Source: Candidatus Kapaibacterium sp. (GTDB lineage: Bacteria > Bacteroidota > Ignavibacteria > Kapaibacteriales > WFXC01). Taken from it: a stretch of DNA of 64,000 nucleotides. Position 1 is the first letter of the stretch, and every line of letters begins with the position of its first letter. The translations under genes were made by a program, and so were the position numbers. The notes under the pieces are model-generated. The model had not been told where the DNA came from, did no database searches, and was given only the letters and a program-made list of their open reading frames with translations. The stretch lies in assembly GCA_015490805.1 (NCBI GenBank), contig WFXC01000044.1:62001-126000 (forward strand), written 5' to 3'. Shown in pieces: positions 1-64,000 of the stretch.

Positions 1-411
1 AGTCCCTGCCACGGCGGTGATGGCGGAAAGGCTATAGCCAGAGGAGGCAAGGGCGGAGATTTCGTCGTCGCCGTCCCAGCTCCTCTAAAGCGAGTTGGGA
101 ACAGTACCGGGGGTAACGGCGGAAACGCAACTGCCTATGGTGGTAATGGTGGCGATGGCGGATGGTGCTGCCAGCCACCGTTTCAAGGTGGTGATGGTGG
201 TAAAGGAGGAGATGCAGAAGCATATCCCGGTCTGCCTGGCAATGGTGATGTGAATGGCAATGCAGGCAATCCTGATGGTATATCCGGCGATGGAGGAAAT
301 GGTGGATGGGGCGCACCTCCACCCAATGGTCGTCTCGGTCAGGGTGGCAATCCGGGAAATGCAGTCAATGTTCAACAGGGACAACAGGGACTGGACGGAC
401 AGCCGTGCTGA
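1..411 (+). CDS. Glycine-rich repeat protein, 5'-truncated by window edge
   Basis: Frame 1 is open from the first base to the TGA at 409-411, giving the last 136 residues of a larger protein whose start lies outside the window. The fragment is dominated by GGNGG, GGDGG and GGKGGD motifs, followed by a looser Gly-Asn-Asp stretch and a short tail ending GLDGQPC. A CC pair sits at about residue 52. Such composition is typical of flexible or fibrous surface-exposed proteins, but it is low-complexity and defines no family. It lacks the C-terminal sorting domain found on the neighbouring secreted proteins. The reverse-strand His-rich and Ile-rich ORFs here are products of the GGT/GGC repeat. Function unknown. 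Confidence 0.75.
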   Translation, partial: SPCHGGDGGKAIARGGKGGDFVVAVPAPLKRVGNSTGGNGGNATAYGGNGGDGGWCCQPPFQGGDGGKGGDAEAYPGLPGNGDVNGNAGNPDGISGDGGNGGWGAPPPNGRLGQGGNPGNAVNVQQGQQGLDGQPC

Positions 412-609
412 AGAAACGCTCGTACTATCCGTGTGCGAACTTCCAATGGAAAGAACGAAGAAACGGCAGGACTACTACCCGATGGAAAAAAGCACCGACG
501 ATTGGTTGTCCTCAATCAGCAGTAAAATCGGTGATGATCAGACAAATCATCCGATCACCAGCGAAAATTTGTTTATTCCTGATGTGAAACCATTCGGAAG
601 GAGCAAGCA

Positions 610-3420
610 ATGAAACAGTTCACCCTCCTCCAATGGCTACTCATACTTCTAACAACAACTTCTCTCACCGCGCAAAACCTGGATTGGCTGGGAACCCCTC
701 CCGGATATGCTTCCAGCCGAGCTTTGGCTCTGACTCCTGATGGCAGCGAAGTTCTGGTGCAGTCATACGATACAACGTTAATACAGGTTCTCACAACGCT
801 GTGGGAAAGCAGTAGTCAGTCACATACTCCAATTAACACTTCGTGGATTCAGCTTCAGGGATACGATATTGCAGGAGATGGAGAAACGGTGGTAGGCATT
901 GGTGTTCCGGAGGAAGGCGATGATCTTCAACCTTTTCTCCGTCGAGCCGACACAGTTATTGCCCTTTCTGTCCCCGAAGGAACGTGGTATGCCATTGCAC
1001 GAAGCATCTCGCAAAACGGGCGCGTCATAGTCGGTAGTTGGGTAGATTCTGTCGGTATCTCTCATGCCTGTTGGTGGAATTCTATGGGAGAGTTCTCGGA
1101 GCTACCTTTACCGAAAGACGGTGAAGCTGAGGCTGTAGATGTTTCAGCAAATGGTGATGAAATTCTCGGCATTCTCCGAACAGACAAAGGAGAGTTCATC
1201 GTTCTCTTATGGCGTCGGAAAGGAGATAGCTATGTTGTAGAACAACTTCCTGTTCCTGCAAACTACCTCTATGCATCTGCGCGAGCAATTTCGTCAGATG
1301 GAACGTTCGTCGTTGGGGCTGTGGCTGACACTTCCCTGACCCCCTTAGCAGCAGTATGGGATCTCCGGCACTCACCAGTAGAGGTATATGTGCTTCCTCT
1401 CCCCGATGACATCAGACCCAGCGAAGCTCTCGTTGTTTCGAACACTACTGCCTCGATGGGATCTTCCGATCCCACAATCCTTGGGCGATGGATAGCTTCT
1501 TCCGGTGAAGAGAGAATATTCCGCTGGACAGCACAAACAGGATTTGAAGATCTTTCCTACACCTATGCAGCGCTGCTACAAGATAGTTCGCTACTTGGCA
1601 CTCCAACTGCCATTACTCCCGACGGCAGCGTGATTGTGGGACAGGGATACAATGGCGCATCGCAAAGGATAGAAGCATATCGGCTCAGCATCAGCAATTT
1701 CCCTCCGTCAATTCCAGAAATGCTGTCCCCTGATAGCGCTGCACAGAAAGGACCAACGCCAACCTTTGTGGTGCGCGGAGAAGATCCCAACGGTGACTCC
1801 GTACGCTATGAAATAGCAGTGTGGCAGGGTACGGATGTGCGAACGTATCGGACCGACTGGGTAGCCAGTGGTGAACCTGATAGTGTTACCGTTCCTCAGA
1901 TCGCTTCTCTCTCATCGGGACAATGGTGGTGGCGTGTGCGCGCAGAAGACAAAGCGGGCACACGGGGATCCTGGAGTGACTCGCTGTCCTTCAGCGTCAC
2001 GTCGCCGAACCGTGTTGAACCGGGACAGGGCGTTGAGATTCAACAGGTGCATTTCTCCTTCTCCGGCATTGAGGAACCTTTCTCGGCGTGGGGACGACTC
2101 AGTGTTGACCGGGTTACCCTGACAGGAGCGACTGATCTTGCGGGAGGATATCTCAACCTTTTCACGGATCTTGGGTGGGTCGTTCAAAACCTCTGGATTG
2201 ATTCCACAGATACGGAGGTAGTGACGTACTTTGCTCTGGCAGCCGAGGATGGACAGAAAGTAGACACGCTGTCGGGCTACGTGATCTTTACTCCCAAACC
2301 TGTACCAGAATTGGGTGATGGACCGCGATTGGCATTTCCTGTGGACCGGGTTGTCTGGAATGCAGAAGGGGCGGGGGAAGGAACGGTCTCGCATATTGGT
2401 GTCCCGCCGTCTCCGAATATGATCACCTTCGATCCATCGGGACTTTCCTGGAAAGTTACGCAACCGCACGACACAAATGTTCAAGCGGCAAAGAATCAGT
2501 GCTTTCCAATGGCGATTGCTAACAGCTTGCAGTATCTAAAGAACCGATACCAACTCAACATTCCACACGCTCACCGTCCTGGGCTGCGCGGTGACACAGT
2601 CAGTATCGTTGGATGGCTGGATAGTCTGGCTAATCGCTTTGCTCCGCGGCGGGACTCCGGGCGCGGCGTGTGGTTTCAGCCAATGCTGCGGGGAAAGTTT
2701 GCCTATCTGGAACGTAGTGGGTTGCAGAATGCATTAGTTCACAAGCATCAGGGAAGAGGATATGGAGACTCAACGCAGGGGCAGGCACTGCCACCAGGAA
2801 ACTTCACCAGTAGCGGCATTACCTCTTATGATAGCGGAGCCGTGGTAAGCTGGCAATGGATTTGCGATGAGATTCGGCGAGGCGAAGACGTAGAGATCGT
2901 GTTTTCGTATGATTCGGCTGGACATCCCCGAGGGGGACACGCTGTGCGTGTCTTCGAATGTGGTCAGACCTTAGGCATTCCGTGGATAGGATATCTCCAC
3001 GATCGGGAGCAAAGCAACGATACCGCTGGACTGGAAAAAGTTCGAGTATATGTCCTTGATACCGATGGTGACGGTATCCCCAACCTTGGTAGCAATAGTC
3101 GAGAAATTCGGTTTGCGCTCTCAGAATCCATCAAAGAAGCAACAGGAATGCAGCCCAAGCGTTCAGTACCTCTGAAACTCTGGATAGAACCGCTTCCCGT
3201 TGTTGAAGGTGCTCGACTCCATTACCGCTTACCGGAACCACAGCCGATTCGGATAGCCATCGTCGACCTGATGGGACGCACCGCTGCCGTTCTTGCCGAA
3301 GGATTTCACAAAGCAGGGGGCTATACGATCGGTATCCCGGCTCTACCATCGGGAATCTATATGGTAGTGGTACATCTGGAACGCGATGTTGTAACATACC
3401 CGTTTGTGGTCGCTCGATAA
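610..3420 (+). CDS. Secreted HAF-repeat protein with C39-like papain-fold domain and T9SS-type C-terminal domain
   Basis: 936 residues with a clear SD (AAGGAG, 7 nt upstream) and a signal peptide (residues 1-22, cut near LTAQ). Residues about 30-360 form weak HAF/propeller repeats (ISQNGRVIVGSW, AISSDGTFVVGA, AITPDGSVIVGQ). Residues about 370-470 look like a fibronectin/Ig-like domain (EDPNGDSVRYEI). Residues about 625-830 resemble a C39-like papain fold: Cys631 in NQCFPMAIANSL, His777 in GGHAVRVFECG and a later Asp798 could form a catalytic triad. DTDGDGIPNL near residue 820 resembles a calcium-binding thrombospondin-3 motif. Residues about 865-936 match the type A sorting domain (DLMGRTAAVLAEG, LPSGIYMVVV). 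The peptidase call is inference from motif order; the secretion features are seen directly. Confidence 0.8.
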   Translation: MKQFTLLQWLLILLTTTSLTAQNLDWLGTPPGYASSRALALTPDGSEVLVQSYDTTLIQVLTTLWESSSQSHTPINTSWIQLQGYDIAGDGETVVGIGVPEEGDDLQPFLRRADTVIALSVPEGTWYAIARSISQNGRVIVGSWVDSVGISHACWWNSMGEFSELPLPKDGEAEAVDVSANGDEILGILRTDKGEFIVLLWRRKGDSYVVEQLPVPANYLYASARAISSDGTFVVGAVADTSLTPLAAVWDLRHSPVEVYVLPLPDDIRPSEALVVSNTTASMGSSDPTILGRWIASSGEERIFRWTAQTGFEDLSYTYAALLQDSSLLGTPTAITPDGSVIVGQGYNGASQRIEAYRLSISNFPPSIPEMLSPDSAAQKGPTPTFVVRGEDPNGDSVRYEIAVWQGTDVRTYRTDWVASGEPDSVTVPQIASLSSGQWWWRVRAEDKAGTRGSWSDSLSFSVTSPNRVEPGQGVEIQQVHFSFSGIEEPFSAWGRLSVDRVTLTGATDLAGGYLNLFTDLGWVVQNLWIDSTDTEVVTYFALAAEDGQKVDTLSGYVIFTPKPVPELGDGPRLAFPVDRVVWNAEGAGEGTVSHIGVPPSPNMITFDPSGLSWKVTQPHDTNVQAAKNQCFPMAIANSLQYLKNRYQLNIPHAHRPGLRGDTVSIVGWLDSLANRFAPRRDSGRGVWFQPMLRGKFAYLERSGLQNALVHKHQGRGYGDSTQGQALPPGNFTSSGITSYDSGAVVSWQWICDEIRRGEDVEIVFSYDSAGHPRGGHAVRVFECGQTLGIPWIGYLHDREQSNDTAGLEKVRVYVLDTDGDGIPNLGSNSREIRFALSESIKEATGMQPKRSVPLKLWIEPLPVVEGARLHYRLPEPQPIRIAIVDLMGRTAAVLAEGFHKAGGYTIGIPALPSGIYMVVVHLERDVVTYPFVVAR

Positions 3421-4059
3421 CTCCAGTACAGGTGCTGGTCGAATCAAACCTCCAAAGCTCCCGAACGCCAATACAGCAGCACATTTGCTATGGGATTCCA
3501 TCGATATCTTAGGAACGCCAGCAGCATCGCCTCAGCATTCTACTCCTGACTCCGCATTCCAGTGCATACGGCGATGGGGTAGCCACAGGTAGCTGGGTCG
3601 AAGAATGGAAAAGATCTGATCACACCAATCCTGCGAAATCAGTAGATGTTTTCCCGTTGAGGGACAAGCCTGGTGGTGCTACTACCAGAGAACTGATTCT
3701 TTATGGAGCCTGAGCCACTGGTTGCACCAGTTGCCGTTGTAGATATGTTCTCCGTAGGTACTGGGTCCTTTGTTTCTGCAACTCGAAGGACAAAAGATGC
3801 GCTTTCGAGCAACGCTCTTTTCTTGCCACCGCATTCTTTGTCCCGGTTTTGTTATCCATACTGAATGCAGCTTTGCGCTGCTCTCTGCGCTGGGCGGTGA
3901 AATTAGTACAAAGAGTCTGCTATTTTCTTCCTGCTTGAATAAAGGGTCGCAGAAAAAAGGAGCGCATCTTTTCATCACGGGAAAAATGCAACAACTATTC
4001 AGACTCAATTTGCTAACTTTATGTCTGGTGGATCTGTGACACATAGCAACAGAAAAGTG
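3421..4059. other. Intergenic region with a possible decayed coding remnant and a conserved upstream block
   Basis: No convincing complete gene. On the plus strand one frame is open from about 3512 to the TGA at 3710-3712 without a start codon; its last 45 or so codons have protein-like composition (ATGSWVEEWKR, KSVDVFPLRDKPGG) and may be a gene remnant. The ORFs around 3770-4039 on both strands have no SD and biased composition and are not called. At 4006-4028 lies a block shared with 20759-20781, described separately. Confidence 0.5.
4006..4028 (+). promoter_or_regulatory. 23-bp block conserved upstream of both helical-repeat paralogues
   Basis: The sequence reads CAATTTGCTAA, then C, then TTTATGTC, T, GG. 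The block at 20759-20781 differs at only two positions (A for C, G for T). The surrounding upstream DNA of the two genes is otherwise unrelated. It contains TAACTTTA, close to the TAnnTTTG -7 box, which would put a transcript start near 4027 and give a leader of about 30 nt before ATG 4060. No TTG lies at the usual spacing, so a non-housekeeping promoter or protein-binding site is possible. Conservation is observed; the role is inferred. Confidence 0.45.
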
Positions 4060-5640
4060 ATGGCAGACCACAAACTGAATCAGCTCCTGCGCGCATTGCC
4101 TCCAGTGTGGTGGAAGCGGATCAAGCAGGGCATACGGATTCAATTCACGGAAGCAGAGCAGTCCTTTCTGGAGCTTCTGGAACAGCATCCAGAATGGGAC
4201 GATCAGCAGTTACGCTCTGCTCTCCAGCAGCAAGGAATTCAAACAGATCTTCGGGCACTGCGGCACAGGGTGTATACCAAGGTATTGCAGATCGGAGCAT
4301 ACGCGTTAATGCAACGGGACGAACAAAGTACTATATTGTTCGATCTGGTTCTCTCCCGCTTTGCCTTTGAGTGGGGGCAGGATAGCGATGCCCTAAGGAC
4401 TGTAGCAAAAACCTATCGCTCAGCCGATATCGCTGGTGATCCTATTCAAAAGCTGGCAGCAATGGTGCTACAGCTTGAGTACCATCTTCATCGAAACTTC
4501 CAACTGCTGGATCACGAGGCACTACGCAAAAGCTTCGAGCACTTGCAAACTGCTCTGGACCAGACTCAGCGATATGTGCGATTGCTTTTGCTAAATGTCC
4601 AATGGTACTCGCGGTATTTTGAAGGAGAAATTCGAATTCCCAGTTCCGAGTATACCACGATTGCTCCTATGGTTATCGAGCAACTCCAGAAGATTCCTGC
4701 TTATGAAGCAGACCCGTTTCCCATCCCATTTCTGCGGTGGAACACCGAAGCTCTGCTGTGGAATATACAAGGGCAACCCAATAAGGCGGTTGAGTGTTAT
4801 GAACAACTGCTTCGGTATTTCCGAAGGGACGAAGATCGAAAACAGCTCTATTTACAGGCGTACTTCAGTGCACTGCATAATCAAGTCATTGCTGCAACAG
4901 CAGCTCGTAACGCAGCGATCGTTGAGCAATGCTTTGCGGAAATCACCCAGCTTCAGCAGCAATCACAGGACACGACCAAAGACGCGATAAATATGCTCTA
5001 TCTGAACGTCGCACTGTATTTAACCCTGGAATTGGGGATGTTCAGAAATATTTTTGATGATCGATCATACGTTGAGCAAGTATTGCAACAGTATCGTCGA
5101 CAGTATCCGTATTTTTACAAAGTAGCTTTATACCATCTTGGCTGCATCGCCTTCTGGTTGCAAGAATATGAGCTTGCCCGCCAGTATCTGGAAGCCGCTT
5201 ACGATCATACCTCACAACGGCTGTTGCAGCAGATTGGCTTTACAGTCCGACTCCTTTTATGCATCATTGCCTGGGAACAGCAGGATCTTGAGGCGTTGGA
5301 ACGGTTACTGGAGCGTCTTCGCCGGTTCGTCCGGCAGTATCCAGCTTTTGTTCCGGTGGTACGTACGGTGCGACGCATTGTAGAACGGATGCCAAACACT
5401 TTTGCAGAACGTGAGCTAATGGAGGCACAGCCATTTTACCGACAAATTCACCGGATGCTTTCGGATATTTTAGAACGAGAAGCGATAGAATTTGACCTTA
5501 TCACCTGGCTGGAAGCCAAGGCGAAAGGAATATCGATTACGGAGTATTATCAACAAAAGCGGCAGCAGCAGTGGGAAGAAAGCAGCGGACGAATGCCAGC
5601 GTTGAAGTTCCTTCAATGGCACGAGCTGGTGCCGCAGTAG
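4060..5640 (+). CDS. Helical-repeat (TPR-like) protein, paralogue A
   Basis: 526 residues, starting at the ATG of MADHKLNQLL because this is where similarity to the paralogue at 20806 begins; the upstream in-frame ATG at 4021 lies inside the conserved 23-bp block. Neither start has an SD. The protein is Gln/Leu/Arg-rich and almost all helical, with no signal peptide or membrane segment, so it is probably cytoplasmic. Residues 1-90 (HPEWDDQQLRSALQQQGIQT) and about 340-420 (YPYFYKVALYHLGCIAFWLQ) are nearly identical to the paralogue. Between them are TPR-like antiparallel helix pairs. The C-terminus ends SGRMPALKFLQWHELV. I do not recognise a named family; a scaffold or signalling role linked to the ECF sigma gene at 19849 is a guess. 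Confidence 0.75.
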   Translation: MADHKLNQLLRALPPVWWKRIKQGIRIQFTEAEQSFLELLEQHPEWDDQQLRSALQQQGIQTDLRALRHRVYTKVLQIGAYALMQRDEQSTILFDLVLSRFAFEWGQDSDALRTVAKTYRSADIAGDPIQKLAAMVLQLEYHLHRNFQLLDHEALRKSFEHLQTALDQTQRYVRLLLLNVQWYSRYFEGEIRIPSSEYTTIAPMVIEQLQKIPAYEADPFPIPFLRWNTEALLWNIQGQPNKAVECYEQLLRYFRRDEDRKQLYLQAYFSALHNQVIAATAARNAAIVEQCFAEITQLQQQSQDTTKDAINMLYLNVALYLTLELGMFRNIFDDRSYVEQVLQQYRRQYPYFYKVALYHLGCIAFWLQEYELARQYLEAAYDHTSQRLLQQIGFTVRLLLCIIAWEQQDLEALERLLERLRRFVRQYPAFVPVVRTVRRIVERMPNTFAERELMEAQPFYRQIHRMLSDILEREAIEFDLITWLEAKAKGISITEYYQQKRQQQWEESSGRMPALKFLQWHELVPQ

Positions 5641-6198
5641 TTATTTCTTCCTATTCCGGAGTAATGAGAAGATGGGAAACTGTGGTCCCGAACCAGTGAC
5701 ATTTTGGAAAAAATGCCCTTGCATCAAAGTAACGTACAACATAAATTTGCGATACTGTAATGTGATCCTTTGCAGGAAGGACAGTGGAAATTATTTCTGT
5801 ACAATGTAGGGTTTGTTGCTCTTGCCTCGCAGGTAATGATGTTGAATGTTGCGGTATTATCACAATGGTGGTTGCAGTAAAGAGCAAGATACTTTTGCCA
5901 GACCCTCATTTGGTGATCGACTGGGCAAGGAAAAGTCTTGAAAGGACAAGTTGCTCTGTGAAATCCACGAACTGGTTTGGACACAAACTTTTGGTGATGG
6001 GTATCCCAGGAAGTTGCCACAATAGTGCGGGCACACTTTTCCCAATTCCCGCTTTGAGGTGGACGGAATAAACACGCAGAATTTCTGCTAAGGGAATGGG
6101 TACTGTAATAGACTTGAAGCAGGAAGATTGGTTGATGTTCAGGGAATGTTCTGACTGAACAACCAGCCGTGTGTGCCATAGAAATGGAGGACCATATT
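5641..6198. other. Intergenic region, nothing clear
   Basis: About 560 bp between two plus-strand genes. Short ORFs exist on both strands (for example 5784-6071), but none has an SD or recognisable product, and Cys/Ser-rich translations suggest noncoding sequence. No hairpin with a T tract and none of the dispersed hairpin modules is visible. The last bases carry the GGAGG SD (6186-6190) for the next gene. Confidence 0.5.
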
Positions 6199-9003
6199 AT
6201 GACAGGCAGATCTGTTTGGGCTGCTGTGTTCGGAATGATCCTCTTCGGAGTTGACGTGACGTATGGACAGCAACTTCTTTGGCCCGACACGTTAAAGTGG
6301 AGCAGGAGAAGCTGGGCTGTCGCTGTCTCTGCTGATGGGCGCTTTGTCGTTGGTGTAGCAGAGGACTCCTCTGCTGTGCAGCGTTCTTTTTTGTATGATG
6401 TGCAAACAAAGAAGCTGAAATCTCTGGACAGTTTTGGAGGCAAATGGGTCGTAGCCTACGACATCTCTGAGTATGGGAATGCCATCGTTGGATGGGCAGA
6501 GGACTCGAATTCCAAACAGTTTGCTTTTTGGTTGCACGTTCCGACACAGACTGTAGACGATCTTGGAACTTTTGCGACAAAGTGGCAATGGGCACGGAGT
6601 TGGGCGCGTGGGGTTTCTGGTGATGGGAAATTTGTTGTTGGTGAAGCACAAGATGATAGTGCACGTACCCGCGTCTTTCGGTGGAGTGCCCGAACAGGCC
6701 GTAAGCAGGACCTGACGCCCTCCTGGGGATTTGGTGGACGTGCTTTGGGAATTTCTGCCGATGGACAATTTGTTGTTGGCTGGGCATGGAGAGACAAGAA
6801 GCGGCAGGCGGTTCGCTGGAACGCTGAAACAGGACATCTGCAGGAACTGGGTTCTCTGGGCGGTGACGAAAGCTGGGCTCTGAAGGTGTCAGCAGATGGA
6901 CGCTACGTGGTCGGCTGGGCAAAAAACGCTGCTGGTCACCGCCGTGCTTTTCTGTGGGATGCGCAGACAGGGACGATGCAAGATCTGGGAACGCTGGGGG
7001 GAGATGAAAGTGTAGCCAATGCTATCTCTGCAGACGGACGCTACGTAGTCGGCTGGGCACAGGATTCTACTGGAGTTATTCATGCCTTCCGGTGGGATGC
7101 GCAAACGCGGTCAATGGAAAGCCTCAATGCTGCGTATGCTTCTATCTTGTCCGATGGATCGCACCTGACCGCAGCGTATGATATTACCCACGATGGACGC
7201 TATATTGTAGGAGAAGGGCTTCGAGCAGGGACGTGGCAAAGTAGGGCTTTTTGGCTCAATACCTGCTCCGGAGGTGATACTGACCAGGACTATATCTGCG
7301 ACGACTGGGAACGCAACGGGATCGACATCAACAATGATGGCACTGTAGATCTTAATTTACCAGCATTAGGTGCCAAGGTAGGACAACGCGACATCTTCGT
7401 GGAATATGATGCAATGCAAGGGATGGCTCCGTCCAAAGCAGCGATTGATTCGGTCGTCGCTGCCTTTCGGCGCGCTCCTGGAAATCCCCCATTTGTGCTG
7501 CACGTGCAGAACGGAGGAGATTTATCCATACCGCCAGATTCCGTATTGACCGTCTGGCAGGAATTCGATGCGCTCAAAACACAATATTTTGGCACACCTG
7601 CAGAACGCTCAAGTCCTAACTGGAAAAACATTCGAAAAGCTAAGCGACAAGTCTTTCGTTACTGCCTCTTTGCAATTCAATTTGCTGAAGGGAAGGACTC
7701 TACTTTTATTATATCTTCTGGTTATGCGGAACTCCCCGGTGATGACTTTATTGTCTCCCTGGGACACTCCTCCTGGCAAGATTTTCGGCAACAACTGCTT
7801 AACAAGCCCAATCCTCCACTGACGTGGGATAACGTCGTGGCAGGAACCTTTATGCACGAGCTGGGACATACCCTCGGACTTCGCCACGGCGGCAGCGATC
7901 ACACAAATCATAAACCGAACTTCCATAGTGTTATGAACTACCTCTGGCAGTGGCCTCGTAGAAGCTATGCAGGAAGTTGGATTCTGGATTACTCCCGTCA
8001 AACGTTCACCACCTTAAACGAAGATTCCCTTTCTGAACCAGCAGGCATCGGGGGACACGCAGGACATGTGCTTCCTATCGACACCTTTTTTGTTCATGAG
8101 CGCGGTCCCGTTGATTGGAACCGAGATGGAGATACTGGGGATACCGGTGTAGCACGAGATGTCAATAGAGACAAACGCAGGGAAACGTTGAGAAGCTATA
8201 ATGACTGGGCAAACATCAATCTACGCCGCGGGATCAACTGGCAGGATCGGATGCACATCCCACCTTCCAGAATACAACGTGAACTGACGCCGCCTGCAAT
8301 ACCCCAGAAAGTAGCAGGAGCAGACGGTAATCGCCTCTGGCAACAGGACGACGCGCTCCGCGAGATGACTTTTGAGATCTATCAACAACTGGCTTCTCTT
8401 AATGACCCACCGTCGGAGGTGGAGATCATAGAACCACTCGAAGGGGCTGCAGTACCTCCAACCCCAACTTTTGTTTTTAAAGCCAACGATCCCCAGGGAG
8501 ATTCCCTGGTCTACCGCATCGAGCTGAGGCGTGACACCACTGCTATTGCCTGGCAAACAGCATTCGCTGTGCCAGATATAGCCGCATCATTTACCCTGCC
8601 CGATTCGCTGGCATTAGCCGGTGGGACGTGGGAATTCCGCGTCCGGGCAATGGACTGGAAAACGGCGCTGGGATACTGGAGCCAGTGGCGAACAATCACG
8701 GTAGAGGCAACCAGTGTATCGGAAAATCCGCTCTTTCCTCGCCGACCAATTCTTGAGCAGAATCAACCGGAACCATTCCATTCAACAACGACTATTCCTT
8801 TCTTCCTGCCACAGCGAACTGCTGTGACGCTAAAGGTCTTTGATCTGTTCGGCAGAGAGATAGCAACGGTAATCGATGCAGTGCTTGAAGCAGGCAGGCA
8901 TTCAGTGGTTTTCGATGCCAGTAAGTTACCGGACGGAGTATACATCTACCAGCTCAGAGCTGGTGAGATTGTTGAGGTAAAAAGAATGGTGCTGGTGCGG
9001 TAA
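6199..9003 (+). CDS. Secreted HAF-repeat metzincin-type metalloprotease with T9SS-type C-terminal domain
   Basis: 934 residues from ATG 6199, chosen because GGAGG lies 8 nt upstream and a signal peptide (MTGRSVWAAVFGMILFG) starts there; in-frame codons at 6169 and 6184 are less likely. Residues about 30-350 hold HAF repeats (ISADGRYVVGWA, LGTLGGDESWAL). A calcium-type motif follows (GDTDQDYICDDWERNG, INNDGTVDLN). The protease core has HELGHTLGLRHGG (His553, Glu554, His557, His563) and the Met-turn SVMNY (Met579), the metzincin signature. Residues about 735-840 look Ig/FN3-like. The tail (FDLFGREIATVIDAV, LPDGVYIYQLRAGE) is a type A sorting domain. Probably a secreted zinc endopeptidase; the substrate is unknown. 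Confidence 0.88.
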   Translation: MTGRSVWAAVFGMILFGVDVTYGQQLLWPDTLKWSRRSWAVAVSADGRFVVGVAEDSSAVQRSFLYDVQTKKLKSLDSFGGKWVVAYDISEYGNAIVGWAEDSNSKQFAFWLHVPTQTVDDLGTFATKWQWARSWARGVSGDGKFVVGEAQDDSARTRVFRWSARTGRKQDLTPSWGFGGRALGISADGQFVVGWAWRDKKRQAVRWNAETGHLQELGSLGGDESWALKVSADGRYVVGWAKNAAGHRRAFLWDAQTGTMQDLGTLGGDESVANAISADGRYVVGWAQDSTGVIHAFRWDAQTRSMESLNAAYASILSDGSHLTAAYDITHDGRYIVGEGLRAGTWQSRAFWLNTCSGGDTDQDYICDDWERNGIDINNDGTVDLNLPALGAKVGQRDIFVEYDAMQGMAPSKAAIDSVVAAFRRAPGNPPFVLHVQNGGDLSIPPDSVLTVWQEFDALKTQYFGTPAERSSPNWKNIRKAKRQVFRYCLFAIQFAEGKDSTFIISSGYAELPGDDFIVSLGHSSWQDFRQQLLNKPNPPLTWDNVVAGTFMHELGHTLGLRHGGSDHTNHKPNFHSVMNYLWQWPRRSYAGSWILDYSRQTFTTLNEDSLSEPAGIGGHAGHVLPIDTFFVHERGPVDWNRDGDTGDTGVARDVNRDKRRETLRSYNDWANINLRRGINWQDRMHIPPSRIQRELTPPAIPQKVAGADGNRLWQQDDALREMTFEIYQQLASLNDPPSEVEIIEPLEGAAVPPTPTFVFKANDPQGDSLVYRIELRRDTTAIAWQTAFAVPDIAASFTLPDSLALAGGTWEFRVRAMDWKTALGYWSQWRTITVEATSVSENPLFPRRPILEQNQPEPFHSTTTIPFFLPQRTAVTLKVFDLFGREIATVIDAVLEAGRHSVVFDASKLPDGVYIYQLRAGEIVEVKRMVLVR

Positions 9004-9091
9004 TCCAACTTGCGGTGTATTCCTATCGCACCATCAGGACTGAAGGAGAAGGTAGCTCAAAAGGTAGTTCAATAGAACAGGAGAAACAACG

Positions 9092-12031
9092 ATGAGAACC
9101 TTTCAAGGCGCCTTTGCACTGGCACTGCTGATCGCGATCAGCAGCTTTGCTCAAGAACCTGCTTTCTTTTCGAAAGCATATCAGCAACCGATCGAGTTTA
9201 TTCAGGAAGTTTTGGATGGTCCCCTGAGGGATTTCTACGTGGACGTTCAGGACCCTGTTGATACTACCCAATCCTTCCGCCAGCGGCGTACTTTTCAGCT
9301 TTCCCGGACAGGATATAGTGGCTTCCCTTTCAAGCTATGGATCGACACAGCACTTTCCGGCAATGCGGCTGTTCAACCGAAAGTCGACACGTTGCTCAAT
9401 TTCTTAGTGAATCAAACTCCTGACGGATCAAAAAATCCCAATCTTGGCATTGGAACACTCCTGCGCCAATGGGTTGGGACGGTACCGAATCGATTTCCAC
9501 AGGGCAATGCTGACACAGTCCACTATCTTGTTACAGACGTCAACTCCCCTGTGCACTACCCTGCGCGTGGATGGTTCAGCCCAATGGATCAAAAAGACAC
9601 TGACAAAAGCAATAAGGGCAATATTCTCTACCTGAACTGGCGAAATTTTGGCACCGGGACCGCTGCTGAAATCGCAGGCACGGCTGCCCACGAGCTGGTT
9701 CACCTGATCGAACATCGATACGATCCGCAAGAAGAACGCTTCAGCTTAGAAGGACGGGCGCAGATGGGAGAATACATTTGTGGCTTTCAGTGGGATGAGG
9801 TTGTGAACTCTTTCGTAACAGCGCTTCCAGCTTACAAGCGAAGAGGCATTCTCCAGTTCACCGATTTTTCAAGAGAAGACGTGGAAATAACCTATGGGCG
9901 AGCGGCGCTGTTCTACAAGTACTGTCTGGAACAGTACGGCGATACGCTCTTGCGATATCTTGTGCAGAATCCGCTATCCGGCAGAGCCGGGATTGATTCT
10001 GCACTGCGGCAGGTGGGTGCCGATCGCTCCTTCGTTGAGCTGGTTCGGGATTTCTGGATCGCCCTCTGGGTACAAGATCGGAATGTGGATCCTCGATGGG
10101 GATTTCAGTATCAGCTCAAGAATCGACCGTTTTCTGATAAGTCATTTTCGGATTATGAAACCGACTTCGATTCAACAGACATCGCGCTGTTGTCAGAATA
10201 CGAAGCTGCATACGTGGACTTCAGTGCTGCTGCCCGAATTCTCCGTTTTCTGGAACGCCAGGATTCGGTGGTGGTAAAACAGGTGTTGCACACCGTACCG
10301 AAAAAAGTCATTGGCATTACGCTGACCGAACCCTCACTGACTCCATCGGATGTGATGTGTAGCTATGTTGTGGTCAATCTTGGCACAAAGAAACTGTACG
10401 ATTGTAAACTCCAGAGCCGAAGTCTGGATTCAGCGTATTTTCTGGGGAACGGGGTCTTGTTCGGTAGCAAAGCACAGAACGTAGCTCTTTTGTGGGGGAA
10501 TGCACGGTTCGCCAGCATTGTTCCAACGCGAGGTGATGACATTTCCTGTCTGCTTTACCGATCGGATCTTCGGAACTGGAAGGTGCAATCGCTGTTGTTT
10601 GCCGGCGTGCTCTATGATACGGTCAATGCTTACAGTATCAATCCTCCACAACGAGCGCTGACACTCGGCGATGTCGTTGCCGGCAACACCGGTATTGCGT
10701 GGGTTGTCAGCGACCACCAGGTGAAGCAACTGTCAGGATGGGTACAGGATTCAACCGCTGTTTTTATCGGCTATGAAGATGACCGGCTCCGGTATGGGTG
10801 GCAATGGCAACCGCATACTGCCTTCCCCTCTCGCCTCCGATTGCTCGGCGTCGCTGACCGGCGAATCTGGTGGACCGATGATAGGAAAGACACCCTTTAC
10901 GTCGGCGATGTCGATACCCGATCGATGCAATCCCTTGTCCTTCGTCCCGCTTTTACGCTCTGGACCAATGAGGATTTCCACCTGGATGGCAGCGTGATGG
11001 TGTGGCGACGGAGTTACCGGGGCAGTGATTCGGTGCAAATAGTCGTATGGGGACCCAACCACCCCTATACCGTGTTAGCAGAATGGAACCATCCCATCGC
11101 TGATGCCCGGTTCTACGACATTCTCGACCATCAAAAAGGGCGGGTGGTATGGCGCTTACCGGATACGGGACGAGTTGACAAGCCGGACACGCTGGTTATC
11201 TTCAATTACCGATCCCGAACAGAGCAGCGAATTGTTAGTCAAGCTCCTTCAGCGGCGATCCACCGCGCTCGCCTTTTCGGCGACACCCTGGTCTGGACGG
11301 AAATCGTCGCTCTGGCTCCAAATGAAAAGCTCCACACGGTAACGGCTTATAATCTCACAACCCGGCACGTTATCCGGCAATGGAGTTTTCCTGAACCAGT
11401 GGAAGCAGAGTGGTGGATTGTGCCGCAGGCGCTGACTGCTTCAGGGCTCTGGTGTCTGATCCGCATCGATACAATGGACAACAACGATCAGAGCTACCAA
11501 ACCCGGATCTACCAGTTGTCCTGGGACGGACGCATACACCGTCGGGCAGCGATTGCTGGATGGACACCGAATGATGATCAGGTTCATCTGACCGCATTGG
11601 ATGGCAAAGCAAACGGTGTGCTGGTGCCTATCACTGATTCTTCTTGTGTCGTAGAACTTTTTCCAGCAAAAGCGCAGTGGGATGATCCCGCTACAACGTA
11701 CCATCCGGGACTGTGGTATGTACCGCTTCAGCGCGTAGGAACGCCGGCAGGAGTGACAGAACAGCAAGATCATCCAGTCTTTGACCTTTCTATCAATCCT
11801 TCTGTCAATGATGGAAGCTTCACCATCTGCTGGAGTGCGTTGCCACAAAGGAGTGGCACAGCAATCGTATCGATCTATGATGCACAAATGCGATTGCTCT
11901 GGAAACAGCGCGTGGACATAAGCCAGCGCTGCTTCCAGCCACTACTCCCGATGCTGAGCAATGGGATGTATGTGTGCCAGTTCCAGTATGGAACCACAAC
12001 GGTGGTTCAGCCGTTCTTCGTGCGCCGGTAG
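9092..12031 (+). CDS. Secreted HEXXH (M30-like) peptidase with T9SS-type C-terminal domain
   Basis: 979 residues, with SD AGGAGA upstream and a signal peptide (MRTFQGAFALALLIAISSFA). Residues about 150-290 contain AAHELVHLIEHRYD (His200, Glu201, His204) and, 16 residues on, LEGRAQMGEYICG, whose Glu220 could be the third zinc ligand as in M30-type gluzincins. Residues about 380-890 are repetitive beta-rich sequence that may form a propeller. The C-terminus (FDLSINPSVNDGSFTICW, LSNGMYVCQFQYG) is a variant sorting domain. It lies 88 bp after the metzincin gene on the same strand, so the two proteases may be co-expressed. The family assignment is by motif spacing only. Confidence 0.8.
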   Translation: MRTFQGAFALALLIAISSFAQEPAFFSKAYQQPIEFIQEVLDGPLRDFYVDVQDPVDTTQSFRQRRTFQLSRTGYSGFPFKLWIDTALSGNAAVQPKVDTLLNFLVNQTPDGSKNPNLGIGTLLRQWVGTVPNRFPQGNADTVHYLVTDVNSPVHYPARGWFSPMDQKDTDKSNKGNILYLNWRNFGTGTAAEIAGTAAHELVHLIEHRYDPQEERFSLEGRAQMGEYICGFQWDEVVNSFVTALPAYKRRGILQFTDFSREDVEITYGRAALFYKYCLEQYGDTLLRYLVQNPLSGRAGIDSALRQVGADRSFVELVRDFWIALWVQDRNVDPRWGFQYQLKNRPFSDKSFSDYETDFDSTDIALLSEYEAAYVDFSAAARILRFLERQDSVVVKQVLHTVPKKVIGITLTEPSLTPSDVMCSYVVVNLGTKKLYDCKLQSRSLDSAYFLGNGVLFGSKAQNVALLWGNARFASIVPTRGDDISCLLYRSDLRNWKVQSLLFAGVLYDTVNAYSINPPQRALTLGDVVAGNTGIAWVVSDHQVKQLSGWVQDSTAVFIGYEDDRLRYGWQWQPHTAFPSRLRLLGVADRRIWWTDDRKDTLYVGDVDTRSMQSLVLRPAFTLWTNEDFHLDGSVMVWRRSYRGSDSVQIVVWGPNHPYTVLAEWNHPIADARFYDILDHQKGRVVWRLPDTGRVDKPDTLVIFNYRSRTEQRIVSQAPSAAIHRARLFGDTLVWTEIVALAPNEKLHTVTAYNLTTRHVIRQWSFPEPVEAEWWIVPQALTASGLWCLIRIDTMDNNDQSYQTRIYQLSWDGRIHRRAAIAGWTPNDDQVHLTALDGKANGVLVPITDSSCVVELFPAKAQWDDPATTYHPGLWYVPLQRVGTPAGVTEQQDHPVFDLSINPSVNDGSFTICWSALPQRSGTAIVSIYDAQMRLLWKQRVDISQRCFQPLLPMLSNGMYVCQFQYGTTTVVQPFFVRR

Positions 12032-12095
12032 TGTTCTGGGCTCAATAGCAATAGATTCCTTATGGACGGTGGACATTCCAGTGTGAATTCAAGTG

Positions 12096-12300
12096 AGAGC
12101 ACGCCCTTAGGGCGCATCTATCGGGAGCATACATTTCAGCGCGCATTTACGTTGGTAGGACACTCCTCTGGGTTGTCCAGGACAAGCCAGCGGCTTGGAC
12201 TCCTATTTAGTTGTTGCCGACTGAAGTCGGCACTCCAGTCACTGGGAGCGCACGCTTCAGCGTGCATTTTTTGCCAGCTAAAGCCGGCGCTCCCGCTGTC
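12096..12300. repeat. Hairpin-module repeat island R1
   Basis: Intergenic stretch packed with short inverted repeats of a family found at six other places in the window. Clear modules are TGCCGACTGAAGTCGGCA (12215-12232), GCACGCTTCAGCGTGC (12250-12265) and a degenerate TTGCCAGCTAAAGCCGGCGC (12271-12290). A further element at about 12171-12210 combines a GGTTGTCC copy with a paired GCCAGCGGCT segment. Modules are joined by linkers such as GGGAGCGC/GCGCTCCC. The rest of the gap 12032-12365 holds only the SD (AAGGAAG) of the next gene. Confidence 0.8.
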
Positions 12301-12365
12301 GGTAGCCCCGATGCTGCTCCAGATTCTGCCGGAGAACGGTGTTGAAAAATAAAGGAAGCTGCACG

Positions 12366-14888
12366 ATGAATTCCAGATTCTGGTTCTTCATTTTCTCCAC
12401 ACTCTGTATTCTTCGAGTTTCCGCAATGGCACAGCAACGGCAATGGACGCCTGTTGGACCGGGCGCTGGCAGCGATCTGTTGACAGCCGCTTTTCAACCC
12501 GATAACCCGGACGTGATCTATGTTGCTGGAGACATCGAGGGAATTTTCAAAACGACTGACGGTGGCAGAACGTGGCGGATGATCAATAACACGCTCAGCA
12601 AAACCTTTGCCGCCAATGCTTATTACGTTCAGGACATAGCGATCAATCCACTCAATTACCGCTCGGTATTCATTGCCGCCGGAGCGGTTTTCAAAAGTAC
12701 CGCAGCCAGCGATAACTGGCAACTCTTTTTTCCGGATACGATCGAGTACACCGAACGGTTCGACGAAATCGCTGCTGCCGTGATCGAAATTGATCCTGTC
12801 GATACGAATTTCATTCTCGTCGGTTCAGGTAACCGGCACGAACTTGGCGAAGGGACAGGAAGATTGTACAGAACCAGTGACGGCGGACAGACGTGGGATA
12901 CACTCTCCTTGCCCGGTAACCCTTCGAATGTTACTGGCATCGTGATCGACCCGATCTCTCCGGTTGGTAACAGGCGAATTTTTGTCGCAACGGATTTCGG
13001 GATGTACAGAAGCGATGACGGAGGACAAACCTGGGATGCAGTGAGCAACGGGCTGACGGATAAAATCTGCCGGCAACTCCGGGGCATTGTGCACAATGGA
13101 CAACTGCTGCTATTTGTTACTGTAGAGCTGGATGTCGATCCGCAGGATACAACCCGCTACACGGGAGGGATATTCAGAAGTACTGACCTTGGAGAAACCT
13201 GGGTGGATATTACCGGAAATCTTCCGAAGTGGAGCGTCGAAGATGAGGCTGCTTATACCTACGCAAGTTTCGCTGTCCATCCATCCAATCCGGAGATTAT
13301 CTACATCGCAACTTTTCGGAATTATGCTGCGTGGTCCGGTGCGGGAATTTTCAAGACTACCGACGGTGGCCAGACCTGGCGGCGGATGCAGCAGGGCTAT
13401 CGCACCTCAACGGGCTGGCTGGAAACCCCGTTTTTTGAAGAATACAACGCCCATTATCTGGAAATGGCGCCCAGCGATCCGTCCATTCTGATAATGGGAA
13501 CAGTGGATGTGTACAGAACCACGGATGCAGGCGCAACGTGGGAGCAAATATATGCCACGAAAACGGCAAATGGATGGACCACGCGGGGAATGGAATGTAT
13601 GGCAGTTGAAGGAATCACTTTTGATCCCTCCGATCCAGACGTGCTGTATGTCGCCTATGACGACTTTGGACCGTTTCGATCCGATGATGGTGGGCATTCA
13701 TTCTACCCGTTGGATCCGTATCAGGATCCGTATGAAGGGTACGATGCTGCCAGAAATATCATCGTTGACCCAGCGAACAGCAACATCATCTATCTGACCC
13801 GATACGAAGGTATTGGAGCAACAGAGGCGATCGGCTACGCTGATGGCGGCTTATGGATCAGTCGGGATCGGGGAAATACGTGGCAGCGCGTTGCCAATCT
13901 GCCGAAAGGGAAACCCTTCCTGGTAATGGACACAGCTTCTGGAACACCGCAGACGCGGACACTGTACTATGCCAGTTTCTGGAACGGGCTTTACAAATCC
14001 ACGGATAGTGGAAACAACTGGACACAACTCGGAGCGGATACCAATTTCCGGTATATCTGGACCCTTTCCATCAACCCAGCGAATGCCAATGAAATTTTCG
14101 TGGGACTCTACAAAGGAAGTCGTGGCGGTCCGGGCGGACTGTACACATCCACCGACGGCGGAGCAACGTGGCGCAGACTGGAACACTTTCCTGCTTCCAG
14201 CGTTTTCAATATCAAATTCGACAGCGAAGGAACGGTCTACGTGTGTGCAACGGATTTCTACGACTGGAGCACCGAGGGCGGGTTATATCGCTCAACGGAC
14301 GGCGGTGCTACGTGGACGAAAATCTTCGATGCACCCAGAACCTTCGATGTTGCGATCGATCCAGCGAATCCCCGCAACATCGCCGTTGCTGTGCAGGCGT
14401 GGTACCAGTATCTCCCGTCGATGAAGAAAGGGATTCACGTCACCACCGATGGCGGGCAGACCTGGACAGACATCACAAACAACCTCCAGCACACGCTCAT
14501 CACGTTCATCACGCTCAACCCCACCCGTCCGAACCAGCTTTACGTCGGCACGCTGGGTGGCGGACTGTGGCGCACCGATGAAGTGTTCGTCACTGCCGTT
14601 CGAGAAACACGGAGAAACCGCCAGTCACAGCGGCTTCGTTCCACCGTGCATCCCAATCCCCTGAGGGAAACAGCAAACATCGAATTCGTACTTCCCCAAC
14701 CAGCACACGTACGGCTGACGGTTACTGATATGCTGGGCAGAACGGTAGCAACCATCGTGGAAGGTGCAATGACCGCCGGAAAGCATTCGGTAGTCTTCGA
14801 TGCAACGGCATTGCCCACAGGCGTTTATGCGTATCACCTTAGCGCTGGCGGCGCCGTCGATGTGAAACGTATCGTCGTGGTGAAGTAG
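12366..14888 (+). CDS. Secreted BNR/Asp-box beta-propeller protein with T9SS-type C-terminal domain
   Basis: 840 residues from ATG 12366, which has AAGGAAG 8 nt upstream and begins a signal peptide (MNSRFWFFIFSTLCILRVSA); the GTG at 12339 is in frame but unsupported. At least eleven Asp-box motifs occur (KTTDGGRTW, RTSDGGQTW, RSDDGGQTW, RSTDLGETW, RTTDAGATW, KSTDSGNNW and others), spaced as in sortilin/VPS10- or sialidase-like propellers. Catalytic sialidase residues are not evident, so a binding or structural propeller is more likely than an enzyme. The last 80 residues (HPNPLRETANIEFVL, TDMLGRTVATIVEGA, LPTGVYAYHLSAGG) closely resemble the tail of the metzincin protein at 6199. Confidence 0.85.
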   Translation: MNSRFWFFIFSTLCILRVSAMAQQRQWTPVGPGAGSDLLTAAFQPDNPDVIYVAGDIEGIFKTTDGGRTWRMINNTLSKTFAANAYYVQDIAINPLNYRSVFIAAGAVFKSTAASDNWQLFFPDTIEYTERFDEIAAAVIEIDPVDTNFILVGSGNRHELGEGTGRLYRTSDGGQTWDTLSLPGNPSNVTGIVIDPISPVGNRRIFVATDFGMYRSDDGGQTWDAVSNGLTDKICRQLRGIVHNGQLLLFVTVELDVDPQDTTRYTGGIFRSTDLGETWVDITGNLPKWSVEDEAAYTYASFAVHPSNPEIIYIATFRNYAAWSGAGIFKTTDGGQTWRRMQQGYRTSTGWLETPFFEEYNAHYLEMAPSDPSILIMGTVDVYRTTDAGATWEQIYATKTANGWTTRGMECMAVEGITFDPSDPDVLYVAYDDFGPFRSDDGGHSFYPLDPYQDPYEGYDAARNIIVDPANSNIIYLTRYEGIGATEAIGYADGGLWISRDRGNTWQRVANLPKGKPFLVMDTASGTPQTRTLYYASFWNGLYKSTDSGNNWTQLGADTNFRYIWTLSINPANANEIFVGLYKGSRGGPGGLYTSTDGGATWRRLEHFPASSVFNIKFDSEGTVYVCATDFYDWSTEGGLYRSTDGGATWTKIFDAPRTFDVAIDPANPRNIAVAVQAWYQYLPSMKKGIHVTTDGGQTWTDITNNLQHTLITFITLNPTRPNQLYVGTLGGGLWRTDEVFVTAVRETRRNRQSQRLRSTVHPNPLRETANIEFVLPQPAHVRLTVTDMLGRTVATIVEGAMTAGKHSVVFDATALPTGVYAYHLSAGGAVDVKRIVVVK

Positions 14889-14901
14889 GAGCGGGAAGTT
14901 A

Positions 14902-14994
14902 TTGCTACGCTGAGTTTGTGGAGACTCAGGCTTTCTGCAAAGGAAGCCTGAAAGCAGGGAATACAGTTGCTACGCTGAGTTTATGGAGACCCAG
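14902..14994. repeat. Pair of 28-bp direct repeats with internal hairpins
   Basis: TTGCTACGCTGAGTTT, then G or A, TGGAGAC, T or C, CAG occurs at 14902-14929 and 14967-14994 (two mismatches). Each copy contains CTGAGT...ACTCAG or CTGAGT...ACCCAG, able to fold; between them is a second small inverted repeat (GCTTTC...GGAAGC). The unit is unrelated to the hairpin-module family elsewhere. It lies just after the BNR gene stop (14888). Confidence 0.6.
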
Positions 14995-15212
14995 AGTGTA
15001 GCGAGACTGCGAAGAAAGCCCACCGATGCTGCGCTGTGCAGGAGCATTTCAGTAACGGTTCCCCCGTACCGCCGGGATTTCGGGGGTGTGTTGCGTACTT
15101 CCGGGATCGCATAAGGAACGATCAGTCCGCTTTTGCTCCAGTAGCACGCTCAGTGATGGCCTCGCTTTGTTCCACTTGTTAGAACTCCTCCTGTTTCAAC
15201 GGGGGCGCTGAG

Positions 15213-15264
15213 CATAGCCGGGATTGTGTAAGGGGAACCATAGCCGGCATCGTATAAGGGAAAC
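15213..15264. repeat. Two tandem 26-bp repeats upstream of HAF gene
   Basis: Two adjacent copies, 15213-15238 and 15239-15264, share CATAGCCGG, a variable base, AT, T/C, GT, G/A, TAAGGG, a variable base, AAC. A third, partial copy (CCGGGATCGCATAAGGAAC) lies at 15101-15119. The copies end about 17 bp before the candidate -33 box of the gene at 15492, so they could be binding sites. The remainder of 14889-15491 shows no gene. Confidence 0.5.
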
Positions 15265-15280
15265 AATTTTCTCGTTCGGC

Positions 15281-15310
15281 TTGATAGTTAGCATTTTTTT
15301 CGTATTTTCG
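15281..15310 (+). promoter_or_regulatory. Candidate Bacteroidota-type promoter for the 15492 HAF gene
   Basis: TTG at 15281-15283 and TATTTTCG at 15303-15310 are separated by 19 nt, close to the TTTG/TAnnTTTG pattern of Bacteroidota housekeeping sigma. The leader to ATG 15492 would be about 175 nt. The -7 box deviates at one position (C for T). Confidence 0.35.
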
Positions 15311-15491
15311 CCTATCGCACTATGAGCTTCTGGTAAAGCAGGAATGGTAATGGCAGAACCACAAAATACGTGGCTATTGTTTTTGGGCTTGTCGTGTGGA
15401 AGTAGAAAAGCGAAGGTCTATAAAACTGCAGGATCTTCTCACTCCAGTGTTGGTTTCCCTCGAACTTTCAGGAACGATCAGGAGAGAAACG

Positions 15492-16838
15492 ATGCGTCGA
15501 TGGGTGCACTACTGTGCAGGCTTCGTGTTGTTTCTTGCTGTTAGCACCGGCAGCGCGCAACATCTGCGCTGGCTGGGAACGCTGGGCGGAAGTAAAAGCT
15601 GGGCGTATGGGATCTCTGCCGATGGACGCTTCGTCGTCGGCTGGGCGGAAAACGATAGTAGCTGGCGCCGAGCTGTGCGGTGGGATGTGCTGACTGGGCA
15701 GGTGCAGGATCTGGGAACCCTTGGAGGGAAGGAGAGCGTTGCGTTCAGTATTTCCGCCGATGGACGTTTCATTGTCGGCTGGGCAGAAAATGACAGTAGC
15801 TGGCGGCGGGCTGTGTGGTGGGATGCGCTGACCGGACAGGTGCAGGATCTGGGGCATCTGGGCGGTGGCTGGAGTCGGGCGTATAGCATTTCCGCCGATG
15901 GACGCTTCGTCGTCGGCTGGGCAGAAAATGCTGCTGGGCAATGGCGCGCCGTCCGGTGGGATATGCAGGCTGGACAGATGGAAGTGCTGGGGACACCGGG
16001 AGGGAGTGAGAGCATCGCTTCCGGGATTTCGGCTGACGGACGTTTCGTCGTCGGCTGGGCGGAAAATGGTGCTGGACAGTGGCGCGCTGTGCGATGGGAT
16101 ATGCAGAGCGGGGAGATTCAGGAGCTTGAAACCTTAGGAGGGAATGAAAGCTATGCGTTTGGTATCTCAGCCGACGGGCGCTTTGTGGTTGGCTGGGCAG
16201 AGAATGACAGCGGTGACGTCCACGCTGTGCGATGGGATATGGAAACTGGTCTGACCCAGGACCTCGGCACGCTGGGCGGCGGTTCGAGCTGGGCTGTAGG
16301 CGTTTCGTCGGACGGACGATATGTCGTCGGCTGGGCAGAGAATGACAGTGGCGATGTCCGCGCCGTCCGATGGGATGCCGTAGCAGGCATAGTGGAAAAC
16401 CTCAGCCAGACCTACAGCGCCTTGCTCGCCGGCGATTCCTTCCTCAAAGAAGCACGCGCCATCCTGCCAGATGGCCGCTACATCGTGGGCGTAGGATTCA
16501 ATGCCGTTGCAGGTCGCTGGCGAGAAGCTTTCTGGCTGGATGCGCAGTCTTCCACGGACCTGAGTGATGGTGGAGATATTCCGTGGAAAGTCAACGTTGT
16601 GCACCCTCCCGCTAGCCCTGACATCCACATCGGTTTTTCGCTGCCGAAGCCTGCATCCGTAACACTGGAAATCTACAACCTGCTGGGATACCACGTAGCA
16701 ACGCTGGTCGATAGGATCCTGCCACCCGGCGAGCATCAGGTGCGATGGGCGTTGCCGAGGATACCTGAAGGCATCTACCTGTGCCACATCCGTGCTGGGG
16801 AATTGAGCAAAACAGTGAAGGTGATTGTGGTACGTTAA
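15492..16838 (+). CDS. Secreted HAF-repeat protein with T9SS-type C-terminal domain
   Basis: 448 residues from ATG 15492, preceded by GGAGAG and starting a signal peptide (MRRWVHYCAGFVLFLAV); an in-frame start at 15396 adds an unlikely 32 residues. After the signal come six tandem 46-residue repeats, nearly identical in protein and strongly similar in DNA (138-bp period), each reading roughly LGTLGG, two variable residues, A, GISADGRFVVGWAEN, then RAVRWD. A seventh, diverged unit (ARAILPDGRYIVGVGFN) follows. HAF repeats are short beta-propeller-forming modules. The C-terminus (IYNLLGYHVATLVDRI, IPEGIYLCHIRAGE) is the sorting domain. Unlike its HAF relatives at 610 and 6199 it carries no catalytic domain, so it is probably a stand-alone propeller or cell-surface protein. 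Confidence 0.85.
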   Translation: MRRWVHYCAGFVLFLAVSTGSAQHLRWLGTLGGSKSWAYGISADGRFVVGWAENDSSWRRAVRWDVLTGQVQDLGTLGGKESVAFSISADGRFIVGWAENDSSWRRAVWWDALTGQVQDLGHLGGGWSRAYSISADGRFVVGWAENAAGQWRAVRWDMQAGQMEVLGTPGGSESIASGISADGRFVVGWAENGAGQWRAVRWDMQSGEIQELETLGGNESYAFGISADGRFVVGWAENDSGDVHAVRWDMETGLTQDLGTLGGGSSWAVGVSSDGRYVVGWAENDSGDVRAVRWDAVAGIVENLSQTYSALLAGDSFLKEARAILPDGRYIVGVGFNAVAGRWREAFWLDAQSSTDLSDGGDIPWKVNVVHPPASPDIHIGFSLPKPASVTLEIYNLLGYHVATLVDRILPPGEHQVRWALPRIPEGIYLCHIRAGELSKTVKVIVVR

Positions 16839-17105
16839 GGATTTTCACGGGCAGCAGCCATCGAGAGTTTCCGTGATGTGTATGCTATCGAGAATCGGCA
16901 TAAATAAGAGGTATGCGATCGATACTGACCCTCCGCAATACTCTTTTCTGCGATCCTGAAGAATTCCCCTCTCACACGAAAAAAGTACCGTCTGTCCTCG
17001 GTGAAAATGACCATTTCATAGCGTCGCGAGGCAAGGAACAAAGTCTGCCTTATCGCCTCTTCGAGGGCTAAGAGTGCCGATTTTCATCAGCAAATGCAGA
17101 TAGGG
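16839..17105. other. Intergenic region without recognisable gene
   Basis: First part of a 655-bp gap between two plus-strand genes; the second part holds repeat island R2 and then a promoter for the next gene. No ORF here has an SD or a recognisable product. A short fragment near 17050-17090 (AGAGTGCCGATTTTCATCAG) may be a decayed hairpin module. Confidence 0.5.
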
Positions 17106-17266
17106 AGGACAACCCGCTGGCTTGCCCTGGACAACCCGGAGGGTTGTCCTGCCGGGGAAATGCACGCTGAAGCGTGCGCTCCTCTGGGAGCGCCGACTTC
17201 AGTCGGCAAAAACTTCCCTCTCCCTCTGGGTGAGGGTGTTGCACACCTAAGAGTGTGTGCTCCCAG
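17106..17266. repeat. Hairpin-module repeat island R2
   Basis: Contains the bipartite element with GGACAACCC...GGGTTGTCC (17131-17150), GCACGCTGAAGCGTGC (17162-17177), GCCGACTTCAGTCGGC (17192-17207), a truncated copy of the CCCTCTCCCTCTGGGTGAGGG repeat seen in full at 45262 and 54398, and a GCACACCTAAGAGTGTGTGC-like module near 17241-17260. Order and linkers (GCTCC...GGGAGC) match the other islands. Confidence 0.8.
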
Positions 17267-17377
17267 GCGATGGAATATAGCCGGTTTTCACTGATAACCC
17301 GATGAGTATGCACGTGAAACCAGAGATATTTTGGAGAAACAGCGGCAACGTAGGAAGTAAACTGGTAATGTTCCCTG

Positions 17378-17409
17378 TTTGGTTATTACACTGTTTTTGC
17401 TTATATTGC
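17378..17409 (+). promoter_or_regulatory. Candidate Bacteroidota-type promoter for the PEGA lipoprotein
   Basis: TTTG at 17378-17381, a 20-nt spacer, then TATATTGC at 17402-17409. This matches the -33 TTTG and is close to the -7 TAnnTTTG consensus, with the same spacing as the candidates at 26802 and 39572. The leader to ATG 17494 would be about 80 nt. Confidence 0.5.
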
Positions 17410-17493
17410 AGCTTGGGCTTAGGGGTCTAGTTGATGGTTGTTGACTCTTGCAGAGGATACATAAAAATGTAGAACTGTCAAGAGGAGATAGCT

Positions 17494-17901
17494 ATGCGAA
17501 GATGGTTCGTAGTGACGGGAGCTGCCGCTTGTTCTATTGCGGTACTCGTTTTACTCCTCAATGGATGCGCTACTATCTTCAAAGGCACATCGAACAATGT
17601 CGACTTCAGCTCTACCCCTTCCGGAGCCAAGGTCTACGTTAATGGAAATCTGGTTGGAACAACTCCCGTTAGAGTGAAACTGGAATCTGATAAAGTGTAC
17701 CATATTGAGTTCAGAAAAGAGGGATTTGAGCCAAAAACTTTCACTATTACTAATCACATTGGAGTTGGATGGGTGATTCTTGATGTTCTTTTTGGAGGTC
17801 TCATAGCCATTGTGGTAGATGCTGCTACCGGAGCGTGGTACGAGTTAGATCAGGAGAGCATAAACGCTATCCTGGAGAAACAGCAACAACGTATGAAGTA
17901 A
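17494..17901 (+). CDS. PEGA-domain lipoprotein
   Basis: 135 residues with a good SD (AGAGGAG) before ATG. The N-terminus is a lipoprotein signal with lipobox LLNGC at about residues 22-26, so the mature protein is membrane-anchored at the lipidated Cys. Residues about 36-85 form a PEGA domain (STPSGAKVYVNGNLVGTTP, then YHIEFRKEGFEPKT), a small beta-domain named for its PEGA-like motif and common in surface proteins. A hydrophobic segment follows (VGWVILDVLFGGLIAIVV), then an amphipathic C-terminal helix. The same layout is seen in small PEGA lipoproteins of many Bacteroidota. It is probably monocistronic. Function unknown. Confidence 0.85.
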   Translation: MRRWFVVTGAAACSIAVLVLLLNGCATIFKGTSNNVDFSSTPSGAKVYVNGNLVGTTPVRVKLESDKVYHIEFRKEGFEPKTFTITNHIGVGWVILDVLFGGLIAIVVDAATGAWYELDQESINAILEKQQQRMK

Positions 17902-18187
17902 ACTGGCAATGGCTTTATCTCTCTGAGCCATTTGCAAGCTGGAATGTTATCACTGTGTAGAAAACGGTGATGCTCTTCTGGAGTCTCCGTTAGCGGAAGG
18001 ATGGTCTGTATCTGGATCAAAAGCTGCAAGCAGCGTCACTGCAATTGATGATGCATTCGTATTTCCGGACATTGTTTCCCAAAGAAGCAAGAAGAACATT
18101 TCTGGATTGTACAGATCGCTAAGCCTCCCAAGGATATACTGCGATGGGAATTCACTTGGATGTCCGGAAACGCTGGATACTGAACCC
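17902..18187. other. Intergenic region between convergent genes, possible remnant
   Basis: The plus strand has an open frame from about 17930 to 18232 with no start codon and no SD (includes WSVSGSKAASSVTAIDDAF), and the minus strand an ORF at 17950-18219. Neither has a recognisable product. A decayed gene is possible but not shown. Confidence 0.35.
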
Positions 18188-18218
18188 TGCCACCGGGGGC
18201 ATTGTGCCCCCGGCGGCA
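18188..18218 (-). terminator. Strong hairpin at the end of the minus-strand gene
   Basis: CCGGGGGCA (18193-18201) and TGCCCCCGG (18205-18213) form a perfect 9-bp stem with a 3-nt loop. It extends to 14 bp over 18188-18218 with one non-Watson-Crick position, which is A/C in a plus transcript but U/G (pairable) in a minus transcript. It begins 3 nt after the stop of the minus gene at 18222. There is no T tract, so it may be a 3'-end stabiliser rather than an intrinsic terminator. Confidence 0.5.
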
Positions 18219-18221
18219 CTG

Positions 18222-19565
18222 CTATAACGTGAAGTCCTGGATGGCGAGGATCTGATTGTGCTGATCGCGGAGTATCAGGAAGTATTGTCCTGTCGAGAGC
18301 GATTGCGGGAGCGGGATCTGGAGCTCATTGCTGCCAGACTGAAGATTGCCGTTCCAGATGAGACCAAGGTCCCGTTCTGAGACATCGACGACTGAAATGG
18401 TGCTGCCGGGCAATGGTTGCGATGTGACGATTTTCAGATGTAGCACTGGTGGCGAAACATTTCTGTCGATGGTTACGCCTATGAACGAGACGGAGAGGAT
18501 GCCGGCCAATGTAATGCCGATCCGCTCGCCTTGAACCGTCCGTGCACTGGTATCGCCCCAGATCGTGTCTACCACAATCACGAACTCTGGATCAAATTCC
18601 TGTGGATATCTCCCGTAGCGTGCTTCGTAATCTGCCCGAATTGCAGAGTCCAGTACAAAGGCAAAGGGAGGAATGTGCGGTGGCAGTTTACCTGTTGCTG
18701 CCAAGCCAGAGTCCAGGTAGACGCGCAAAGTAGCATAATATGCGTGGTTTAGGGAATCCATTTCGGTTTCTGGAAAACGCAGACTTCCTCGCCCTTCTGC
18801 TGCTGCACTACTATCGTAGTCCCACAGGGTAGAAAGCGAACACCATTTCAGGGAACAGAGCAGATGGAAGCCATACGGCGCGGGACCATACCGATAGGCT
18901 TTGATCTGCACGTATGCGGTCGTTCCTGCAAGCTCTGAAGGAAGCGATCGGAAATGTCGCGATCGATTGGGCTCAGTGCCAAAGCGAACAGGAAACCACG
19001 AATGCCTATTCGGATATACGCCCACACTGTCGAGCACTGCCAGTACTGCGTTGTCACTGGCGCGGCGGAGCTCCGTGACGAAAATCACCGTGTCCTGAAT
19101 CCATCCCGGTGGCGTTACCCAGTACGCATCGGTCCAGTGCGGTGGTGACGGTGCAGAATCCAGTGGTATAGGAGAAAGCTGACAGGGAAAAGCACGACTG
19201 AGTAATCGAAAGAAAAAGAGTGTTGCATTGCCGGGGATGGTAAAGGTATCCGTGCGCGTGAAGTTGAGGAGAAAGGTGTCCAGCCCACGATCGGGAATTC
19301 CTTTGATTCCTTCAGAAGGGATGGACTTGTACCGGATGGGAATCACCCGTTCCGTTGAGCTGTCCAGCAGGAGGCGGAATTCACCAATGGTGCAACTGAC
19401 GATAACGGACTCAAAGTAATCATTGAATTCGTAGTACGAAAGCTTGCCCTCATCCCTCATCGAGAAAAGGAAGAGAGGACGCGGATAAAATTGGTCAATC
19501 CATCGCTGGGCTACCACTGGAATACAGAGAATCAGGCTTATGACAAAACACCATCTTGCACACAT
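18222..19565 (-). CDS. Secreted protein of unknown function
   Basis: 447 residues with a signal peptide (MCARWCFVISLILCIPVVAQ). The rest is beta-rich with many aromatic and Asp/Ser residues and no motif I recognise. The last 60 residues (VTSQPLPGSTISVVDVSERD, LSTGQYFLILRDQHNQIL) resemble a variant of the C-terminal sorting domain on the neighbouring proteins, so export by the same route and surface attachment is plausible. It is transcribed towards the PEGA gene and is not in an operon. No enzyme signature is visible. Confidence 0.75.
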   Translation of the reverse strand: MCARWCFVISLILCIPVVAQRWIDQFYPRPLFLFSMRDEGKLSYYEFNDYFESVIVSCTIGEFRLLLDSSTERVIPIRYKSIPSEGIKGIPDRGLDTFLLNFTRTDTFTIPGNATLFFFRLLSRAFPCQLSPIPLDSAPSPPHWTDAYWVTPPGWIQDTVIFVTELRRASDNAVLAVLDSVGVYPNRHSWFPVRFGTEPNRSRHFRSLPSELAGTTAYVQIKAYRYGPAPYGFHLLCSLKWCSLSTLWDYDSSAAAEGRGSLRFPETEMDSLNHAYYATLRVYLDSGLAATGKLPPHIPPFAFVLDSAIRADYEARYGRYPQEFDPEFVIVVDTIWGDTSARTVQGERIGITLAGILSVSFIGVTIDRNVSPPVLHLKIVTSQPLPGSTISVVDVSERDLGLIWNGNLQSGSNELQIPLPQSLSTGQYFLILRDQHNQILAIQDFTL

Positions 19566-19848
19566 CGCCCTGCTCCTTGCTTTCCGCCACTACCTTATTG
19601 TCTGAGAAACTTTCTTTTGCTACGGGTTTCACTTTCTATAGAGGATTTTCAGCCCAAAATTTTGCACGTCCGATCGCTGGAGCCAGCAGTGAAAGTGCAG
19701 ACGGTGATTGAGAAATCTGCAAAGAGAAGAAAAGGAAATCAGTTCCTCAGTGGCAGAGGCATCGCATAATGGGCATCGATGCCGATTTTGCAAGGGAATG
19801 CTTAAATTAGAACCGATCAAAGAGTCGCTGAGATGGGGGACCATCGCT

Positions 19849-20544
19849 ATGGGCGAGGAGACGACCATTGTACAGCAACTCTTACCACTGTTCCAGTATG
19901 CCCTGCCAGATATTGCACCGCAGCAAATAACGCAGGTCCTGGGTCAACTGCTGGAGGAACAGTCCATAACGGAGGTGGTGGATGCATTTTTCCACTTTGA
20001 TCAGCTTCTCCCGAAAGTTGCAAGGCAATGCCAGGTATCGAGTTATCACCCGCCTGACCTCTTACAGTTCCCGGTTGCACTTCGCATTTTGCAGCACACG
20101 CTCCAGCACTTTCTGGACCACCACTTTGCTGCTTCTCCCCCAGAGGATCGAGAGGATGCGGTGCAAGAAGCGCTTGCAATCCTTCTGAAGAAAGCACCCC
20201 GGAAGATTCGACACATTCCCGGAGCGCTCTGGCGCTATGCGGAAAAAGTCGCAGTTCGGTATCTCACCTCGGAGAATCGCAGACGGGCGCAGAAAGTGTC
20301 TGCACTCTCTCAGGAACCGGTCGACTTGCATTCTCCCGAAATAACAGTGGACGCCCGACTGCAACTGGAACGTCTTGAGCAGTGGATACGCCGGCGGTTC
20401 GGTCCGGACGTCTGGGATATGGTGTGCCGCAGGGCTCAGGGATGGACCTTAGAAGAAATTGCTCATCTCCATCACTGCTCTGCGGCAACCGTTTGTCGCC
20501 ACATCCAGCAGGTACTGGAAGCACTGTCCCAGCATAACGATTGA
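19849..20544 (+). CDS. ECF-type sigma-70 family factor
   Basis: 231 residues from ATG 19849, chosen for GGGGGA 8 nt upstream; a TTG at 19708 would add 47 residues of unlikely sequence. Residues about 100-150 (EDREDAVQEALAILLKKAP, GALWRYAEKVAVRYLTSENR) have the pattern of sigma region 2. Residues about 175-228 (IRRRFGPDVWDMVCRRAQGW, LEEIAHLHHCSAATVCRHIQ) form a helix-turn-helix like region 4. The N-terminal 90 residues are an extra helical segment, longer than in minimal ECF factors. No anti-sigma factor is adjacent; instead the next gene on the same strand is the helical-repeat paralogue B, which it may control. Confidence 0.7.
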   Translation: MGEETTIVQQLLPLFQYALPDIAPQQITQVLGQLLEEQSITEVVDAFFHFDQLLPKVARQCQVSSYHPPDLLQFPVALRILQHTLQHFLDHHFAASPPEDREDAVQEALAILLKKAPRKIRHIPGALWRYAEKVAVRYLTSENRRRAQKVSALSQEPVDLHSPEITVDARLQLERLEQWIRRRFGPDVWDMVCRRAQGWTLEEIAHLHHCSAATVCRHIQQVLEALSQHND

Positions 20545-20758
20545 CAACAAGCATTGGTACGAGGGAATCGGACAGGTATACCACTGCGAAAACATACCCA
20601 TTGGCTCGGTGTCGTGCGATGCTCGTTTTCTCCGCGCCGGAAATGCTTATGGAAGCACTGGTAATCAGGAAAGGGTCTGTCTTTGCGTTGAATAATGTCC
20701 CCAAAAGATTGAAGCCTGAGACTCTCGCAAAGTGGCAAAGGCAACAGCTCTTTGCATC

Positions 20759-20781
20759 CAATTTGCTAAATTTATGTCGGG
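20759..20781 (+). promoter_or_regulatory. 23-bp block conserved upstream of paralogue B
   Basis: Same element as 4006-4028 with two substitutions: CAATTTGCTAA, A, TTTATGTC, G, GG. It contains TAAATTTA (20767-20774). It lies 24 nt before ATG 20806. An ECF sigma gene ends 214 bp upstream, so this could be its target promoter. Confidence 0.45.
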
Positions 20782-20805
20782 ATGTTCAAACAATCTGAAC
20801 GCACG

Positions 20806-22404
20806 ATGGCAGATCACAAACTGAATCAATTATTGCGCACACTTCCTTCAGATCTGTGGCGGCAAATCAAACAGGGAATACGGATTCAACTCACGGAAGC
20901 AGAGCACGCCCTTCTGGAGCTTCTGGAACAGCATCCAGAATGGGATGACCAACAGTTGCGCTCTGCTCTCCAGCAGCAAGGAATTCAAACAGATCTTCGG
21001 GCACTGCGGCACAAGGTATATACCAAAGTGTTGCGGATCGGAACGTACGTATTTATGCAACAGGACAAACAAGGTGCTGGACTGTTTGATCTGATTCTCT
21101 CCCGCTTCGCTTTTGTATGGCAGCAGGATAGCGATGCTTTAAAATCTGTGCAAAAAACCTATCACTCTGCCGATATCGCCGGTGATCCTGTACAAAAACT
21201 GGCGGCAGCGGTGCTGCAGATTGAGTATCACAGTCATCGGAATTTTCAGTTGTTCAGCCAGGAGGAGCTCCAACAGCATCTGGAACAATTGCAGGAAGCA
21301 CTGGATCAGACCCAGCGATTCGTGCAGTTACTGGACATCCATTCCCGATGGTACACCCACTACTTTGAAGGAAACGTTCGAGCTTCCAGTGCTAAGGGCA
21401 AGATGCTTATTCAGCCGGTGATCGATCAGCTTCAGCGCATTCCTGCTTATATGACCGATCCTTTTCCCATCCCTTTTTTGCGCTGGAACACCGAGGCACT
21501 GCTATGGGGTATCAGTGGTCAACCAGCACAGGCAGTAGAATGTTATGAACAGTTGATCCAGTATTTTCAATACGATTCCCAGCGACTGCAGTTGTACCCG
21601 TTAGCCTATTTCAATACGCTGCATAACCAGATCATCTACGCTGCAGCCGCTCGCGATGCGCATACCACCGAGCGGCGGTTTGAAACTATCAAACAGCTTC
21701 GGCAGCAGGAAAACGGTGTTGCTCAAAGCAACGAGATTGTTAGGGATGAAGTGGAAATGCTGTATCTGAACGTGGCGTTGTATCTGGCACTGGAATTAGG
21801 ACTATTCGGAGAAATCTTTGCCCACCGGCAGATAATCGAACAGATTTTGCAACAGTATCGCCAGCGATACCCCTACTTTTACAAAGCAGCTTTGTACCAT
21901 CTTGGCTGCATTGCTTTCTGGCTGCAAGAATACGACCTTGCCCGGCAGTATCTGGAAGCTGCTTACGATCGCACCTCGCAACGGCTGTTGCAACAAATCG
22001 GTTTTCTCGTACGACTCCTTCTCAGCATCATCGCCTGGGAACAGCGCGACTTTGAAGCAACAGAACGTGCGCTGGGACGCCTGTATCGATTTGTGCAACA
22101 GTACCCTTCATTTGTCCCCGTGGTACGAGTGATGCGACGCATTCTGCAGCGAATACCCAACACCTTCTCAACATCACAACTTCCAGCAGCGCCACCATTT
22201 TACCAGCGCATCCATCGCATCCTTTCAGAGGCACTGGCACAGGAATCCATCGAATTCGACATTCTCACCTGGCTGGAAGCCAGAGCGGCGGGCGCTTCCA
22301 TCACCGAATACTACCAGCAGAAACGGCGACAGCAGTGGGAAGAACAGAGCGGGCGAATGCCAGCGCTGACATTTCTGCAATGGCACGAGCTGGTGGCAGA
22401 GTAG
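20806..22404 (+). CDS. Helical-repeat (TPR-like) protein, paralogue B
   Basis: 532 residues, start chosen at MADHKLNQLL where it aligns with paralogue A (4060); an ATG 24 nt upstream is also in frame. The two are highly similar throughout, and in codons about 30-80 nearly identical at DNA level. Predicted all-helical, Gln-rich, without signal peptide. The middle (QPAQAVECYEQLIQYFQYD, YPYFYKAALYHLGCIAFWLQ) has TPR-like spacing of small and aromatic residues. The ECF sigma gene lies directly upstream on the same strand. The protein could act as its partner, but nothing in the sequence proves this. No named family recognised. Confidence 0.75.
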   Translation: MADHKLNQLLRTLPSDLWRQIKQGIRIQLTEAEHALLELLEQHPEWDDQQLRSALQQQGIQTDLRALRHKVYTKVLRIGTYVFMQQDKQGAGLFDLILSRFAFVWQQDSDALKSVQKTYHSADIAGDPVQKLAAAVLQIEYHSHRNFQLFSQEELQQHLEQLQEALDQTQRFVQLLDIHSRWYTHYFEGNVRASSAKGKMLIQPVIDQLQRIPAYMTDPFPIPFLRWNTEALLWGISGQPAQAVECYEQLIQYFQYDSQRLQLYPLAYFNTLHNQIIYAAAARDAHTTERRFETIKQLRQQENGVAQSNEIVRDEVEMLYLNVALYLALELGLFGEIFAHRQIIEQILQQYRQRYPYFYKAALYHLGCIAFWLQEYDLARQYLEAAYDRTSQRLLQQIGFLVRLLLSIIAWEQRDFEATERALGRLYRFVQQYPSFVPVVRVMRRILQRIPNTFSTSQLPAAPPFYQRIHRILSEALAQESIEFDILTWLEARAAGASITEYYQQKRRQQWEEQSGRMPALTFLQWHELVAE

Positions 22405-22480
22405 TCGGAGTTTCTGTGCTCAGGGAGAAGAGTAAACCGGAGCATCAGCCTGTGGCGACAGAATGTAAATAGTAGAGCAA

Positions 22481-22696
22481 ACCGCTGGCTTAGCCTGCAC
22501 AACCCGGAGGGGTGTCCTACCGACGAAATGCACCCTTAGGAAGGTGCGTCTCTGGCAAATGCACGCTGAAGTGTGCGCTCCCAGTTGCTGGGAACGCCGA
22601 TGTGAGAGTGCTCTACTGGGAGCGCCGACTTTAGTCGGCATCTTTGCACCCTAAAGGGTGCGTTCCCAGTGAATGCACGCTGAAGCGTGCGCTCCC
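22481..22696. repeat. Hairpin-module repeat island R3
   Basis: Contains the bipartite CAACCCGG-type element near 22498-22520, GCACCCTTAGGAAGGTGC (22530-22547), GCACGCTGAAGTGTGC (22561-22576), GCCGACTTTAGTCGGC (22624-22639), GCACCCTAAAGGGTGC (22646-22661) and GCACGCTGAAGCGTGC (22675-22690). Stem bases vary in pairs (CGC/GCG, CCC/GGG). Lies downstream of paralogue B. The rest of the gap 22405-22913 has no gene; see the hairpin at 22847. Confidence 0.85.
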
Positions 22697-22846
22697 GCTA
22701 AATACAAGCTGCAATGCGTGTTTCCCGGGGGTGACGTGCCGACAACTTCTCTACACTGGAAACCCGCAGCGGCACATACCGCTCAAAATCCCCTGCTCTG
22801 CGAAGCGTTGCACGCTCGTAGCGCCGTTTGAGAATAGGAACGCGCG

Positions 22847-22914
22847 CCATAGCATCCCCCGTCTGTGACGCATCGCACGCTTGCGACGTCGCCGGGTGCT
22901 ATGGGTTCGTTTTT
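22847..22914 (+). terminator. Long hairpin followed by T tract, possible terminator
   Basis: CCATAGCATCCC (22847-22858) pairs with GGGTGCTATGG (22894-22904) apart from one bulged base, enclosing a smaller GC-rich inverted repeat; a T run (TTCGTTTTT) follows at 22906-22914. Read on plus it is intrinsic-terminator-like, although 440 bp downstream of paralogue B. It also abuts the stop of the convergent minus gene at 22914. Confidence 0.35.
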
Positions 22915-25900
22915 CAGCGCACGATGGAAAAGAGTTTTGTTAACTGATCATCAACGCCCTGAACGTGCAACACGTACAAACCGCTACTCCATCGCTCTGC
23001 CGGCACCTGCAACCGCAGCCGGGTCACCGGATTGATTTCCTTCGTCTGAAAGAGCACTTTGCCTGCAAGATCCGTTATCCGAATCTGCACTGGCTGCGGA
23101 CGGGTGAGTGCCAGGTCGATGGATAGCACCCGGTTCTCGTCGTAGAGCGTTGCGGCAATCTCTCGATCCTGATGCGGCTGTTCGGCAACTCCCGTAACGA
23201 TGATGTTGATCGGAATGGTCAGATTGACCGACCGTGGATCGTTGTCTTCGATTTCCACAAAGGCGGTGGGAAATTGCTCAGACTTCGGAGTGTACCGAAT
23301 GCACAACGGCGCTTTCTGATTCGGCATCAACACTTCTGGATACTCGAGGATTTCAAACTCACCCAGTTGATCACCGTAAATGGCAACGCTGAGGATACGC
23401 AGGGAGATGTCGCCCAGATTCTGCAAATCGACACAACCTTCGCTGCCCTGCAACCCACCGGGAGTGATGTGTCGGGTCACTTTGATCAACGGGCTGATTG
23501 ATCGCAAGAGGCGATATCCCACATAGCCTGCCAGTGCGATGTGCAGCTCTGCCGCATCGGTCGCATTGCTTTCTACCACCAAGGTCGCTGGCTGCGGTCC
23601 CAGTTCCTTCCCCGTAAACTGCACTTCCAGATCATAGCTTTCCGACGGGGGAATGGTGACCGGATCGGAAAAGTTGACTGCATAACTCCGACTCATATCA
23701 TCCTGAATCTTTGCGTTGAGAATCTGCACCGGCACAGTACCGGTATTCAGGATGGCAACGGCGCGCGTGATCGTTTCCTGGATCACCACGCTATCGGCGA
23801 GAAAGAGGGTATCAACAGCGGCAGCGATTGTGCGAACGCCAGCAAAACCGCCCAGTGGAATTTCCAGTACTGCGCCATTCTCTGCATTACTCCGAATTTG
23901 CACTGCAGCAGATTTATGTCCCGGCGTCTGCGGCATAAAGCGCACCGTCACCGTGCGCTGATCACCGGGTTCCAGCAGCCAGGGCAAATCTCCCTGCGGT
24001 TCTGGATCTTTCCGCCACGTTCGGTAGGCAAGCTGATAGTCGTCAGCATTGGCACCGCTGAGCAGAATATCGGTGATTTTTAAGGTCTCGCTTCCCGTAT
24101 TCACAAGCTGAACGCTCGCTGTCTTGTACGTGGTTGGATCCCCGACAACCACGGTATCCTGAGCAAAAAGGATCGTGTCGGATCCTGCCAGTTGCACATC
24201 CAGCACTGGCACTCCCACCGCTTCTCCGAAGATAAAAGCGGAACGCCGTCCACGAGTGCTTTCTGCATTGGTTGAATCATTGCAGTACAGTTCCAATCGG
24301 GAATAGCGCGCACCAATTGCCTGCGGTGTGAACCGAATGTAGATGTATCCGGTATCGCCCACAGCGATCACGTAGTTGCCATTATCAATCGGTTTCTGGG
24401 GAAACGCCGAGACAATTTCGAAGTCAGGATCACCTGGAATCAGTCGGACACTCGACTGATCAATGAGCAATCGAGCATCGCCAGTATTTACAATCGGTAC
24501 CGCAACTTCTGCTGAGTAACCAATCTTCGTCGGCGGAAACTCTACTCTCTTCAACCGCTCCAGCCGGGAATTCCGTGCCCGCAGCCCATACAGATCATAG
24601 GACTGCAACCCGGCAGTGAGTTGATCGGCTTCATTCAATGCCTCGATCGCATTGTAGTTGTGGTCGGCCGTTGCATCGGTCTGGAAGAACATCCGAGCAA
24701 AATACACGCCCCGGCGATGGGGCGCAAAGAGCACCCGCATTTGCAGCGATTCTCCCGGTTTCACCGTCACCCCCACTGCCGGATCCACCACCTTCCACGC
24801 TGTTCCATCCCACGCCTGCAACTGGAAGTGGCGATCCAGCGACACCGGTTCTCCCTGCCCAAAGCCGTGAGTCCAGAGCACGCGGAACCGCCCGCCGACG
24901 GGATTATCCACATCCAGTGCAACGAAGTGGAAATTCCACAGCCGCACGTTTCCACCGATCCCGGTATTGGAAATGGTAAAGGGAAAATCTGCCGGCTGTT
25001 CACCAACCACTGCTTCCCGCTGCTGTCCCAGCACAGAACCGGACGGAGCGTGCTCATCGTTATCACCGATGGCAAACTTCAACCGTGTGGGCGTCCCCTC
25101 GCCGCGCACCGTGACCAGGTACTCATCGGAAAACACCGTTTGCTGCACATTTGAATACTGAAATCGCACCGTTGCCTGCTGCTGCCCAATGCTGCTGGGA
25201 TGAAATCGGATGGGAAGTTTCACCGTATCACCCGGCGCCACGGTACCGACGATTTCTGGTGGAACGCCGGTTGCTCCCAGCAACTGGAACTCTCCCCCCT
25301 GCAGGTCATAGAAGCGGTAGCGCAACGTCTGCGAAGATTCATTCCAGAACAGGGCAAACTCTCGATCCGTCGTTGCATTCACCGCAACCTGTCCAAAATC
25401 CAGCTCCAGCGGATCGATCACAGCATCCAATCCCAGAACGCGCCCCTGTAGTCCAACAGAGACGGGATCCAGAAATTCGGGGCAACTGGCACCATCAATG
25501 GACGAAAGGCGGAAAACTAACTGGGCGTTCCGTGGACCGAACGCATTGCCGGAAAACGTTACCTGAAACTGCTGCGAACTGCCCGGTTGCAAGGCTGCCA
25601 CCTGCGCGGGGGTTACCGAATACGAACCGGCGCCCGGACCGGAAATTTCGGTGGTGATCTTCAGCGGCGCATTGGAAGAATTCTGATTGGTAATGGTGTA
25701 CGTCTTCGTCAGGGTCGCTCCTACGCTGATCCGATCGTTTGTATTCGTCGCTGCATTGAACAGTGTCGTCGGCGGCGCCGATACGTTCAGAATCGGGGCA
25801 ATGCAGAAGCGGATATTTTCTGTCGGGAACGTTCCAATCGTTCCGTATGGATTCGACACCGAACTGGAGTACGTCCACGATCCATTTTCAAATTTACACG

Positions 25901-26648
25901 CAATGTAATTTCCCGGATCGCCGTGGCTGTCTTTTTCAGGAATGTTGTAATTGGACAACGCTGCCGTTCCTTCGTTTACACCGGTGTAAAAGGTCATATT
26001 CGATGGCATCGTACCACTGACACCGCCAAAGACAAAGTCGATCGACTTGTCGGACTCGTTCAAAATGATCTGGAAGGTCACCCGCGTACTGGTACCATAA
26101 ATCTTCGCATTTCGCCATTCAAAGACAATTCGCCGATTCGGTGCACTTCCCTGAACCGCATAGTACCATTTCGACGTTGTGTCGTTCGAGAGATCCAGAT
26201 CGCCTCCGAAGCCAAAGATTGCATTCCACTCTTGGGAATTCCCCCAGTATCCTGCGCTGGATGGATATGGAAAAGAGTTCACGGTGACCACACCTCCCCC
26301 ACTGGAACGCGTCCGAATGGGTTGAAACATTCCATTCGTGCTCACAGCGTGTGCTAAAACATTCTGGTTTTCTTCGTTCAAATTGAACGGGAACGCAAAA
26401 TTGATGACCTGAGAATTACCAAAATTTCCCAGCAGAATAATGCCATCGTCATAATTGCCATACAGCGGGCTGCTTGGATAGGTCGAGGTATACTGCTTGA
26501 GATCCACCAGGGTTGAAGAATTCGATTGCGATACGGGAACGTAACTATACGGCGATGCGATCACGTTGTAGATCTCGGAAATCGTGCGGCTCGACAGTGA
26601 AGCGGTTGTCAGGAACAAAACGATCAGCGACAGAGTGAATCGTTGCAT
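22914..26648 (-). CDS. Giant secreted Hydin/ASPM-type Ig-repeat protein with T9SS-type C-terminal domain
   Basis: 1244 residues with SD AAAGGAG and a signal peptide (MQRFTLSLIVLFLTTASLSS). Residues about 30-290 form a beta-rich N-terminal domain unlike the rest. From about 300 onward there are repeated ~100-residue Ig-like units with the choice-of-anchor-D/Hydin pattern (VALPELDFGQV-like openings such as IDPLELDFGQVAVNAT, closings such as PGDQRTVTVRFMPQTPG and YDLEVQFTGKELGPQP). The last 75 residues (IRITDLAGKVLFQTKEI, WSSGLYVLHVQG) are the sorting domain. Likely a long surface-exposed or adhesive protein. It has its own promoter (26802-26833) and is probably monocistronic. A similar, independent protein is encoded at 35976. 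Confidence 0.85.
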   Translation of the reverse strand: MQRFTLSLIVLFLTTASLSSRTISEIYNVIASPYSYVPVSQSNSSTLVDLKQYTSTYPSSPLYGNYDDGIILLGNFGNSQVINFAFPFNLNEENQNVLAHAVSTNGMFQPIRTRSSGGGVVTVNSFPYPSSAGYWGNSQEWNAIFGFGGDLDLSNDTTSKWYYAVQGSAPNRRIVFEWRNAKIYGTSTRVTFQIILNESDKSIDFVFGGVSGTMPSNMTFYTGVNEGTAALSNYNIPEKDSHGDPGNYIACKFENGSWTYSSSVSNPYGTIGTFPTENIRFCIAPILNVSAPPTTLFNAATNTNDRISVGATLTKTYTITNQNSSNAPLKITTEISGPGAGSYSVTPAQVAALQPGSSQQFQVTFSGNAFGPRNAQLVFRLSSIDGASCPEFLDPVSVGLQGRVLGLDAVIDPLELDFGQVAVNATTDREFALFWNESSQTLRYRFYDLQGGEFQLLGATGVPPEIVGTVAPGDTVKLPIRFHPSSIGQQQATVRFQYSNVQQTVFSDEYLVTVRGEGTPTRLKFAIGDNDEHAPSGSVLGQQREAVVGEQPADFPFTISNTGIGGNVRLWNFHFVALDVDNPVGGRFRVLWTHGFGQGEPVSLDRHFQLQAWDGTAWKVVDPAVGVTVKPGESLQMRVLFAPHRRGVYFARMFFQTDATADHNYNAIEALNEADQLTAGLQSYDLYGLRARNSRLERLKRVEFPPTKIGYSAEVAVPIVNTGDARLLIDQSSVRLIPGDPDFEIVSAFPQKPIDNGNYVIAVGDTGYIYIRFTPQAIGARYSRLELYCNDSTNAESTRGRRSAFIFGEAVGVPVLDVQLAGSDTILFAQDTVVVGDPTTYKTASVQLVNTGSETLKITDILLSGANADDYQLAYRTWRKDPEPQGDLPWLLEPGDQRTVTVRFMPQTPGHKSAAVQIRSNAENGAVLEIPLGGFAGVRTIAAAVDTLFLADSVVIQETITRAVAILNTGTVPVQILNAKIQDDMSRSYAVNFSDPVTIPPSESYDLEVQFTGKELGPQPATLVVESNATDAAELHIALAGYVGYRLLRSISPLIKVTRHITPGGLQGSEGCVDLQNLGDISLRILSVAIYGDQLGEFEILEYPEVLMPNQKAPLCIRYTPKSEQFPTAFVEIEDNDPRSVNLTIPINIIVTGVAEQPHQDREIAATLYDENRVLSIDLALTRPQPVQIRITDLAGKVLFQTKEINPVTRLRLQVPAERWSSGLYVLHVQGVDDQLTKLFSIVR

Positions 26649-26801
26649 CAGCGAAACTCCTTTGATTTATCTCACAACGGTCTGAGCGTTCTGTTCGCTG
26701 CGCCAAATGTCCGGAACGTTACCGCTTCACTCCCTCCGTTCTCATCCGTTTCCAACGCTCTCCGTTCCGCTCTTCCTCCATTCCTGCCATTTTCAACATT
26801 T

Positions 26802-26833
26802 CCAATATAGCACATTTTTCTGACACGACCAAA
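26802..26833 (-). promoter_or_regulatory. Bacteroidota-type promoter for the 22914-26648 gene
   Basis: On the minus strand, TTTG (26833-26830), a 20-nt spacer, then TATATTGG (26809-26802). This is the TTTG/TAnnTTTG arrangement with one mismatch in the -7 box and the same spacing as at 17378 and 39572. Leader to ATG 26648 of about 145 nt. Confidence 0.5.
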
Positions 26834-26892
26834 AAACACAGCAAACAACGCCGCGAGTAGATGCGTCGATTTTGGATTAGCACAAGATAAAA

Positions 26893-27397
26893 ATGCACGC
26901 TGAAGCATGCGCGTCCGGTAGCAAGAAGTGTCTTACTGGGAGCGCCGGCTTTAGCCGGCAAGCAACGAGAGATGCACTCTAAAGGGTGCGCTTCCAGTAA
27001 CAAGGAGTGCCTTACTGGGAGCACCGGCTTTAGCCGGCAAAGAATGCACGCTGAAGTGTGTGCTCCTGGTCGATGCGTAGGGGCGAAGCGGTGCTTCGCC
27101 TGATGAGCTATCGTGTGTTCCTGCGGATGTAGAAAGTGGGCGACCAGCCGGGTCGCCCCTACGGATGGGATGTTGTGAGGATGGTTGAATACGCTCACTG
27201 GGAGCGCCGACTTCTGTTGGCAAAAGCTGAGAGCGCCGGCTTTAGCCGGCAAAAATGCACCCTAAAGGGTGCGCTCCCAGTAACAGGGAGTGTTTTACCG
27301 GGAGCGCCGACTTCAGTCGGCAAACAACGAAAGATGCACACTGGGAGCGCCGACTTTAGTCGGCAAAGAATGCACACCGAAGTGTACGCGCCCGGTC
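26893..27397. repeat. Hairpin-module repeat island R4 (largest)
   Basis: About 500 bp made almost entirely of hairpin modules. Type A: GCCGGCTTTAGCCGGC (26944-26959), again near 27027 and 27236, GCCGACTTCAGTCGGC (27306-27321) and GCCGACTTTAGTCGGC (27349-27364). Type B: GCACCCTAAAGGGTGC (27257-27272) plus copies near 26895, 26977, 27046 and 27371. Type D: GGCGAAGC-GGT-GCTTCGCC (27082-27100). Type E: GGGCGACC-AGCCG-GGTCGCCC (27138-27158). Pairwise stem changes (G-C versus A-T in type A) preserve folding. It fills the gap between two genes transcribed on the minus strand, with only the promoter above at its far side. ORFs here are repeat translations. Confidence 0.9.
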
Positions 27398-27418
27398 GTG
27401 ATGAGAGGCGAAAGTTCC

Positions 27419-28219
27419 TCACACCTGTGACAGGTACTGCGCTCCTTCTTCGTACCGTTCGATGAACTCCTGGACGACCGGATCGGAGGATTGCAGGAGC
27501 TCCAGCGGTGTGCCAGCAAACTGCACTTTACCATCGTGGAGGAGCACAACGGTATCGCCGACGTTGGTTACCGAGAAGAGATCGTGGGTAATGACAACGG
27601 AAGTGACGGAAAGCTGCTGCGCCAGATGCCGGATGAGTCGGTCAATTTGCTCCGAGGTAACCGGATCCAGCCCGGTGGTTGGTTCATCATAGAAAACATA
27701 CCGGGGATTGCCGACCAGCGCGCGGGCAATGCCAACGCGCTTGCGCATCCCTCCCGATAATTCTGCCGGTTTTTTGTCCTTCAATGCTGCATATTCCCGA
27801 AGAAAAACTTCTTCCCCCACCTCTTCCCGATTCGGGAGCAATCCGACTGCTTCCAGCACGCGCTGTGCTTCGCGCTCCAGATACTCTGGATCCCGCACTC
27901 CGTGTTGATACGGCGCTAAAACGACATTTTCCAGCACCGTCAAAGAATCAAACAAGGCTGCTCCCTGGAATACAAAGCCGATATCCTTCCGCAACTGATA
28001 CCGCTCTGCGGCACTGAGCTGCGCCAGCGGCTTCCCATCAATCCAGACCTCGCCCCGGTCTGGCGGCAGTAAACCAACAATGATTTTCATCAAAACGCTT
28101 TTACCGCAGCCAGATCGCCCAATGATGCACGTGGTGTGACGATCTGGAATTTCTAAGGAAATCCCCTGCAAAACTGCTTTGTCCCCAAACGATTTAAAAA
28201 TGTTCTTAGCAATGATCAT
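27419..28219 (-). CDS. ABC transporter ATP-binding protein, MlaF/Ttg2A-like
   Basis: 266 residues. Walker A GRSGCGKS (34-41), Q-loop VFQGAALFDSLTV, signature LSGGMRKRVGIARAL (from 154) and Walker B/D-loop YVFYDEPTTGLDP are all intact. The GAALFDSLTV after the Q-loop and the GGMRKRV signature are typical of the MlaF branch, which energises phospholipid transport between outer and inner membranes. An insertion of about 20 charged residues (NREEVGEEVFLREYAALKDK) precedes the signature. MlaE, MlaD and MlaB partners are not in the window. It follows the DUF4269 gene by 6 nt and is the last gene of the purK operon. Confidence 0.88.
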   Translation of the reverse strand: MIIAKNIFKSFGDKAVLQGISLEIPDRHTTCIIGRSGCGKSVLMKIIVGLLPPDRGEVWIDGKPLAQLSAAERYQLRKDIGFVFQGAALFDSLTVLENVVLAPYQHGVRDPEYLEREAQRVLEAVGLLPNREEVGEEVFLREYAALKDKKPAELSGGMRKRVGIARALVGNPRYVFYDEPTTGLDPVTSEQIDRLIRHLAQQLSVTSVVITHDLFSVTNVGDTVVLLHDGKVQFAGTPLELLQSSDPVVQEFIERYEEGAQYLSQV

Positions 28220-28225
28220 CAGCCG

Positions 28226-28822
28226 TCATCCAGCTCTTTGCCGGGCTGCAACGATTTCCAGAATCCGTTCCGCTGGCTGGAAAGAAAGGTCGTAGAGGAA
28301 AGAAAAAGGTTCGGCTTCAATACCCAGGGCGTGCACGAATGCAGCTTCCGTGTTGAGTCCCTGCTGCTTGAGTTTTCGGACCTCCAGTCGCAGCGCCGGA
28401 AATTGTTCCAGCAAAAATTGTTCGATCAACAAATGGCGAACAGCTCTTTGTTCCAGTGGCGGGATCGGTTGGGCAAAAACCTCTACCGGCAGCATTCCCC
28501 AGTACCACCGGGCAATAAGAGTTGGAATTCCCTCCCGTTCCTGATGCAGCATCCGAAACTGTGGATAGCCTGAGAAATGATGCAAGAGCACCTGCTCCAG
28601 CTCACCACTGAGCGGCAGGTAGCAGCTAATGTCCACGTCGCTACCGGCAATGTGGATGCCCAGCGGATATGTTCCCGTCACTATGGGTTCGAATGGTGCC
28701 AGTACGGAAAGCAATTGCATCCGCTCCAGCGCTTCGTACACCTGACGTTGTATCCAGTCTCCCTCCAGAAGCCGCTGCGGCTGCAACGCCTCTATCACCC
28801 ACCGCAAGGGATCTTTTACCAT
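28226..28822 (-). CDS. DUF4269 nucleotidyltransferase-like protein
   Basis: 198 residues. GTYPLGIHIAGSDVDISCYL (about residues 49-68) has the G-S-x-D-x-D core of a nucleotidyltransferase fold and matches the DUF4269 family, where the sequence GT.P.GI...GSD.DI is the hallmark. Downstream the family's ERQAVRHL-like region is seen as LEQRAVRHLLIEQFLL. No substrate or biochemical role is known to me for the family. The start ATG overlaps the purK stop by 7 nt (ATGGTAA), indicating translational coupling. The family is found in many bacteria as a lone small protein, so the purK linkage may only be operon packing. Confidence 0.8.
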   Translation of the reverse strand: MVKDPLRWVIEALQPQRLLEGDWIQRQVYEALERMQLLSVLAPFEPIVTGTYPLGIHIAGSDVDISCYLPLSGELEQVLLHHFSGYPQFRMLHQEREGIPTLIARWYWGMLPVEVFAQPIPPLEQRAVRHLLIEQFLLEQFPALRLEVRKLKQQGLNTEAAFVHALGIEAEPFSFLYDLSFQPAERILEIVAARQRAG

Positions 28823-29979
28823 TGCAACACCTTTGCTACCTGCTCAATCCGATCGATGACTTCTTGACGGGTTTCACCAACAGTTGTTACATGCCCCATT
28901 TTCCGCCGTGGACGCACCCGTTCCTTGCTATAAAAATGCACGGAAATTTTTTCCAGTTCCAGCAAAGCGGCTGGATTCTGAAGAAAAGGATCGCCTTCCC
29001 GGGTCCCCAAGATGTTGATCATCGCTGCTGCCGGCACGATCATTTCCGTTGCGCCCAGCGGCAGCCCGGTAATTGCCCGAATGTGATTTTCGAATTGACA
29101 GGTGAAACACGCTTCAATCGTAAAATGTCCGGAATTATGAACCCGCGGGGCTATCTCGTTGAACAGCACTGTTGTTTCATCGACTAAAAACAATTCAATT
29201 GCCATCGTTCCAACAACTCGCAAAGCGTCAGCTAACCGTGCCGCCCGTTGCTGCACCTGTTCCTCCACGCCAGCATCTACCACTGCTGGCGCGAAGACTC
29301 TGTGACAAATCCCATCCTGCTGAACAGTTTCCACCAGCGGATAAAAGCGGATGTGTCCCGCAGCATCGCGAGTATAGACCAGTGCCAGCTCTTTCTGAAA
29401 ATCCACGAAAGCTTCAACAAAAATGCCGGAGCGTTCCTCCCGCTGCTGCAATTCTCGCAAAGCACTTTTGATGTCCGACGGCTGATGCACTACCCGGTTC
29501 CCGTAACCATCGTACCCGAGGAATCGGGTTTTGAGTACTACTGGATAGCCATACTGCTCAGCAAATGCCCGAACGTCAGCTTCAGTTTCAACGGCACGGT
29601 ACGGGGCAACGGCAAAGCCTGCCTGCTGTGCAACACTTTTTTGGTTATACTTATCCTGCAATCGCTGGAGCGACACAGGCTCTGGATACACTGGCGTAAT
29701 AGAATGGAGCCAATGGAGGGTGCTGGATGGCACGAACTCACTTTCAATCGTGATCACATCGCAGCTATGGGCAAAATTCCGCAACACTTCCCACGACTGC
29801 CACGATCCAACAAATTCCCGATCGCAACTGCGCGATGCGGGCGAATCAGAAAAACGCTCAAAGATGTGAACTCGAAGCCCCAGTTTCTGCGCTGCCGCTG
29901 CCAGCATTTTTGCCAGTTGCCCACCACCCAGAATACCAACCGTCAAAAACACATTTTCTTCTTTCTTCGATTTCAGCAT
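28816..29979 (-). CDS. purK: N5-carboxyaminoimidazole ribonucleotide synthase (PurK)
   Basis: 387 residues, usual length for PurK (about 350-390). ATP-grasp enzyme of purine synthesis: converts aminoimidazole ribonucleotide, bicarbonate and ATP to N5-CAIR. The N-terminal fold opens with VGILGGGQLAKMLAAAA, then DREFVGSW, the ATP-grasp core VVLKTRFLGYDGYGNRVV and GIFVEAFVDFQKELALV, the metal-binding region FLVDETTVLFNEIAPRVHNSGH and the C-terminal GHVTTVGETRQEV. All are family hallmarks. PurE is not adjacent. It heads a three-gene minus operon purK-DUF4269-mlaF-like and has a candidate promoter with a perfect -7 box at 30016. Confidence 0.95.
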   Translation of the reverse strand: MLKSKKEENVFLTVGILGGGQLAKMLAAAAQKLGLRVHIFERFSDSPASRSCDREFVGSWQSWEVLRNFAHSCDVITIESEFVPSSTLHWLHSITPVYPEPVSLQRLQDKYNQKSVAQQAGFAVAPYRAVETEADVRAFAEQYGYPVVLKTRFLGYDGYGNRVVHQPSDIKSALRELQQREERSGIFVEAFVDFQKELALVYTRDAAGHIRFYPLVETVQQDGICHRVFAPAVVDAGVEEQVQQRAARLADALRVVGTMAIELFLVDETTVLFNEIAPRVHNSGHFTIEACFTCQFENHIRAITGLPLGATEMIVPAAAMINILGTREGDPFLQNPAALLELEKISVHFYSKERVRPRRKMGHVTTVGETRQEVIDRIEQVAKVLQW

Positions 29980-30015
29980 TTCCCAGCACGTTACCCTACG
30001 AAACTTTCCAATTTA

Positions 30016-30023
30016 CAAATATA
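30016..30023 (-). promoter_or_regulatory. -7 box candidate for the purK operon
   Basis: Minus-strand TATATTTG (30023-30016) matches TAnnTTTG exactly and lies about 37 nt before ATG 29979. No TTG occurs at the expected -33 spacing, so confidence is lower than for the other promoters. Confidence 0.35.
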
Positions 30024-30121
30024 CACGAAGAGCAGAACGCTCACCGCTTGCAACTATGCTTTTTTTACCGTATATTGGGGAGTGAAATGTTCGGGTATCA
30101 CCCTCTAAGGAAGCGGGCGCG

Positions 30122-30976
30122 TTACTGGGTTTGTCCAGCGGTCACTGCTTGCAAATTAAAGAGATCATCAACGCGCAATCGCCGCCCTCCAATGAACCGC
30201 TTGCGGTAATAGGGACTTTCCAACGAAGAGACGGTCACTCCGTAGCGAGAGCTGGCGTGGGCGAACAGTCCGTGTCCTAAATAGATCCCGACGTGCGAAA
30301 CATAGACAGAGCGGCGGGTGTGGAAGAAGACCAAATCCCCAAAGCGAAGATCATCGATATTCTCAATCGGTTGTCCCAACAAATACTGATACCGGGCAGT
30401 TCTGGGAAGCTGCACATCGGCTGCTTGTCGATAAACGTGTTGCACCAGAGCGGAGCAATCGATCCCGCGACGCGTGGTACCGCCGTACCGATAGGGAGTT
30501 CCAATCCATTCCAGAATCGAACGCAGAAGAGCTTTTTTCTCAACTCCGGCGTCAGTCACTTCTTCATCCTCAAATTGTGCAATGTATGCATCCCATTGTT
30601 CTCGAAAAGCGGTGATATCGTAATCAGCAGGATTCCAGGCAAGCGTATCGGTTTCTGGCAACATTGCTACTGCCTCTGTATCGGTCAGCACCTCGCCATC
30701 TTCGTTCACCATTTGCTGCAACTGCTGATCCGCTGGCGGCTTATACGGCAACCCTGCCAGCTTTGCCAGATCTTCATAAGCCTGCAAAAACATCATTGCC
30801 TGCTGCCTCCCTTTCCGCGTATCCGACCGTCGCCGATGCCGTCGCGGTTGATCCTTTTGCTTTTGTTTCTTCTGCTTTGACACCGCCTTGTGCTTGACCG
30901 GCGGCACGCTCCAGCCAGAAAGAGGAAAGAAAGCGATCAAGGAAAGCAGTAAAAACGCAGTACCTACAATCCGCAT
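30122..30976 (-). CDS. Secreted NlpC/P60-family peptidoglycan hydrolase
   Basis: 284 residues from ATG 30976, which has GAGGG upstream and begins a signal peptide (MRIVGTAFLLLSLIAFFPLS); longer readings start upstream in the previous gene's 3' end. A Lys/Arg-rich linker (KQKKQKQKDQPRRHRR) follows. The C-terminal 120 residues are an NlpC/P60 domain: WIGTPYRYGG, catalytic Cys174 in GIDCSALV, His228 in SHVGIYLG and a polar third position in LFAHASSR. These enzymes cleave peptide stems of peptidoglycan. It follows the peptide-binding lipoprotein gene by 13 nt on the same strand, so the two are likely cotranscribed. Confidence 0.9.
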   Translation of the reverse strand: MRIVGTAFLLLSLIAFFPLSGWSVPPVKHKAVSKQKKQKQKDQPRRHRRRSDTRKGRQQAMMFLQAYEDLAKLAGLPYKPPADQQLQQMVNEDGEVLTDTEAVAMLPETDTLAWNPADYDITAFREQWDAYIAQFEDEEVTDAGVEKKALLRSILEWIGTPYRYGGTTRRGIDCSALVQHVYRQAADVQLPRTARYQYLLGQPIENIDDLRFGDLVFFHTRRSVYVSHVGIYLGHGLFAHASSRYGVTVSSLESPYYRKRFIGGRRLRVDDLFNLQAVTAGQTQ

Positions 30977-30989
30977 CCCATGCCCTCTT

Positions 30990-32696
30990 TTATTGCCCCT
31001 GCTGTTTCCACACATACTTCAGCAGCAATCGATCGCTGCCATCAACAAAAAAGCCGCGCACCCACGGCTGTGTCAGCCGCTGGATCACGTTATAGTACAA
31101 AAACACCCACGGCGCTTCCGCTAAGACGATTTTCTCTATCTGATGGTATATCTGGAACCGCTGCCGGGGAGATAACAATGGCGAGAGCGCCCGCTCGTAC
31201 AGCGAATCGACCACCGGATGAGCAAAATGAGTGGTATTTGGTCCGTACGGGGCAAAGAATGGAGAATAGAAAAGCGCTAAGAAATTTTCCGGATCTGGGT
31301 AGTCGGCGATCCAGCTGGTTCGCCAGAAGGCTAACTTACCGGTTCGCACCATCTCCAGATGCTGTGGAAAATCCACCTGTCGGAGTTTGACCCGGATGCC
31401 AAATTTTCGCCACTGTTCCTGCACCGCTTCTGCCACTGCCATCGTCCGCTCACTCTGTCCCAGTTGCAGGGTAAATTCCGGCAATCCTTTGCCATCCGGG
31501 AACCCGGCTTCAGCCAACAACTGCCGCACTCGTTGCGGATCGTACCGATATCCCTGCACCGTCGAATCAAAGCCGGGAAAACCCGGTGGTAGAATGCCGA
31601 AATGTGCCGGTATGCCTTTGCCCCGCAGTACATAGCGAACCAGCGCTTCGCGATCCACAGCGTAGTTCAAAGCCTGCCGCAAGGCGCGAGAACGAGCAAA
31701 GGGAAGACGCCGGGCGACAGCAAACGTCGTATCCAGCAAAAAACCGTAGTACTCAATCGAATATGCCGGCGCCTGATACAATTGCCAGTGCCGATATTCC
31801 GCCCGAAGATGCCCATTTTCATCAAACAACTGTGGCTGAAATGCCGGATCAATCGCACTCAGAAAATCCAATTTTCCCTGCTGGAACAGCAGAAACTCCG
31901 ATTTGGTGTCTTTCAGAAAAGTGACCACGATGGAATCCAGATAGGGCAGCCGACGTCCCTGCCTATCCCGCTCAAAATACCGGTCGTTCCGATAGAGCAC
32001 CAGTTCCACATCTTCACGCCATCTTCCGAAACGAAACGGTCCCGTTCCCACCGGATGCTGAAAAAAACGTTCGCCATAGAATTCCACCGCTTCCCGTGGC
32101 ACAATGAAGCAATAGGGCATAGTCAGCAACGCCAGAAACGGAGCAAACGGCTTCACCAGTTGAATCTCAACGGTAGAATCATTGAGCACTCGAATACCTG
32201 AGATTCCTTTCGGTGTTTCTTTCCCTGCCGCCGTTGCTTCGAAAAACGCTGCAGCGCCAGCGATCTTATCCCGCAGCACCCACACTCCCGTTGACTTTGT
32301 TCGGGCATTGCAAATACGTTCAAAGGAAAACTTCACATCTGACGCCACAACCCGCCGAGTTCGCCGGTCCCCAAAGCAGGAATCTTCGTGAAACCAGACA
32401 TCATCTCGAAGTACAAAAGTCCATCGCGTTCCTGTTGAATCCACTGTCCACCGGCGAGCAAGGGAAGGCACAATGGCACCAGTGGTATCCAGTTCCACCA
32501 ATCCGTTGAAAAGCTGTGTCCCCACCCAGATCGCTGCTCGATACCCCATCCGAGCTGGATCCAGGGTATTTAACCCATCCGGTTCGTTGTAAAAAAATCC
32601 CCCTTCCCGAATTGCATCCGGCACTTCCGATTGGCACGCTCCCAGTGCCAGCGCAAGCAGAAACACTCCTATTTTTACCAACCGCACTTTTTGCAT
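30990..32696 (-). CDS. Peptide/nickel ABC transporter substrate-binding lipoprotein (family 5)
   Basis: 568 residues from ATG 32696, selected because a lipoprotein signal (VKIGVFLLALALGAC) starts there; upstream in-frame starts lack an SD. The mature part opens with GLNTLDPARMGYRAAIWVGT and LFNGLVELD, the usual opening of family 5 binding proteins, and contains TVEIQLVKPFAPFLALLTMP and HPVGTGPFRFGRW. These proteins bind oligopeptides or similar ligands outside the inner membrane for DppB/DppC-type permeases. Genes for such permeases lie 9 kb away at 41314-43317, not adjacent. It is cotranscribed with the NlpC gene, which hints at use of cell-wall peptides. Confidence 0.88.
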   Translation of the reverse strand: MQKVRLVKIGVFLLALALGACQSEVPDAIREGGFFYNEPDGLNTLDPARMGYRAAIWVGTQLFNGLVELDTTGAIVPSLARRWTVDSTGTRWTFVLRDDVWFHEDSCFGDRRTRRVVASDVKFSFERICNARTKSTGVWVLRDKIAGAAAFFEATAAGKETPKGISGIRVLNDSTVEIQLVKPFAPFLALLTMPYCFIVPREAVEFYGERFFQHPVGTGPFRFGRWREDVELVLYRNDRYFERDRQGRRLPYLDSIVVTFLKDTKSEFLLFQQGKLDFLSAIDPAFQPQLFDENGHLRAEYRHWQLYQAPAYSIEYYGFLLDTTFAVARRLPFARSRALRQALNYAVDREALVRYVLRGKGIPAHFGILPPGFPGFDSTVQGYRYDPQRVRQLLAEAGFPDGKGLPEFTLQLGQSERTMAVAEAVQEQWRKFGIRVKLRQVDFPQHLEMVRTGKLAFWRTSWIADYPDPENFLALFYSPFFAPYGPNTTHFAHPVVDSLYERALSPLLSPRQRFQIYHQIEKIVLAEAPWVFLYYNVIQRLTQPWVRGFFVDGSDRLLLKYVWKQQGQ

Positions 32697-32870
32697 TGTG
32701 CCGGGTCTGACATCCCGCATCGTCTTTGTCTGCGGCTGCGGATCGTCCACCATTTTGCCGTTATTCTCCCACTGTTTGCCGTAAGCCGATCGCCAGTCGC
32801 TTCAGAATTTGCAAATTTGCAGTTTGTAGGGCAATTAGGGCATAACAAAGCGGTGAAAAAGCTGTCATCA

Positions 32871-34082
32871 ATGGTGCTGGACTATGCAGTGGTAACGCTC
32901 AAGCCACACTTTGAGCGTTTCATCCGAAAAGGACAACTGTGGGCATACGACAATGAAGTCGAAGCAGTCGAAGGAGATCCACAGCCCGGTGATATTGTGC
33001 GGGTCCGGAATTATGCCGGTAAAGACCTGGGACTTGCTTTCTACAATCCCCACAGCAAAATCCGCATCCGGCTTTTGCTCACCCACACCGCTCCCATCAC
33101 TGCTGATTTTTTCGCCGACCGTATCCGCAATGCCTATCTGCTGCGGCAGCAGTTGATCGATTTCCAGCAGAACACGATGTATCGATTGGTTTTCAGCGAA
33201 TCCGATTTCCTCCCGGGACTGGTTGTCGATATTTTCGACCGCTACGCAGCGATCCAGATGTTAGCTTACGGTCTGGAGCGGTTATCTGCCGAAATTCAAG
33301 AAGCATTGCTGCAGGTTCTGCCAGATTTGCGGGGAATCTATGCAAAAAATGATTCAGTTCTGCGGCAGAAAGAAGGACTTCCCCTGTACGAAGAAACGCT
33401 CTGGGGCAGCATTCCCGAAGAAATCGTATGTCTGGAAAACAATCTCCGATTTTGCATCAATATCGCATCCGGTCAAAAAACGGGATTTTTTCTGGATCAG
33501 AAAACCAATCGGCTGTGGATACAGAAATTCGCACGGGACCGTGCGGTTCTGGATTGCTTTAGCAATCAAGGGGGATTTGCTCTCAATGCGGCGGCAGCCG
33601 GTGCCCGGAGTATCACAGCGGTTGACAGCTCTGCTCCGGCGTTAGCTATTGCGCAGCGCAATTTCGAACTCAACGGATTTTCAAAGCAGGCAGTCGAATT
33701 TGTTTGCGATGATGTTTTTGATTTCCTTCTGGAAGCGAAACGATCAGGGCGCCACTGGGATTTGATCATCTTAGATCCGCCAGCTTTTACCAAAAGCAAG
33801 GAACAAATTCCTGCCGCTATCCGCGGCTATGCTCGCCTGCACCGCCTGGCTTTTCGGGTGCTGGCTCCGGATGGCATTCTTGCGACCAGCAGTTGCTCAT
33901 ACCACATTGACGAAGAGCGCTTTCTCCGCATCGTCCAGGAAGAAGCGCTTCGGGCAGGTCGTTTTTTGCAACTTCTTTACCGGGGACAGCAATCACCTGA
34001 TCATCCCATCTTGCCAGCAATGCCCCAGACAAAATATCTGAAATTTTTCCTCTTCCGCTGCCTCCAGTCTCCCGCTGAATGA
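32871..34082 (+). CDS. rlmI: RlmI-type class I SAM-dependent rRNA methyltransferase
   Basis: 403 residues from ATG 32871; the open frame extends upstream to 32631 but only from here does the sequence match a PUA domain (VTLKPHFERFIRKGQLWAYD, GDIVRVRNYAGKDLGLAFYN). The catalytic domain follows with the SAM motif VLDCFSNQGGFALNAAAAGA and LDPPAFTKSKEQ as motif IV, and a C-terminal SSCSYHID. The match to RlmI, which makes m5C1962 in 23S rRNA, is good, though other members of this family exist. It is transcribed divergently from the peptide-binding lipoprotein gene, with 174 bp between the two starts. Confidence 0.85.
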   Translation: MVLDYAVVTLKPHFERFIRKGQLWAYDNEVEAVEGDPQPGDIVRVRNYAGKDLGLAFYNPHSKIRIRLLLTHTAPITADFFADRIRNAYLLRQQLIDFQQNTMYRLVFSESDFLPGLVVDIFDRYAAIQMLAYGLERLSAEIQEALLQVLPDLRGIYAKNDSVLRQKEGLPLYEETLWGSIPEEIVCLENNLRFCINIASGQKTGFFLDQKTNRLWIQKFARDRAVLDCFSNQGGFALNAAAAGARSITAVDSSAPALAIAQRNFELNGFSKQAVEFVCDDVFDFLLEAKRSGRHWDLIILDPPAFTKSKEQIPAAIRGYARLHRLAFRVLAPDGILATSSCSYHIDEERFLRIVQEEALRAGRFLQLLYRGQQSPDHPILPAMPQTKYLKFFLFRCLQSPAE

Positions 34083-34337
34083 GCTGCTCTCTTCGGGCAA
34101 CGTTGGATTGTCAGTTTTGAGCGGCATCTCCCAGCGCTATCTCTCAGGACATCGTGATCGCTTCCTCCCGCTTGTTTCTGCCTGTCTCAGCACCACTGCT
34201 GCATCTATTTGCGGAAAAACGAGCCAACAGTATGCTGATGAAGAAAGCAATTATCACGGCTGCAATCTATCGACTTTCGAACGGGAGTTCTTTGTTTTGT
34301 ACCTGCTTTGCGCAATGCAGAACTCTCTATCAACAAA

Positions 34338-34360
34338 AAACCCGCCACAAGGGCGGGTTT
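34338..34360 (-). terminator. Rho-independent terminator for the DUF1573 gene
   Basis: AAACCCGCC (34338-34346), loop ACAAG, GGCGGGTTT (34352-34360) form a perfect 9-bp stem. On the minus transcript the stem is followed directly by a run of T (from 34340 down to 34335), and it lies about 37 bp after the stop at 34398. It ends the minus-strand gene set 39569-34398. The rest of the 315-bp gap after the rlmI stop shows no gene. Confidence 0.85.
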
Positions 34361-34397
34361 CACAGTTGAAGCTTCGATGGAAATTTTGCTGCAACAG

Positions 34398-35123
34398 TTA
34401 TTTCTTGTTGCTGGGTTTTTCAAAGACCTTTGACTGGTCTGGCTTTTTCACATTGCCATACGCCATCACCTGAAAGCTGGAAAAATCCGGATGAGAGGTT
34501 TTGAATGTTACCACTCCTGTAAATGGTCCCGGCTTCGTTGGGGTCACTTTCACCAGCAAGACCGCTGAGGATCCAGCCTTTAGCGTCGTTGGATCTTTTA
34601 CATTGAGCTGCAAACCGTTGCTGGCTTTAAAGTCAGACAGCGTAATATCCTCTTTAGTGTTGTTCTTCACCTTGACCTGGGCTTGCGCTTCTTTTCCCAC
34701 CTCCATACTTCCGAAAGCAAAATATCGCGGAGAAATCGTCACAGGATCCCGCACCACTGCCTTCAAATAGATCACCTTGCGCGGCTGCTTCGGATCATTG
34801 CTGCTGATCGTCACCGTCTTGGTCACACTCCCAGAGCGTCCCTTGACATTCAGCGATACGTCAATCGTTGCCGTATCTCCCGGTTTAAGCAAGTCTTTGT
34901 CCAACAATGTTGCTGTACAACCACAGGCAGCGCGCACCTTTGATATTTTCAACTCTTCATCACCGACATTTACGATCTTCACCTTCGCCTTCAACGGCGA
35001 TTGTTTCGAGCTCACCGTTCCCCAATTCACAACAGGTCCATCGACAATTTGTAGCTTCGGTTGCGCCCACGCAGCGCTAACCAGTACGAGAGCGACTGCC
35101 AGGCTCAAGAAACTCCGCCGCAT
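34398..35123 (-). CDS. Secreted DUF1573 protein
   Basis: 241 residues from ATG 35123, preceded by GGAGGGAG and starting a signal peptide (MRRSFLSLAVALVLVSAAWA). DUF1573 domain with the hallmark VRAACGCTATLLDKDLLKPG (about residues 55-74), followed by a second similar beta-sandwich (ITLSDFKASNGLQLNV). DUF1573 proteins are common in Bacteroidota and relate to the Hydin-type Ig repeats found in the large proteins of this window. Last gene before a strong terminator; the outer-membrane protein gene at 35200 is 76 bp upstream on the same strand. Function unknown; perhaps an Ig-like periplasmic or surface protein. Confidence 0.85.
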   Translation of the reverse strand: MRRSFLSLAVALVLVSAAWAQPKLQIVDGPVVNWGTVSSKQSPLKAKVKIVNVGDEELKISKVRAACGCTATLLDKDLLKPGDTATIDVSLNVKGRSGSVTKTVTISSNDPKQPRKVIYLKAVVRDPVTISPRYFAFGSMEVGKEAQAQVKVKNNTKEDITLSDFKASNGLQLNVKDPTTLKAGSSAVLLVKVTPTKPGPFTGVVTFKTSHPDFSSFQVMAYGNVKKPDQSKVFEKPSNKK

Positions 35124-35199
35124 TGGAACACTCCCTCCAGTTTTTGTGACTACACTTTGCACAGAGAAACGTTGACGATCATTCCTTTATCCCATTGCG

Positions 35200-35970
35200 T
35201 CATAATCCAACATAGAGAGCTACCGCTACACTGACCCCCACAGCCCGCCACGCACTTTGCTGTTCGAGTGGGAACAGCGGAGCAACAAGCCGGACAACGG
35301 GACTGGTATAAACACCATAGGCAAGCGGAATATCAGCACCAATACCAACGGCTGCACCAATGTTCAAAGTGGCAAGCTGGGCAACAGGTGTTGCGACAAT
35401 CGTCCGTTCAAATGAACCATCAGCAAAGCGGCGCTCCGGAGGACTGATAATGCGCTCCGTTTGTGTGGCTTCATACGACAGCAACACACTGGTCATTACC
35501 TCTGCCGTGACAAAAGCGTAGGGCATCAACAATCGCTGTTTTACCCGCGCTCCTATTTGTAACTGCTGGACTATCGGTGTAAATTCATACTCTGTAATCA
35601 ACGGCGGCAATGTATTCCCAAAAGAATCCTTTTGCGGGATTGGATCTGTGCGGTGCGTGAATTGTATTTGGCGACGGATCCATCGGAGTATACCGCCAAT
35701 AGTACGATCAGGACGAATCCAGTATTCTGCGGCTGCTCCCACACTCCATCCCTGTCCATACGCCGACCGATAGACACCGCACAACGTCCATCCTTCCATA
35801 TTCCGAAGCTCCCCCCAATGATATTCAAATGCCGCTCCCCCTTCTACTCCTATGTACAGCCGGGGATGTTCAAAAGGCAGGCGCACAGAAGGCGTCCATT
35901 GAAATCCCTGCGCACGAACGATGCTCACAGCAGCCAGCAGCAAAAGGATCTTCCCAACAATGTGCATCAT
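35200..35970 (-). CDS. Putative outer-membrane beta-barrel protein
   Basis: 256 residues from ATG 35970 with GGAGAAGG 12 nt upstream; ATG 35967 is possible. Signal peptide MMHIVGKILLLLAAVSIVRA. The rest consists of alternating hydrophobic and polar strands ending with an aromatic- and Leu-rich strand (AVGVSVAVALYVGL), the usual pattern of small outer-membrane barrels. The family is not recognised. The start lies 5 nt after the stop of the large Hydin-type gene, so the two are coupled in one transcript, suggesting the barrel may anchor or help export the surface protein. Confidence 0.7.
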   Translation of the reverse strand: MMHIVGKILLLLAAVSIVRAQGFQWTPSVRLPFEHPRLYIGVEGGAAFEYHWGELRNMEGWTLCGVYRSAYGQGWSVGAAAEYWIRPDRTIGGILRWIRRQIQFTHRTDPIPQKDSFGNTLPPLITEYEFTPIVQQLQIGARVKQRLLMPYAFVTAEVMTSVLLSYEATQTERIISPPERRFADGSFERTIVATPVAQLATLNIGAAVGIGADIPLAYGVYTSPVVRLVAPLFPLEQQSAWRAVGVSVAVALYVGL

Positions 35971-35975
35971 CCCTT

Positions 35976-38900
35976 CTACCTTCTCCACAATAGCACCGTT
36001 TTAGAAAAAATTCCCGCCTTCATTCGGCACAGGTAAACACCCGGCGGCACCGATGGCAGTGGAATCATATACCGTCCCGCCTGCGAATGCCACTGGCGAT
36101 GTTCCCACACCTTGATGCCATTAAGGGTAAAAAGCTCGAATCGCACCGTGATATCGAACGGAATCTCGTATTCAACCGACCACGATCCATTATGCTGTCC
36201 CGCTTGCAGCCGAAAACGGTAAGCACCAACTGGCGCTAACTTTTGCTCCAGTCCACAGAGCGAATCCAAGGCTACAGCGCTACCTTCTGCCAACAACTCC
36301 ACAGCGCCTTCACACTCATCCACGACAACCCGCGTGTCATTGAGTGTCACTTCTGTCGACGCCTGCGTTCCCAGGAAGGTATCGAACCACAACACGATCA
36401 GGGTATCTCGCAACAACAGCGGATCTGGCTTTGTAATCCGGACAGCAAGCACTGCCTGAGGATCGCCAGGAAGCCTGGTCTGCTGCGCATCGACCGTTGC
36501 ATTTTCTGCTGCGGTGCCTAAAACTTCAAACCGCTGATACTCCAGCAGGGTTTTATTGTAACGCAGCGCAAATTCGATCGTATCAATTTGCTGCAGCAAG
36601 TCGCCATAGGGCTGCATTGCCCATCGTATGGGCAGCGCTATAGGTCGTCCGGGGCGAACGCGAATCAGTGCTGGCAATTGCATCGGAACGACCGGAGGAG
36701 CAATACCGCGTCCTTCCAGTGGAATGCGGTATTCTTTGTACGGAAACGCTTCGTCCGTATGCACCACCAGCTCTGCGGTAAACGTTCCTACCGATGGAGG
36801 AGCAAACCGGATCGGAAAATCAAGGTACTCTCCCGGTTCGACCGTCTTTCCAACGTACATTCCCTGCAGAGTGAATACGCCTGAATTGGGAACAATGACT
36901 GCAGCTACAATGAGGACCGGGGCATCCCCAGCGTTGGTCAGCCGCACTGAGCGTTCTACAATCCCATCAGGACAGTTTTGCAAGACTACAATGTCGCCAA
37001 AATTCATCGCCTGCTGGCTCCACAGAACCTCAGGTCGAATTCCCCGCCCCACGACCACAAAACTCCACTGGCGAATTGAATCGGGTGCTGTTCCAATGCG
37101 ATCAGGAACATTGCTGGAAAGCACATAGCGTACAGCGTGTTGCCCCGGACTTTTCGGTTGAAACAGCAAATGCACCGTATCGCGCTGCCCAATCGCCAGG
37201 CTTGAATCGTGCGGCGAGACCACCTGATAGTGGAGTAACGCATTGGGCGTCAGCTCTTCCAGCACATAGAAAAAGGTCTGAGCAGGATGGACGACAAGAT
37301 TCCCCAGGTTACGAACAAATGCTAGAATGCTTTGACTTCTGCCAACCCGCACCGCTCCGACATCAATCGTATCAACCGCGCCCCCTCGCCGTACATCGAA
37401 GGGCTCTGGAGGAATGCCACCGCTGACGGCTGCTTCCAACAGCAACTGCTGCTCCACCCCAATTCCTCGCAGGATCGCCGTCACCGAATCATCCCGGCGG
37501 TTCCCATTGATCACCGAATGGTAACGGACAATCAACCGCGCCGTATCCCACCCTCGATCTGCTGGCTGGTAGACAATGGGCAATCCGAGCGAATCCTCCG
37601 GTGCCAGTTGAACCTGATAATCGCCACCGGCAATCCGAAACTCGCCAGCAACGCTTCCGCCTACAAAGAGAATCGTATCGATCCAGATGGCGTGCTGCTT
37701 GGAAATGTTGACCAAGCGCAGCAGCTTTGGCAACGAGGTTCGATGAATGTACACAGAATCAAAGTCCCGCTCTGTTGGAGCAACATTGAGTCGTACAGGA
37801 ATCTTTTCAGCAATCAGTACAAACTCCTTCTGCGTAACGATCTTACTGGTATCATCCTGCTGCCGCACGCTCAGGCGTAGTCGCACCGCTTTTTTGCCAA
37901 CCGGGAACGTCAGCGTTCCGTCATACAAAAAAGCAAACTGCTTATCGTAGTACGGTGTCAGAGTATCGATAAAGCAGGTATCGCAGCCTAACTGGAACAA
38001 TTCCACGAACTCATCTTTGGAACCGGGAATAATGTCCACCACTTCGTAATACGGCACCACTTTTTCCGGGATCGTCAGGCGGACATTGCCCAGATTCCGG
38101 ATGGTAAAAGCCCGGATTCGTTGCTCTCCTTCCGAGACTTGTCCAAAATCGATCGTATCCCGCAGGGAATCCGCAAACTGCCAGCGATACCAGATTTTCG
38201 CAGCACTCAGCAATCCCCGTCCCCGCAGCACTACCGAATACGGCGAAGTATTGGTTGCAGCAATGCGCAGCGTATCCCGCACCTGCCCTTTCTGCGTTGG
38301 GCGGAAAACGATGCGCAGGGAATCCGATCGCCCCGGATCCAGCGCTGCTGGTGGCTGCGGCGGTTGATTCGTATCCACCGGATCGGTCAGAAAGAATGGA
38401 TCAGCAACACCGGTATATTGCAACAGGGTTGCTGCCGTGTTGCCAATGTTGCGAATTACCAGCGTCGTATCTTTTTGCTGTCCAACCCACACATCCCCAA
38501 AGTCGATTTCGGGTAGTACCGATAATTGTGCCTGGACCCCTTCACCCTGCAGCAGAAAGCGGAAGTAGGTTTCTCCAGCGCCGGGATTCTGCGTGGGATC
38601 ATTACAGAAGACCAGCACCTCTGCCTGTTTCGCCCCAACACTGGTTGGCTGAAATTGGAACACCAATTCCACCGAATCCTGCCACCGTTGCAAATCAGTG
38701 GTTTGCGTTAGCGGTACACCATCGGTTCGCTGCACCGTAAAGTCGGCGATGTTCGTCCCGGCTACTACAATCTGACGAATCCGCAATGATTCCAGCCCCC
38801 GATTTTTCAAAATCCGGCGAAATTGAATCGTTGCTCCGCCTCCAACAGGCGCCTGCCCAAAGTTAAGCACCTCTTCTCGAAAAACGGTGTTGGGAATCGT

Positions 38901-39569
38901 ATTTGGTGGACCATCGTTCAAAATGCGATAGGGATTGGGCTGGATTACCAACAGTTCAGGCGACTTGCGCTGAATTACCACTCGAAATACAGCCGTATTG
39001 TCAAAGTAGTACTGGTTATTTGCTTCACCATACCGATCGATGTATAGAAATTGCGCTTTGACATCGTTTCCATAAACCGTTCGTGTGTACACATGCTGGG
39101 GATTGTACGTATCGTTTTCCGGAATAAATCGATACTTTTTCATCGCATCCGCACCGTCCAGTTGCATATCTTCGAGCGTGAAATTCTGATCAACCCGCGC
39201 ATTGGTCGCAAAAAAGATTCGGCAAGCAGCGGGAGTGATACTACAAAAAGCCTGTCCCTGCCATCCGTTATCCTCCAGCGGCAACTTCGGATATTGTGGT
39301 AAGCCTGCAAAACTGACCAGTGAGAATCGGGAATCGGCGGTGAGCTCAACGCCTCCAACGATGGTACCAAAAACCCCACTCCCACTGACCGTCCACAAAT
39401 ACGCAGCCTGCTTCCAGTGATAGTACCGTGAAAAGGTGCGTTGCGGCTTGTTGGTCTGCACATACACCGTATCGTCTGGCTGTGCCCATACAGGAGCAAA
39501 CAGCACTGGCAATAAGGCAAGAGCAATAGCAACAGCAAAATTCCCTCCATCTCGGCGTTGCTGTGTCAT
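35976..39569 (-). CDS. Giant secreted Hydin/ASPM-type Ig-repeat protein with T9SS-type C-terminal domain
   Basis: 1197 residues from ATG 39569; the signal peptide region (MTQQRRDGGNFAVAIALALL) starts here, and a longer upstream reading overlaps the promoter. Repeated Ig-like units with choice-of-anchor-D/Hydin patterns, for example VLPEIDFGDVWVGQQKDTTL, QAMNFGDIVVLQNC, with closing motifs such as LRIVFRPTQKGQ. Near the end VPMQLPALIRVRPGRPIALP begins a cohesin-like segment (VEVTLNDTRVVVD). The terminal 70 residues (FELFTLNGIKVWEHRQW, VPPGVYLCRMKAG) are a sorting domain. Same architecture as the protein at 22914 but not a close copy. The following barrel gene is 5 nt away. Confidence 0.85.
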   Translation of the reverse strand: MTQQRRDGGNFAVAIALALLPVLFAPVWAQPDDTVYVQTNKPQRTFSRYYHWKQAAYLWTVSGSGVFGTIVGGVELTADSRFSLVSFAGLPQYPKLPLEDNGWQGQAFCSITPAACRIFFATNARVDQNFTLEDMQLDGADAMKKYRFIPENDTYNPQHVYTRTVYGNDVKAQFLYIDRYGEANNQYYFDNTAVFRVVIQRKSPELLVIQPNPYRILNDGPPNTIPNTVFREEVLNFGQAPVGGGATIQFRRILKNRGLESLRIRQIVVAGTNIADFTVQRTDGVPLTQTTDLQRWQDSVELVFQFQPTSVGAKQAEVLVFCNDPTQNPGAGETYFRFLLQGEGVQAQLSVLPEIDFGDVWVGQQKDTTLVIRNIGNTAATLLQYTGVADPFFLTDPVDTNQPPQPPAALDPGRSDSLRIVFRPTQKGQVRDTLRIAATNTSPYSVVLRGRGLLSAAKIWYRWQFADSLRDTIDFGQVSEGEQRIRAFTIRNLGNVRLTIPEKVVPYYEVVDIIPGSKDEFVELFQLGCDTCFIDTLTPYYDKQFAFLYDGTLTFPVGKKAVRLRLSVRQQDDTSKIVTQKEFVLIAEKIPVRLNVAPTERDFDSVYIHRTSLPKLLRLVNISKQHAIWIDTILFVGGSVAGEFRIAGGDYQVQLAPEDSLGLPIVYQPADRGWDTARLIVRYHSVINGNRRDDSVTAILRGIGVEQQLLLEAAVSGGIPPEPFDVRRGGAVDTIDVGAVRVGRSQSILAFVRNLGNLVVHPAQTFFYVLEELTPNALLHYQVVSPHDSSLAIGQRDTVHLLFQPKSPGQHAVRYVLSSNVPDRIGTAPDSIRQWSFVVVGRGIRPEVLWSQQAMNFGDIVVLQNCPDGIVERSVRLTNAGDAPVLIVAAVIVPNSGVFTLQGMYVGKTVEPGEYLDFPIRFAPPSVGTFTAELVVHTDEAFPYKEYRIPLEGRGIAPPVVPMQLPALIRVRPGRPIALPIRWAMQPYGDLLQQIDTIEFALRYNKTLLEYQRFEVLGTAAENATVDAQQTRLPGDPQAVLAVRITKPDPLLLRDTLIVLWFDTFLGTQASTEVTLNDTRVVVDECEGAVELLAEGSAVALDSLCGLEQKLAPVGAYRFRLQAGQHNGSWSVEYEIPFDITVRFELFTLNGIKVWEHRQWHSQAGRYMIPLPSVPPGVYLCRMKAGIFSKTVLLWRR

Positions 39570-39571
39570 TA

Positions 39572-39602
39572 TTGGATAGCTGGCTGTTTCACTGTATATT
39601 TG
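39572..39602 (+). promoter_or_regulatory. Bacteroidota-type promoter for murI
   Basis: TTG at 39572-39574, 20-nt spacer, TATATTTG at 39595-39602, an exact -7 match. ATG 39639 follows after a leader of about 30 nt. It overlaps the divergent promoter of the 39569 gene. Confidence 0.55.
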
Positions 39603-39616
39603 ACTTTTGATTTCAG

Positions 39617-39647
39617 CAAATTTAGTATACTTTCGGCAATGAACCAA
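39617..39647 (-). promoter_or_regulatory. Bacteroidota-type promoter for the 35976-39569 gene
   Basis: On the minus strand TTG (39647-39645), a 20-nt spacer, then TAAATTTG (39624-39617), an exact -7 match; ATG 39569 lies about 40 nt downstream. The -33 part overlaps the first codons of murI, so the two divergent promoters are interlocked and may compete. Confidence 0.5.
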
Positions 39648-40472
39648 GGATCAGCAATCACGATCGGCGTCTTCGATTCTGGTATTGGTGGCCTGACCGC
39701 TGTCCGGGAACTGGAACGGTTGCTGCCCACTGCCACCATTATCTACCTGGGCGATACTGCCCGATTGCCGTACGGCACCAAGTCGAACGACACCATTCTC
39801 CGCTATACCATCGAGGGTGTAACGTACCTGCTGGAACACTACGACGTAACAGCCCTGCTGATCGCTTGCAATACTGCTTCTGCCGTTGCCGCTCCCTTTC
39901 TTCGACAACATCTCTCCATCCCGGTATTCGACGTGATCGATCCAGCAGCGCAGCAAGCGGCACAACAAACGCACACAAAGACAGTGCTCATTACCGGCAC
40001 GTACGCAACGGTTGAGAACCGGGCATATGAGTACAGTCTGGCGCAATACGATCCCACCATTCGCACGCTCAGTGTACCGTGTCCCCTTTTTGTTCCCTTA
40101 GCCGAAGAAGGACTGGCAGAGCACCCGATCGCCTATCAGTCGGCACGACTGTATTTAGAACGCTTTACTTCTTCCGATGCTGACACGGTGATTTTAGGTT
40201 GTACCCACTTCCCCCTGCTTACAGCGGTTATCCGGCGCGTGCTGCCGGGAATGCATATCATCAATTCCGGAGCAGCGGCTGCCTCTGCCCTGGCTCGCAC
40301 CGTTGCTTCGCAACCTCCGCAACCGCAGCGCTCCGGTGAGCTCCACGTCATCGTGACCGATCTTCCTCGCCAATTTCCTGCCATTGCTGAGCGCTTCTTA
40401 GGACACTCTATCGATTCTTTGCGCGTTGAGTCCAACCTTCAAACTGCGCTGTCCAATGTCCTCCAGCCTTGA
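39639..40472 (+). CDS. murI: Glutamate racemase
   Basis: 277 residues, typical length. Converts L- to D-glutamate for peptidoglycan synthesis in the cytoplasm, without a cofactor. The N-terminus IGVFDSGIGGLTAVRELERL and LGDTARLPYGTKS, and the two catalytic cysteines in LLIACNTASA (Cys77) and ILGCTHFPLL (Cys188) are intact. ATG 39639 was chosen over upstream in-frame codons because similarity begins directly after it and a promoter lies just before. Overlaps the next gene by 17 bp. Confidence 0.95.
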   Translation: MNQGSAITIGVFDSGIGGLTAVRELERLLPTATIIYLGDTARLPYGTKSNDTILRYTIEGVTYLLEHYDVTALLIACNTASAVAAPFLRQHLSIPVFDVIDPAAQQAAQQTHTKTVLITGTYATVENRAYEYSLAQYDPTIRTLSVPCPLFVPLAEEGLAEHPIAYQSARLYLERFTSSDADTVILGCTHFPLLTAVIRRVLPGMHIINSGAAAASALARTVASQPPQPQRSGELHVIVTDLPRQFPAIAERFLGHSIDSLRVESNLQTALSNVLQP

Positions 40473-41310
40473 AAGACAGTTGGTTGAAGCTTTTCAGCAA
40501 ACCATCGAGATGCTGCAAGCGATTGTTGGTGCACACGAACGTTTTTATACCACCAGCCATTCCGTTTTTGTCGGCGAAAAATCCGCACAGGTAGCGGAAC
40601 GACTGGGACTGAGCGCAGAGGAGGTTTTTATTACCCGCATCGCTGGCTATCTCCACGACATTGGAAAGATTGGCTTACCAGACCGAATCATTGGCAAATC
40701 AACCCGATCGATGACGGATCAGGAGTTAGCACTCTATCGATCCCATCCGGTTCTGGGACATCGGATTCTTTCGCACCACAAGGGATTTACCGAAATTGCC
40801 ACAGCGGTCTTGCATCATCACGAACGGCTGGACGGCAGTGGCTTTCCTCAGGGATTGTCCGGCAAGCTCATTCACCCCGCAGCACTGATCATTGGAGTTG
40901 TCGACATCTATCACAATGCGGTGTACAAACAATCGAGAGATCGGACCGAAGTTGCCAAATCGTCGACTCCATACTTCTCAACACAATCCCTGCTGGACTA
41001 CACCCGCCAGCGATCGGAGCAGGCATTGCAGTACCTGCAATCGAAGGCGGGCAGCACCTTCAGCGAAAAAGTCGTTGATACATTCATTGCTCTCATTGAA
41101 GAAGAGCGCCGGAAACTGGGACAAAAGGTCATCCGGCGGCTGAGCGTGGCGCAACTGCAACCCGGAATGCAACTGGCAGAGAATTGCTATACTTCTTACG
41201 GTCTGCTTATTGTCGGCAGCAATGAACCGCTAACACCATCGATGATTGAACGTCTTAAGGCTTTCGCAGAAGCTGGGGAAATTCCAATGAAATTGCTGGT
41301 GATTGTGTAG
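40456..41310 (+). CDS. HD-GYP domain phosphodiesterase
   Basis: 284 residues from ATG 40456; the alternative TTG at 40426 lies inside murI. HD-GYP domain with HD pair His67-Asp68 in YLHDIGKIGLPDRII and the second motif HHHERLDGSGFPQGLSG (usual GYP is here GFP). HD-GYP proteins degrade cyclic-di-GMP; no receiver or sensor domain is fused, only an N-terminal helical segment and the usual C-terminal tail (VAQLQPGMQLAENCYTSYG, GSNEPLTPSMIERL). It overlaps murI by 17 bp and is followed 3 nt later by dppB. The link to transport is not explained by the sequence. Confidence 0.88.
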   Translation: MSSSLERQLVEAFQQTIEMLQAIVGAHERFYTTSHSVFVGEKSAQVAERLGLSAEEVFITRIAGYLHDIGKIGLPDRIIGKSTRSMTDQELALYRSHPVLGHRILSHHKGFTEIATAVLHHHERLDGSGFPQGLSGKLIHPAALIIGVVDIYHNAVYKQSRDRTEVAKSSTPYFSTQSLLDYTRQRSEQALQYLQSKAGSTFSEKVVDTFIALIEEERRKLGQKVIRRLSVAQLQPGMQLAENCYTSYGLLIVGSNEPLTPSMIERLKAFAEAGEIPMKLLVIV

Positions 41311-41313
41311 CCA

Positions 41314-42240
41314 ATGGCAGCGTACATTATCCGAAAATTGCTGTATTCGGTGCTGGTGCTCTACGGTGTTCTGACCATTACCTTCTTTATCAACTACGTC
41401 CTTCCCGGCGATCCTGCCCGGCTGTTGCTGGGACAGCGCGCTGATATTGCATCGGTCGAAGCACTTCGCAAACAGTTAGGACTGGATCGCCCGCTGTACG
41501 AACAGTACGTGAGTTATCTCTGGCGAGTGCTGCACGGCGATCTGGGACGCTCGTTTGCGACCAATCGGGACGTAGTTGAAACGATCGCTGAACGGATTCC
41601 GGCAACGGCACTGCTGGCAGTCAGCGCTATCATTCTTGCTTCCATTCTGGGCATTCTTCTGGGAATCTTCTCTGCACTGCGGGCAAATACCTGGCTTGAC
41701 ACCACCATTATGACTACCGCCTTGCTGGGCATTTCACTGCCGTCCTTTGTCACCGGATTGCTATTTGCCTTGCTGTTCGGCGTTCTACTCCAGTGGTTGC
41801 CCATTTCTGGTTACATCAACCGGGGATGGGAGTATTTACTCCTGCCAATGATCACCCTGGGTGTTCGCCCGCTGTCCATCATCGCCCGCCTTACCCGAAG
41901 TAGTATGCTGGAAGTCCTCCATCAGGAGTATATCCGTACGGCAAAAGCAAAGGGCCTACCCCAATCAGTCGTTCTTTTCAAGCACGCTCTGCGCAATGCT
42001 CTGAATCCAGTAGTCACCACCGTCAGTGCCTGGTTCGCTGCCTTGCTTGCTGGAACCTTCTTTATCGAGTACATCTTCAATTGGCCCGGCATTGGCACGG
42101 TCGCCATTAACGCCATTGAAAAGCTGGATTATCCTGTCATTCAGGGGGTTGTGTTGTTTACCGCTGTCGTGTTCGTGATTATCAACTTACTGGTCGACAT
42201 TATCTATGCTTTCCTGGATCCGAAAATCAAACTGTCATAG
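41314..42240 (+). CDS. dppB: Peptide ABC transporter permease, DppB family
   Basis: 308 residues, typical. Six or so transmembrane segments, the N-terminal signature LYGVLTITFFINYVLPGDPA, the family region RKQLGLDRPLYEQYV and the EAA-like cytoplasmic loop EYIRTAKAKGLPQSVVLFKH. Forms the inner-membrane channel with DppC. No ATPase or binding protein gene is adjacent; the binding protein at 30990 is a candidate partner. It follows the HD-GYP gene by 3 nt, with no SD, suggesting coupled translation. Confidence 0.92.
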   Translation: MAAYIIRKLLYSVLVLYGVLTITFFINYVLPGDPARLLLGQRADIASVEALRKQLGLDRPLYEQYVSYLWRVLHGDLGRSFATNRDVVETIAERIPATALLAVSAIILASILGILLGIFSALRANTWLDTTIMTTALLGISLPSFVTGLLFALLFGVLLQWLPISGYINRGWEYLLLPMITLGVRPLSIIARLTRSSMLEVLHQEYIRTAKAKGLPQSVVLFKHALRNALNPVVTTVSAWFAALLAGTFFIEYIFNWPGIGTVAINAIEKLDYPVIQGVVLFTAVVFVIINLLVDIIYAFLDPKIKLS

Positions 42241-42252
42241 CGGTGCATTGAG

Positions 42253-43317
42253 ATGAATCGCGAAGCATATAGCGATCGACACGGGGGATTGTGGCAGCAA
42301 ACGTGGCGGCGGCTGCGGCAGAGTATTGCCGCAATGGTGGGACTGAGCATTATCAGTCTGCTGACCCTGACCGCAATTTTCGCAGACTTTATCGCCCCAT
42401 TTCCGCCACACGTGCAAATCCTGGAATATGCGATCAAACCGGCTTTCTTTCGCGGCAATCTCCTGCTGAAACGTAATCCTGCGCATCCGGATGAACCGTT
42501 GCTGATTCCCATCCAGCACTACGAAGTACGTGGCGACACTGTTGTTTACACGGACATCGACGGCAGGCGCCACCGCGTTGCAATTCAGCACCTGTGGGGT
42601 GATGATCCTTCCGATTGGCATCGACAACCGCTCTTTCTGCTGGGAACAGACCGGTATGGACGGGACGTTTTCAGTCGCCTGGTCTACGGCGCTCGCATCA
42701 GCTTATCGGTGGGATTGATTTCTCAGGGCATTGCACTGGGCATCGGTATTCTCCTGGGAGCACTGGCAGGATACTTCCTGGGCTGGATCGATGACCTTAT
42801 TATGTGGCTGATCAATGTTGTGTGGTCGTTTCCAACAATTCTGCTGGTCATCGCCTTCTCTGTTGTCTTAGGACAGGGATTCTGGCAAACCTTTGTTGCT
42901 ATTGGGATTTCCACGTGGGTCGACATTGCCCGCATTGTTCGGGGACAGTTCCTTTCTCTGCGCGAAGCGGAATTTGTGGAAGCAACCCGCGCGCTGGGCT
43001 ATCCCACGCGGCGGATCATCCTGCGCCACATTCTGCCCAATACCCTGGGTCCGCTGACGGTTATTATGACCGCCGGCTTTGCCAATGCAATTATCGCGGA
43101 AGCAGGATTGAGTTTCCTCGGCTTAGGCGTGCAGCCGCCCACGCCGTCGTGGGGACAGATGATCCGGGATGGATATGGGTACATTGCAGCTGGGGTGAAC
43201 TGGGAACTGACCGTCTTCCCCAGCATTGCCATCGCACTGGCGGTCATTGCCTTTAATCTGCTCGGCGATGGCTTGCGAGATGCGCTCGATCCTCGGACCT
43301 TAATGCGGCGGGAGTAA
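42253..43317 (+). CDS. dppC: Peptide ABC transporter permease, DppC family
   Basis: 354 residues, about 50 longer than a minimal DppC owing to a hydrophilic periplasmic insert (residues about 55-125, LLKRNPAHPDEPLLIPI, VVYTDIDGRRHRV) after the first membrane segment. Family features: GTDRYGRDVFSRLVYGARIS, EFVEATRALGYPTRRIILRH as the EAA loop, and AEAGLSFLGLGVQPPTPSWG. The insert suggests a specialised or larger ligand-contacting face. It is 12 bp after dppB in the same operon. Confidence 0.92.
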   Translation: MNREAYSDRHGGLWQQTWRRLRQSIAAMVGLSIISLLTLTAIFADFIAPFPPHVQILEYAIKPAFFRGNLLLKRNPAHPDEPLLIPIQHYEVRGDTVVYTDIDGRRHRVAIQHLWGDDPSDWHRQPLFLLGTDRYGRDVFSRLVYGARISLSVGLISQGIALGIGILLGALAGYFLGWIDDLIMWLINVVWSFPTILLVIAFSVVLGQGFWQTFVAIGISTWVDIARIVRGQFLSLREAEFVEATRALGYPTRRIILRHILPNTLGPLTVIMTAGFANAIIAEAGLSFLGLGVQPPTPSWGQMIRDGYGYIAAGVNWELTVFPSIAIALAVIAFNLLGDGLRDALDPRTLMRRE

Positions 43318-43365
43318 TGGAACGTTCGTTTTTAAGGGTACAGCGCAAGTATTGAAGCAGCAGGA

Positions 43366-44445
43366 ATGAAACCAGTTACGATCGCGGCTTTACGAAAAGC
43401 AAAGCAGTTGCCGCCGGTGCTGCTCATCTTCGGCGAAGAACGGTTGCTGGTGGAAGAAACGCTCCAGCAATTGCTGCAGGAAGCCTACCGACGGGGTGTT
43501 ACGTCGCAGCAGGTGGAATTCCTGAACTGTGAAGAGCTTCCGCCGGAGCAACTGCTTAGCCGGATGATGGCTTATCCTCTTTTGGGAGGACGGCGGCTGC
43601 TTATTTTGCGTCGCGCCGAACGGCTGGCAAAGCTGGAGAAGCGCAAAGAGGGAACCCTGTTGCGTCAACTCTTAGAACACCCGATCCCGGAGAACACACT
43701 GGTCTTCGTTGCTTCGCTTCCTACCCTGGACGGCATCAGCCGGCAGCTCAACAAACCGCGACATCAGGCAACGGTGGAGAAAAAACTGCGGAAAGCACCG
43801 TTTCCCTTCCCGTTGTTGTTAGAACGCCATTTGTGGATCGAACATCCGAAACTGTATGACCGGGAAATCCCGTCGTGGGCAGGAGAACGCATCCGGCAGC
43901 ACAGCAAATCCATTGACCCCGACGCTCTGGAATTACTGATCCAGTATGCAGGCGATTCGCTCTATGCAGTCCATAACGAAATTGAAAAGCTCATTCTCTA
44001 CGTGGGCGATCGTCCAAAGATCACCGCTGAGGATGTTGCCGCGCTGGCAGGATTTGCACGTGAGCATACTATCTTTGATCTTCAGACAGCGATCGGTAAG
44101 GCGGATTTGCCGCGAGCGCTCCGGATACTCAAGCATCTTTTAACCGTTCAGCGCCAGTCTCTAATCATCCTGACAATGCTCACCCGCTACTTTACTGTCC
44201 TTCTGAAACTTGCGCAGCTTCGGAAGCGGAACACGCAGGAATTGAGCAAAATCACCGGGATCAACGCATTTTTCATCCCCGAATACCTTGCCGCTCTCCA
44301 GCAATTCCCTCTGAAGGCAATTGTACAGGCACTGGACATCCTGTATCAGGCTGATGCCCGCATTAAGCGGTCGGGGGAAAATGCCGAAGGGGTGCTCATC
44401 GAAGCAATCATTGCCATTATCCGCAACGCAAAGGGACAACAATGA
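43366..44445 (+). CDS. holA: DNA polymerase III delta subunit
   Basis: 359 residues, usual length 330-360. Clamp-loader delta subunit: it opens the beta sliding clamp for DNA polymerase III. N-terminal AAA-like domain with VLLIFGEERLLVEETLQQLL, the strand MAYPLLGGRRLLILRRAERL, then the helical domains (IQYAGDSLYAVHNEIEKLIL, FAREHTIFDLQTAIGKADL, LLKLAQLRKRNTQELSKIT). Identity rests on domain order and these motifs. Starts 48 bp after dppC with an SD-like GCAGGA. Stop overlaps the next start (ATGA). Confidence 0.9.
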   Translation: MKPVTIAALRKAKQLPPVLLIFGEERLLVEETLQQLLQEAYRRGVTSQQVEFLNCEELPPEQLLSRMMAYPLLGGRRLLILRRAERLAKLEKRKEGTLLRQLLEHPIPENTLVFVASLPTLDGISRQLNKPRHQATVEKKLRKAPFPFPLLLERHLWIEHPKLYDREIPSWAGERIRQHSKSIDPDALELLIQYAGDSLYAVHNEIEKLILYVGDRPKITAEDVAALAGFAREHTIFDLQTAIGKADLPRALRILKHLLTVQRQSLIILTMLTRYFTVLLKLAQLRKRNTQELSKITGINAFFIPEYLAALQQFPLKAIVQALDILYQADARIKRSGENAEGVLIEAIIAIIRNAKGQQ

Positions 44446-45158
44446 AAAAATTCATTTCGCTTGAAGCGCTCAATGCCTCACTGGTAGTGTGCACAAAATG
44501 CCCACGCTTAGTGCAATGGCGGCAGCAGGTTGCAACGGTCAAGCGGCGCAAGTATCAGGACTGGGAATACTGGGGCAAGCCTGTTCCTGGCTTTGGTGAT
44601 CCCAATGCGATGCTCCTCATTGTTGGCTTAGCGCCCGGCGCCCACGGTGCAAACCGGACAGGCAGAATGTTCACCGGCGACCGAAGTGGAGAGTGGCTCT
44701 ACCGCGCCCTCTTCGAATACGGCTTTGCCTCCCAGCCGGAATCCATTTCCCGCGACGATGGGCTAACGCTCAGCAATTGCTACATCACTGCCGCGGTCCG
44801 GTGTGTACCCCCCAACAACCTGCCGACGCGCGAAGAACGCCAGAACTGTTTCGAGTATCTCCGGGCAGAGTTCTCACTGCTACCCAACGTCCGCGTCCTT
44901 CTTGCCTTAGGCGGCATAGCGTGGGAAACCAGCCTGCGGCTGCTTCGCTCCTTCGACGTTCCCATTCCCAGACCGAAACCCCGGTTCCACCACGGAGCAA
45001 CGGTACAACTCGGCACGTACTACCTCATCGGCTCCTACCATCCGAGCCAGCAGAACACCCTCACCGGACGCCTCACCGACGCAATGTGGCGCAGCATCTT
45101 CGCCCATGTCCGAGCAACCATCGATTATCTCCGGTTCCAGCAGGAACAGTCAGAGTAA
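44442..45158 (+). CDS. Family 5 uracil-DNA glycosylase (UdgB-like, Fe-S)
   Basis: 238 residues. Motif GLAPGAHGANRTGRMFTGDR (residues 62-81) is the family 5 signature, in which Asp is replaced by Ala-His in the active site. Fe-S cysteines: Cys17 and Cys20 in VVCTKCPRL, with further ones in AVRCVPPNN and RQNCFEYL. The second motif is GSYHPSQQN. These enzymes remove uracil (and some other damaged bases) from DNA and are typical of thermophiles and high-GC bacteria. It overlaps holA by 4 nt (ATGA), giving a replication/repair pair. Confidence 0.92.
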   Translation: MKKFISLEALNASLVVCTKCPRLVQWRQQVATVKRRKYQDWEYWGKPVPGFGDPNAMLLIVGLAPGAHGANRTGRMFTGDRSGEWLYRALFEYGFASQPESISRDDGLTLSNCYITAAVRCVPPNNLPTREERQNCFEYLRAEFSLLPNVRVLLALGGIAWETSLRLLRSFDVPIPRPKPRFHHGATVQLGTYYLIGSYHPSQQNTLTGRLTDAMWRSIFAHVRATIDYLRFQQEQSE

Positions 45159-45233
45159 GGCAGGTAACCGCCCGAATCACCAGCGGCGAGCTCCCCCGCA
45201 CCCAGCCCGTGCTCTCCTCTACAACGAAAAAGC

Positions 45234-45430
45234 ACGAAAAGCACCGGCTTCCTCCGGCAAAAAATCCCCCTCTCTCTCTGGGAGAGGGTTAGGGTGAGGG
45301 GGAATGGTATGCTGAAGCGTGCGATTCCGGGACACTGAGAATGTCCTACTGGAAGCGCCGACTTCAGTCGGCAACAACTGAAAGCATCGACTTTCGCTGG
45401 CGCATTGCATACGAAAGTGCACGCTCCTGG
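45234..45430. repeat. Hairpin-module repeat island R5, left edge of RM island
   Basis: Contains a GCACCGGCTTCCTCCGGC-like module (45241-45258), a CCTCTCTCTCTGGGAGAGG element with GGTTAGGGTGAGGG, a GCTGAAGCGTGC module near 45311 and GCCGACTTCAGTCGGC (45357-45372). The part 45262-45380 is nearly repeated at 54398-54515 (separate entry). The remaining gap 45159-45582 shows no gene. Confidence 0.8.
45262..45380. repeat. 119-bp direct repeat, left copy (flank of RM island)
   Basis: Nearly identical to 54398-54515 (about eight differences, most in the C/T-rich start). It begins AAATCCCC, passes through the GGGAGAGGGTTAGGGTGAGG element, GGTATGCTGAAGCGTGC and ACTGAGAATGTCCTACTGG, and ends in a type A hairpin module plus CAACAACTG. 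Both copies are in the same orientation and bracket the complete hsd operon. Confidence 0.85.
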
Positions 45431-45582
45431 CACCGGAACCCTTCCTTTTCCCAGGATGAACGCTCACTCCAGCAGCTTTTCAGCATACAAACAATGCTTT
45501 TCTCACTGCATCGTGGATTTACTGTTTACGCAATCAAGTTTGGGAACACTGAAGCTGAACAAAACCCACCGGAGGACCGATG

Positions 45583-47133
45583 ATGAGTGATACCCAACCC
45601 AACGGGGCAACTTTGGGATTTGAAAAGAAACTCTGGGAAATGGCCGACCGATTGCGGGGCCATATGGACGCAGCCGAGTACAAACATACGGTGCTGGGAC
45701 TGATCTTTCTGAAGTACATCTCCGATGCGTTTCAGAAGAAATACGAGGAACTGAAAGCGCTGCAAGAGACGGAATATGCCGATCCAGAGGACCGCGACGA
45801 ATACCTGGCGGCGAATGTATTCTGGGTACCGCCAGAGGCACGCTGGGAACGAATTCAGGCGGCTGCGCCACAACCTGAGATTGGACAGGTAATTGATCAG
45901 GCAATGGAAGCGATCGAACGTGAAAATCCACCACTCAAAGGTGTGCTACCTAAAAATTACGCTCGCCCAACGCTGGACAAAATCCGGCTGGGAGAGCTGG
46001 TCAAGCTGGTGGGGGACATCGACCTGCGTGCCCGCGAGTATGGAGTCAAAGATCCGCTGGGACGGGTGTACGAGTACTTCTTAGGTCGATTCGCTGCTGC
46101 TGAAGGCAAAGGTGGAGGCGAGTTCTACACTCCCCAGTGTGTGGTACAGTTGCTGGTCGAAATGATCGAGCCCTACCGGGGAAGAGTCTATGACCCCTGT
46201 TGCGGCTCCGGTGGAATGTTCATCCAGTCAGAACGCTTTGTAGAAGCGCACGGTGGCAAACTTGGTGACATTGCTATTTATGGGCAGGAGTCCAACCCGA
46301 CTACCTGGCGACTGGCGAAAATGAACCTGGCAATTCGCCGCATCGAGGCAGATCTCGGACCACACCCGGCGGACACTTTCCTGAACGACCTGCACAAAGA
46401 CCTCAGAGCCGACTACATTCTCGCCAATCCACCGTTCAATATGAGTCATTGGGGCGGTGAGCGACTGCGGGAAGATCCTCGATGGAAGTACGGGGTCCCG
46501 CCAGCGGGCAATGCGAACTATGCCTGGATCCAGCATTTCATTTACCATCTTGCACCCAACGGCACAGCCGGCTTTGTGATGGCGAATGGTTCGCTATCCA
46601 CTTCCACCAAAGCAGAATTTGCCATCCGCAAGGGAATCCTCGAAGATGATCTGATAGAGTGTATCGTTGCCCTGCCGGGGCAACTCTTCTACACCACGCA
46701 GATCCCCGCCTGCCTCTGGTTCATTACCCGCACCAAGAAAAGCAATCCGAGGCGCGGCTGGCGCGACCGCACCGGCGAGACGCTCTTCATCGATGCCCGC
46801 CGAATGGGGCGGCTGGTCGACCGCACGCACCGGGAACTCACGCAGGAGGAAATCCGCCAGATCGCCGACGTGTACCACGCCTGGAAGCAAGGTAAGGGTT
46901 ACGAAGACAAACCCGGCTGGTGGAAATCAGCCACCATCGAGGACATCCGCAAAAACGATTACGTCCTCACCCCAGGACGCTACGTGGGTGTGGAGGAAAA
47001 AGAAGACGACGAGATTCCCTTCGAGCAGAAGATGGCAGCCTTGGCCACACAGCTCTATGAGCAGTTCGAAGAAAGTCACCGGCTGGAAGCAGAAATTCGC
47101 AAGAATCTACAGGTGTTAGGGTATGGGAAATAA
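45583..47133 (+). CDS. hsdM: Type I restriction-modification DNA methyltransferase subunit (HsdM)
   Basis: 516 residues. ATG 45583 is preferred because GGAGG lies 7 nt upstream (ATG 45580 is only 4 nt away). N-terminal helical HsdM domain ([33 protein letters not shown]), then the N6-adenine methyltransferase domain: SAM motif [10 protein letters not shown] (Asp204), catalytic NPPF (282-285) and [20 protein letters not shown]. It methylates adenine at the site chosen by HsdS and forms the complex with HsdR. First gene of an operon 45583-54264. Confidence 0.96.
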
Positions 47134-47138
47134 CCCAT

Positions 47139-47172
47139 CTTATTAAACGAAACGCCCTTTTCGTTTAATAAG
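47139..47172. promoter_or_regulatory. Palindromic operator 1 before the XRE-type gene
   Basis: Perfect 14-bp inverted repeat: CTTATTAAACGAAA (47139-47152), 6-nt loop, TTTCGTTTAATAAG (47159-47172). It starts 5 bp after the hsdM stop. It shares TTATTAAACG with operator 2. Typical site for an XRE-family repressor; it could also act as a hairpin in the transcript. Confidence 0.6.
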
Positions 47173-47177
47173 CCAGC

Positions 47178-47205
47178 GCGTTATTAAACGTTCGTTGAAT
47201 AACGC
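47178..47205. promoter_or_regulatory. Palindromic operator 2 before the XRE-type gene
   Basis: GCGTTATT (47178-47185), A, AACG-TT-CGTT (47187-47196), G, AATAACGC (47198-47205): a 28-bp palindrome with one A/G mismatch pair. Half-site TTATTAAACG matches operator 1. The two are 5 bp apart, about 98 bp before ATG 47304. Confidence 0.6.
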
Positions 47206-47303
47206 TTATGTGCCAAGCGAGTCAGTAGCTTCCCGGCGAAGCGTGTAGCTGAATCAAGACACAGATCTATTTGAGATGGGAAACAAAGAACAGCAAAAGT
47301 GCT

Positions 47304-48947
47304 ATGCGGGTCACCATTAAACCGGAACTCCTCCGATGGGCCAGAGAACGTGCTGAGGGTACGATAGATGCGCTCACGAAAACATTTCCACGATATGAGG
47401 AATGGGAAAGCGGGAAAAGTCAACCGACCTTGAAACAACTGGAACGACTGGCAAAAACCTTTCGAGTACCGCTGGGTTTTTTCTTCCTGGAAGCCCCACC
47501 GGAGGAACCATTGCCCATCCCGGACTTTCGTACCATGCCCCAGGCAAGACTTTCCCGCCTCAGCCCAGAGCTGCTGGAAACCATTTATATTTGTCAGCAA
47601 CGGCAAGAGTGGTATCGCGATTACCTGCTGGCTCAAGGAGCAACACCGCTGCCGTTTGTCGGGTCAGCGACCGTAGCAGACGATGCAAGTGTCATCGCAG
47701 CTACCATCCGCGATCGGATCAATCTGGAGATTGAGAAACGGCGTGTCATTCCCACCTGGACGCAAGCGCTCAGTTACTTTATCGATCAGGTAGAAGAGGC
47801 TGGTATTCTGGTAATGATGAATGGCGTGGTGGGGAACAATACCCATCGCCCTCTGGATCCGGAAGAGTTCCGCGGTTTCGCTCTGGTAGACGCCTTAGCA
47901 CCGGTGATTTTTATCAATGGAGCTGACACTATTGCCGGTAAAACTTTCACGCTGGCTCACGAACTGGCGCATATCTGGCTGGGCAAATCGGGAATATCGG
48001 ATGCCAGTCTTGAGAGATATCCGCAAGAAACGGTGGAACGCTGGTGCAACCAGGTAGCAGCAGAGCTGCTGGTACCCATCACTACATTGGTAGAAAATTT
48101 CAACACCAAAAATGATTTACGGCAGGAATTGCAACGCCTGGCTCGCATATTCAAGGTCAGCACACTGGTGATTCTCAGGCGGTTGTTCGACGCAGGGCTC
48201 CTGAGCCGGGAAGCTTACCGGCAAGTGTATGAAGAGGAGCAAAAGCGGGTAAAAAGCTATAAGCAGACATTAGCTGGAAACAAAGGTGGGAACTTCTACT
48301 ATAATCTCGCTCGCAAAGTCAGCAAGCGTTTTGCTCTGGCATTGGTCAGCAGTACGCTGGAAGGACAGACGCTATTTCGGGACGCCTATACGCTGTTAGG
48401 CATTCTGAAGACTCAAACCCTCAAGAAATTCGCGCAAGAGCTGGGAATTCGGATAATGGCGTATTTACTGGATTCGAACGTTTTCATCCAGGCAAAGAAT
48501 CTCCATTATGGTTTTGACTTTTGCCCGGCGTTCTGGGACTGGCTGGACGTTGCCAATGCTCAGGGACTTGTCTTCAGCATTGAAAAGGTCAGGGACGAGT
48601 TAATCGCAGGCGATGACGACCTGGCGGACAGGGCAAAGCAGCGTGAAGCAAACTTTTTCCTTCCTCCTGACACACGGGTTGTCGCTGCATTCAGTAAAGT
48701 CAGCAGTTGGGTAATGACTCAAAATTACGATCTTGCCGCAATAAACGCTTTCTTTCAGGTAGCAGACTACTACCTGGTAGCACATGCTCTGGCACAGAAC
48801 TACGTGCTCGTGACACACGAAGTTCCTGCAGCTACCAGACGGAAAGTAAAACTTCCGAACGTTTGCATCGGTTTAGGAATTCGACATATGACTCCATTTG
48901 AAATGCTGCGTCGGGAAAAGGTCCGGTTTGTGTTAGAGAAGCAATAA
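47304..48947 (+). CDS. Fused XRE/ImmA-IrrE antitoxin-like and DUF4411 PIN-like toxin protein
   Basis: 547 residues from ATG 47304 (a TTG at 47271 is in frame). Residues about 10-65 are an XRE-type HTH (YEEWESGKSQPTLKQLERLA). Residues about 150-300 are an ImmA/IrrE metallopeptidase-like domain with HELAH (219-223) in TFTLAHELAHIWLGKS. From Met385 the reading frame continues without a stop into a DUF4411 PIN-like domain of 163 residues (MAYLLDSNVFIQAKNLHYGF, then FSIEKVRDELIAGDD). In other genomes these are normally two adjacent genes, the DUF4411 protein being the proposed RNase toxin. ATG 48456 could also be an internal start. Lies between hsdM and hsdS, with two operator palindromes upstream. 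Confidence 0.85.
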   Translation: MRVTIKPELLRWARERAEGTIDALTKTFPRYEEWESGKSQPTLKQLERLAKTFRVPLGFFFLEAPPEEPLPIPDFRTMPQARLSRLSPELLETIYICQQRQEWYRDYLLAQGATPLPFVGSATVADDASVIAATIRDRINLEIEKRRVIPTWTQALSYFIDQVEEAGILVMMNGVVGNNTHRPLDPEEFRGFALVDALAPVIFINGADTIAGKTFTLAHELAHIWLGKSGISDASLERYPQETVERWCNQVAAELLVPITTLVENFNTKNDLRQELQRLARIFKVSTLVILRRLFDAGLLSREAYRQVYEEEQKRVKSYKQTLAGNKGGNFYYNLARKVSKRFALALVSSTLEGQTLFRDAYTLLGILKTQTLKKFAQELGIRIMAYLLDSNVFIQAKNLHYGFDFCPAFWDWLDVANAQGLVFSIEKVRDELIAGDDDLADRAKQREANFFLPPDTRVVAAFSKVSSWVMTQNYDLAAINAFFQVADYYLVAHALAQNYVLVTHEVPAATRRKVKLPNVCIGLGIRHMTPFEMLRREKVRFVLEKQ

Positions 48948-48965
48948 AGACTGCTGTCGATCACA

Positions 48966-50419
<1,454 letters not shown>

Positions 50420-50423
<4 letters not shown>

Positions 50424-51058
50424 CATACAACTCTCACATCCACCGCCGCCGCGGCACTCGATTAAAAGGATACGATTACACCCAACCGGGAGCCTATTTC
50501 ATCACCATCTGCACGCAGGGCCGGGAATGTCTGTTCGGTGGGGTGGTGGATGGGAACATGCAGTTGAATCCGTTGGGACATATTGCCCGCCAATGCTGGT
50601 TAGCCATTCCAGACCATTTTCCTCACACGGCATTGGATGAATTTATCATTATGCCCAATCACATACACGGGATTATCTGGATTGTGGAAAAACCGAGTGA
50701 TGCGATTGTGGGTGGAACGCATGCGAAAGTCGGGGCACAACACAAAATGGGAGGGGCGACGCATGCGTCGCCCCTACGCACCCGACCTAATCCACCACGG
50801 GGACCGAAACGGCAATCCATCGGTGCCATTGTCGGTTCGTACAAATCCGCCGTCACTAAACAAATCAATCAACACCGTGGTACCCCCGGTATGCCCGTCT
50901 GGCAGCGAAATTATTACGAACGCGTAATCCGCAATCACGATTCCCTAAATCGGATTCGTCAATATATCTTGGAAAATCCCCTTCGATGGCATCTGGACCG
51001 GGAAAACCCTGCCGCCACGGGTAACGATACAGAATGGGAATCTTGGGTAAGCCAATGA
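50420..51058 (+). CDS. REP-associated tyrosine transposase (RAYT, Y1 family)
   Basis: 212 residues. Start region [23 protein letters not shown] pair His81 and His83 in [11 protein letters not shown], catalytic Tyr (165/166) in [20 protein letters not shown], and the family C-terminus [14 protein letters not shown]. Intact, with no frameshift. These single-strand transposases act on REP-type hairpins and are thought to be domesticated for repeat mobility. ATGA overlaps with hsdS and hsdR place it tightly inside the RM operon. A 22-bp palindrome at 50753-50774 lies in the variable loop ([14 protein letters not shown]). Confidence 0.92.
50753..50774. repeat. 22-bp palindrome inside the RAYT gene
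   Basis: GGGGCGACGC, AT, GCGTCGCCCC: perfectly palindromic, followed by TACG. GTCGCCCCTACG (12 bases) is shared with the type E hairpin modules (for example 27152-27163 and the island near 62806). It encodes part of the loop GGATHASPL, a position where RAYT proteins vary in length. Confidence 0.75.
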
Positions 51059-54000
51059 ATCATCTAACCGAATCCACCATCGAACAGATGGCTCTGGACG
51101 AACTCCAGGACCTCGGCTGGCACACCACCTATGGACCGGACATCGCTCCGGATGGCAAGCGTCCGGAGCGGAAGAATTACGCCGAAGTGGTGCTCAAAGA
51201 TCGGCTGCGCGAGGCGCTGGAGCGGATTAACCCGGAAATGCCGCCGGTTGCCCTTGAAGAGGCAATTCGCAAGGTCGTTACTCCCGAAAGTCCGGCACTG
51301 ATCGAAAACAACCGGGCTTTCCACCAGATGCTCACCGACGGCATAGATGTCTCCTGGAAGGATCGGGGAAAAACGCGGCACGGCAAAGTATGGCTGGTGG
51401 ATATCAGGAAACCGGAAAATAACGACTGGCTCGCCGTAAACCAGTTTACGGTGATCGAAAACAAGCGCGAGCGGCGTCCCGACATCGTCCTGTTCGTCAA
51501 TGGCCTGCCGCTGGTAATAATGGAGTTGAAAAATCCGGGCACGGCGGGAGCAACGCTGCATTCCGCCTTTCACCAGCTCCAGACTTACAAACAGGACATC
51601 CCTTCTCTTTTTCGCTATAACGAGTTGCTGATCATCTCTGATGGCATACAAGCACGCTTCGGAACACTTACCAGCGGCTGGGATCGCTTTATGCCGTGGC
51701 GCACTATAGATGGAACCGACCTGTACCGCGAGCCGGGCAATGAAAAGCAGACCGAGGGCATACTGCAACCGGGGATTCAAACGCTGATTCGTGGTCTATT
51801 CGAGCACCGACGCTTTCTGGACTATTGCCTGAATTTCATCACTTTCGAAGATACCGGCACTGGAACAGCAGGGATTGCAAAGAAAGCTGCCGGTTATCAT
51901 CAGTACCACGCCGTGAATGCAGCACTGGCATCGACTCTTGTAGCCTGCGGCATCGAGGCGGACGCTGCGCAACTCTACACCCGATTTCGCGAGGCAGCAG
52001 CAGCCGACCCCTTTGGGGTGAGAGAGCCTGAACGGCAGTATCAAACCCGATTTGGTGATCGGCGAGCCGGTGTTGTCTGGCACACTCAGGGAGCAGGCAA
52101 AAGTCTTTCGATGGTCTTCTACGCCAGCAAGGTTATTCGCCATCCGGCGATGGAAAATCCCACAATTGTGGTTATCACCGACCGCAACGATCTGGACAAT
52201 CAGCTATTCACCACCTTTAGCGCCAACCGTCAATTACTGCGTCAGACGCCGGTGCAGGCGGAAAGTCGGGCACACTTGCGCGAACTGCTACAAGTGGCTT
52301 CTGGTGGCATTATCTTTACCACTATCCAGAAGTTTTTCCCTGAACACAAAGGCAAACGTTACCCCCGTCTTTCCGAGCGCCGGAACATTGTGGTGATCGC
52401 TGACGAAGCGCACCGTAGCCAGTACGACTTCATCGACGGTTTTGCCCGACACATGCGCGATGCCCTGCCCAATGCAACATTCATCGGTTTTACCGGAACT
52501 CCTATCGAGAAAGAAGATCGCAACACTCGCGCCGTTTTCGGTGACTACATTTCTATCTACGACATCCAGCGAGCCGTAGAAGATGGTGCTACTGTTCCCA
52601 TTTATTACGAAAGTCGACTGGCAAAAATCGAACTGGATGAAGCGGAAAAGCCGCGCCTGGACGAAGCCTTCGAGGAAATTACTGAAGTCGAAGAAGATGA
52701 AATCCGCAGGCAACGATTGAAGTCCCGGTGGGCTTCCCTTGAAGCACTGGTTGGCGCTGCAAAGCGCATTCGCTTAGTAGCTGAAGACCTGGTGCATCAC
52801 TGGGAACGCCGCCGTGAAGCAATGCTTGGCAAAGCGATGATTGTTTGTATGAGCCGCCGCATTTGTGTGGAGCTGTACAACACCATCATAGCACTGCGTC
52901 CCGACTGGCATAGCGACGATGATAGCAAAGGAAAAATCAAGGTGGTAATGACCGGTTCAGCTTCTGATCCACTGGACTGGCAACCCCATATCCGGAACAA
53001 AGCCCGGCGCGATCTTATCGCCCGACGCTTCAAGGATCCGGATGACGAACTGGAACTGGTCATTGTCCGTGATATGTGGCTCACTGGCTTCGATGCACCT
53101 CCGCTGCACACGATGTATATCGACAAGCCAATGAGCGGTCACAACCTGATGCAGGCAATTGCCCGCGTAAACCGGGTGTTTCGCGATAAACCCGGTGGAT
53201 TGGTCGTGGACTACCTTGGCATTGCCGACTCGCTCAAGAAAGCGCTGGCGGTCTATGCTGAAAGTGGTGGTCGTGGGAGCGTCGCCATCGACCAGGAAGC
53301 GGCGGTAGCGGTGATGAAGGAGAAATACGAAGTGGTGCAGGGTATTTTGTACGGCTTCAACTACCGCTGGCTGCTGCAAGCTGAACCAGAAGAGCGCTTG
53401 AAGGGCATAGCTGATGCGCTGGATTTTATCTTGCAGCAGGACAATGGCAAAAAACGCTATTTGCAAGCTGTAGCAGCGCTTTCCAAAGCATTCGCTCTGG
53501 CGGTACCGCACGACGAGGCACTGGCTATCCGTGACGAAGTAGGGCTATTTCAGGAGATCCGGGCTGCACTGATTAAAGCCACTGTGAGCACAGCCGAACG
53601 GACACCGGAGGCAATCGAAGCGGCGGTGCAACAACTGATTTCAAGAGCAGTTTCAGGTCACGAAGTGATAGACATCTTCGCTGCCGCTGGACTCGACAAA
53701 CCAGATATCTCCATCCTTTCCGATGAATTCCTTGCCGAGGTGCGAGCGCTGCCACAAAAAAATCTGGCGGTAGAGGCACTCAAGAAGCTGCTCCAGGATG
53801 AAATCAAGGTGCGACTGCGCAAAAATGTAGTGCAGTCACGGGCATTTTCTCAGATGCTGGAGGAAGCAATTAGAAAGTACCACAACCGCGCCATCGCTAC
53901 GGTGCAGGTCATCGAAGAGTTAATCGCCATTGCCAAGAAAATGCGCGAAGCACAGCGCCGCGGTGAAAAACTGGGACTATCCGAAGATGAAGCGGCTTTC

Positions 54001-54264
54001 TACGACGCTCTGGCAGACAACCAAAGTGCGGTAGAAGTTCTGGGCAATGAGACCTTAAAGACAATCGCTCAGGAATTGGTAGAAAGAGTGCGTAAGAGCG
54101 TGACCGTGGACTGGAGTAAGCGGGAGCATGCTCGGGCAAATCTGCGGGTTTTGGTCAAGCGTATCCTCCGGAAATACGGCTATCCCCCGGACAAACGGGA
54201 ACAGGCGACGGAGTTAGTACTGCAACAAACTGAAGTTCTCTGCCAGGATTGGATTTTGCAGTAA
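51055..54264 (+). CDS. hsdR: Type I restriction endonuclease/translocase subunit (HsdR)
   Basis: 1069 residues from ATG 51055, overlapping the RAYT stop (ATGA). N-terminal PD-(D/E)xK nuclease: Asp143 in [20 protein letters not shown], with Glu157 and Lys159 in ELK. Superfamily 2 helicase motor: Walker A GAGKS (346-350), DEAH (450-453), FTGTP and [21 protein letters not shown] long helical C-terminal domain follows ([20 protein letters not shown]). It translocates DNA and cuts it away from unmethylated sites together with HsdM and HsdS. Confidence 0.96.
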
Positions 54265-54394
54265 ATCGCCATCGTCCCCGCATCGAGGCAACACCGGAAA
54301 ATGCAAAGAAAATCCCCTCTGTGTCGGTGCAGTGCAATACGGATGCAAGGGGTGGATCCTCGTTTCTGCCCTGTGTCGGGAAAAACCCGGCTTC

Positions 54395-54720
54395 TGCAAA
54401 TCCCCTCTCCCTCTGGGAGAGGGTTAGGGTGAGGGGGAATGGTATGCTGAAGCGTGCGCTCCCGACACACTGAGAATGTCCTACTGGGAGTGCCGACTTC
54501 AGTCGGCAACAACTGGGAGTGCCGGCTTTCGCTGGCACCTTTGCACGCTAAGGGTGGCGCTCCCGGTGCAATGGTAGGAACGAAGCGGTGCTTCGCTCAA
54601 TGGGTTGTTGGGTGCTCCTGCGGGTGTAGAAAGCGGTCGACCAGCCGGGTCGCCCCTACGGATGAGGTGCTGCAGGGATGATTGAATACGTCGGCTGGGA
54701 GTGCCAGCTTCCGCCGACAA
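54395..54720. repeat. Hairpin-module repeat island R6, right edge of RM island
   Basis: Contains the right copy of the 119-bp direct repeat (54398-54515), a GGGGAATGG/GCTGAAGCGTGC module, GCCGACTTCAGTCGGC (54492-54507), a GCCGGCTTTCGCTGGC copy, a type D GCGAAGCGGTGCTTCGC and a type E GGTCGACCAGCCGGGTCGCC (54637-54656) with CCCTACGG. Further modules reach about 54790. No gene in 54265-54845 other than these. Confidence 0.8.
54398..54515. repeat. 118-bp direct repeat, right copy (flank of RM island)
   Basis: Partner of 45262-45380 with about eight differences and a one-base length change. It starts 134 bp after the hsdR stop. Repeats of this size on both sides can recombine and delete or swap the enclosed operon. 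Confidence 0.85.
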
Positions 54721-54845
54721 AGAAAACGGTCAGGAACGTCGCTGGTTTGCCCTGGACAACCTGGAGGGGTTATCCCATCAGCAACAATGCACACAGAAAC
54801 GTGTGCCTCCGGTATCGGGAATGAGAAATGCAGAAAGATGGAAAG

Positions 54846-54922
54846 TGGTGGGCCCTGCAGGACTCGAACCTGCAACCCGCGGATTATGAGTCCGCTGCTC
54901 TAACCACTTGAGCTAAGGGCCC
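54846..54922 (-). tRNA. tRNA with CAT anticodon, probably tRNA-Ile2 (else Met)
   Basis: 77 nt including an encoded CCA. Acceptor GGGCCCT/AGGGCCC (7 bp), D-arm GCTC/GAGC, anticodon arm GCGGA-CTCATAA-TCCGC, five-base variable loop, T-arm GCAGG-TTCGAGT-CCTGC. The anticodon is CAT; the acceptor and D-arm resemble bacterial tRNA-Ile2 (lysidine-modified, reading AUA) more than elongator Met, but this cannot be certain by eye. Its 5' end lies 7 bp after the stop of the outer-membrane protein gene at 54930 on the same strand. Confidence 0.9.
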
Positions 54923-54929
54923 CCTTCCT

Positions 54930-55727
54930 TTACGGCACACCAATTCGGAATAGTCCGATGAACAGTCCAATCTGGACACCGAAACCACCGCCATTCAGGG
55001 TTTTTGGAACGTTCTCAACACGCTGGATATTGTCTGCTTTCCAGTCGCCGGTCCAGGAGAAATGGTAGGTTCCCGCTATGCGGAGTAGCGCTGTCGCCGT
55101 TGGTGACCATTCAATCCCAAGCTGCGGAGCAGTAAAGAAATGGAGTGCCTCCAGCGTTGTTGAGCTGTTGATCGATGGTTGACCAAACTGGAATTCTTCG
55201 TCAAAACGCCGCTGCTCCAGGCTCTGCGCAGCACTAAACCGAATGCTCCCCCATCCAACCTGAAGTCCGGCAACAATTGCTAACTGAGAAGCGGGCACGA
55301 AAGCATAATCAACCGTCAGCGCATTGTAACTGACACCATACTCCAGACGCCGCTGTACCTGTACCGTATCGTTACCATCCCCAATAGTCGTTGAACCAGT
55401 CTGCTTCCGGGAGCCAGCCGTATACAAAAACCCGAATCGGAACTTTTTGCCCGGATAAAAGGATTCGGCGATATAAAAACCAGTACCGTAGAGCGGAGCA
55501 TCAATAGACGGCGTTTCCTGCGGGAACAGTCGCTCCGCCACTTGCCGCACAGCATCGACGTTGAGAAATTGCGCAGTGCCGATAACGCCAACTCCAACGA
55601 CTTCATAGAAGCTACTCACTTCTTCCTCTGGCAGATCTTCGAAGGAAAAATCTTCGATTTTTTCATCCTGGGCCCTGAGTGGCAGCCAGAGGAGTAGTCC
55701 AAGGAAAAGCAGGCTGATCAATCTCAT
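54930..55727 (-). CDS. Putative outer-membrane beta-barrel protein
   Basis: 265 residues with a signal peptide (MRLISLLFLGLLLWLPLRA) followed by an acidic segment (EKIEDFSFEDLPEEEVSS). The rest is alternating beta-strand sequence (RFGFLYTAGSRKQTG, YGVSYNALTVDYAFV, LRIAGTYHFSWTGDW) ending with aromatic/hydrophobic strand IGLFIGLFRIGVP, in keeping with a small barrel. No named family recognised. The start overlaps the stop of the cyclophilin gene by 4 nt (ATGA on the minus strand), suggesting that the two are translated together; a foldase next to a barrel is sensible because cyclophilins help outer-membrane protein folding. Confidence 0.65.
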   Translation of the reverse strand: MRLISLLFLGLLLWLPLRAQDEKIEDFSFEDLPEEEVSSFYEVVGVGVIGTAQFLNVDAVRQVAERLFPQETPSIDAPLYGTGFYIAESFYPGKKFRFGFLYTAGSRKQTGSTTIGDGNDTVQVQRRLEYGVSYNALTVDYAFVPASQLAIVAGLQVGWGSIRFSAAQSLEQRRFDEEFQFGQPSINSSTTLEALHFFTAPQLGIEWSPTATALLRIAGTYHFSWTGDWKADNIQRVENVPKTLNGGGFGVQIGLFIGLFRIGVP

Positions 55728-56350
55728 TTGTCCTGTCCCCTGCCCGGATGGATATACTCTTCTGGCTTCAGCTTACGGATCTTCATCTCCACCTTGTCGA
55801 TGGGATTATCCCGCTCATCTCGCGGCACATTGGCAACTTTATCTGCCACGTCCATTCCTTTCAATACCCGCCCGAAAACGGTGTATTTTCCGTCCAGCCA
55901 CGGTGCATCAGCCACACAGATAAAAAACTGGGAAGTCGCACTATTCGGATCTGGTCCCCGCGCTGCTGACACAATGCCCCGTTTATGCGGAATATCGCTG
56001 AACTCTGCCGGTACTCGTTTCTGCGAAGGATCACCATAGCCCCACATATGCCGTGGTTTATTTTTGGAATTCGGATCACCGCCCTGAATCATAAAGCCGG
56101 GGATCACCCGATGAAAGGCGGTGCCATCATAGAATTTGATCGAAACCAGACTGTCGAAGTTTCGCACGTGTTTGGGCGCAACGTCGGGAAACAGCTCAAT
56201 CACAATGTCGCCCAGCTTTTTCCCTTTCTGAAACACTTCGATCACATATTGTGGACGCTCCACTTTTTTCTTCTTCGCCTGCTGCGTCCATCCAGTCAAC
56301 AGACTTCCCGTGAATGCGACGATTATGGCAATACTCCAGACTCGAATCAT
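55724..56350 (-). CDS. Peptidyl-prolyl cis-trans isomerase, cyclophilin type
   Basis: 208 residues from ATG 56350; an in-frame TTG at 56371 is less likely. Signal peptide MIRVWSIAIIVAFTGSLLTG. Cyclophilin core: YDGTAFHRVIPGFMIQGGDP, ATSQFFICVADAPWLDGKYT, VFGRVLKGMDVADKV, which contain the catalytic Arg (FHRVIPGFMIQGGD) and the FFICV strand. Because of the signal it acts in the periplasm. A minus-strand -7 box TAAATTTG lies at 56392-56385, about 35 nt before the start. Confidence 0.92.
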   Translation of the reverse strand: MIRVWSIAIIVAFTGSLLTGWTQQAKKKKVERPQYVIEVFQKGKKLGDIVIELFPDVAPKHVRNFDSLVSIKFYDGTAFHRVIPGFMIQGGDPNSKNKPRHMWGYGDPSQKRVPAEFSDIPHKRGIVSAARGPDPNSATSQFFICVADAPWLDGKYTVFGRVLKGMDVADKVANVPRDERDNPIDKVEMKIRKLKPEEYIHPGRGQDK

Positions 56351-56384
56351 TTGCGCTTTCCTCTTGTTCAACCTCGCAAAGTTG

Positions 56385-56392
56385 CAAATTTA
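56385..56392 (-). promoter_or_regulatory. -7 box candidate for the cyclophilin operon
   Basis: Minus-strand TAAATTTG (56392-56385) is an exact TAnnTTTG match. The expected -33 TTG at a 20-nt spacing is absent (ACC), so this is a weaker candidate. Confidence 0.3.
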
Positions 56393-56409
56393 GGAAGTTT
56401 TTGTGGATC

Positions 56410-57696
56410 TCAGGTCTTTTGCTTCTTCTTCTTCGCTGATGGGAAGAGCACATTATTCAGAATCAGCCGGTATCCCGGCGAATTTTTGTGCAAATTCAGA
56501 TCGGTCGGCGGATCCCCGACAGCGTGCTGATAGTCCTCGGGATCGTGTCCGCCCAACCACGTAAAAGTGCCACGACCAAAGTTGCCGTGGATGTACTTGA
56601 CCTGATTTGTTCCTTCCCGCTTCCCCAAGATCACCACAGACTTTTTGATCAGCTCTTCCCGGAACGCTGTTGTCTGTCCCAGAAAGCCGCGAACGACGTT
56701 GACGTGACACTGTGTCAGCATCGTGGGCACCGGATCATACTTGGCAGAAAATTCAAACAACGTAAAGTAATCGGTCGCTGCTGTTGCCAGCAAGGTACGG
56801 GCGTCAATGTCGATGTTGGAAAATTCGTACTGGTAAGGATCCATCACCAGTTTGAAATTTTCAAATGCAAACGTCCGGGAAAAATCCAGTTTTTCCTGCG
56901 CGTGTGGATCGGGCGGATCGCCATCATAGACCACATCGCAAATGTCCACATTCATCGCTGCCTGCGCAATGTCGTAGGTGTCGGTAGCGCTGCACATTGC
57001 AAACATAAACCCGCCGCTGGCAACATACTGCCGAATTTTTTCCACCACTGCTTTTTTCATTTCCGATACTTTCCGAAATCCCAGCTTGCGCGCCATCTGT
57101 TCGTTCAGCTCCACCTGCTGAATGTACCAGGGGGCATTGTGGAAGGCGGCGTAGAACTTTCCATACTGCCCGGTGAAATCCTCGTGGTGAAGATGCAACC
57201 AGTCGTAATGGTAAAGCGTATCATTGAGGATTTCCTCATCCCAGACTCGATCGTAGGGAATGCCGGCATAGTCCAGCGCAAGAGTTACTGCATCATCCCA
57301 GGGCTGAAATCCCGGCGGAGCATAAACAGCAATTTTTGCCGCCTTCTCCAGCCGCACTGCATCCATATTACTGTTGGGATCCTGCACCTCTGCATAGATC
57401 TGCGCTGCTGTAACCGCATCGACCACTTCAAAAGCGACGCCTTCCAGCCGACATTTCAAAACAATTTTTTCCGAATACGGCAGCATAAAAGAGCCACCCC
57501 GATAATTCAGCAGCCAATCAGCAGTCCATCCTTTGCTGAGTGCCCAGTACGTCACGCCATAGGCTTTCAGGTGATCGGTCTGGGTCATATCCATCGGAAT
57601 GAGAATTTTTTGTTGGGCAAACAACGATCCGGCACACAGGATCAGGGATAAAATAAACACCCCCATCAGGTGTCCTTTGTGCTTCCAGTGGTACAT
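56410..57696 (-). CDS. Secreted protein of a family often labelled asparagine synthetase B
   Basis: 428 residues from ATG 57696, with GGAGGAAAG just upstream and a signal peptide (GVFILSLILCAGSLFA). It opens ILIPMDMTQTDHLKAYGVTY, then WLLNYRGGSFMLPYSEKIV, a signature I associate with a Bacteroidota family often annotated asparagine synthetase B. No N-terminal Cys glutaminase or PPi-loop ATP motif of a real AsnB is visible, so that name is probably misleading. Several His/Asp motifs (LHHEDFTGQYGKFY, MFAMCSATDTYDIAQ) may be functional. It lies upstream of the cyclophilin gene on the same strand and diverges from the OmpA-like gene at 57762. Confidence 0.7.
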   Translation of the reverse strand: MYHWKHKGHLMGVFILSLILCAGSLFAQQKILIPMDMTQTDHLKAYGVTYWALSKGWTADWLLNYRGGSFMLPYSEKIVLKCRLEGVAFEVVDAVTAAQIYAEVQDPNSNMDAVRLEKAAKIAVYAPPGFQPWDDAVTLALDYAGIPYDRVWDEEILNDTLYHYDWLHLHHEDFTGQYGKFYAAFHNAPWYIQQVELNEQMARKLGFRKVSEMKKAVVEKIRQYVASGGFMFAMCSATDTYDIAQAAMNVDICDVVYDGDPPDPHAQEKLDFSRTFAFENFKLVMDPYQYEFSNIDIDARTLLATAATDYFTLFEFSAKYDPVPTMLTQCHVNVVRGFLGQTTAFREELIKKSVVILGKREGTNQVKYIHGNFGRGTFTWLGGHDPEDYQHAVGDPPTDLNLHKNSPGYRLILNNVLFPSAKKKKQKT

Positions 57697-57761
57697 AGGC
57701 TTTCCTCCAGATTTCTGACAAAACGAAAAGGATACAACGTGGATCAAAAGAGCTGTAGTGT

Positions 57762-59585
57762 ATGATGCAGGGGCGTCTGGGATTGTTCGTGTTCTTTGCG
57801 ATGCTGCTGTGTGTCAGCCCCGTCTTTACGCAATATCCTCCGACGGTGCACTGGGCATCGCGCGTCATTATTGCCTCTTCCTCTTATCAGCCTTTTGGTC
57901 CCTATTCTGCTGAGCAACTCTTAGGAGAACCAAACATCCTTTCGCTGCGGGGTACGACCAACCCGTGCTCGTGGGCGGCAGATCCTCAACACGATGGGCT
58001 GAAAATTCACGATAGCACGATCAAAGTCCGACTCGTTCTCGGCTTTGATTCCCCGCTGCGTCCCCGGCAACTGGCAGTTGCGGAAAATCTCAATCCCGGC
58101 GCTATCGGCAAAGTCACGCTGCTGGATAGCTCCGGACATCGCCAGTGGGTAGTCTACGATAAAGGTCCACAGGTGGTAAAAGCTAAATGGCGGATGTGGA
58201 ATTTGTTCTTCGATCCGCCTCCCTTTGACGTCTCTGCCGTTGAATTGATCGTGTTTACCGGCGCTGTACCGGGCTGGAACGAGATCGATGCAGTGGCACT
58301 GGCAACGACGACCGACACGGTCAAGCCACTGATCAACATCGTCGATGAACGCGCTGCCAGCTTAGTGCCTGAGAACTTAGGAACTGCGATCAACACCCGT
58401 TATTCGGAACTGCTGCCGGTTATTGCCCCGGATGGAAACACGATCTTTTTCTGCCGTCGCGGCGATCCCCGCAATACCGGTGGACCGACCGAAGACATCT
58501 GGCACGCGGTTCGTGGACCGGATGGACAGTGGCAACCAGCTATCAACCTGGGACCACCATTGAACAATCGTGGAATCAATTTCCTGTGCTCAATCCTTCC
58601 TGATGGCAAAACCGCGCTGGTGGGCGGAAAGTATTTGCCAGATGGACGGATCGCGCCGGGTGCCTCCCTAACTCGCTTTGACGGGATGAACTGGAGCTTC
58701 CCCAAACCATTGCAAATCCAGGATTTCCACAACCGTGGACGCTTTGTCAACTATTTCTTAGCCGCTGACGGCAGAACGCTGCTGATGGCAATCCAACGGG
58801 ACGATGGCTACGGCGGAATGGATATCTTTGTCTCTTTCCTGCAACCTGACAGCACGTGGAGCAGACCGCTAAATCTGGGTCCCACAATCAACACGGCTGC
58901 GGATGAATTTACCGTCTTCCTTGCTCCGGACGGTAAAACGCTCTATTTCAGCTCCGAAGGGCACAATGGATATGGAAGTGCCGACCTCTTTATTTCTCGC
59001 CGGCTGGATGATAGCTGGACGTCGTGGACAAAGCCGCAAAATCTGGGACCGGTCATCAATTCTCCTAACTGGGACGGCTACTTCTCCATTCCGGCAACGG
59101 CGGATTACGGCTATTTTGTATCGGTTGAAAATTCGCAGGGACGGGAAGATATTTTCCGTGTTAAGCTCCTCCCTTCGATGCAACCGCAAATCAGCATCGT
59201 TGTCGGCGACACTGTTTATCAAATCCACGACGTGCTGTTCGAATTAGGAAGCTGGGAACTATCAGAAGAAGCACAGCAAGCCTTGCGCCGATTGGCAGCG
59301 TTTTTGCGGAATCATCCGGAGTACAACCTGATTGTCATTGGTCACACCGATGATCTGGACACGGAGGAATTCAATCTGGAGCTCTCGCGGCAACGTGCAG
59401 AATCTGTGGCAACATTCCTGCAGACCTTAGGCATTCCACCAAGCCGGATCACGATCCGGGCGATGGGTGAATCTCAACCGCTGGTGCCCAACACTTCGGA
59501 GGAAAATCGCCGGCGCAACCGACGTGTTGAATTTCGCCTTCTGCGAAATACGGAACTGAATCGAGGAGCTCTGGAACAACCATAG
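57762..59585 (+). CDS. OmpA-family protein with PD40/WD40-like propeller
   Basis: 607 residues; ATG 57762 or 57765. Signal peptide MMQGRLGLFVFFAMLLCVSP. Residues about 180-470 carry PD40-type repeats (IAPDGNTIFFCRRGDP, SILPDGKTALVGGK, LAADGRTLLMAIQRDDG, FLAPDGKTLYFSSEGHN). Residues about 495-595 form an OmpA C-terminal domain (IHDVLFELGSWELSEEA, VIGHTDDLDTEEFNLELSRQ, ESQPLVPNTSEENRRRNRRV) that binds peptidoglycan. Typical peptidoglycan-tethered outer-membrane protein of Bacteroidota; the propeller may bind partner proteins. It is followed 11 bp later by the MBL hydrolase gene. Confidence 0.9.
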   Translation: MMQGRLGLFVFFAMLLCVSPVFTQYPPTVHWASRVIIASSSYQPFGPYSAEQLLGEPNILSLRGTTNPCSWAADPQHDGLKIHDSTIKVRLVLGFDSPLRPRQLAVAENLNPGAIGKVTLLDSSGHRQWVVYDKGPQVVKAKWRMWNLFFDPPPFDVSAVELIVFTGAVPGWNEIDAVALATTTDTVKPLINIVDERAASLVPENLGTAINTRYSELLPVIAPDGNTIFFCRRGDPRNTGGPTEDIWHAVRGPDGQWQPAINLGPPLNNRGINFLCSILPDGKTALVGGKYLPDGRIAPGASLTRFDGMNWSFPKPLQIQDFHNRGRFVNYFLAADGRTLLMAIQRDDGYGGMDIFVSFLQPDSTWSRPLNLGPTINTAADEFTVFLAPDGKTLYFSSEGHNGYGSADLFISRRLDDSWTSWTKPQNLGPVINSPNWDGYFSIPATADYGYFVSVENSQGREDIFRVKLLPSMQPQISIVVGDTVYQIHDVLFELGSWELSEEAQQALRRLAAFLRNHPEYNLIVIGHTDDLDTEEFNLELSRQRAESVATFLQTLGIPPSRITIRAMGESQPLVPNTSEENRRRNRRVEFRLLRNTELNRGALEQP

Positions 59586-59596
59586 GGAGACGAAAA

Positions 59597-60232
59597 ATGG
59601 AATTACACACTTTTACAACAGGACTGGTCGCAACGAATTGTTACCTGTTACTCAACCCGGACAATGCCACCGCCATTTTGATCGATGCACCGCCAGAATC
59701 CGCTGATCCCGTACTATCCGTACTCCAGCAGCACCGCTGTTCTCTGGAAGCCATTCTCCTCACGCACACCCACTGGGATCACATTGCCGATCTACACATT
59801 TTCAAAAAGCGCACGGGCGCCCCGATTTATGTTCACCCGGCAGATGAATACCGCCTGATTGATCCTGCTGCCCATTCTATCTTTCCACTGCCCGTCGACA
59901 TTCCTCCTACTCCTGCTGATAACTACGTTGAACACCAGCAACAGCTCCAACTGTCTGGCACCGACTGCACTGTGAAGCACACACCGGGACATACGGAAGG
60001 TAGCGTGTGTTTCTACTTCCCTCATCTCCAGTTCCTGTTCTCCGGCGACACCTTGTTTGCTGGCAGTATCGGTAGAACGGATCTACCTGGCGGCAATATG
60101 GAGCAACTGATCAACTCCATTCGCAAAGAACTTTTGACACTCGATGACGATGTGGTCGTATATCCGGGGCACGGTCCTTCGACCACCATCGGCGAGGAAC
60201 GCCACTACAATCCTTTCCTGATTGGCGTTTAG
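59597..60232 (+). CDS. MBL-fold metallo-hydrolase (glyoxalase II-like)
   Basis: 211 residues with GGGAGA 7 nt upstream of ATG. Metallo-beta-lactamase fold with THTHWDHIADLH (HxHxDH zinc site), the later His in HTPGHTEGSVCF, Asp in FSGDTLFAGSIGRTDLPGGN and the last His in VVYPGHGPSTTIGEE. This order matches the glyoxalase II-like branch, which hydrolyses thioesters or related substrates; the true substrate is unknown. Cytoplasmic. Probably cotranscribed with the OmpA-like gene, but this is spacing-based only. Confidence 0.92.
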   Translation: MELHTFTTGLVATNCYLLLNPDNATAILIDAPPESADPVLSVLQQHRCSLEAILLTHTHWDHIADLHIFKKRTGAPIYVHPADEYRLIDPAAHSIFPLPVDIPPTPADNYVEHQQQLQLSGTDCTVKHTPGHTEGSVCFYFPHLQFLFSGDTLFAGSIGRTDLPGGNMEQLINSIRKELLTLDDDVVVYPGHGPSTTIGEERHYNPFLIGV

Positions 60233-60397
60233 CTGCGCCTATGGATGAAGGTACACGGCGTCTAACGTGCAAACGGGTGATACTGGACATCTGTCTTAGA
60301 CGGTAGCCAGCCTCTGCCAATGCATTCCGAAACTAAGGAGTTTCGCCAGTAACTGATTGGGAACCCAAGCTTCAGCCGGTAACAACGCACTGGTGCT

Positions 60398-62449
60398 CTA
60401 TGCTTTTTCACGCTCTTCTGACGCACCGTAACTATTGCCCGACTGCTCAATGGCGGTGAGCAGAATCTCTGCTACATCCTGCACCTTCACGGTTTCTGCT
60501 TTTTCCTTAGCTTTGACACCATCGGTCAGCATTGTCATACAGAACGGGCAATTAACAGCGATTGCGGAAGGATTCAATGCCAGCAGTTCTTCCGTCCGCT
60601 CAATATTCACCCGTTTCCCTTCCGTCTCTTCCATAAACATTCGCCCGCCGCCGGCGCCACAGCAGAAGCTACGATCCCGGGTGCGCTGCGGCTCCGCTAC
60701 TGCTGACCCAGCTACCGATTGCAGCACCTGCCGCGGCGCTTCATATTCCTGACCGTATCTCCCAAGATAGCAGGAATCGTGATACGCTATGGTCTCATCC
60801 AATTGCGCAGCCGATACCGGCAACCGCCCCTGCGCTACTAACTGCTGAAGCAGTTGCGTATGGTGCAGCACTTCATAGTTGCCCCCGAAAGCGGGATATT
60901 CGTTTTTCAATGTGTTGTAGCAGTGCGGACAAATGGTCACAATTTTTTTGACATTGTACTGATTCAGCGTTTCGACGTTCATTTTGATAAGCATATCTGC
61001 CAGGTATTCGTTACCGATGCGGCGAGCTGGATCACCGGTACATCGCTCCTCCGTTCCCAGAATGCGAAACTCCACCCCTGCCCGCTGCAGCAACTGTGCA
61101 AAAGCCTGGGATACCTTCTTTGCCCGCGCATCATAGCTCCCGGCGCATCCGACCCAGAAGAGCACTTCCATCTGCGGATCTTCGGCTATTGTCTTCACGC
61201 CCAGCCCTTTCGCCCAATCAGCTCGCTCTTCGGGTGAGAAATTCCACGGCGTGAAATTGTTCTCCAGGTTATTGAGTGCCGTTTGCGCTTCATACGGGAA
61301 ATTCGCCTCCATCATCACCTGCCCGCGGCGCAGCTCCACAATCGCCGGCACGTGTTCGATTGCAACGGGACATTCCTGCATACACGCACCGCAGGTGGTA
61401 CATTGCCACAATGCTTCGGAGGGGATGTAATCGCTGACTAGATGCTTCGCCTCGACCGCCTCCCACGCCTGTTCATCCACAGCTTTGCCGTTCTGCTTTG
61501 CCCATAGTAGCGGCGCTCGCTCCCGCGTTCGCTGATTGATTTGCACAATAATGGCGCGAGGATCCAGTACCTTGCCCGTCGTATTCGCCGGACATACACT
61601 GGTACACCGTCCGCAATGCGTACAGGTATAACCATCCAGCAGGGTCTTCCAGCTCAAATCCTCGATGTCCAGCGCACCGAACTTTTCTACTCCCTCAGCC
61701 TCAAAATCGATCGGTTTTAAGCGATTGGGAAAGGGAATTTCAGCGAAAAACACATTTGGCAAAGAAGTCACTACGTGGAAATGCTTGGAATACGGCAAGT
61801 AGTTCATAAACGCCAGGATCATCAGGATGTGAATCCACCAGGTAATGTGGAACAGCGTCGGCGCAGCCGCCGGGCTGATGACGGCAGCCAGCAGGTGACT
61901 AAAAGGGCGAACAGCCCACGCATACTCAGCATCCATCGTAATGCGAGCAGCATTCATCAGCAGCAGGGAGGTAACGATCACAAAGATCGCTACCAGCACA
62001 ACCGTTGCATCAATTTGTTCCTCCCGTGATCCCTGCAATCGCGGCACTTTCAACACAAAGCGTCGCCACAAAGCGCCGATGACCGCAAACACGATAAAAG
62101 TCGCGAAAAAATCGGCAAGGAGCGTCAGCACCGAATACAGCGGTCCCAGAAAGGAAAAATTCCATCGGTGTCCCGACAATCCTTCCAGAATCGCTTCTGC
62201 TGCCGGCATCAGTAGTGCTAAGAATCCCCAGAAAATCAGCACGTGCACAATGCCCGCCCCCTTATCACGCAAAATCTTTTTCTGAAACAGGCCAATCTGA
62301 ATCATCTGCTTCAATCGCTGTCCAATCCGATCCCAGCGATTTTCCGGTTTTCCCAGCATAATGTAGTGGTAGATTCGCCACAGGTTATAACCGAAGAAAG
62401 CGAAAGCAGCGATCACAATGACCGCAAAGATTATTGTTTCCACGCTCAT
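60398..62449 (-). CDS. Membrane Fe-S oxidoreductase (EtfD/HdrD-like)
   Basis: 683 residues from ATG 62449; an upstream in-frame start at 62485 is less likely. About five N-terminal transmembrane segments resemble a b-type or quinone-linked membrane anchor. Two 4Fe-4S sites follow (CTHCGRCTSVCPANTTGKVL and CTTCGACMQECPVAIEHVP). Two CCG domains come last (VGCAGSYDARAKKVSQAFAQ; HDSCYLGRYGQEYEAP with SFCCGAGGGRMFMEE). This arrangement is seen in EtfD, which passes electrons from electron-transfer flavoprotein to quinone, and in HdrD-like reductases. No etfAB genes are nearby, so the role is inferred. A -7-like TATGTTGC lies at 62508-62501 on the minus strand. Confidence 0.88.
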   Translation of the reverse strand: MSVETIIFAVIVIAAFAFFGYNLWRIYHYIMLGKPENRWDRIGQRLKQMIQIGLFQKKILRDKGAGIVHVLIFWGFLALLMPAAEAILEGLSGHRWNFSFLGPLYSVLTLLADFFATFIVFAVIGALWRRFVLKVPRLQGSREEQIDATVVLVAIFVIVTSLLLMNAARITMDAEYAWAVRPFSHLLAAVISPAAAPTLFHITWWIHILMILAFMNYLPYSKHFHVVTSLPNVFFAEIPFPNRLKPIDFEAEGVEKFGALDIEDLSWKTLLDGYTCTHCGRCTSVCPANTTGKVLDPRAIIVQINQRTRERAPLLWAKQNGKAVDEQAWEAVEAKHLVSDYIPSEALWQCTTCGACMQECPVAIEHVPAIVELRRGQVMMEANFPYEAQTALNNLENNFTPWNFSPEERADWAKGLGVKTIAEDPQMEVLFWVGCAGSYDARAKKVSQAFAQLLQRAGVEFRILGTEERCTGDPARRIGNEYLADMLIKMNVETLNQYNVKKIVTICPHCYNTLKNEYPAFGGNYEVLHHTQLLQQLVAQGRLPVSAAQLDETIAYHDSCYLGRYGQEYEAPRQVLQSVAGSAVAEPQRTRDRSFCCGAGGGRMFMEETEGKRVNIERTEELLALNPSAIAVNCPFCMTMLTDGVKAKEKAETVKVQDVAEILLTAIEQSGNSYGASEEREKA

Positions 62450-62671
62450 CGTTGTCTCACCTGCTGATTTGTGACACAGCCCCAACCGGTTTTAAAAATC
62501 GCAACATAGCAAATTTTGGAGCAATGACACGCAGGGATGTCCTCTGCGAATCCGTAAAGAAAGACCTCAAGCAGAGGAAGGCAGGAGTTTCAGTTTCCAA
62601 GGAAAAAGTCTCGGCAGGTACTGCTCACAATGGATTACGCTGATGTTTCTATCCCGAAGCACTGCATCTTC

Positions 62672-62915
62672 ATTGGGAACGCCAGCTCTCGCCAGCAAAA
62701 GGGGCACACTGAAGTATGTGCTCCCCAGTGAATGCACACCGAAGCGTGCGCTCCCGGCGCGATATGCAGGGGCGAAGCAATGCTTCGCCCGGTGGGCGAC
62801 CAGCCGGGTCGCCCCTTACGGGTACAGTATCATTGCAGATGACAGGACAAGCCTCCGGCTTGCCCTGGACAATCCGGAGGGTAACCTCACCAACGCCGAT
62901 GCACACTGTGAACGT
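62672..62915. repeat. Hairpin-module repeat island R7
   Basis: Contains GGAACGCCAGCTCTCGCC, GCACACTGAAGTATGTGC (62704-62721), GCACACCGAAGCGTGC (62734-62749), type D GGCGAAGCAATGCTTCGCC (62771-62789), type E GGGCGACCAGCCGGGTCGCC (62794-62813) with CCCTTACGG, and a bipartite GGACAAGCCTCCGGCTTGCC plus a GGACAATCCGGAGGG element (62845-62882). Lies between divergent genes. The rest of 62450-62983 shows no gene. Confidence 0.85.
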
Positions 62916-62983
62916 CGATCACCACAAAGCACGGGAGTTGTGCGTCTTACGGCTTCACAAGTGGAACAGCGAAAGGAATGTTG

Positions 62984-64000
62984 ATGGCGCGATTTTACTC
63001 CTCTCTGCTGCTGATCACATCGATGTGGCTAATCTCGATTCCGGGATTGCTGGCGCAGAATCAAGCCGGCTTACGCTTCGTCAACCTGAGCGGCCTGGCA
63101 GAAACGATCGACTTTTATCTCAGCGGCGTTCCTTCACCGATCATTCGCAAAGTGCCACCACAGACGGCAACCGGTATTCGGACGGAATTTCCACCTACTA
63201 CCTACCATTTCCAGGTGCGTGCTACAGGAGACTCCACCGGACCCATACTGGCAGAAGCAGTGGTCGAGGTACAAGCCGGGCACTGGTACTCCCTCTGCTA
63301 CCTGTCCGATAGTACCACTTCCCGGCTGCTGGTGCTGGACTGGGATCTCCAGAAGCCGCAACTGACCAATGTCCGGGCGCGATTCATCAATCTGGGTTCG
63401 CTGGAGCCAATTACCGTAACCCTCCGTGGCAATCCCTTCGTCCTGAATCTCGGCTATCAGGAAGTTTCTGAGTTCGTTGAAGTGCCCTTGCTGCAGGTAG
63501 AAACGGTTGGAATGCTCAATGCTTCGACAGGCGAGTTGTTAGCACAATTTGCAACACCGTTCGAAGGCAACAATGTCTACGCTGTGTTCTTTGTCAAGCG
63601 GGGACTGGACTGGTACGCCATCTGGTTGAACGAGAGTCAACAGGATGAACAAATTCCTCTGACAGAACTCCAGAAACAAACGTATCGGCTCCGAGCACGG
63701 TTGCTGAACTTCGGCACGGACTTCGCTGTTGAACTCCGGCAGTCTGCGAACAGTCCCGCGCTGCTACGAGCAGCAAGCCGGACCGCTTCTGCTATTTCCC
63801 CTATTATGCTCTACGCTGATTCGAGTCTGCAACTGTACCGCACCAGCGATTTGACCCAATTGCTGGCTGAGTACTCCTCCTTTACCGCTCAGCCCTATAC
63901 TGACTACTGGTTCGTCGCTACGCCGTGGGACAACCAGTGGCAACTGGTGCCGCTATCCTTCGACCTTTTCTCTCTGCCTGCCAGCACGCTGGCGCTGCGG
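62984..64000 (+). CDS. Secreted DUF4397-like protein, 3'-truncated by window edge
   Basis: Open from ATG 62984 to the last base, 339 codons without a stop; the start has AAGGA 6 nt upstream (ATG 62978 is also in frame). Signal peptide MARFYSSLLLITSMWLISIP. At least three repeats of a DUF4397-type beta-domain begin LRFVNLSGLAETIDFYLSG, VRARFINLGSLEPITVTLRG and LRARLLNFGTDFAVELRQS. DUF4397 domains are Ig-like units in secreted or surface proteins; the C-terminal end lies outside the window, so a sorting domain cannot be checked. Confidence 0.85.
   Translation, partial: MARFYSSLLLITSMWLISIPGLLAQNQAGLRFVNLSGLAETIDFYLSGVPSPIIRKVPPQTATGIRTEFPPTTYHFQVRATGDSTGPILAEAVVEVQAGHWYSLCYLSDSTTSRLLVLDWDLQKPQLTNVRARFINLGSLEPITVTLRGNPFVLNLGYQEVSEFVEVPLLQVETVGMLNASTGELLAQFATPFEGNNVYAVFFVKRGLDWYAIWLNESQQDEQIPLTELQKQTYRLRARLLNFGTDFAVELRQSANSPALLRAASRTASAISPIMLYADSSLQLYRTSDLTQLLAEYSSFTAQPYTDYWFVATPWDNQWQLVPLSFDLFSLPASTLALR

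Follow-up and report, generated by a model that had tools for sequence, protein, structure and literature searches.

A candidate Fic-type operator in front of an XRE-DUF4411 gene within a type I restriction-modification operon of Candidatus Kapaibacterium

In a type I restriction-modification (RM) operon of Candidatus Kapaibacterium sp. (contig WFXC01000044.1; the whole 64,000-nucleotide stretch that we analyzed is called the window here), a 67-bp segment carrying two palindromes, IR1 and IR2, lies between hsdM and an XRE-DUF4411 gene. We consider it probable that this segment is a Fic-type operator that was left in the slot between hsdM and hsdS and that now stands before XRE-DUF4411, either as a relic or as a reused promoter/operator. 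At the level of the DNA itself, the palindromes are present and recur before fic genes of RM operons, whereas searches of the genus detected no fic gene.

The palindromes and the genes around them are listed in Table 1. The first-pass annotation of this DNA had described a perfect 14-bp inverted repeat and a 28-bp near-perfect palindrome that have a half-site in common and are separated by 5 bp, all of which was borne out. The half-site occurs exactly three times and once as a variant, and the four copies can be summarized as the degenerate motif TTATTNAACG. A count of perfect 14-bp inverted repeats whose loop is 0 to 10 nt long gave one for the window and none for 40 first-order Markov windows, and the spaced palindrome pattern had no matches in 100 shuffles. 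A genome-wide search found no second copy of the segment in its own 2.67-Mb genome, and no repeat family of IR1-IR2 was found there. A congener (genome G001, locus L035, record JALWUI010000063) is 96.7% identical to the window over positions 45435-48939 and keeps the segment with one change within IR1. The palindromes begin 5 bp past the hsdM stop codon and, because the likely start of the XRE gene is the ATG at 47304, end 98 bp upstream of it. No sigma-70-like promoter or intrinsic terminator was scored in 47000-47400.

Table 1. Palindromes, half-sites, and genes of the RM operon in the window
Feature	Coordinates	Strand	Description
hsdM	45580-47133	+	HsdM_N + N6_Mtase; 3' end plus IR1-IR2 aligns contiguously to L255
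IR1	47139-47172	.	CTTATTAAACGAAA-CGCCCT-TTTCGTTTAATAAG; perfect 14-bp inverted repeat, 6-nt loop
IR1 arms	47139-47152 (CTTATTAAACGAAA), 47159-47172 (TTTCGTTTAATAAG)		100% complementary
Half-site 1	47140-47149	+	TTATTAAACG
Half-site 2	47162-47171	-	TTATTAAACG
IR2	47178-47205	.	GCGTTATTAAACG-TT-CGTTGAATAACGC; 28-bp palindrome, 13-bp arms, one mismatched pair
IR2 arms	47178-47190 (GCGTTATTAAACG), 47193-47205 (CGTTGAATAACGC)		2-nt center
Half-site 3	47181-47190	+	TTATTAAACG
Half-site 4	47193-47202	-	TTATTCAACG (variant)
Leader	47206-47303	+	IR2 to likely XRE start
XRE gene	47304-48947	+	XRE (HTH_3) + Peptidase_M78 + DUF4411; behind the palindromes
hsdS	48966-50423	+	
hsdR	51034-54264	+	

Relatives of the XRE-M78/DUF4411 gene are two overlapping genes instead of a fusion. 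The fusion in the window depends on one extra base at 48449-48456 (GGGAATTCGGATAATGG versus GGGAATCGGATAATGG in L035) and is either a recent frameshift or an assembly error. A gene resembling those for REP-associated tyrosine transposases lies between hsdS and hsdR (50420-51058), and a relative of it is found upstream of XRE in L041. Direct repeats of ~140 bp that are 90% identical (45262-45401 and 54398-54536) flank the whole RM locus, with related copies near 12.2, 17.2, and 27.0-27.3 kb. The RM locus of the congener (L035, 5689-7296) has a shortened hsdS and lacks hsdR in this interval.

Outside the window, the IR1-IR2 block was found in L035, L050, L120/L250, and L255. The L250 locus, from a genome of the same phylum (G240), has the order hsdM-ATPase-IR1-IR2-fic-hsdS. 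In L120/L250 the IR1 arms match those of the window save for the outermost pair, and IR2 is placed at a similar spacing, so that the window agrees in both sequence and spacing with the putative operator of an intact fic gene. In L255, a second RM operon in the genome of L044 (a gammaproteobacterial MAG), the order is hsdM-IR1-IR2-fic remnant-hsdS, and blastn aligned positions 46303-47203 of the window with this locus without interruption from within hsdM, past its end, and through IR1-IR2 (76.5% identity, 923 nt). The alignment of the window with L044, which has XRE and no inverted repeat, ends at the hsdM stop codon. A pattern search for IR1 in 395 genomes of the phylum yielded one further copy, the one in G240 that is followed by the Fic gene. 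Because the block precedes accessory genes of other type I RM operons (L250 and L255), the prediction that the RM operon contains an internal regulatory operator gained support. A coupling of hsdS/hsdR expression to the accessory module, which had been suggested with it, is plausible.

More distant copies were sought with covariance models. A model built from four sequences detected weaker relatives of the block before fic (G019), at both ends of fic (G463), and beside a decayed fic (G091), and in genome-wide model searches the nontraining matches were those in G019, G091, G463, and the genome of L255, each with fic or a remnant of it. A second model (R2), built from five sequences, was run on 30 loci of our own selection (24 fic bearing and 6 XRE only, 171,709 bases). 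At an E value of ≤1 and with two training loci set aside, all of its matches were at fic loci, eight among the 30 (L178, L183, L197, L202, L225, L231, L258, and L260), nearly all of them immediately 5' of fic, a result that amounts to an association within the chosen set and not to genome-wide specificity, because the loci were hand-picked and mostly fic bearing. L183 has an additional copy 3' of fic; its two near-identical palindromes (1536-1569 and 2721-2754) form direct repeats around the gene, and one overlaps the fic stop codon. Independently of any model, a strong upstream palindrome was present at 11 of 32 fic genes (0.2 expected from shuffles) and at 2 of 31 XRE genes. The half-sites vary from one fic group to another, so that the class, though related, lacks uniformity. 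The fic genes before which the block stands are of the SoFic type, with a C-terminal HTH, and SoFic (3eqx, which is named a transcriptional regulator) is matched over nearly the full length by the L120/L250 Fic protein. An Aminobacter plasmid also carries a SoFic-like gene, situated immediately before Hachiman hamA (L288, 4471-6445).

No fic gene was found behind the block in the window, and the three genomes of the genus (G000, G001, and G002; drafts that are 97-99% complete) gave no match to Fic (PF02661, PF13784). Although a fic gene may have been missed in these drafts, Fic is not detectable in the genus, so that the block stands apart from any fic gene that would be its cognate, and a different toxin-antitoxin gene now lies behind the putative switch. 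In L255 and L179, fic has an internal deletion and the palindromes are retained, showing that stranding of such operators does occur. Positions 47249-47269 of the leader encode LNQDTDL, which resembles the SoFic-type C terminus (L)NEGTEL, although the test was post hoc and 14 of 1,000 shuffles were equally good; a Fic C-terminal remnant in the leader is possible. Positions 47206-47275 give weak evidence of a fic remnant, the DNA comparison included, and no Fic N-terminal remnant was found in the leader.

We propose to read the segment as an operator array like those in front of genes for SoFic/CccR-like proteins (Fic_N-Fic-C-terminal HTH), set in an architecture in which a type I RM operon would hold an accessory gene plus its own operator in the hsdM/hsdS slot. 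In the related operons, the paired TTATTNAACG half-sites would be the target of a Fic-HTH dimer that, once bound, would repress its own transcription and that of the downstream hsdS and hsdR. Such binding would be the most economical mechanism, given that the L120/L250 Fic protein resembles SoFic and that CccR represses itself via inverted repeats. In the genus of the window, fic would have been lost and the slot filled by an XRE-M78/DUF4411 toxin-antitoxin module, the array either surviving as a relic or serving XRE-DUF4411-hsdS-hsdR as a promoter/operator read by another factor. That the palindromes are nearly perfect and that XRE follows the block a second time, in L050, speaks for present use; that Fic is missing and that relatives have no such operator speaks for a relic or for a promoter put to new use. 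Against a stranded operator, IR1 is perfect and without the visible decay expected of a relic (although the window and its congener have diverged by only ~3%), and the occurrence of the block before XRE without fic in L050 implies that the XRE association arose or survived more than once.

The first-pass annotation took the arrangement to fit autoregulation, and the palindromes would then be the XRE-M78/DUF4411 module's own operator, bound by the XRE domain, which would repress its own operon, and the block would have moved with the module. Autoregulation is usual among toxin-antitoxin antitoxins of this kind, and structure 9vzy contains an HTH protein chain together with a DUF4411 protein chain. 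Moreover, the block lies directly upstream of XRE in the window, L035, and L050 at similar spacing (IR1 to start, 135 nt in L050 versus 137 nt in the window, measured to the ATG at 47276). To set against this, a search of the genome collection for XRE-M78/DUF4411 returned 375 matching stretches, of which the best 80 were retained (23 of 149 related genomes had matches), and only 3 of ~100 such loci have the block, namely the window, its congener, and L050 from one Calditrichota genome; the ~100 upstream regions scanned contained no half-sites beyond those in L035 and L050. Thus, the palindrome is not conserved upstream of orthologous XRE genes. It is absent from the closest relatives (L041, L044, and L057; 71-75% identity, with L041 and L057 at 75%, and a near-identical HTH helix), and the order hsdM-XRE-DUF4411-hsdS is found without it in L036, L044, L056, and L057. 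The block-bearing XRE proteins were monophyletic in 0% of 200 bootstrap trees (AU test, P = 0.038, which is marginal), and the same block stands before fic genes, where the XRE domain is missing. Autoregulation by the XRE protein was not supported, and we regard it as unlikely; among the loci examined, the IR1-IR2 pair goes with SoFic-like fic genes instead.

The XRE cases also allow a broader reading, which we hold to be doubtful, in which the hsdM/hsdS slot would be a shared control point, with unrelated toxin-like modules (Fic-HTH and XRE-M78/DUF4411) being swapped behind one conserved operator that XRE would have captured at least twice (in Kapabacteria and Calditrichota) and the resident module controlling the restriction genes. 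In L050, what follows the block is an XRE-DUF4411 pair standing alone, and the 4.7-kb contig has neither fic nor hsdM. No other Calditrichota among 40 genomes carried the block, and the similarity between the leaders of the window and L050 was not above that of shuffles.

It is very unlikely that the block reached its place between hsdM and XRE by insertion, as a piece of some small element that moves or recombines (MITE-like or a cassette boundary). The 11-bp direct repeat ATGGGAAAYAA, with one mismatch, flanks 47134-47275, the L183 copies flank fic, and the distribution across phyla is patchy. However, the overlap of the repeat with the stop of hsdM and the start of XRE can account for it, and repeats this long are expected by chance; the block is single copy in its genome, other copies lie at gene starts and not at random sites, and only the palindromes are conserved, with no transposase ends recognized. 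An RNA hairpin between hsdM and the next gene, acting as an attenuator, processing site, or terminator, is likewise very unlikely. The folding energy was below that of all 200 shuffles (z = -3.26), but any palindrome would yield such a value. The segment has no U tract and gave no terminator call (a GC-rich stem with a U run, as in an intrinsic terminator, is not there), and 44000-56000 had no Rfam match except a tRNA. Among the mismatched pairs in IR1 and IR2 are those at the degenerate N of TTATTNAACG (columns 10/31 and 51/62), a pattern more in keeping with half-sites for a protein than with a stem in RNA; pairing is lost at this position in several sequences, and covariation was not above that of shuffles.

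Other candidates were dropped. By-eye comparison showed that the structure does not fit an integron attC or Xer dif site. When viral contigs were scanned for the exact pattern, IR1 itself did not turn up, the matches being unrelated or phage-internal palindromes, and blastn against plasmids yielded nothing useful. Elsewhere in the phylum and class, most pattern matches were chance AT-rich palindromes.

If our reading is right, Fic-HTH regulators would be linked to a conserved operator within type I restriction operons, in which accessory toxin genes would be exchanged while the operator stays, and palindromes should be assigned with caution to whichever gene follows them. We offer TTATTNAACG as a candidate half-site that SoFic-like proteins may recognize; to our knowledge, little has been learned about the DNA targets of these proteins.

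The window gene behind the palindromes is an XRE-M78/DUF4411 module of the kind represented by the chains of 9vzy, and relatives of this module lack the IR1-IR2 operator. SoFic (3eqx and 3zcn; FIC domain containing transcriptional regulator), the nearly full-length homologue of the L250 Fic protein, differs in lying outside an RM operon as far as tested. CccR (YPK_0951), a Fic-HTH protein of Yersinia pseudotuberculosis, represses its own promoter via footprinted inverted repeats, AGATAATCAT-N26-ATGATAATCT (PMC9755527). It resembles the products of the fic genes behind the block in being a Fic protein with a C-terminal HTH and inverted repeats in its own promoter, whereas the window has the half-site TTATTNAACG at another spacing, in tandem palindromes inside an RM operon, and no fic gene. 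In the RptR-RM-DarTG2 island, a type I RM operon that encloses a toxin-antitoxin module is controlled through repressor sites, which consist of three TAGCTA repeats within the promoter that precedes the island (PMC12255303). The window likewise combines an RM operon, an embedded toxin-antitoxin module, and putative regulatory sites, but its sites are internal, after hsdM, and of a different sequence. As RptR-type control is known (PMC12255303), control of hsdS and hsdR from the array in the window would not be unprecedented.
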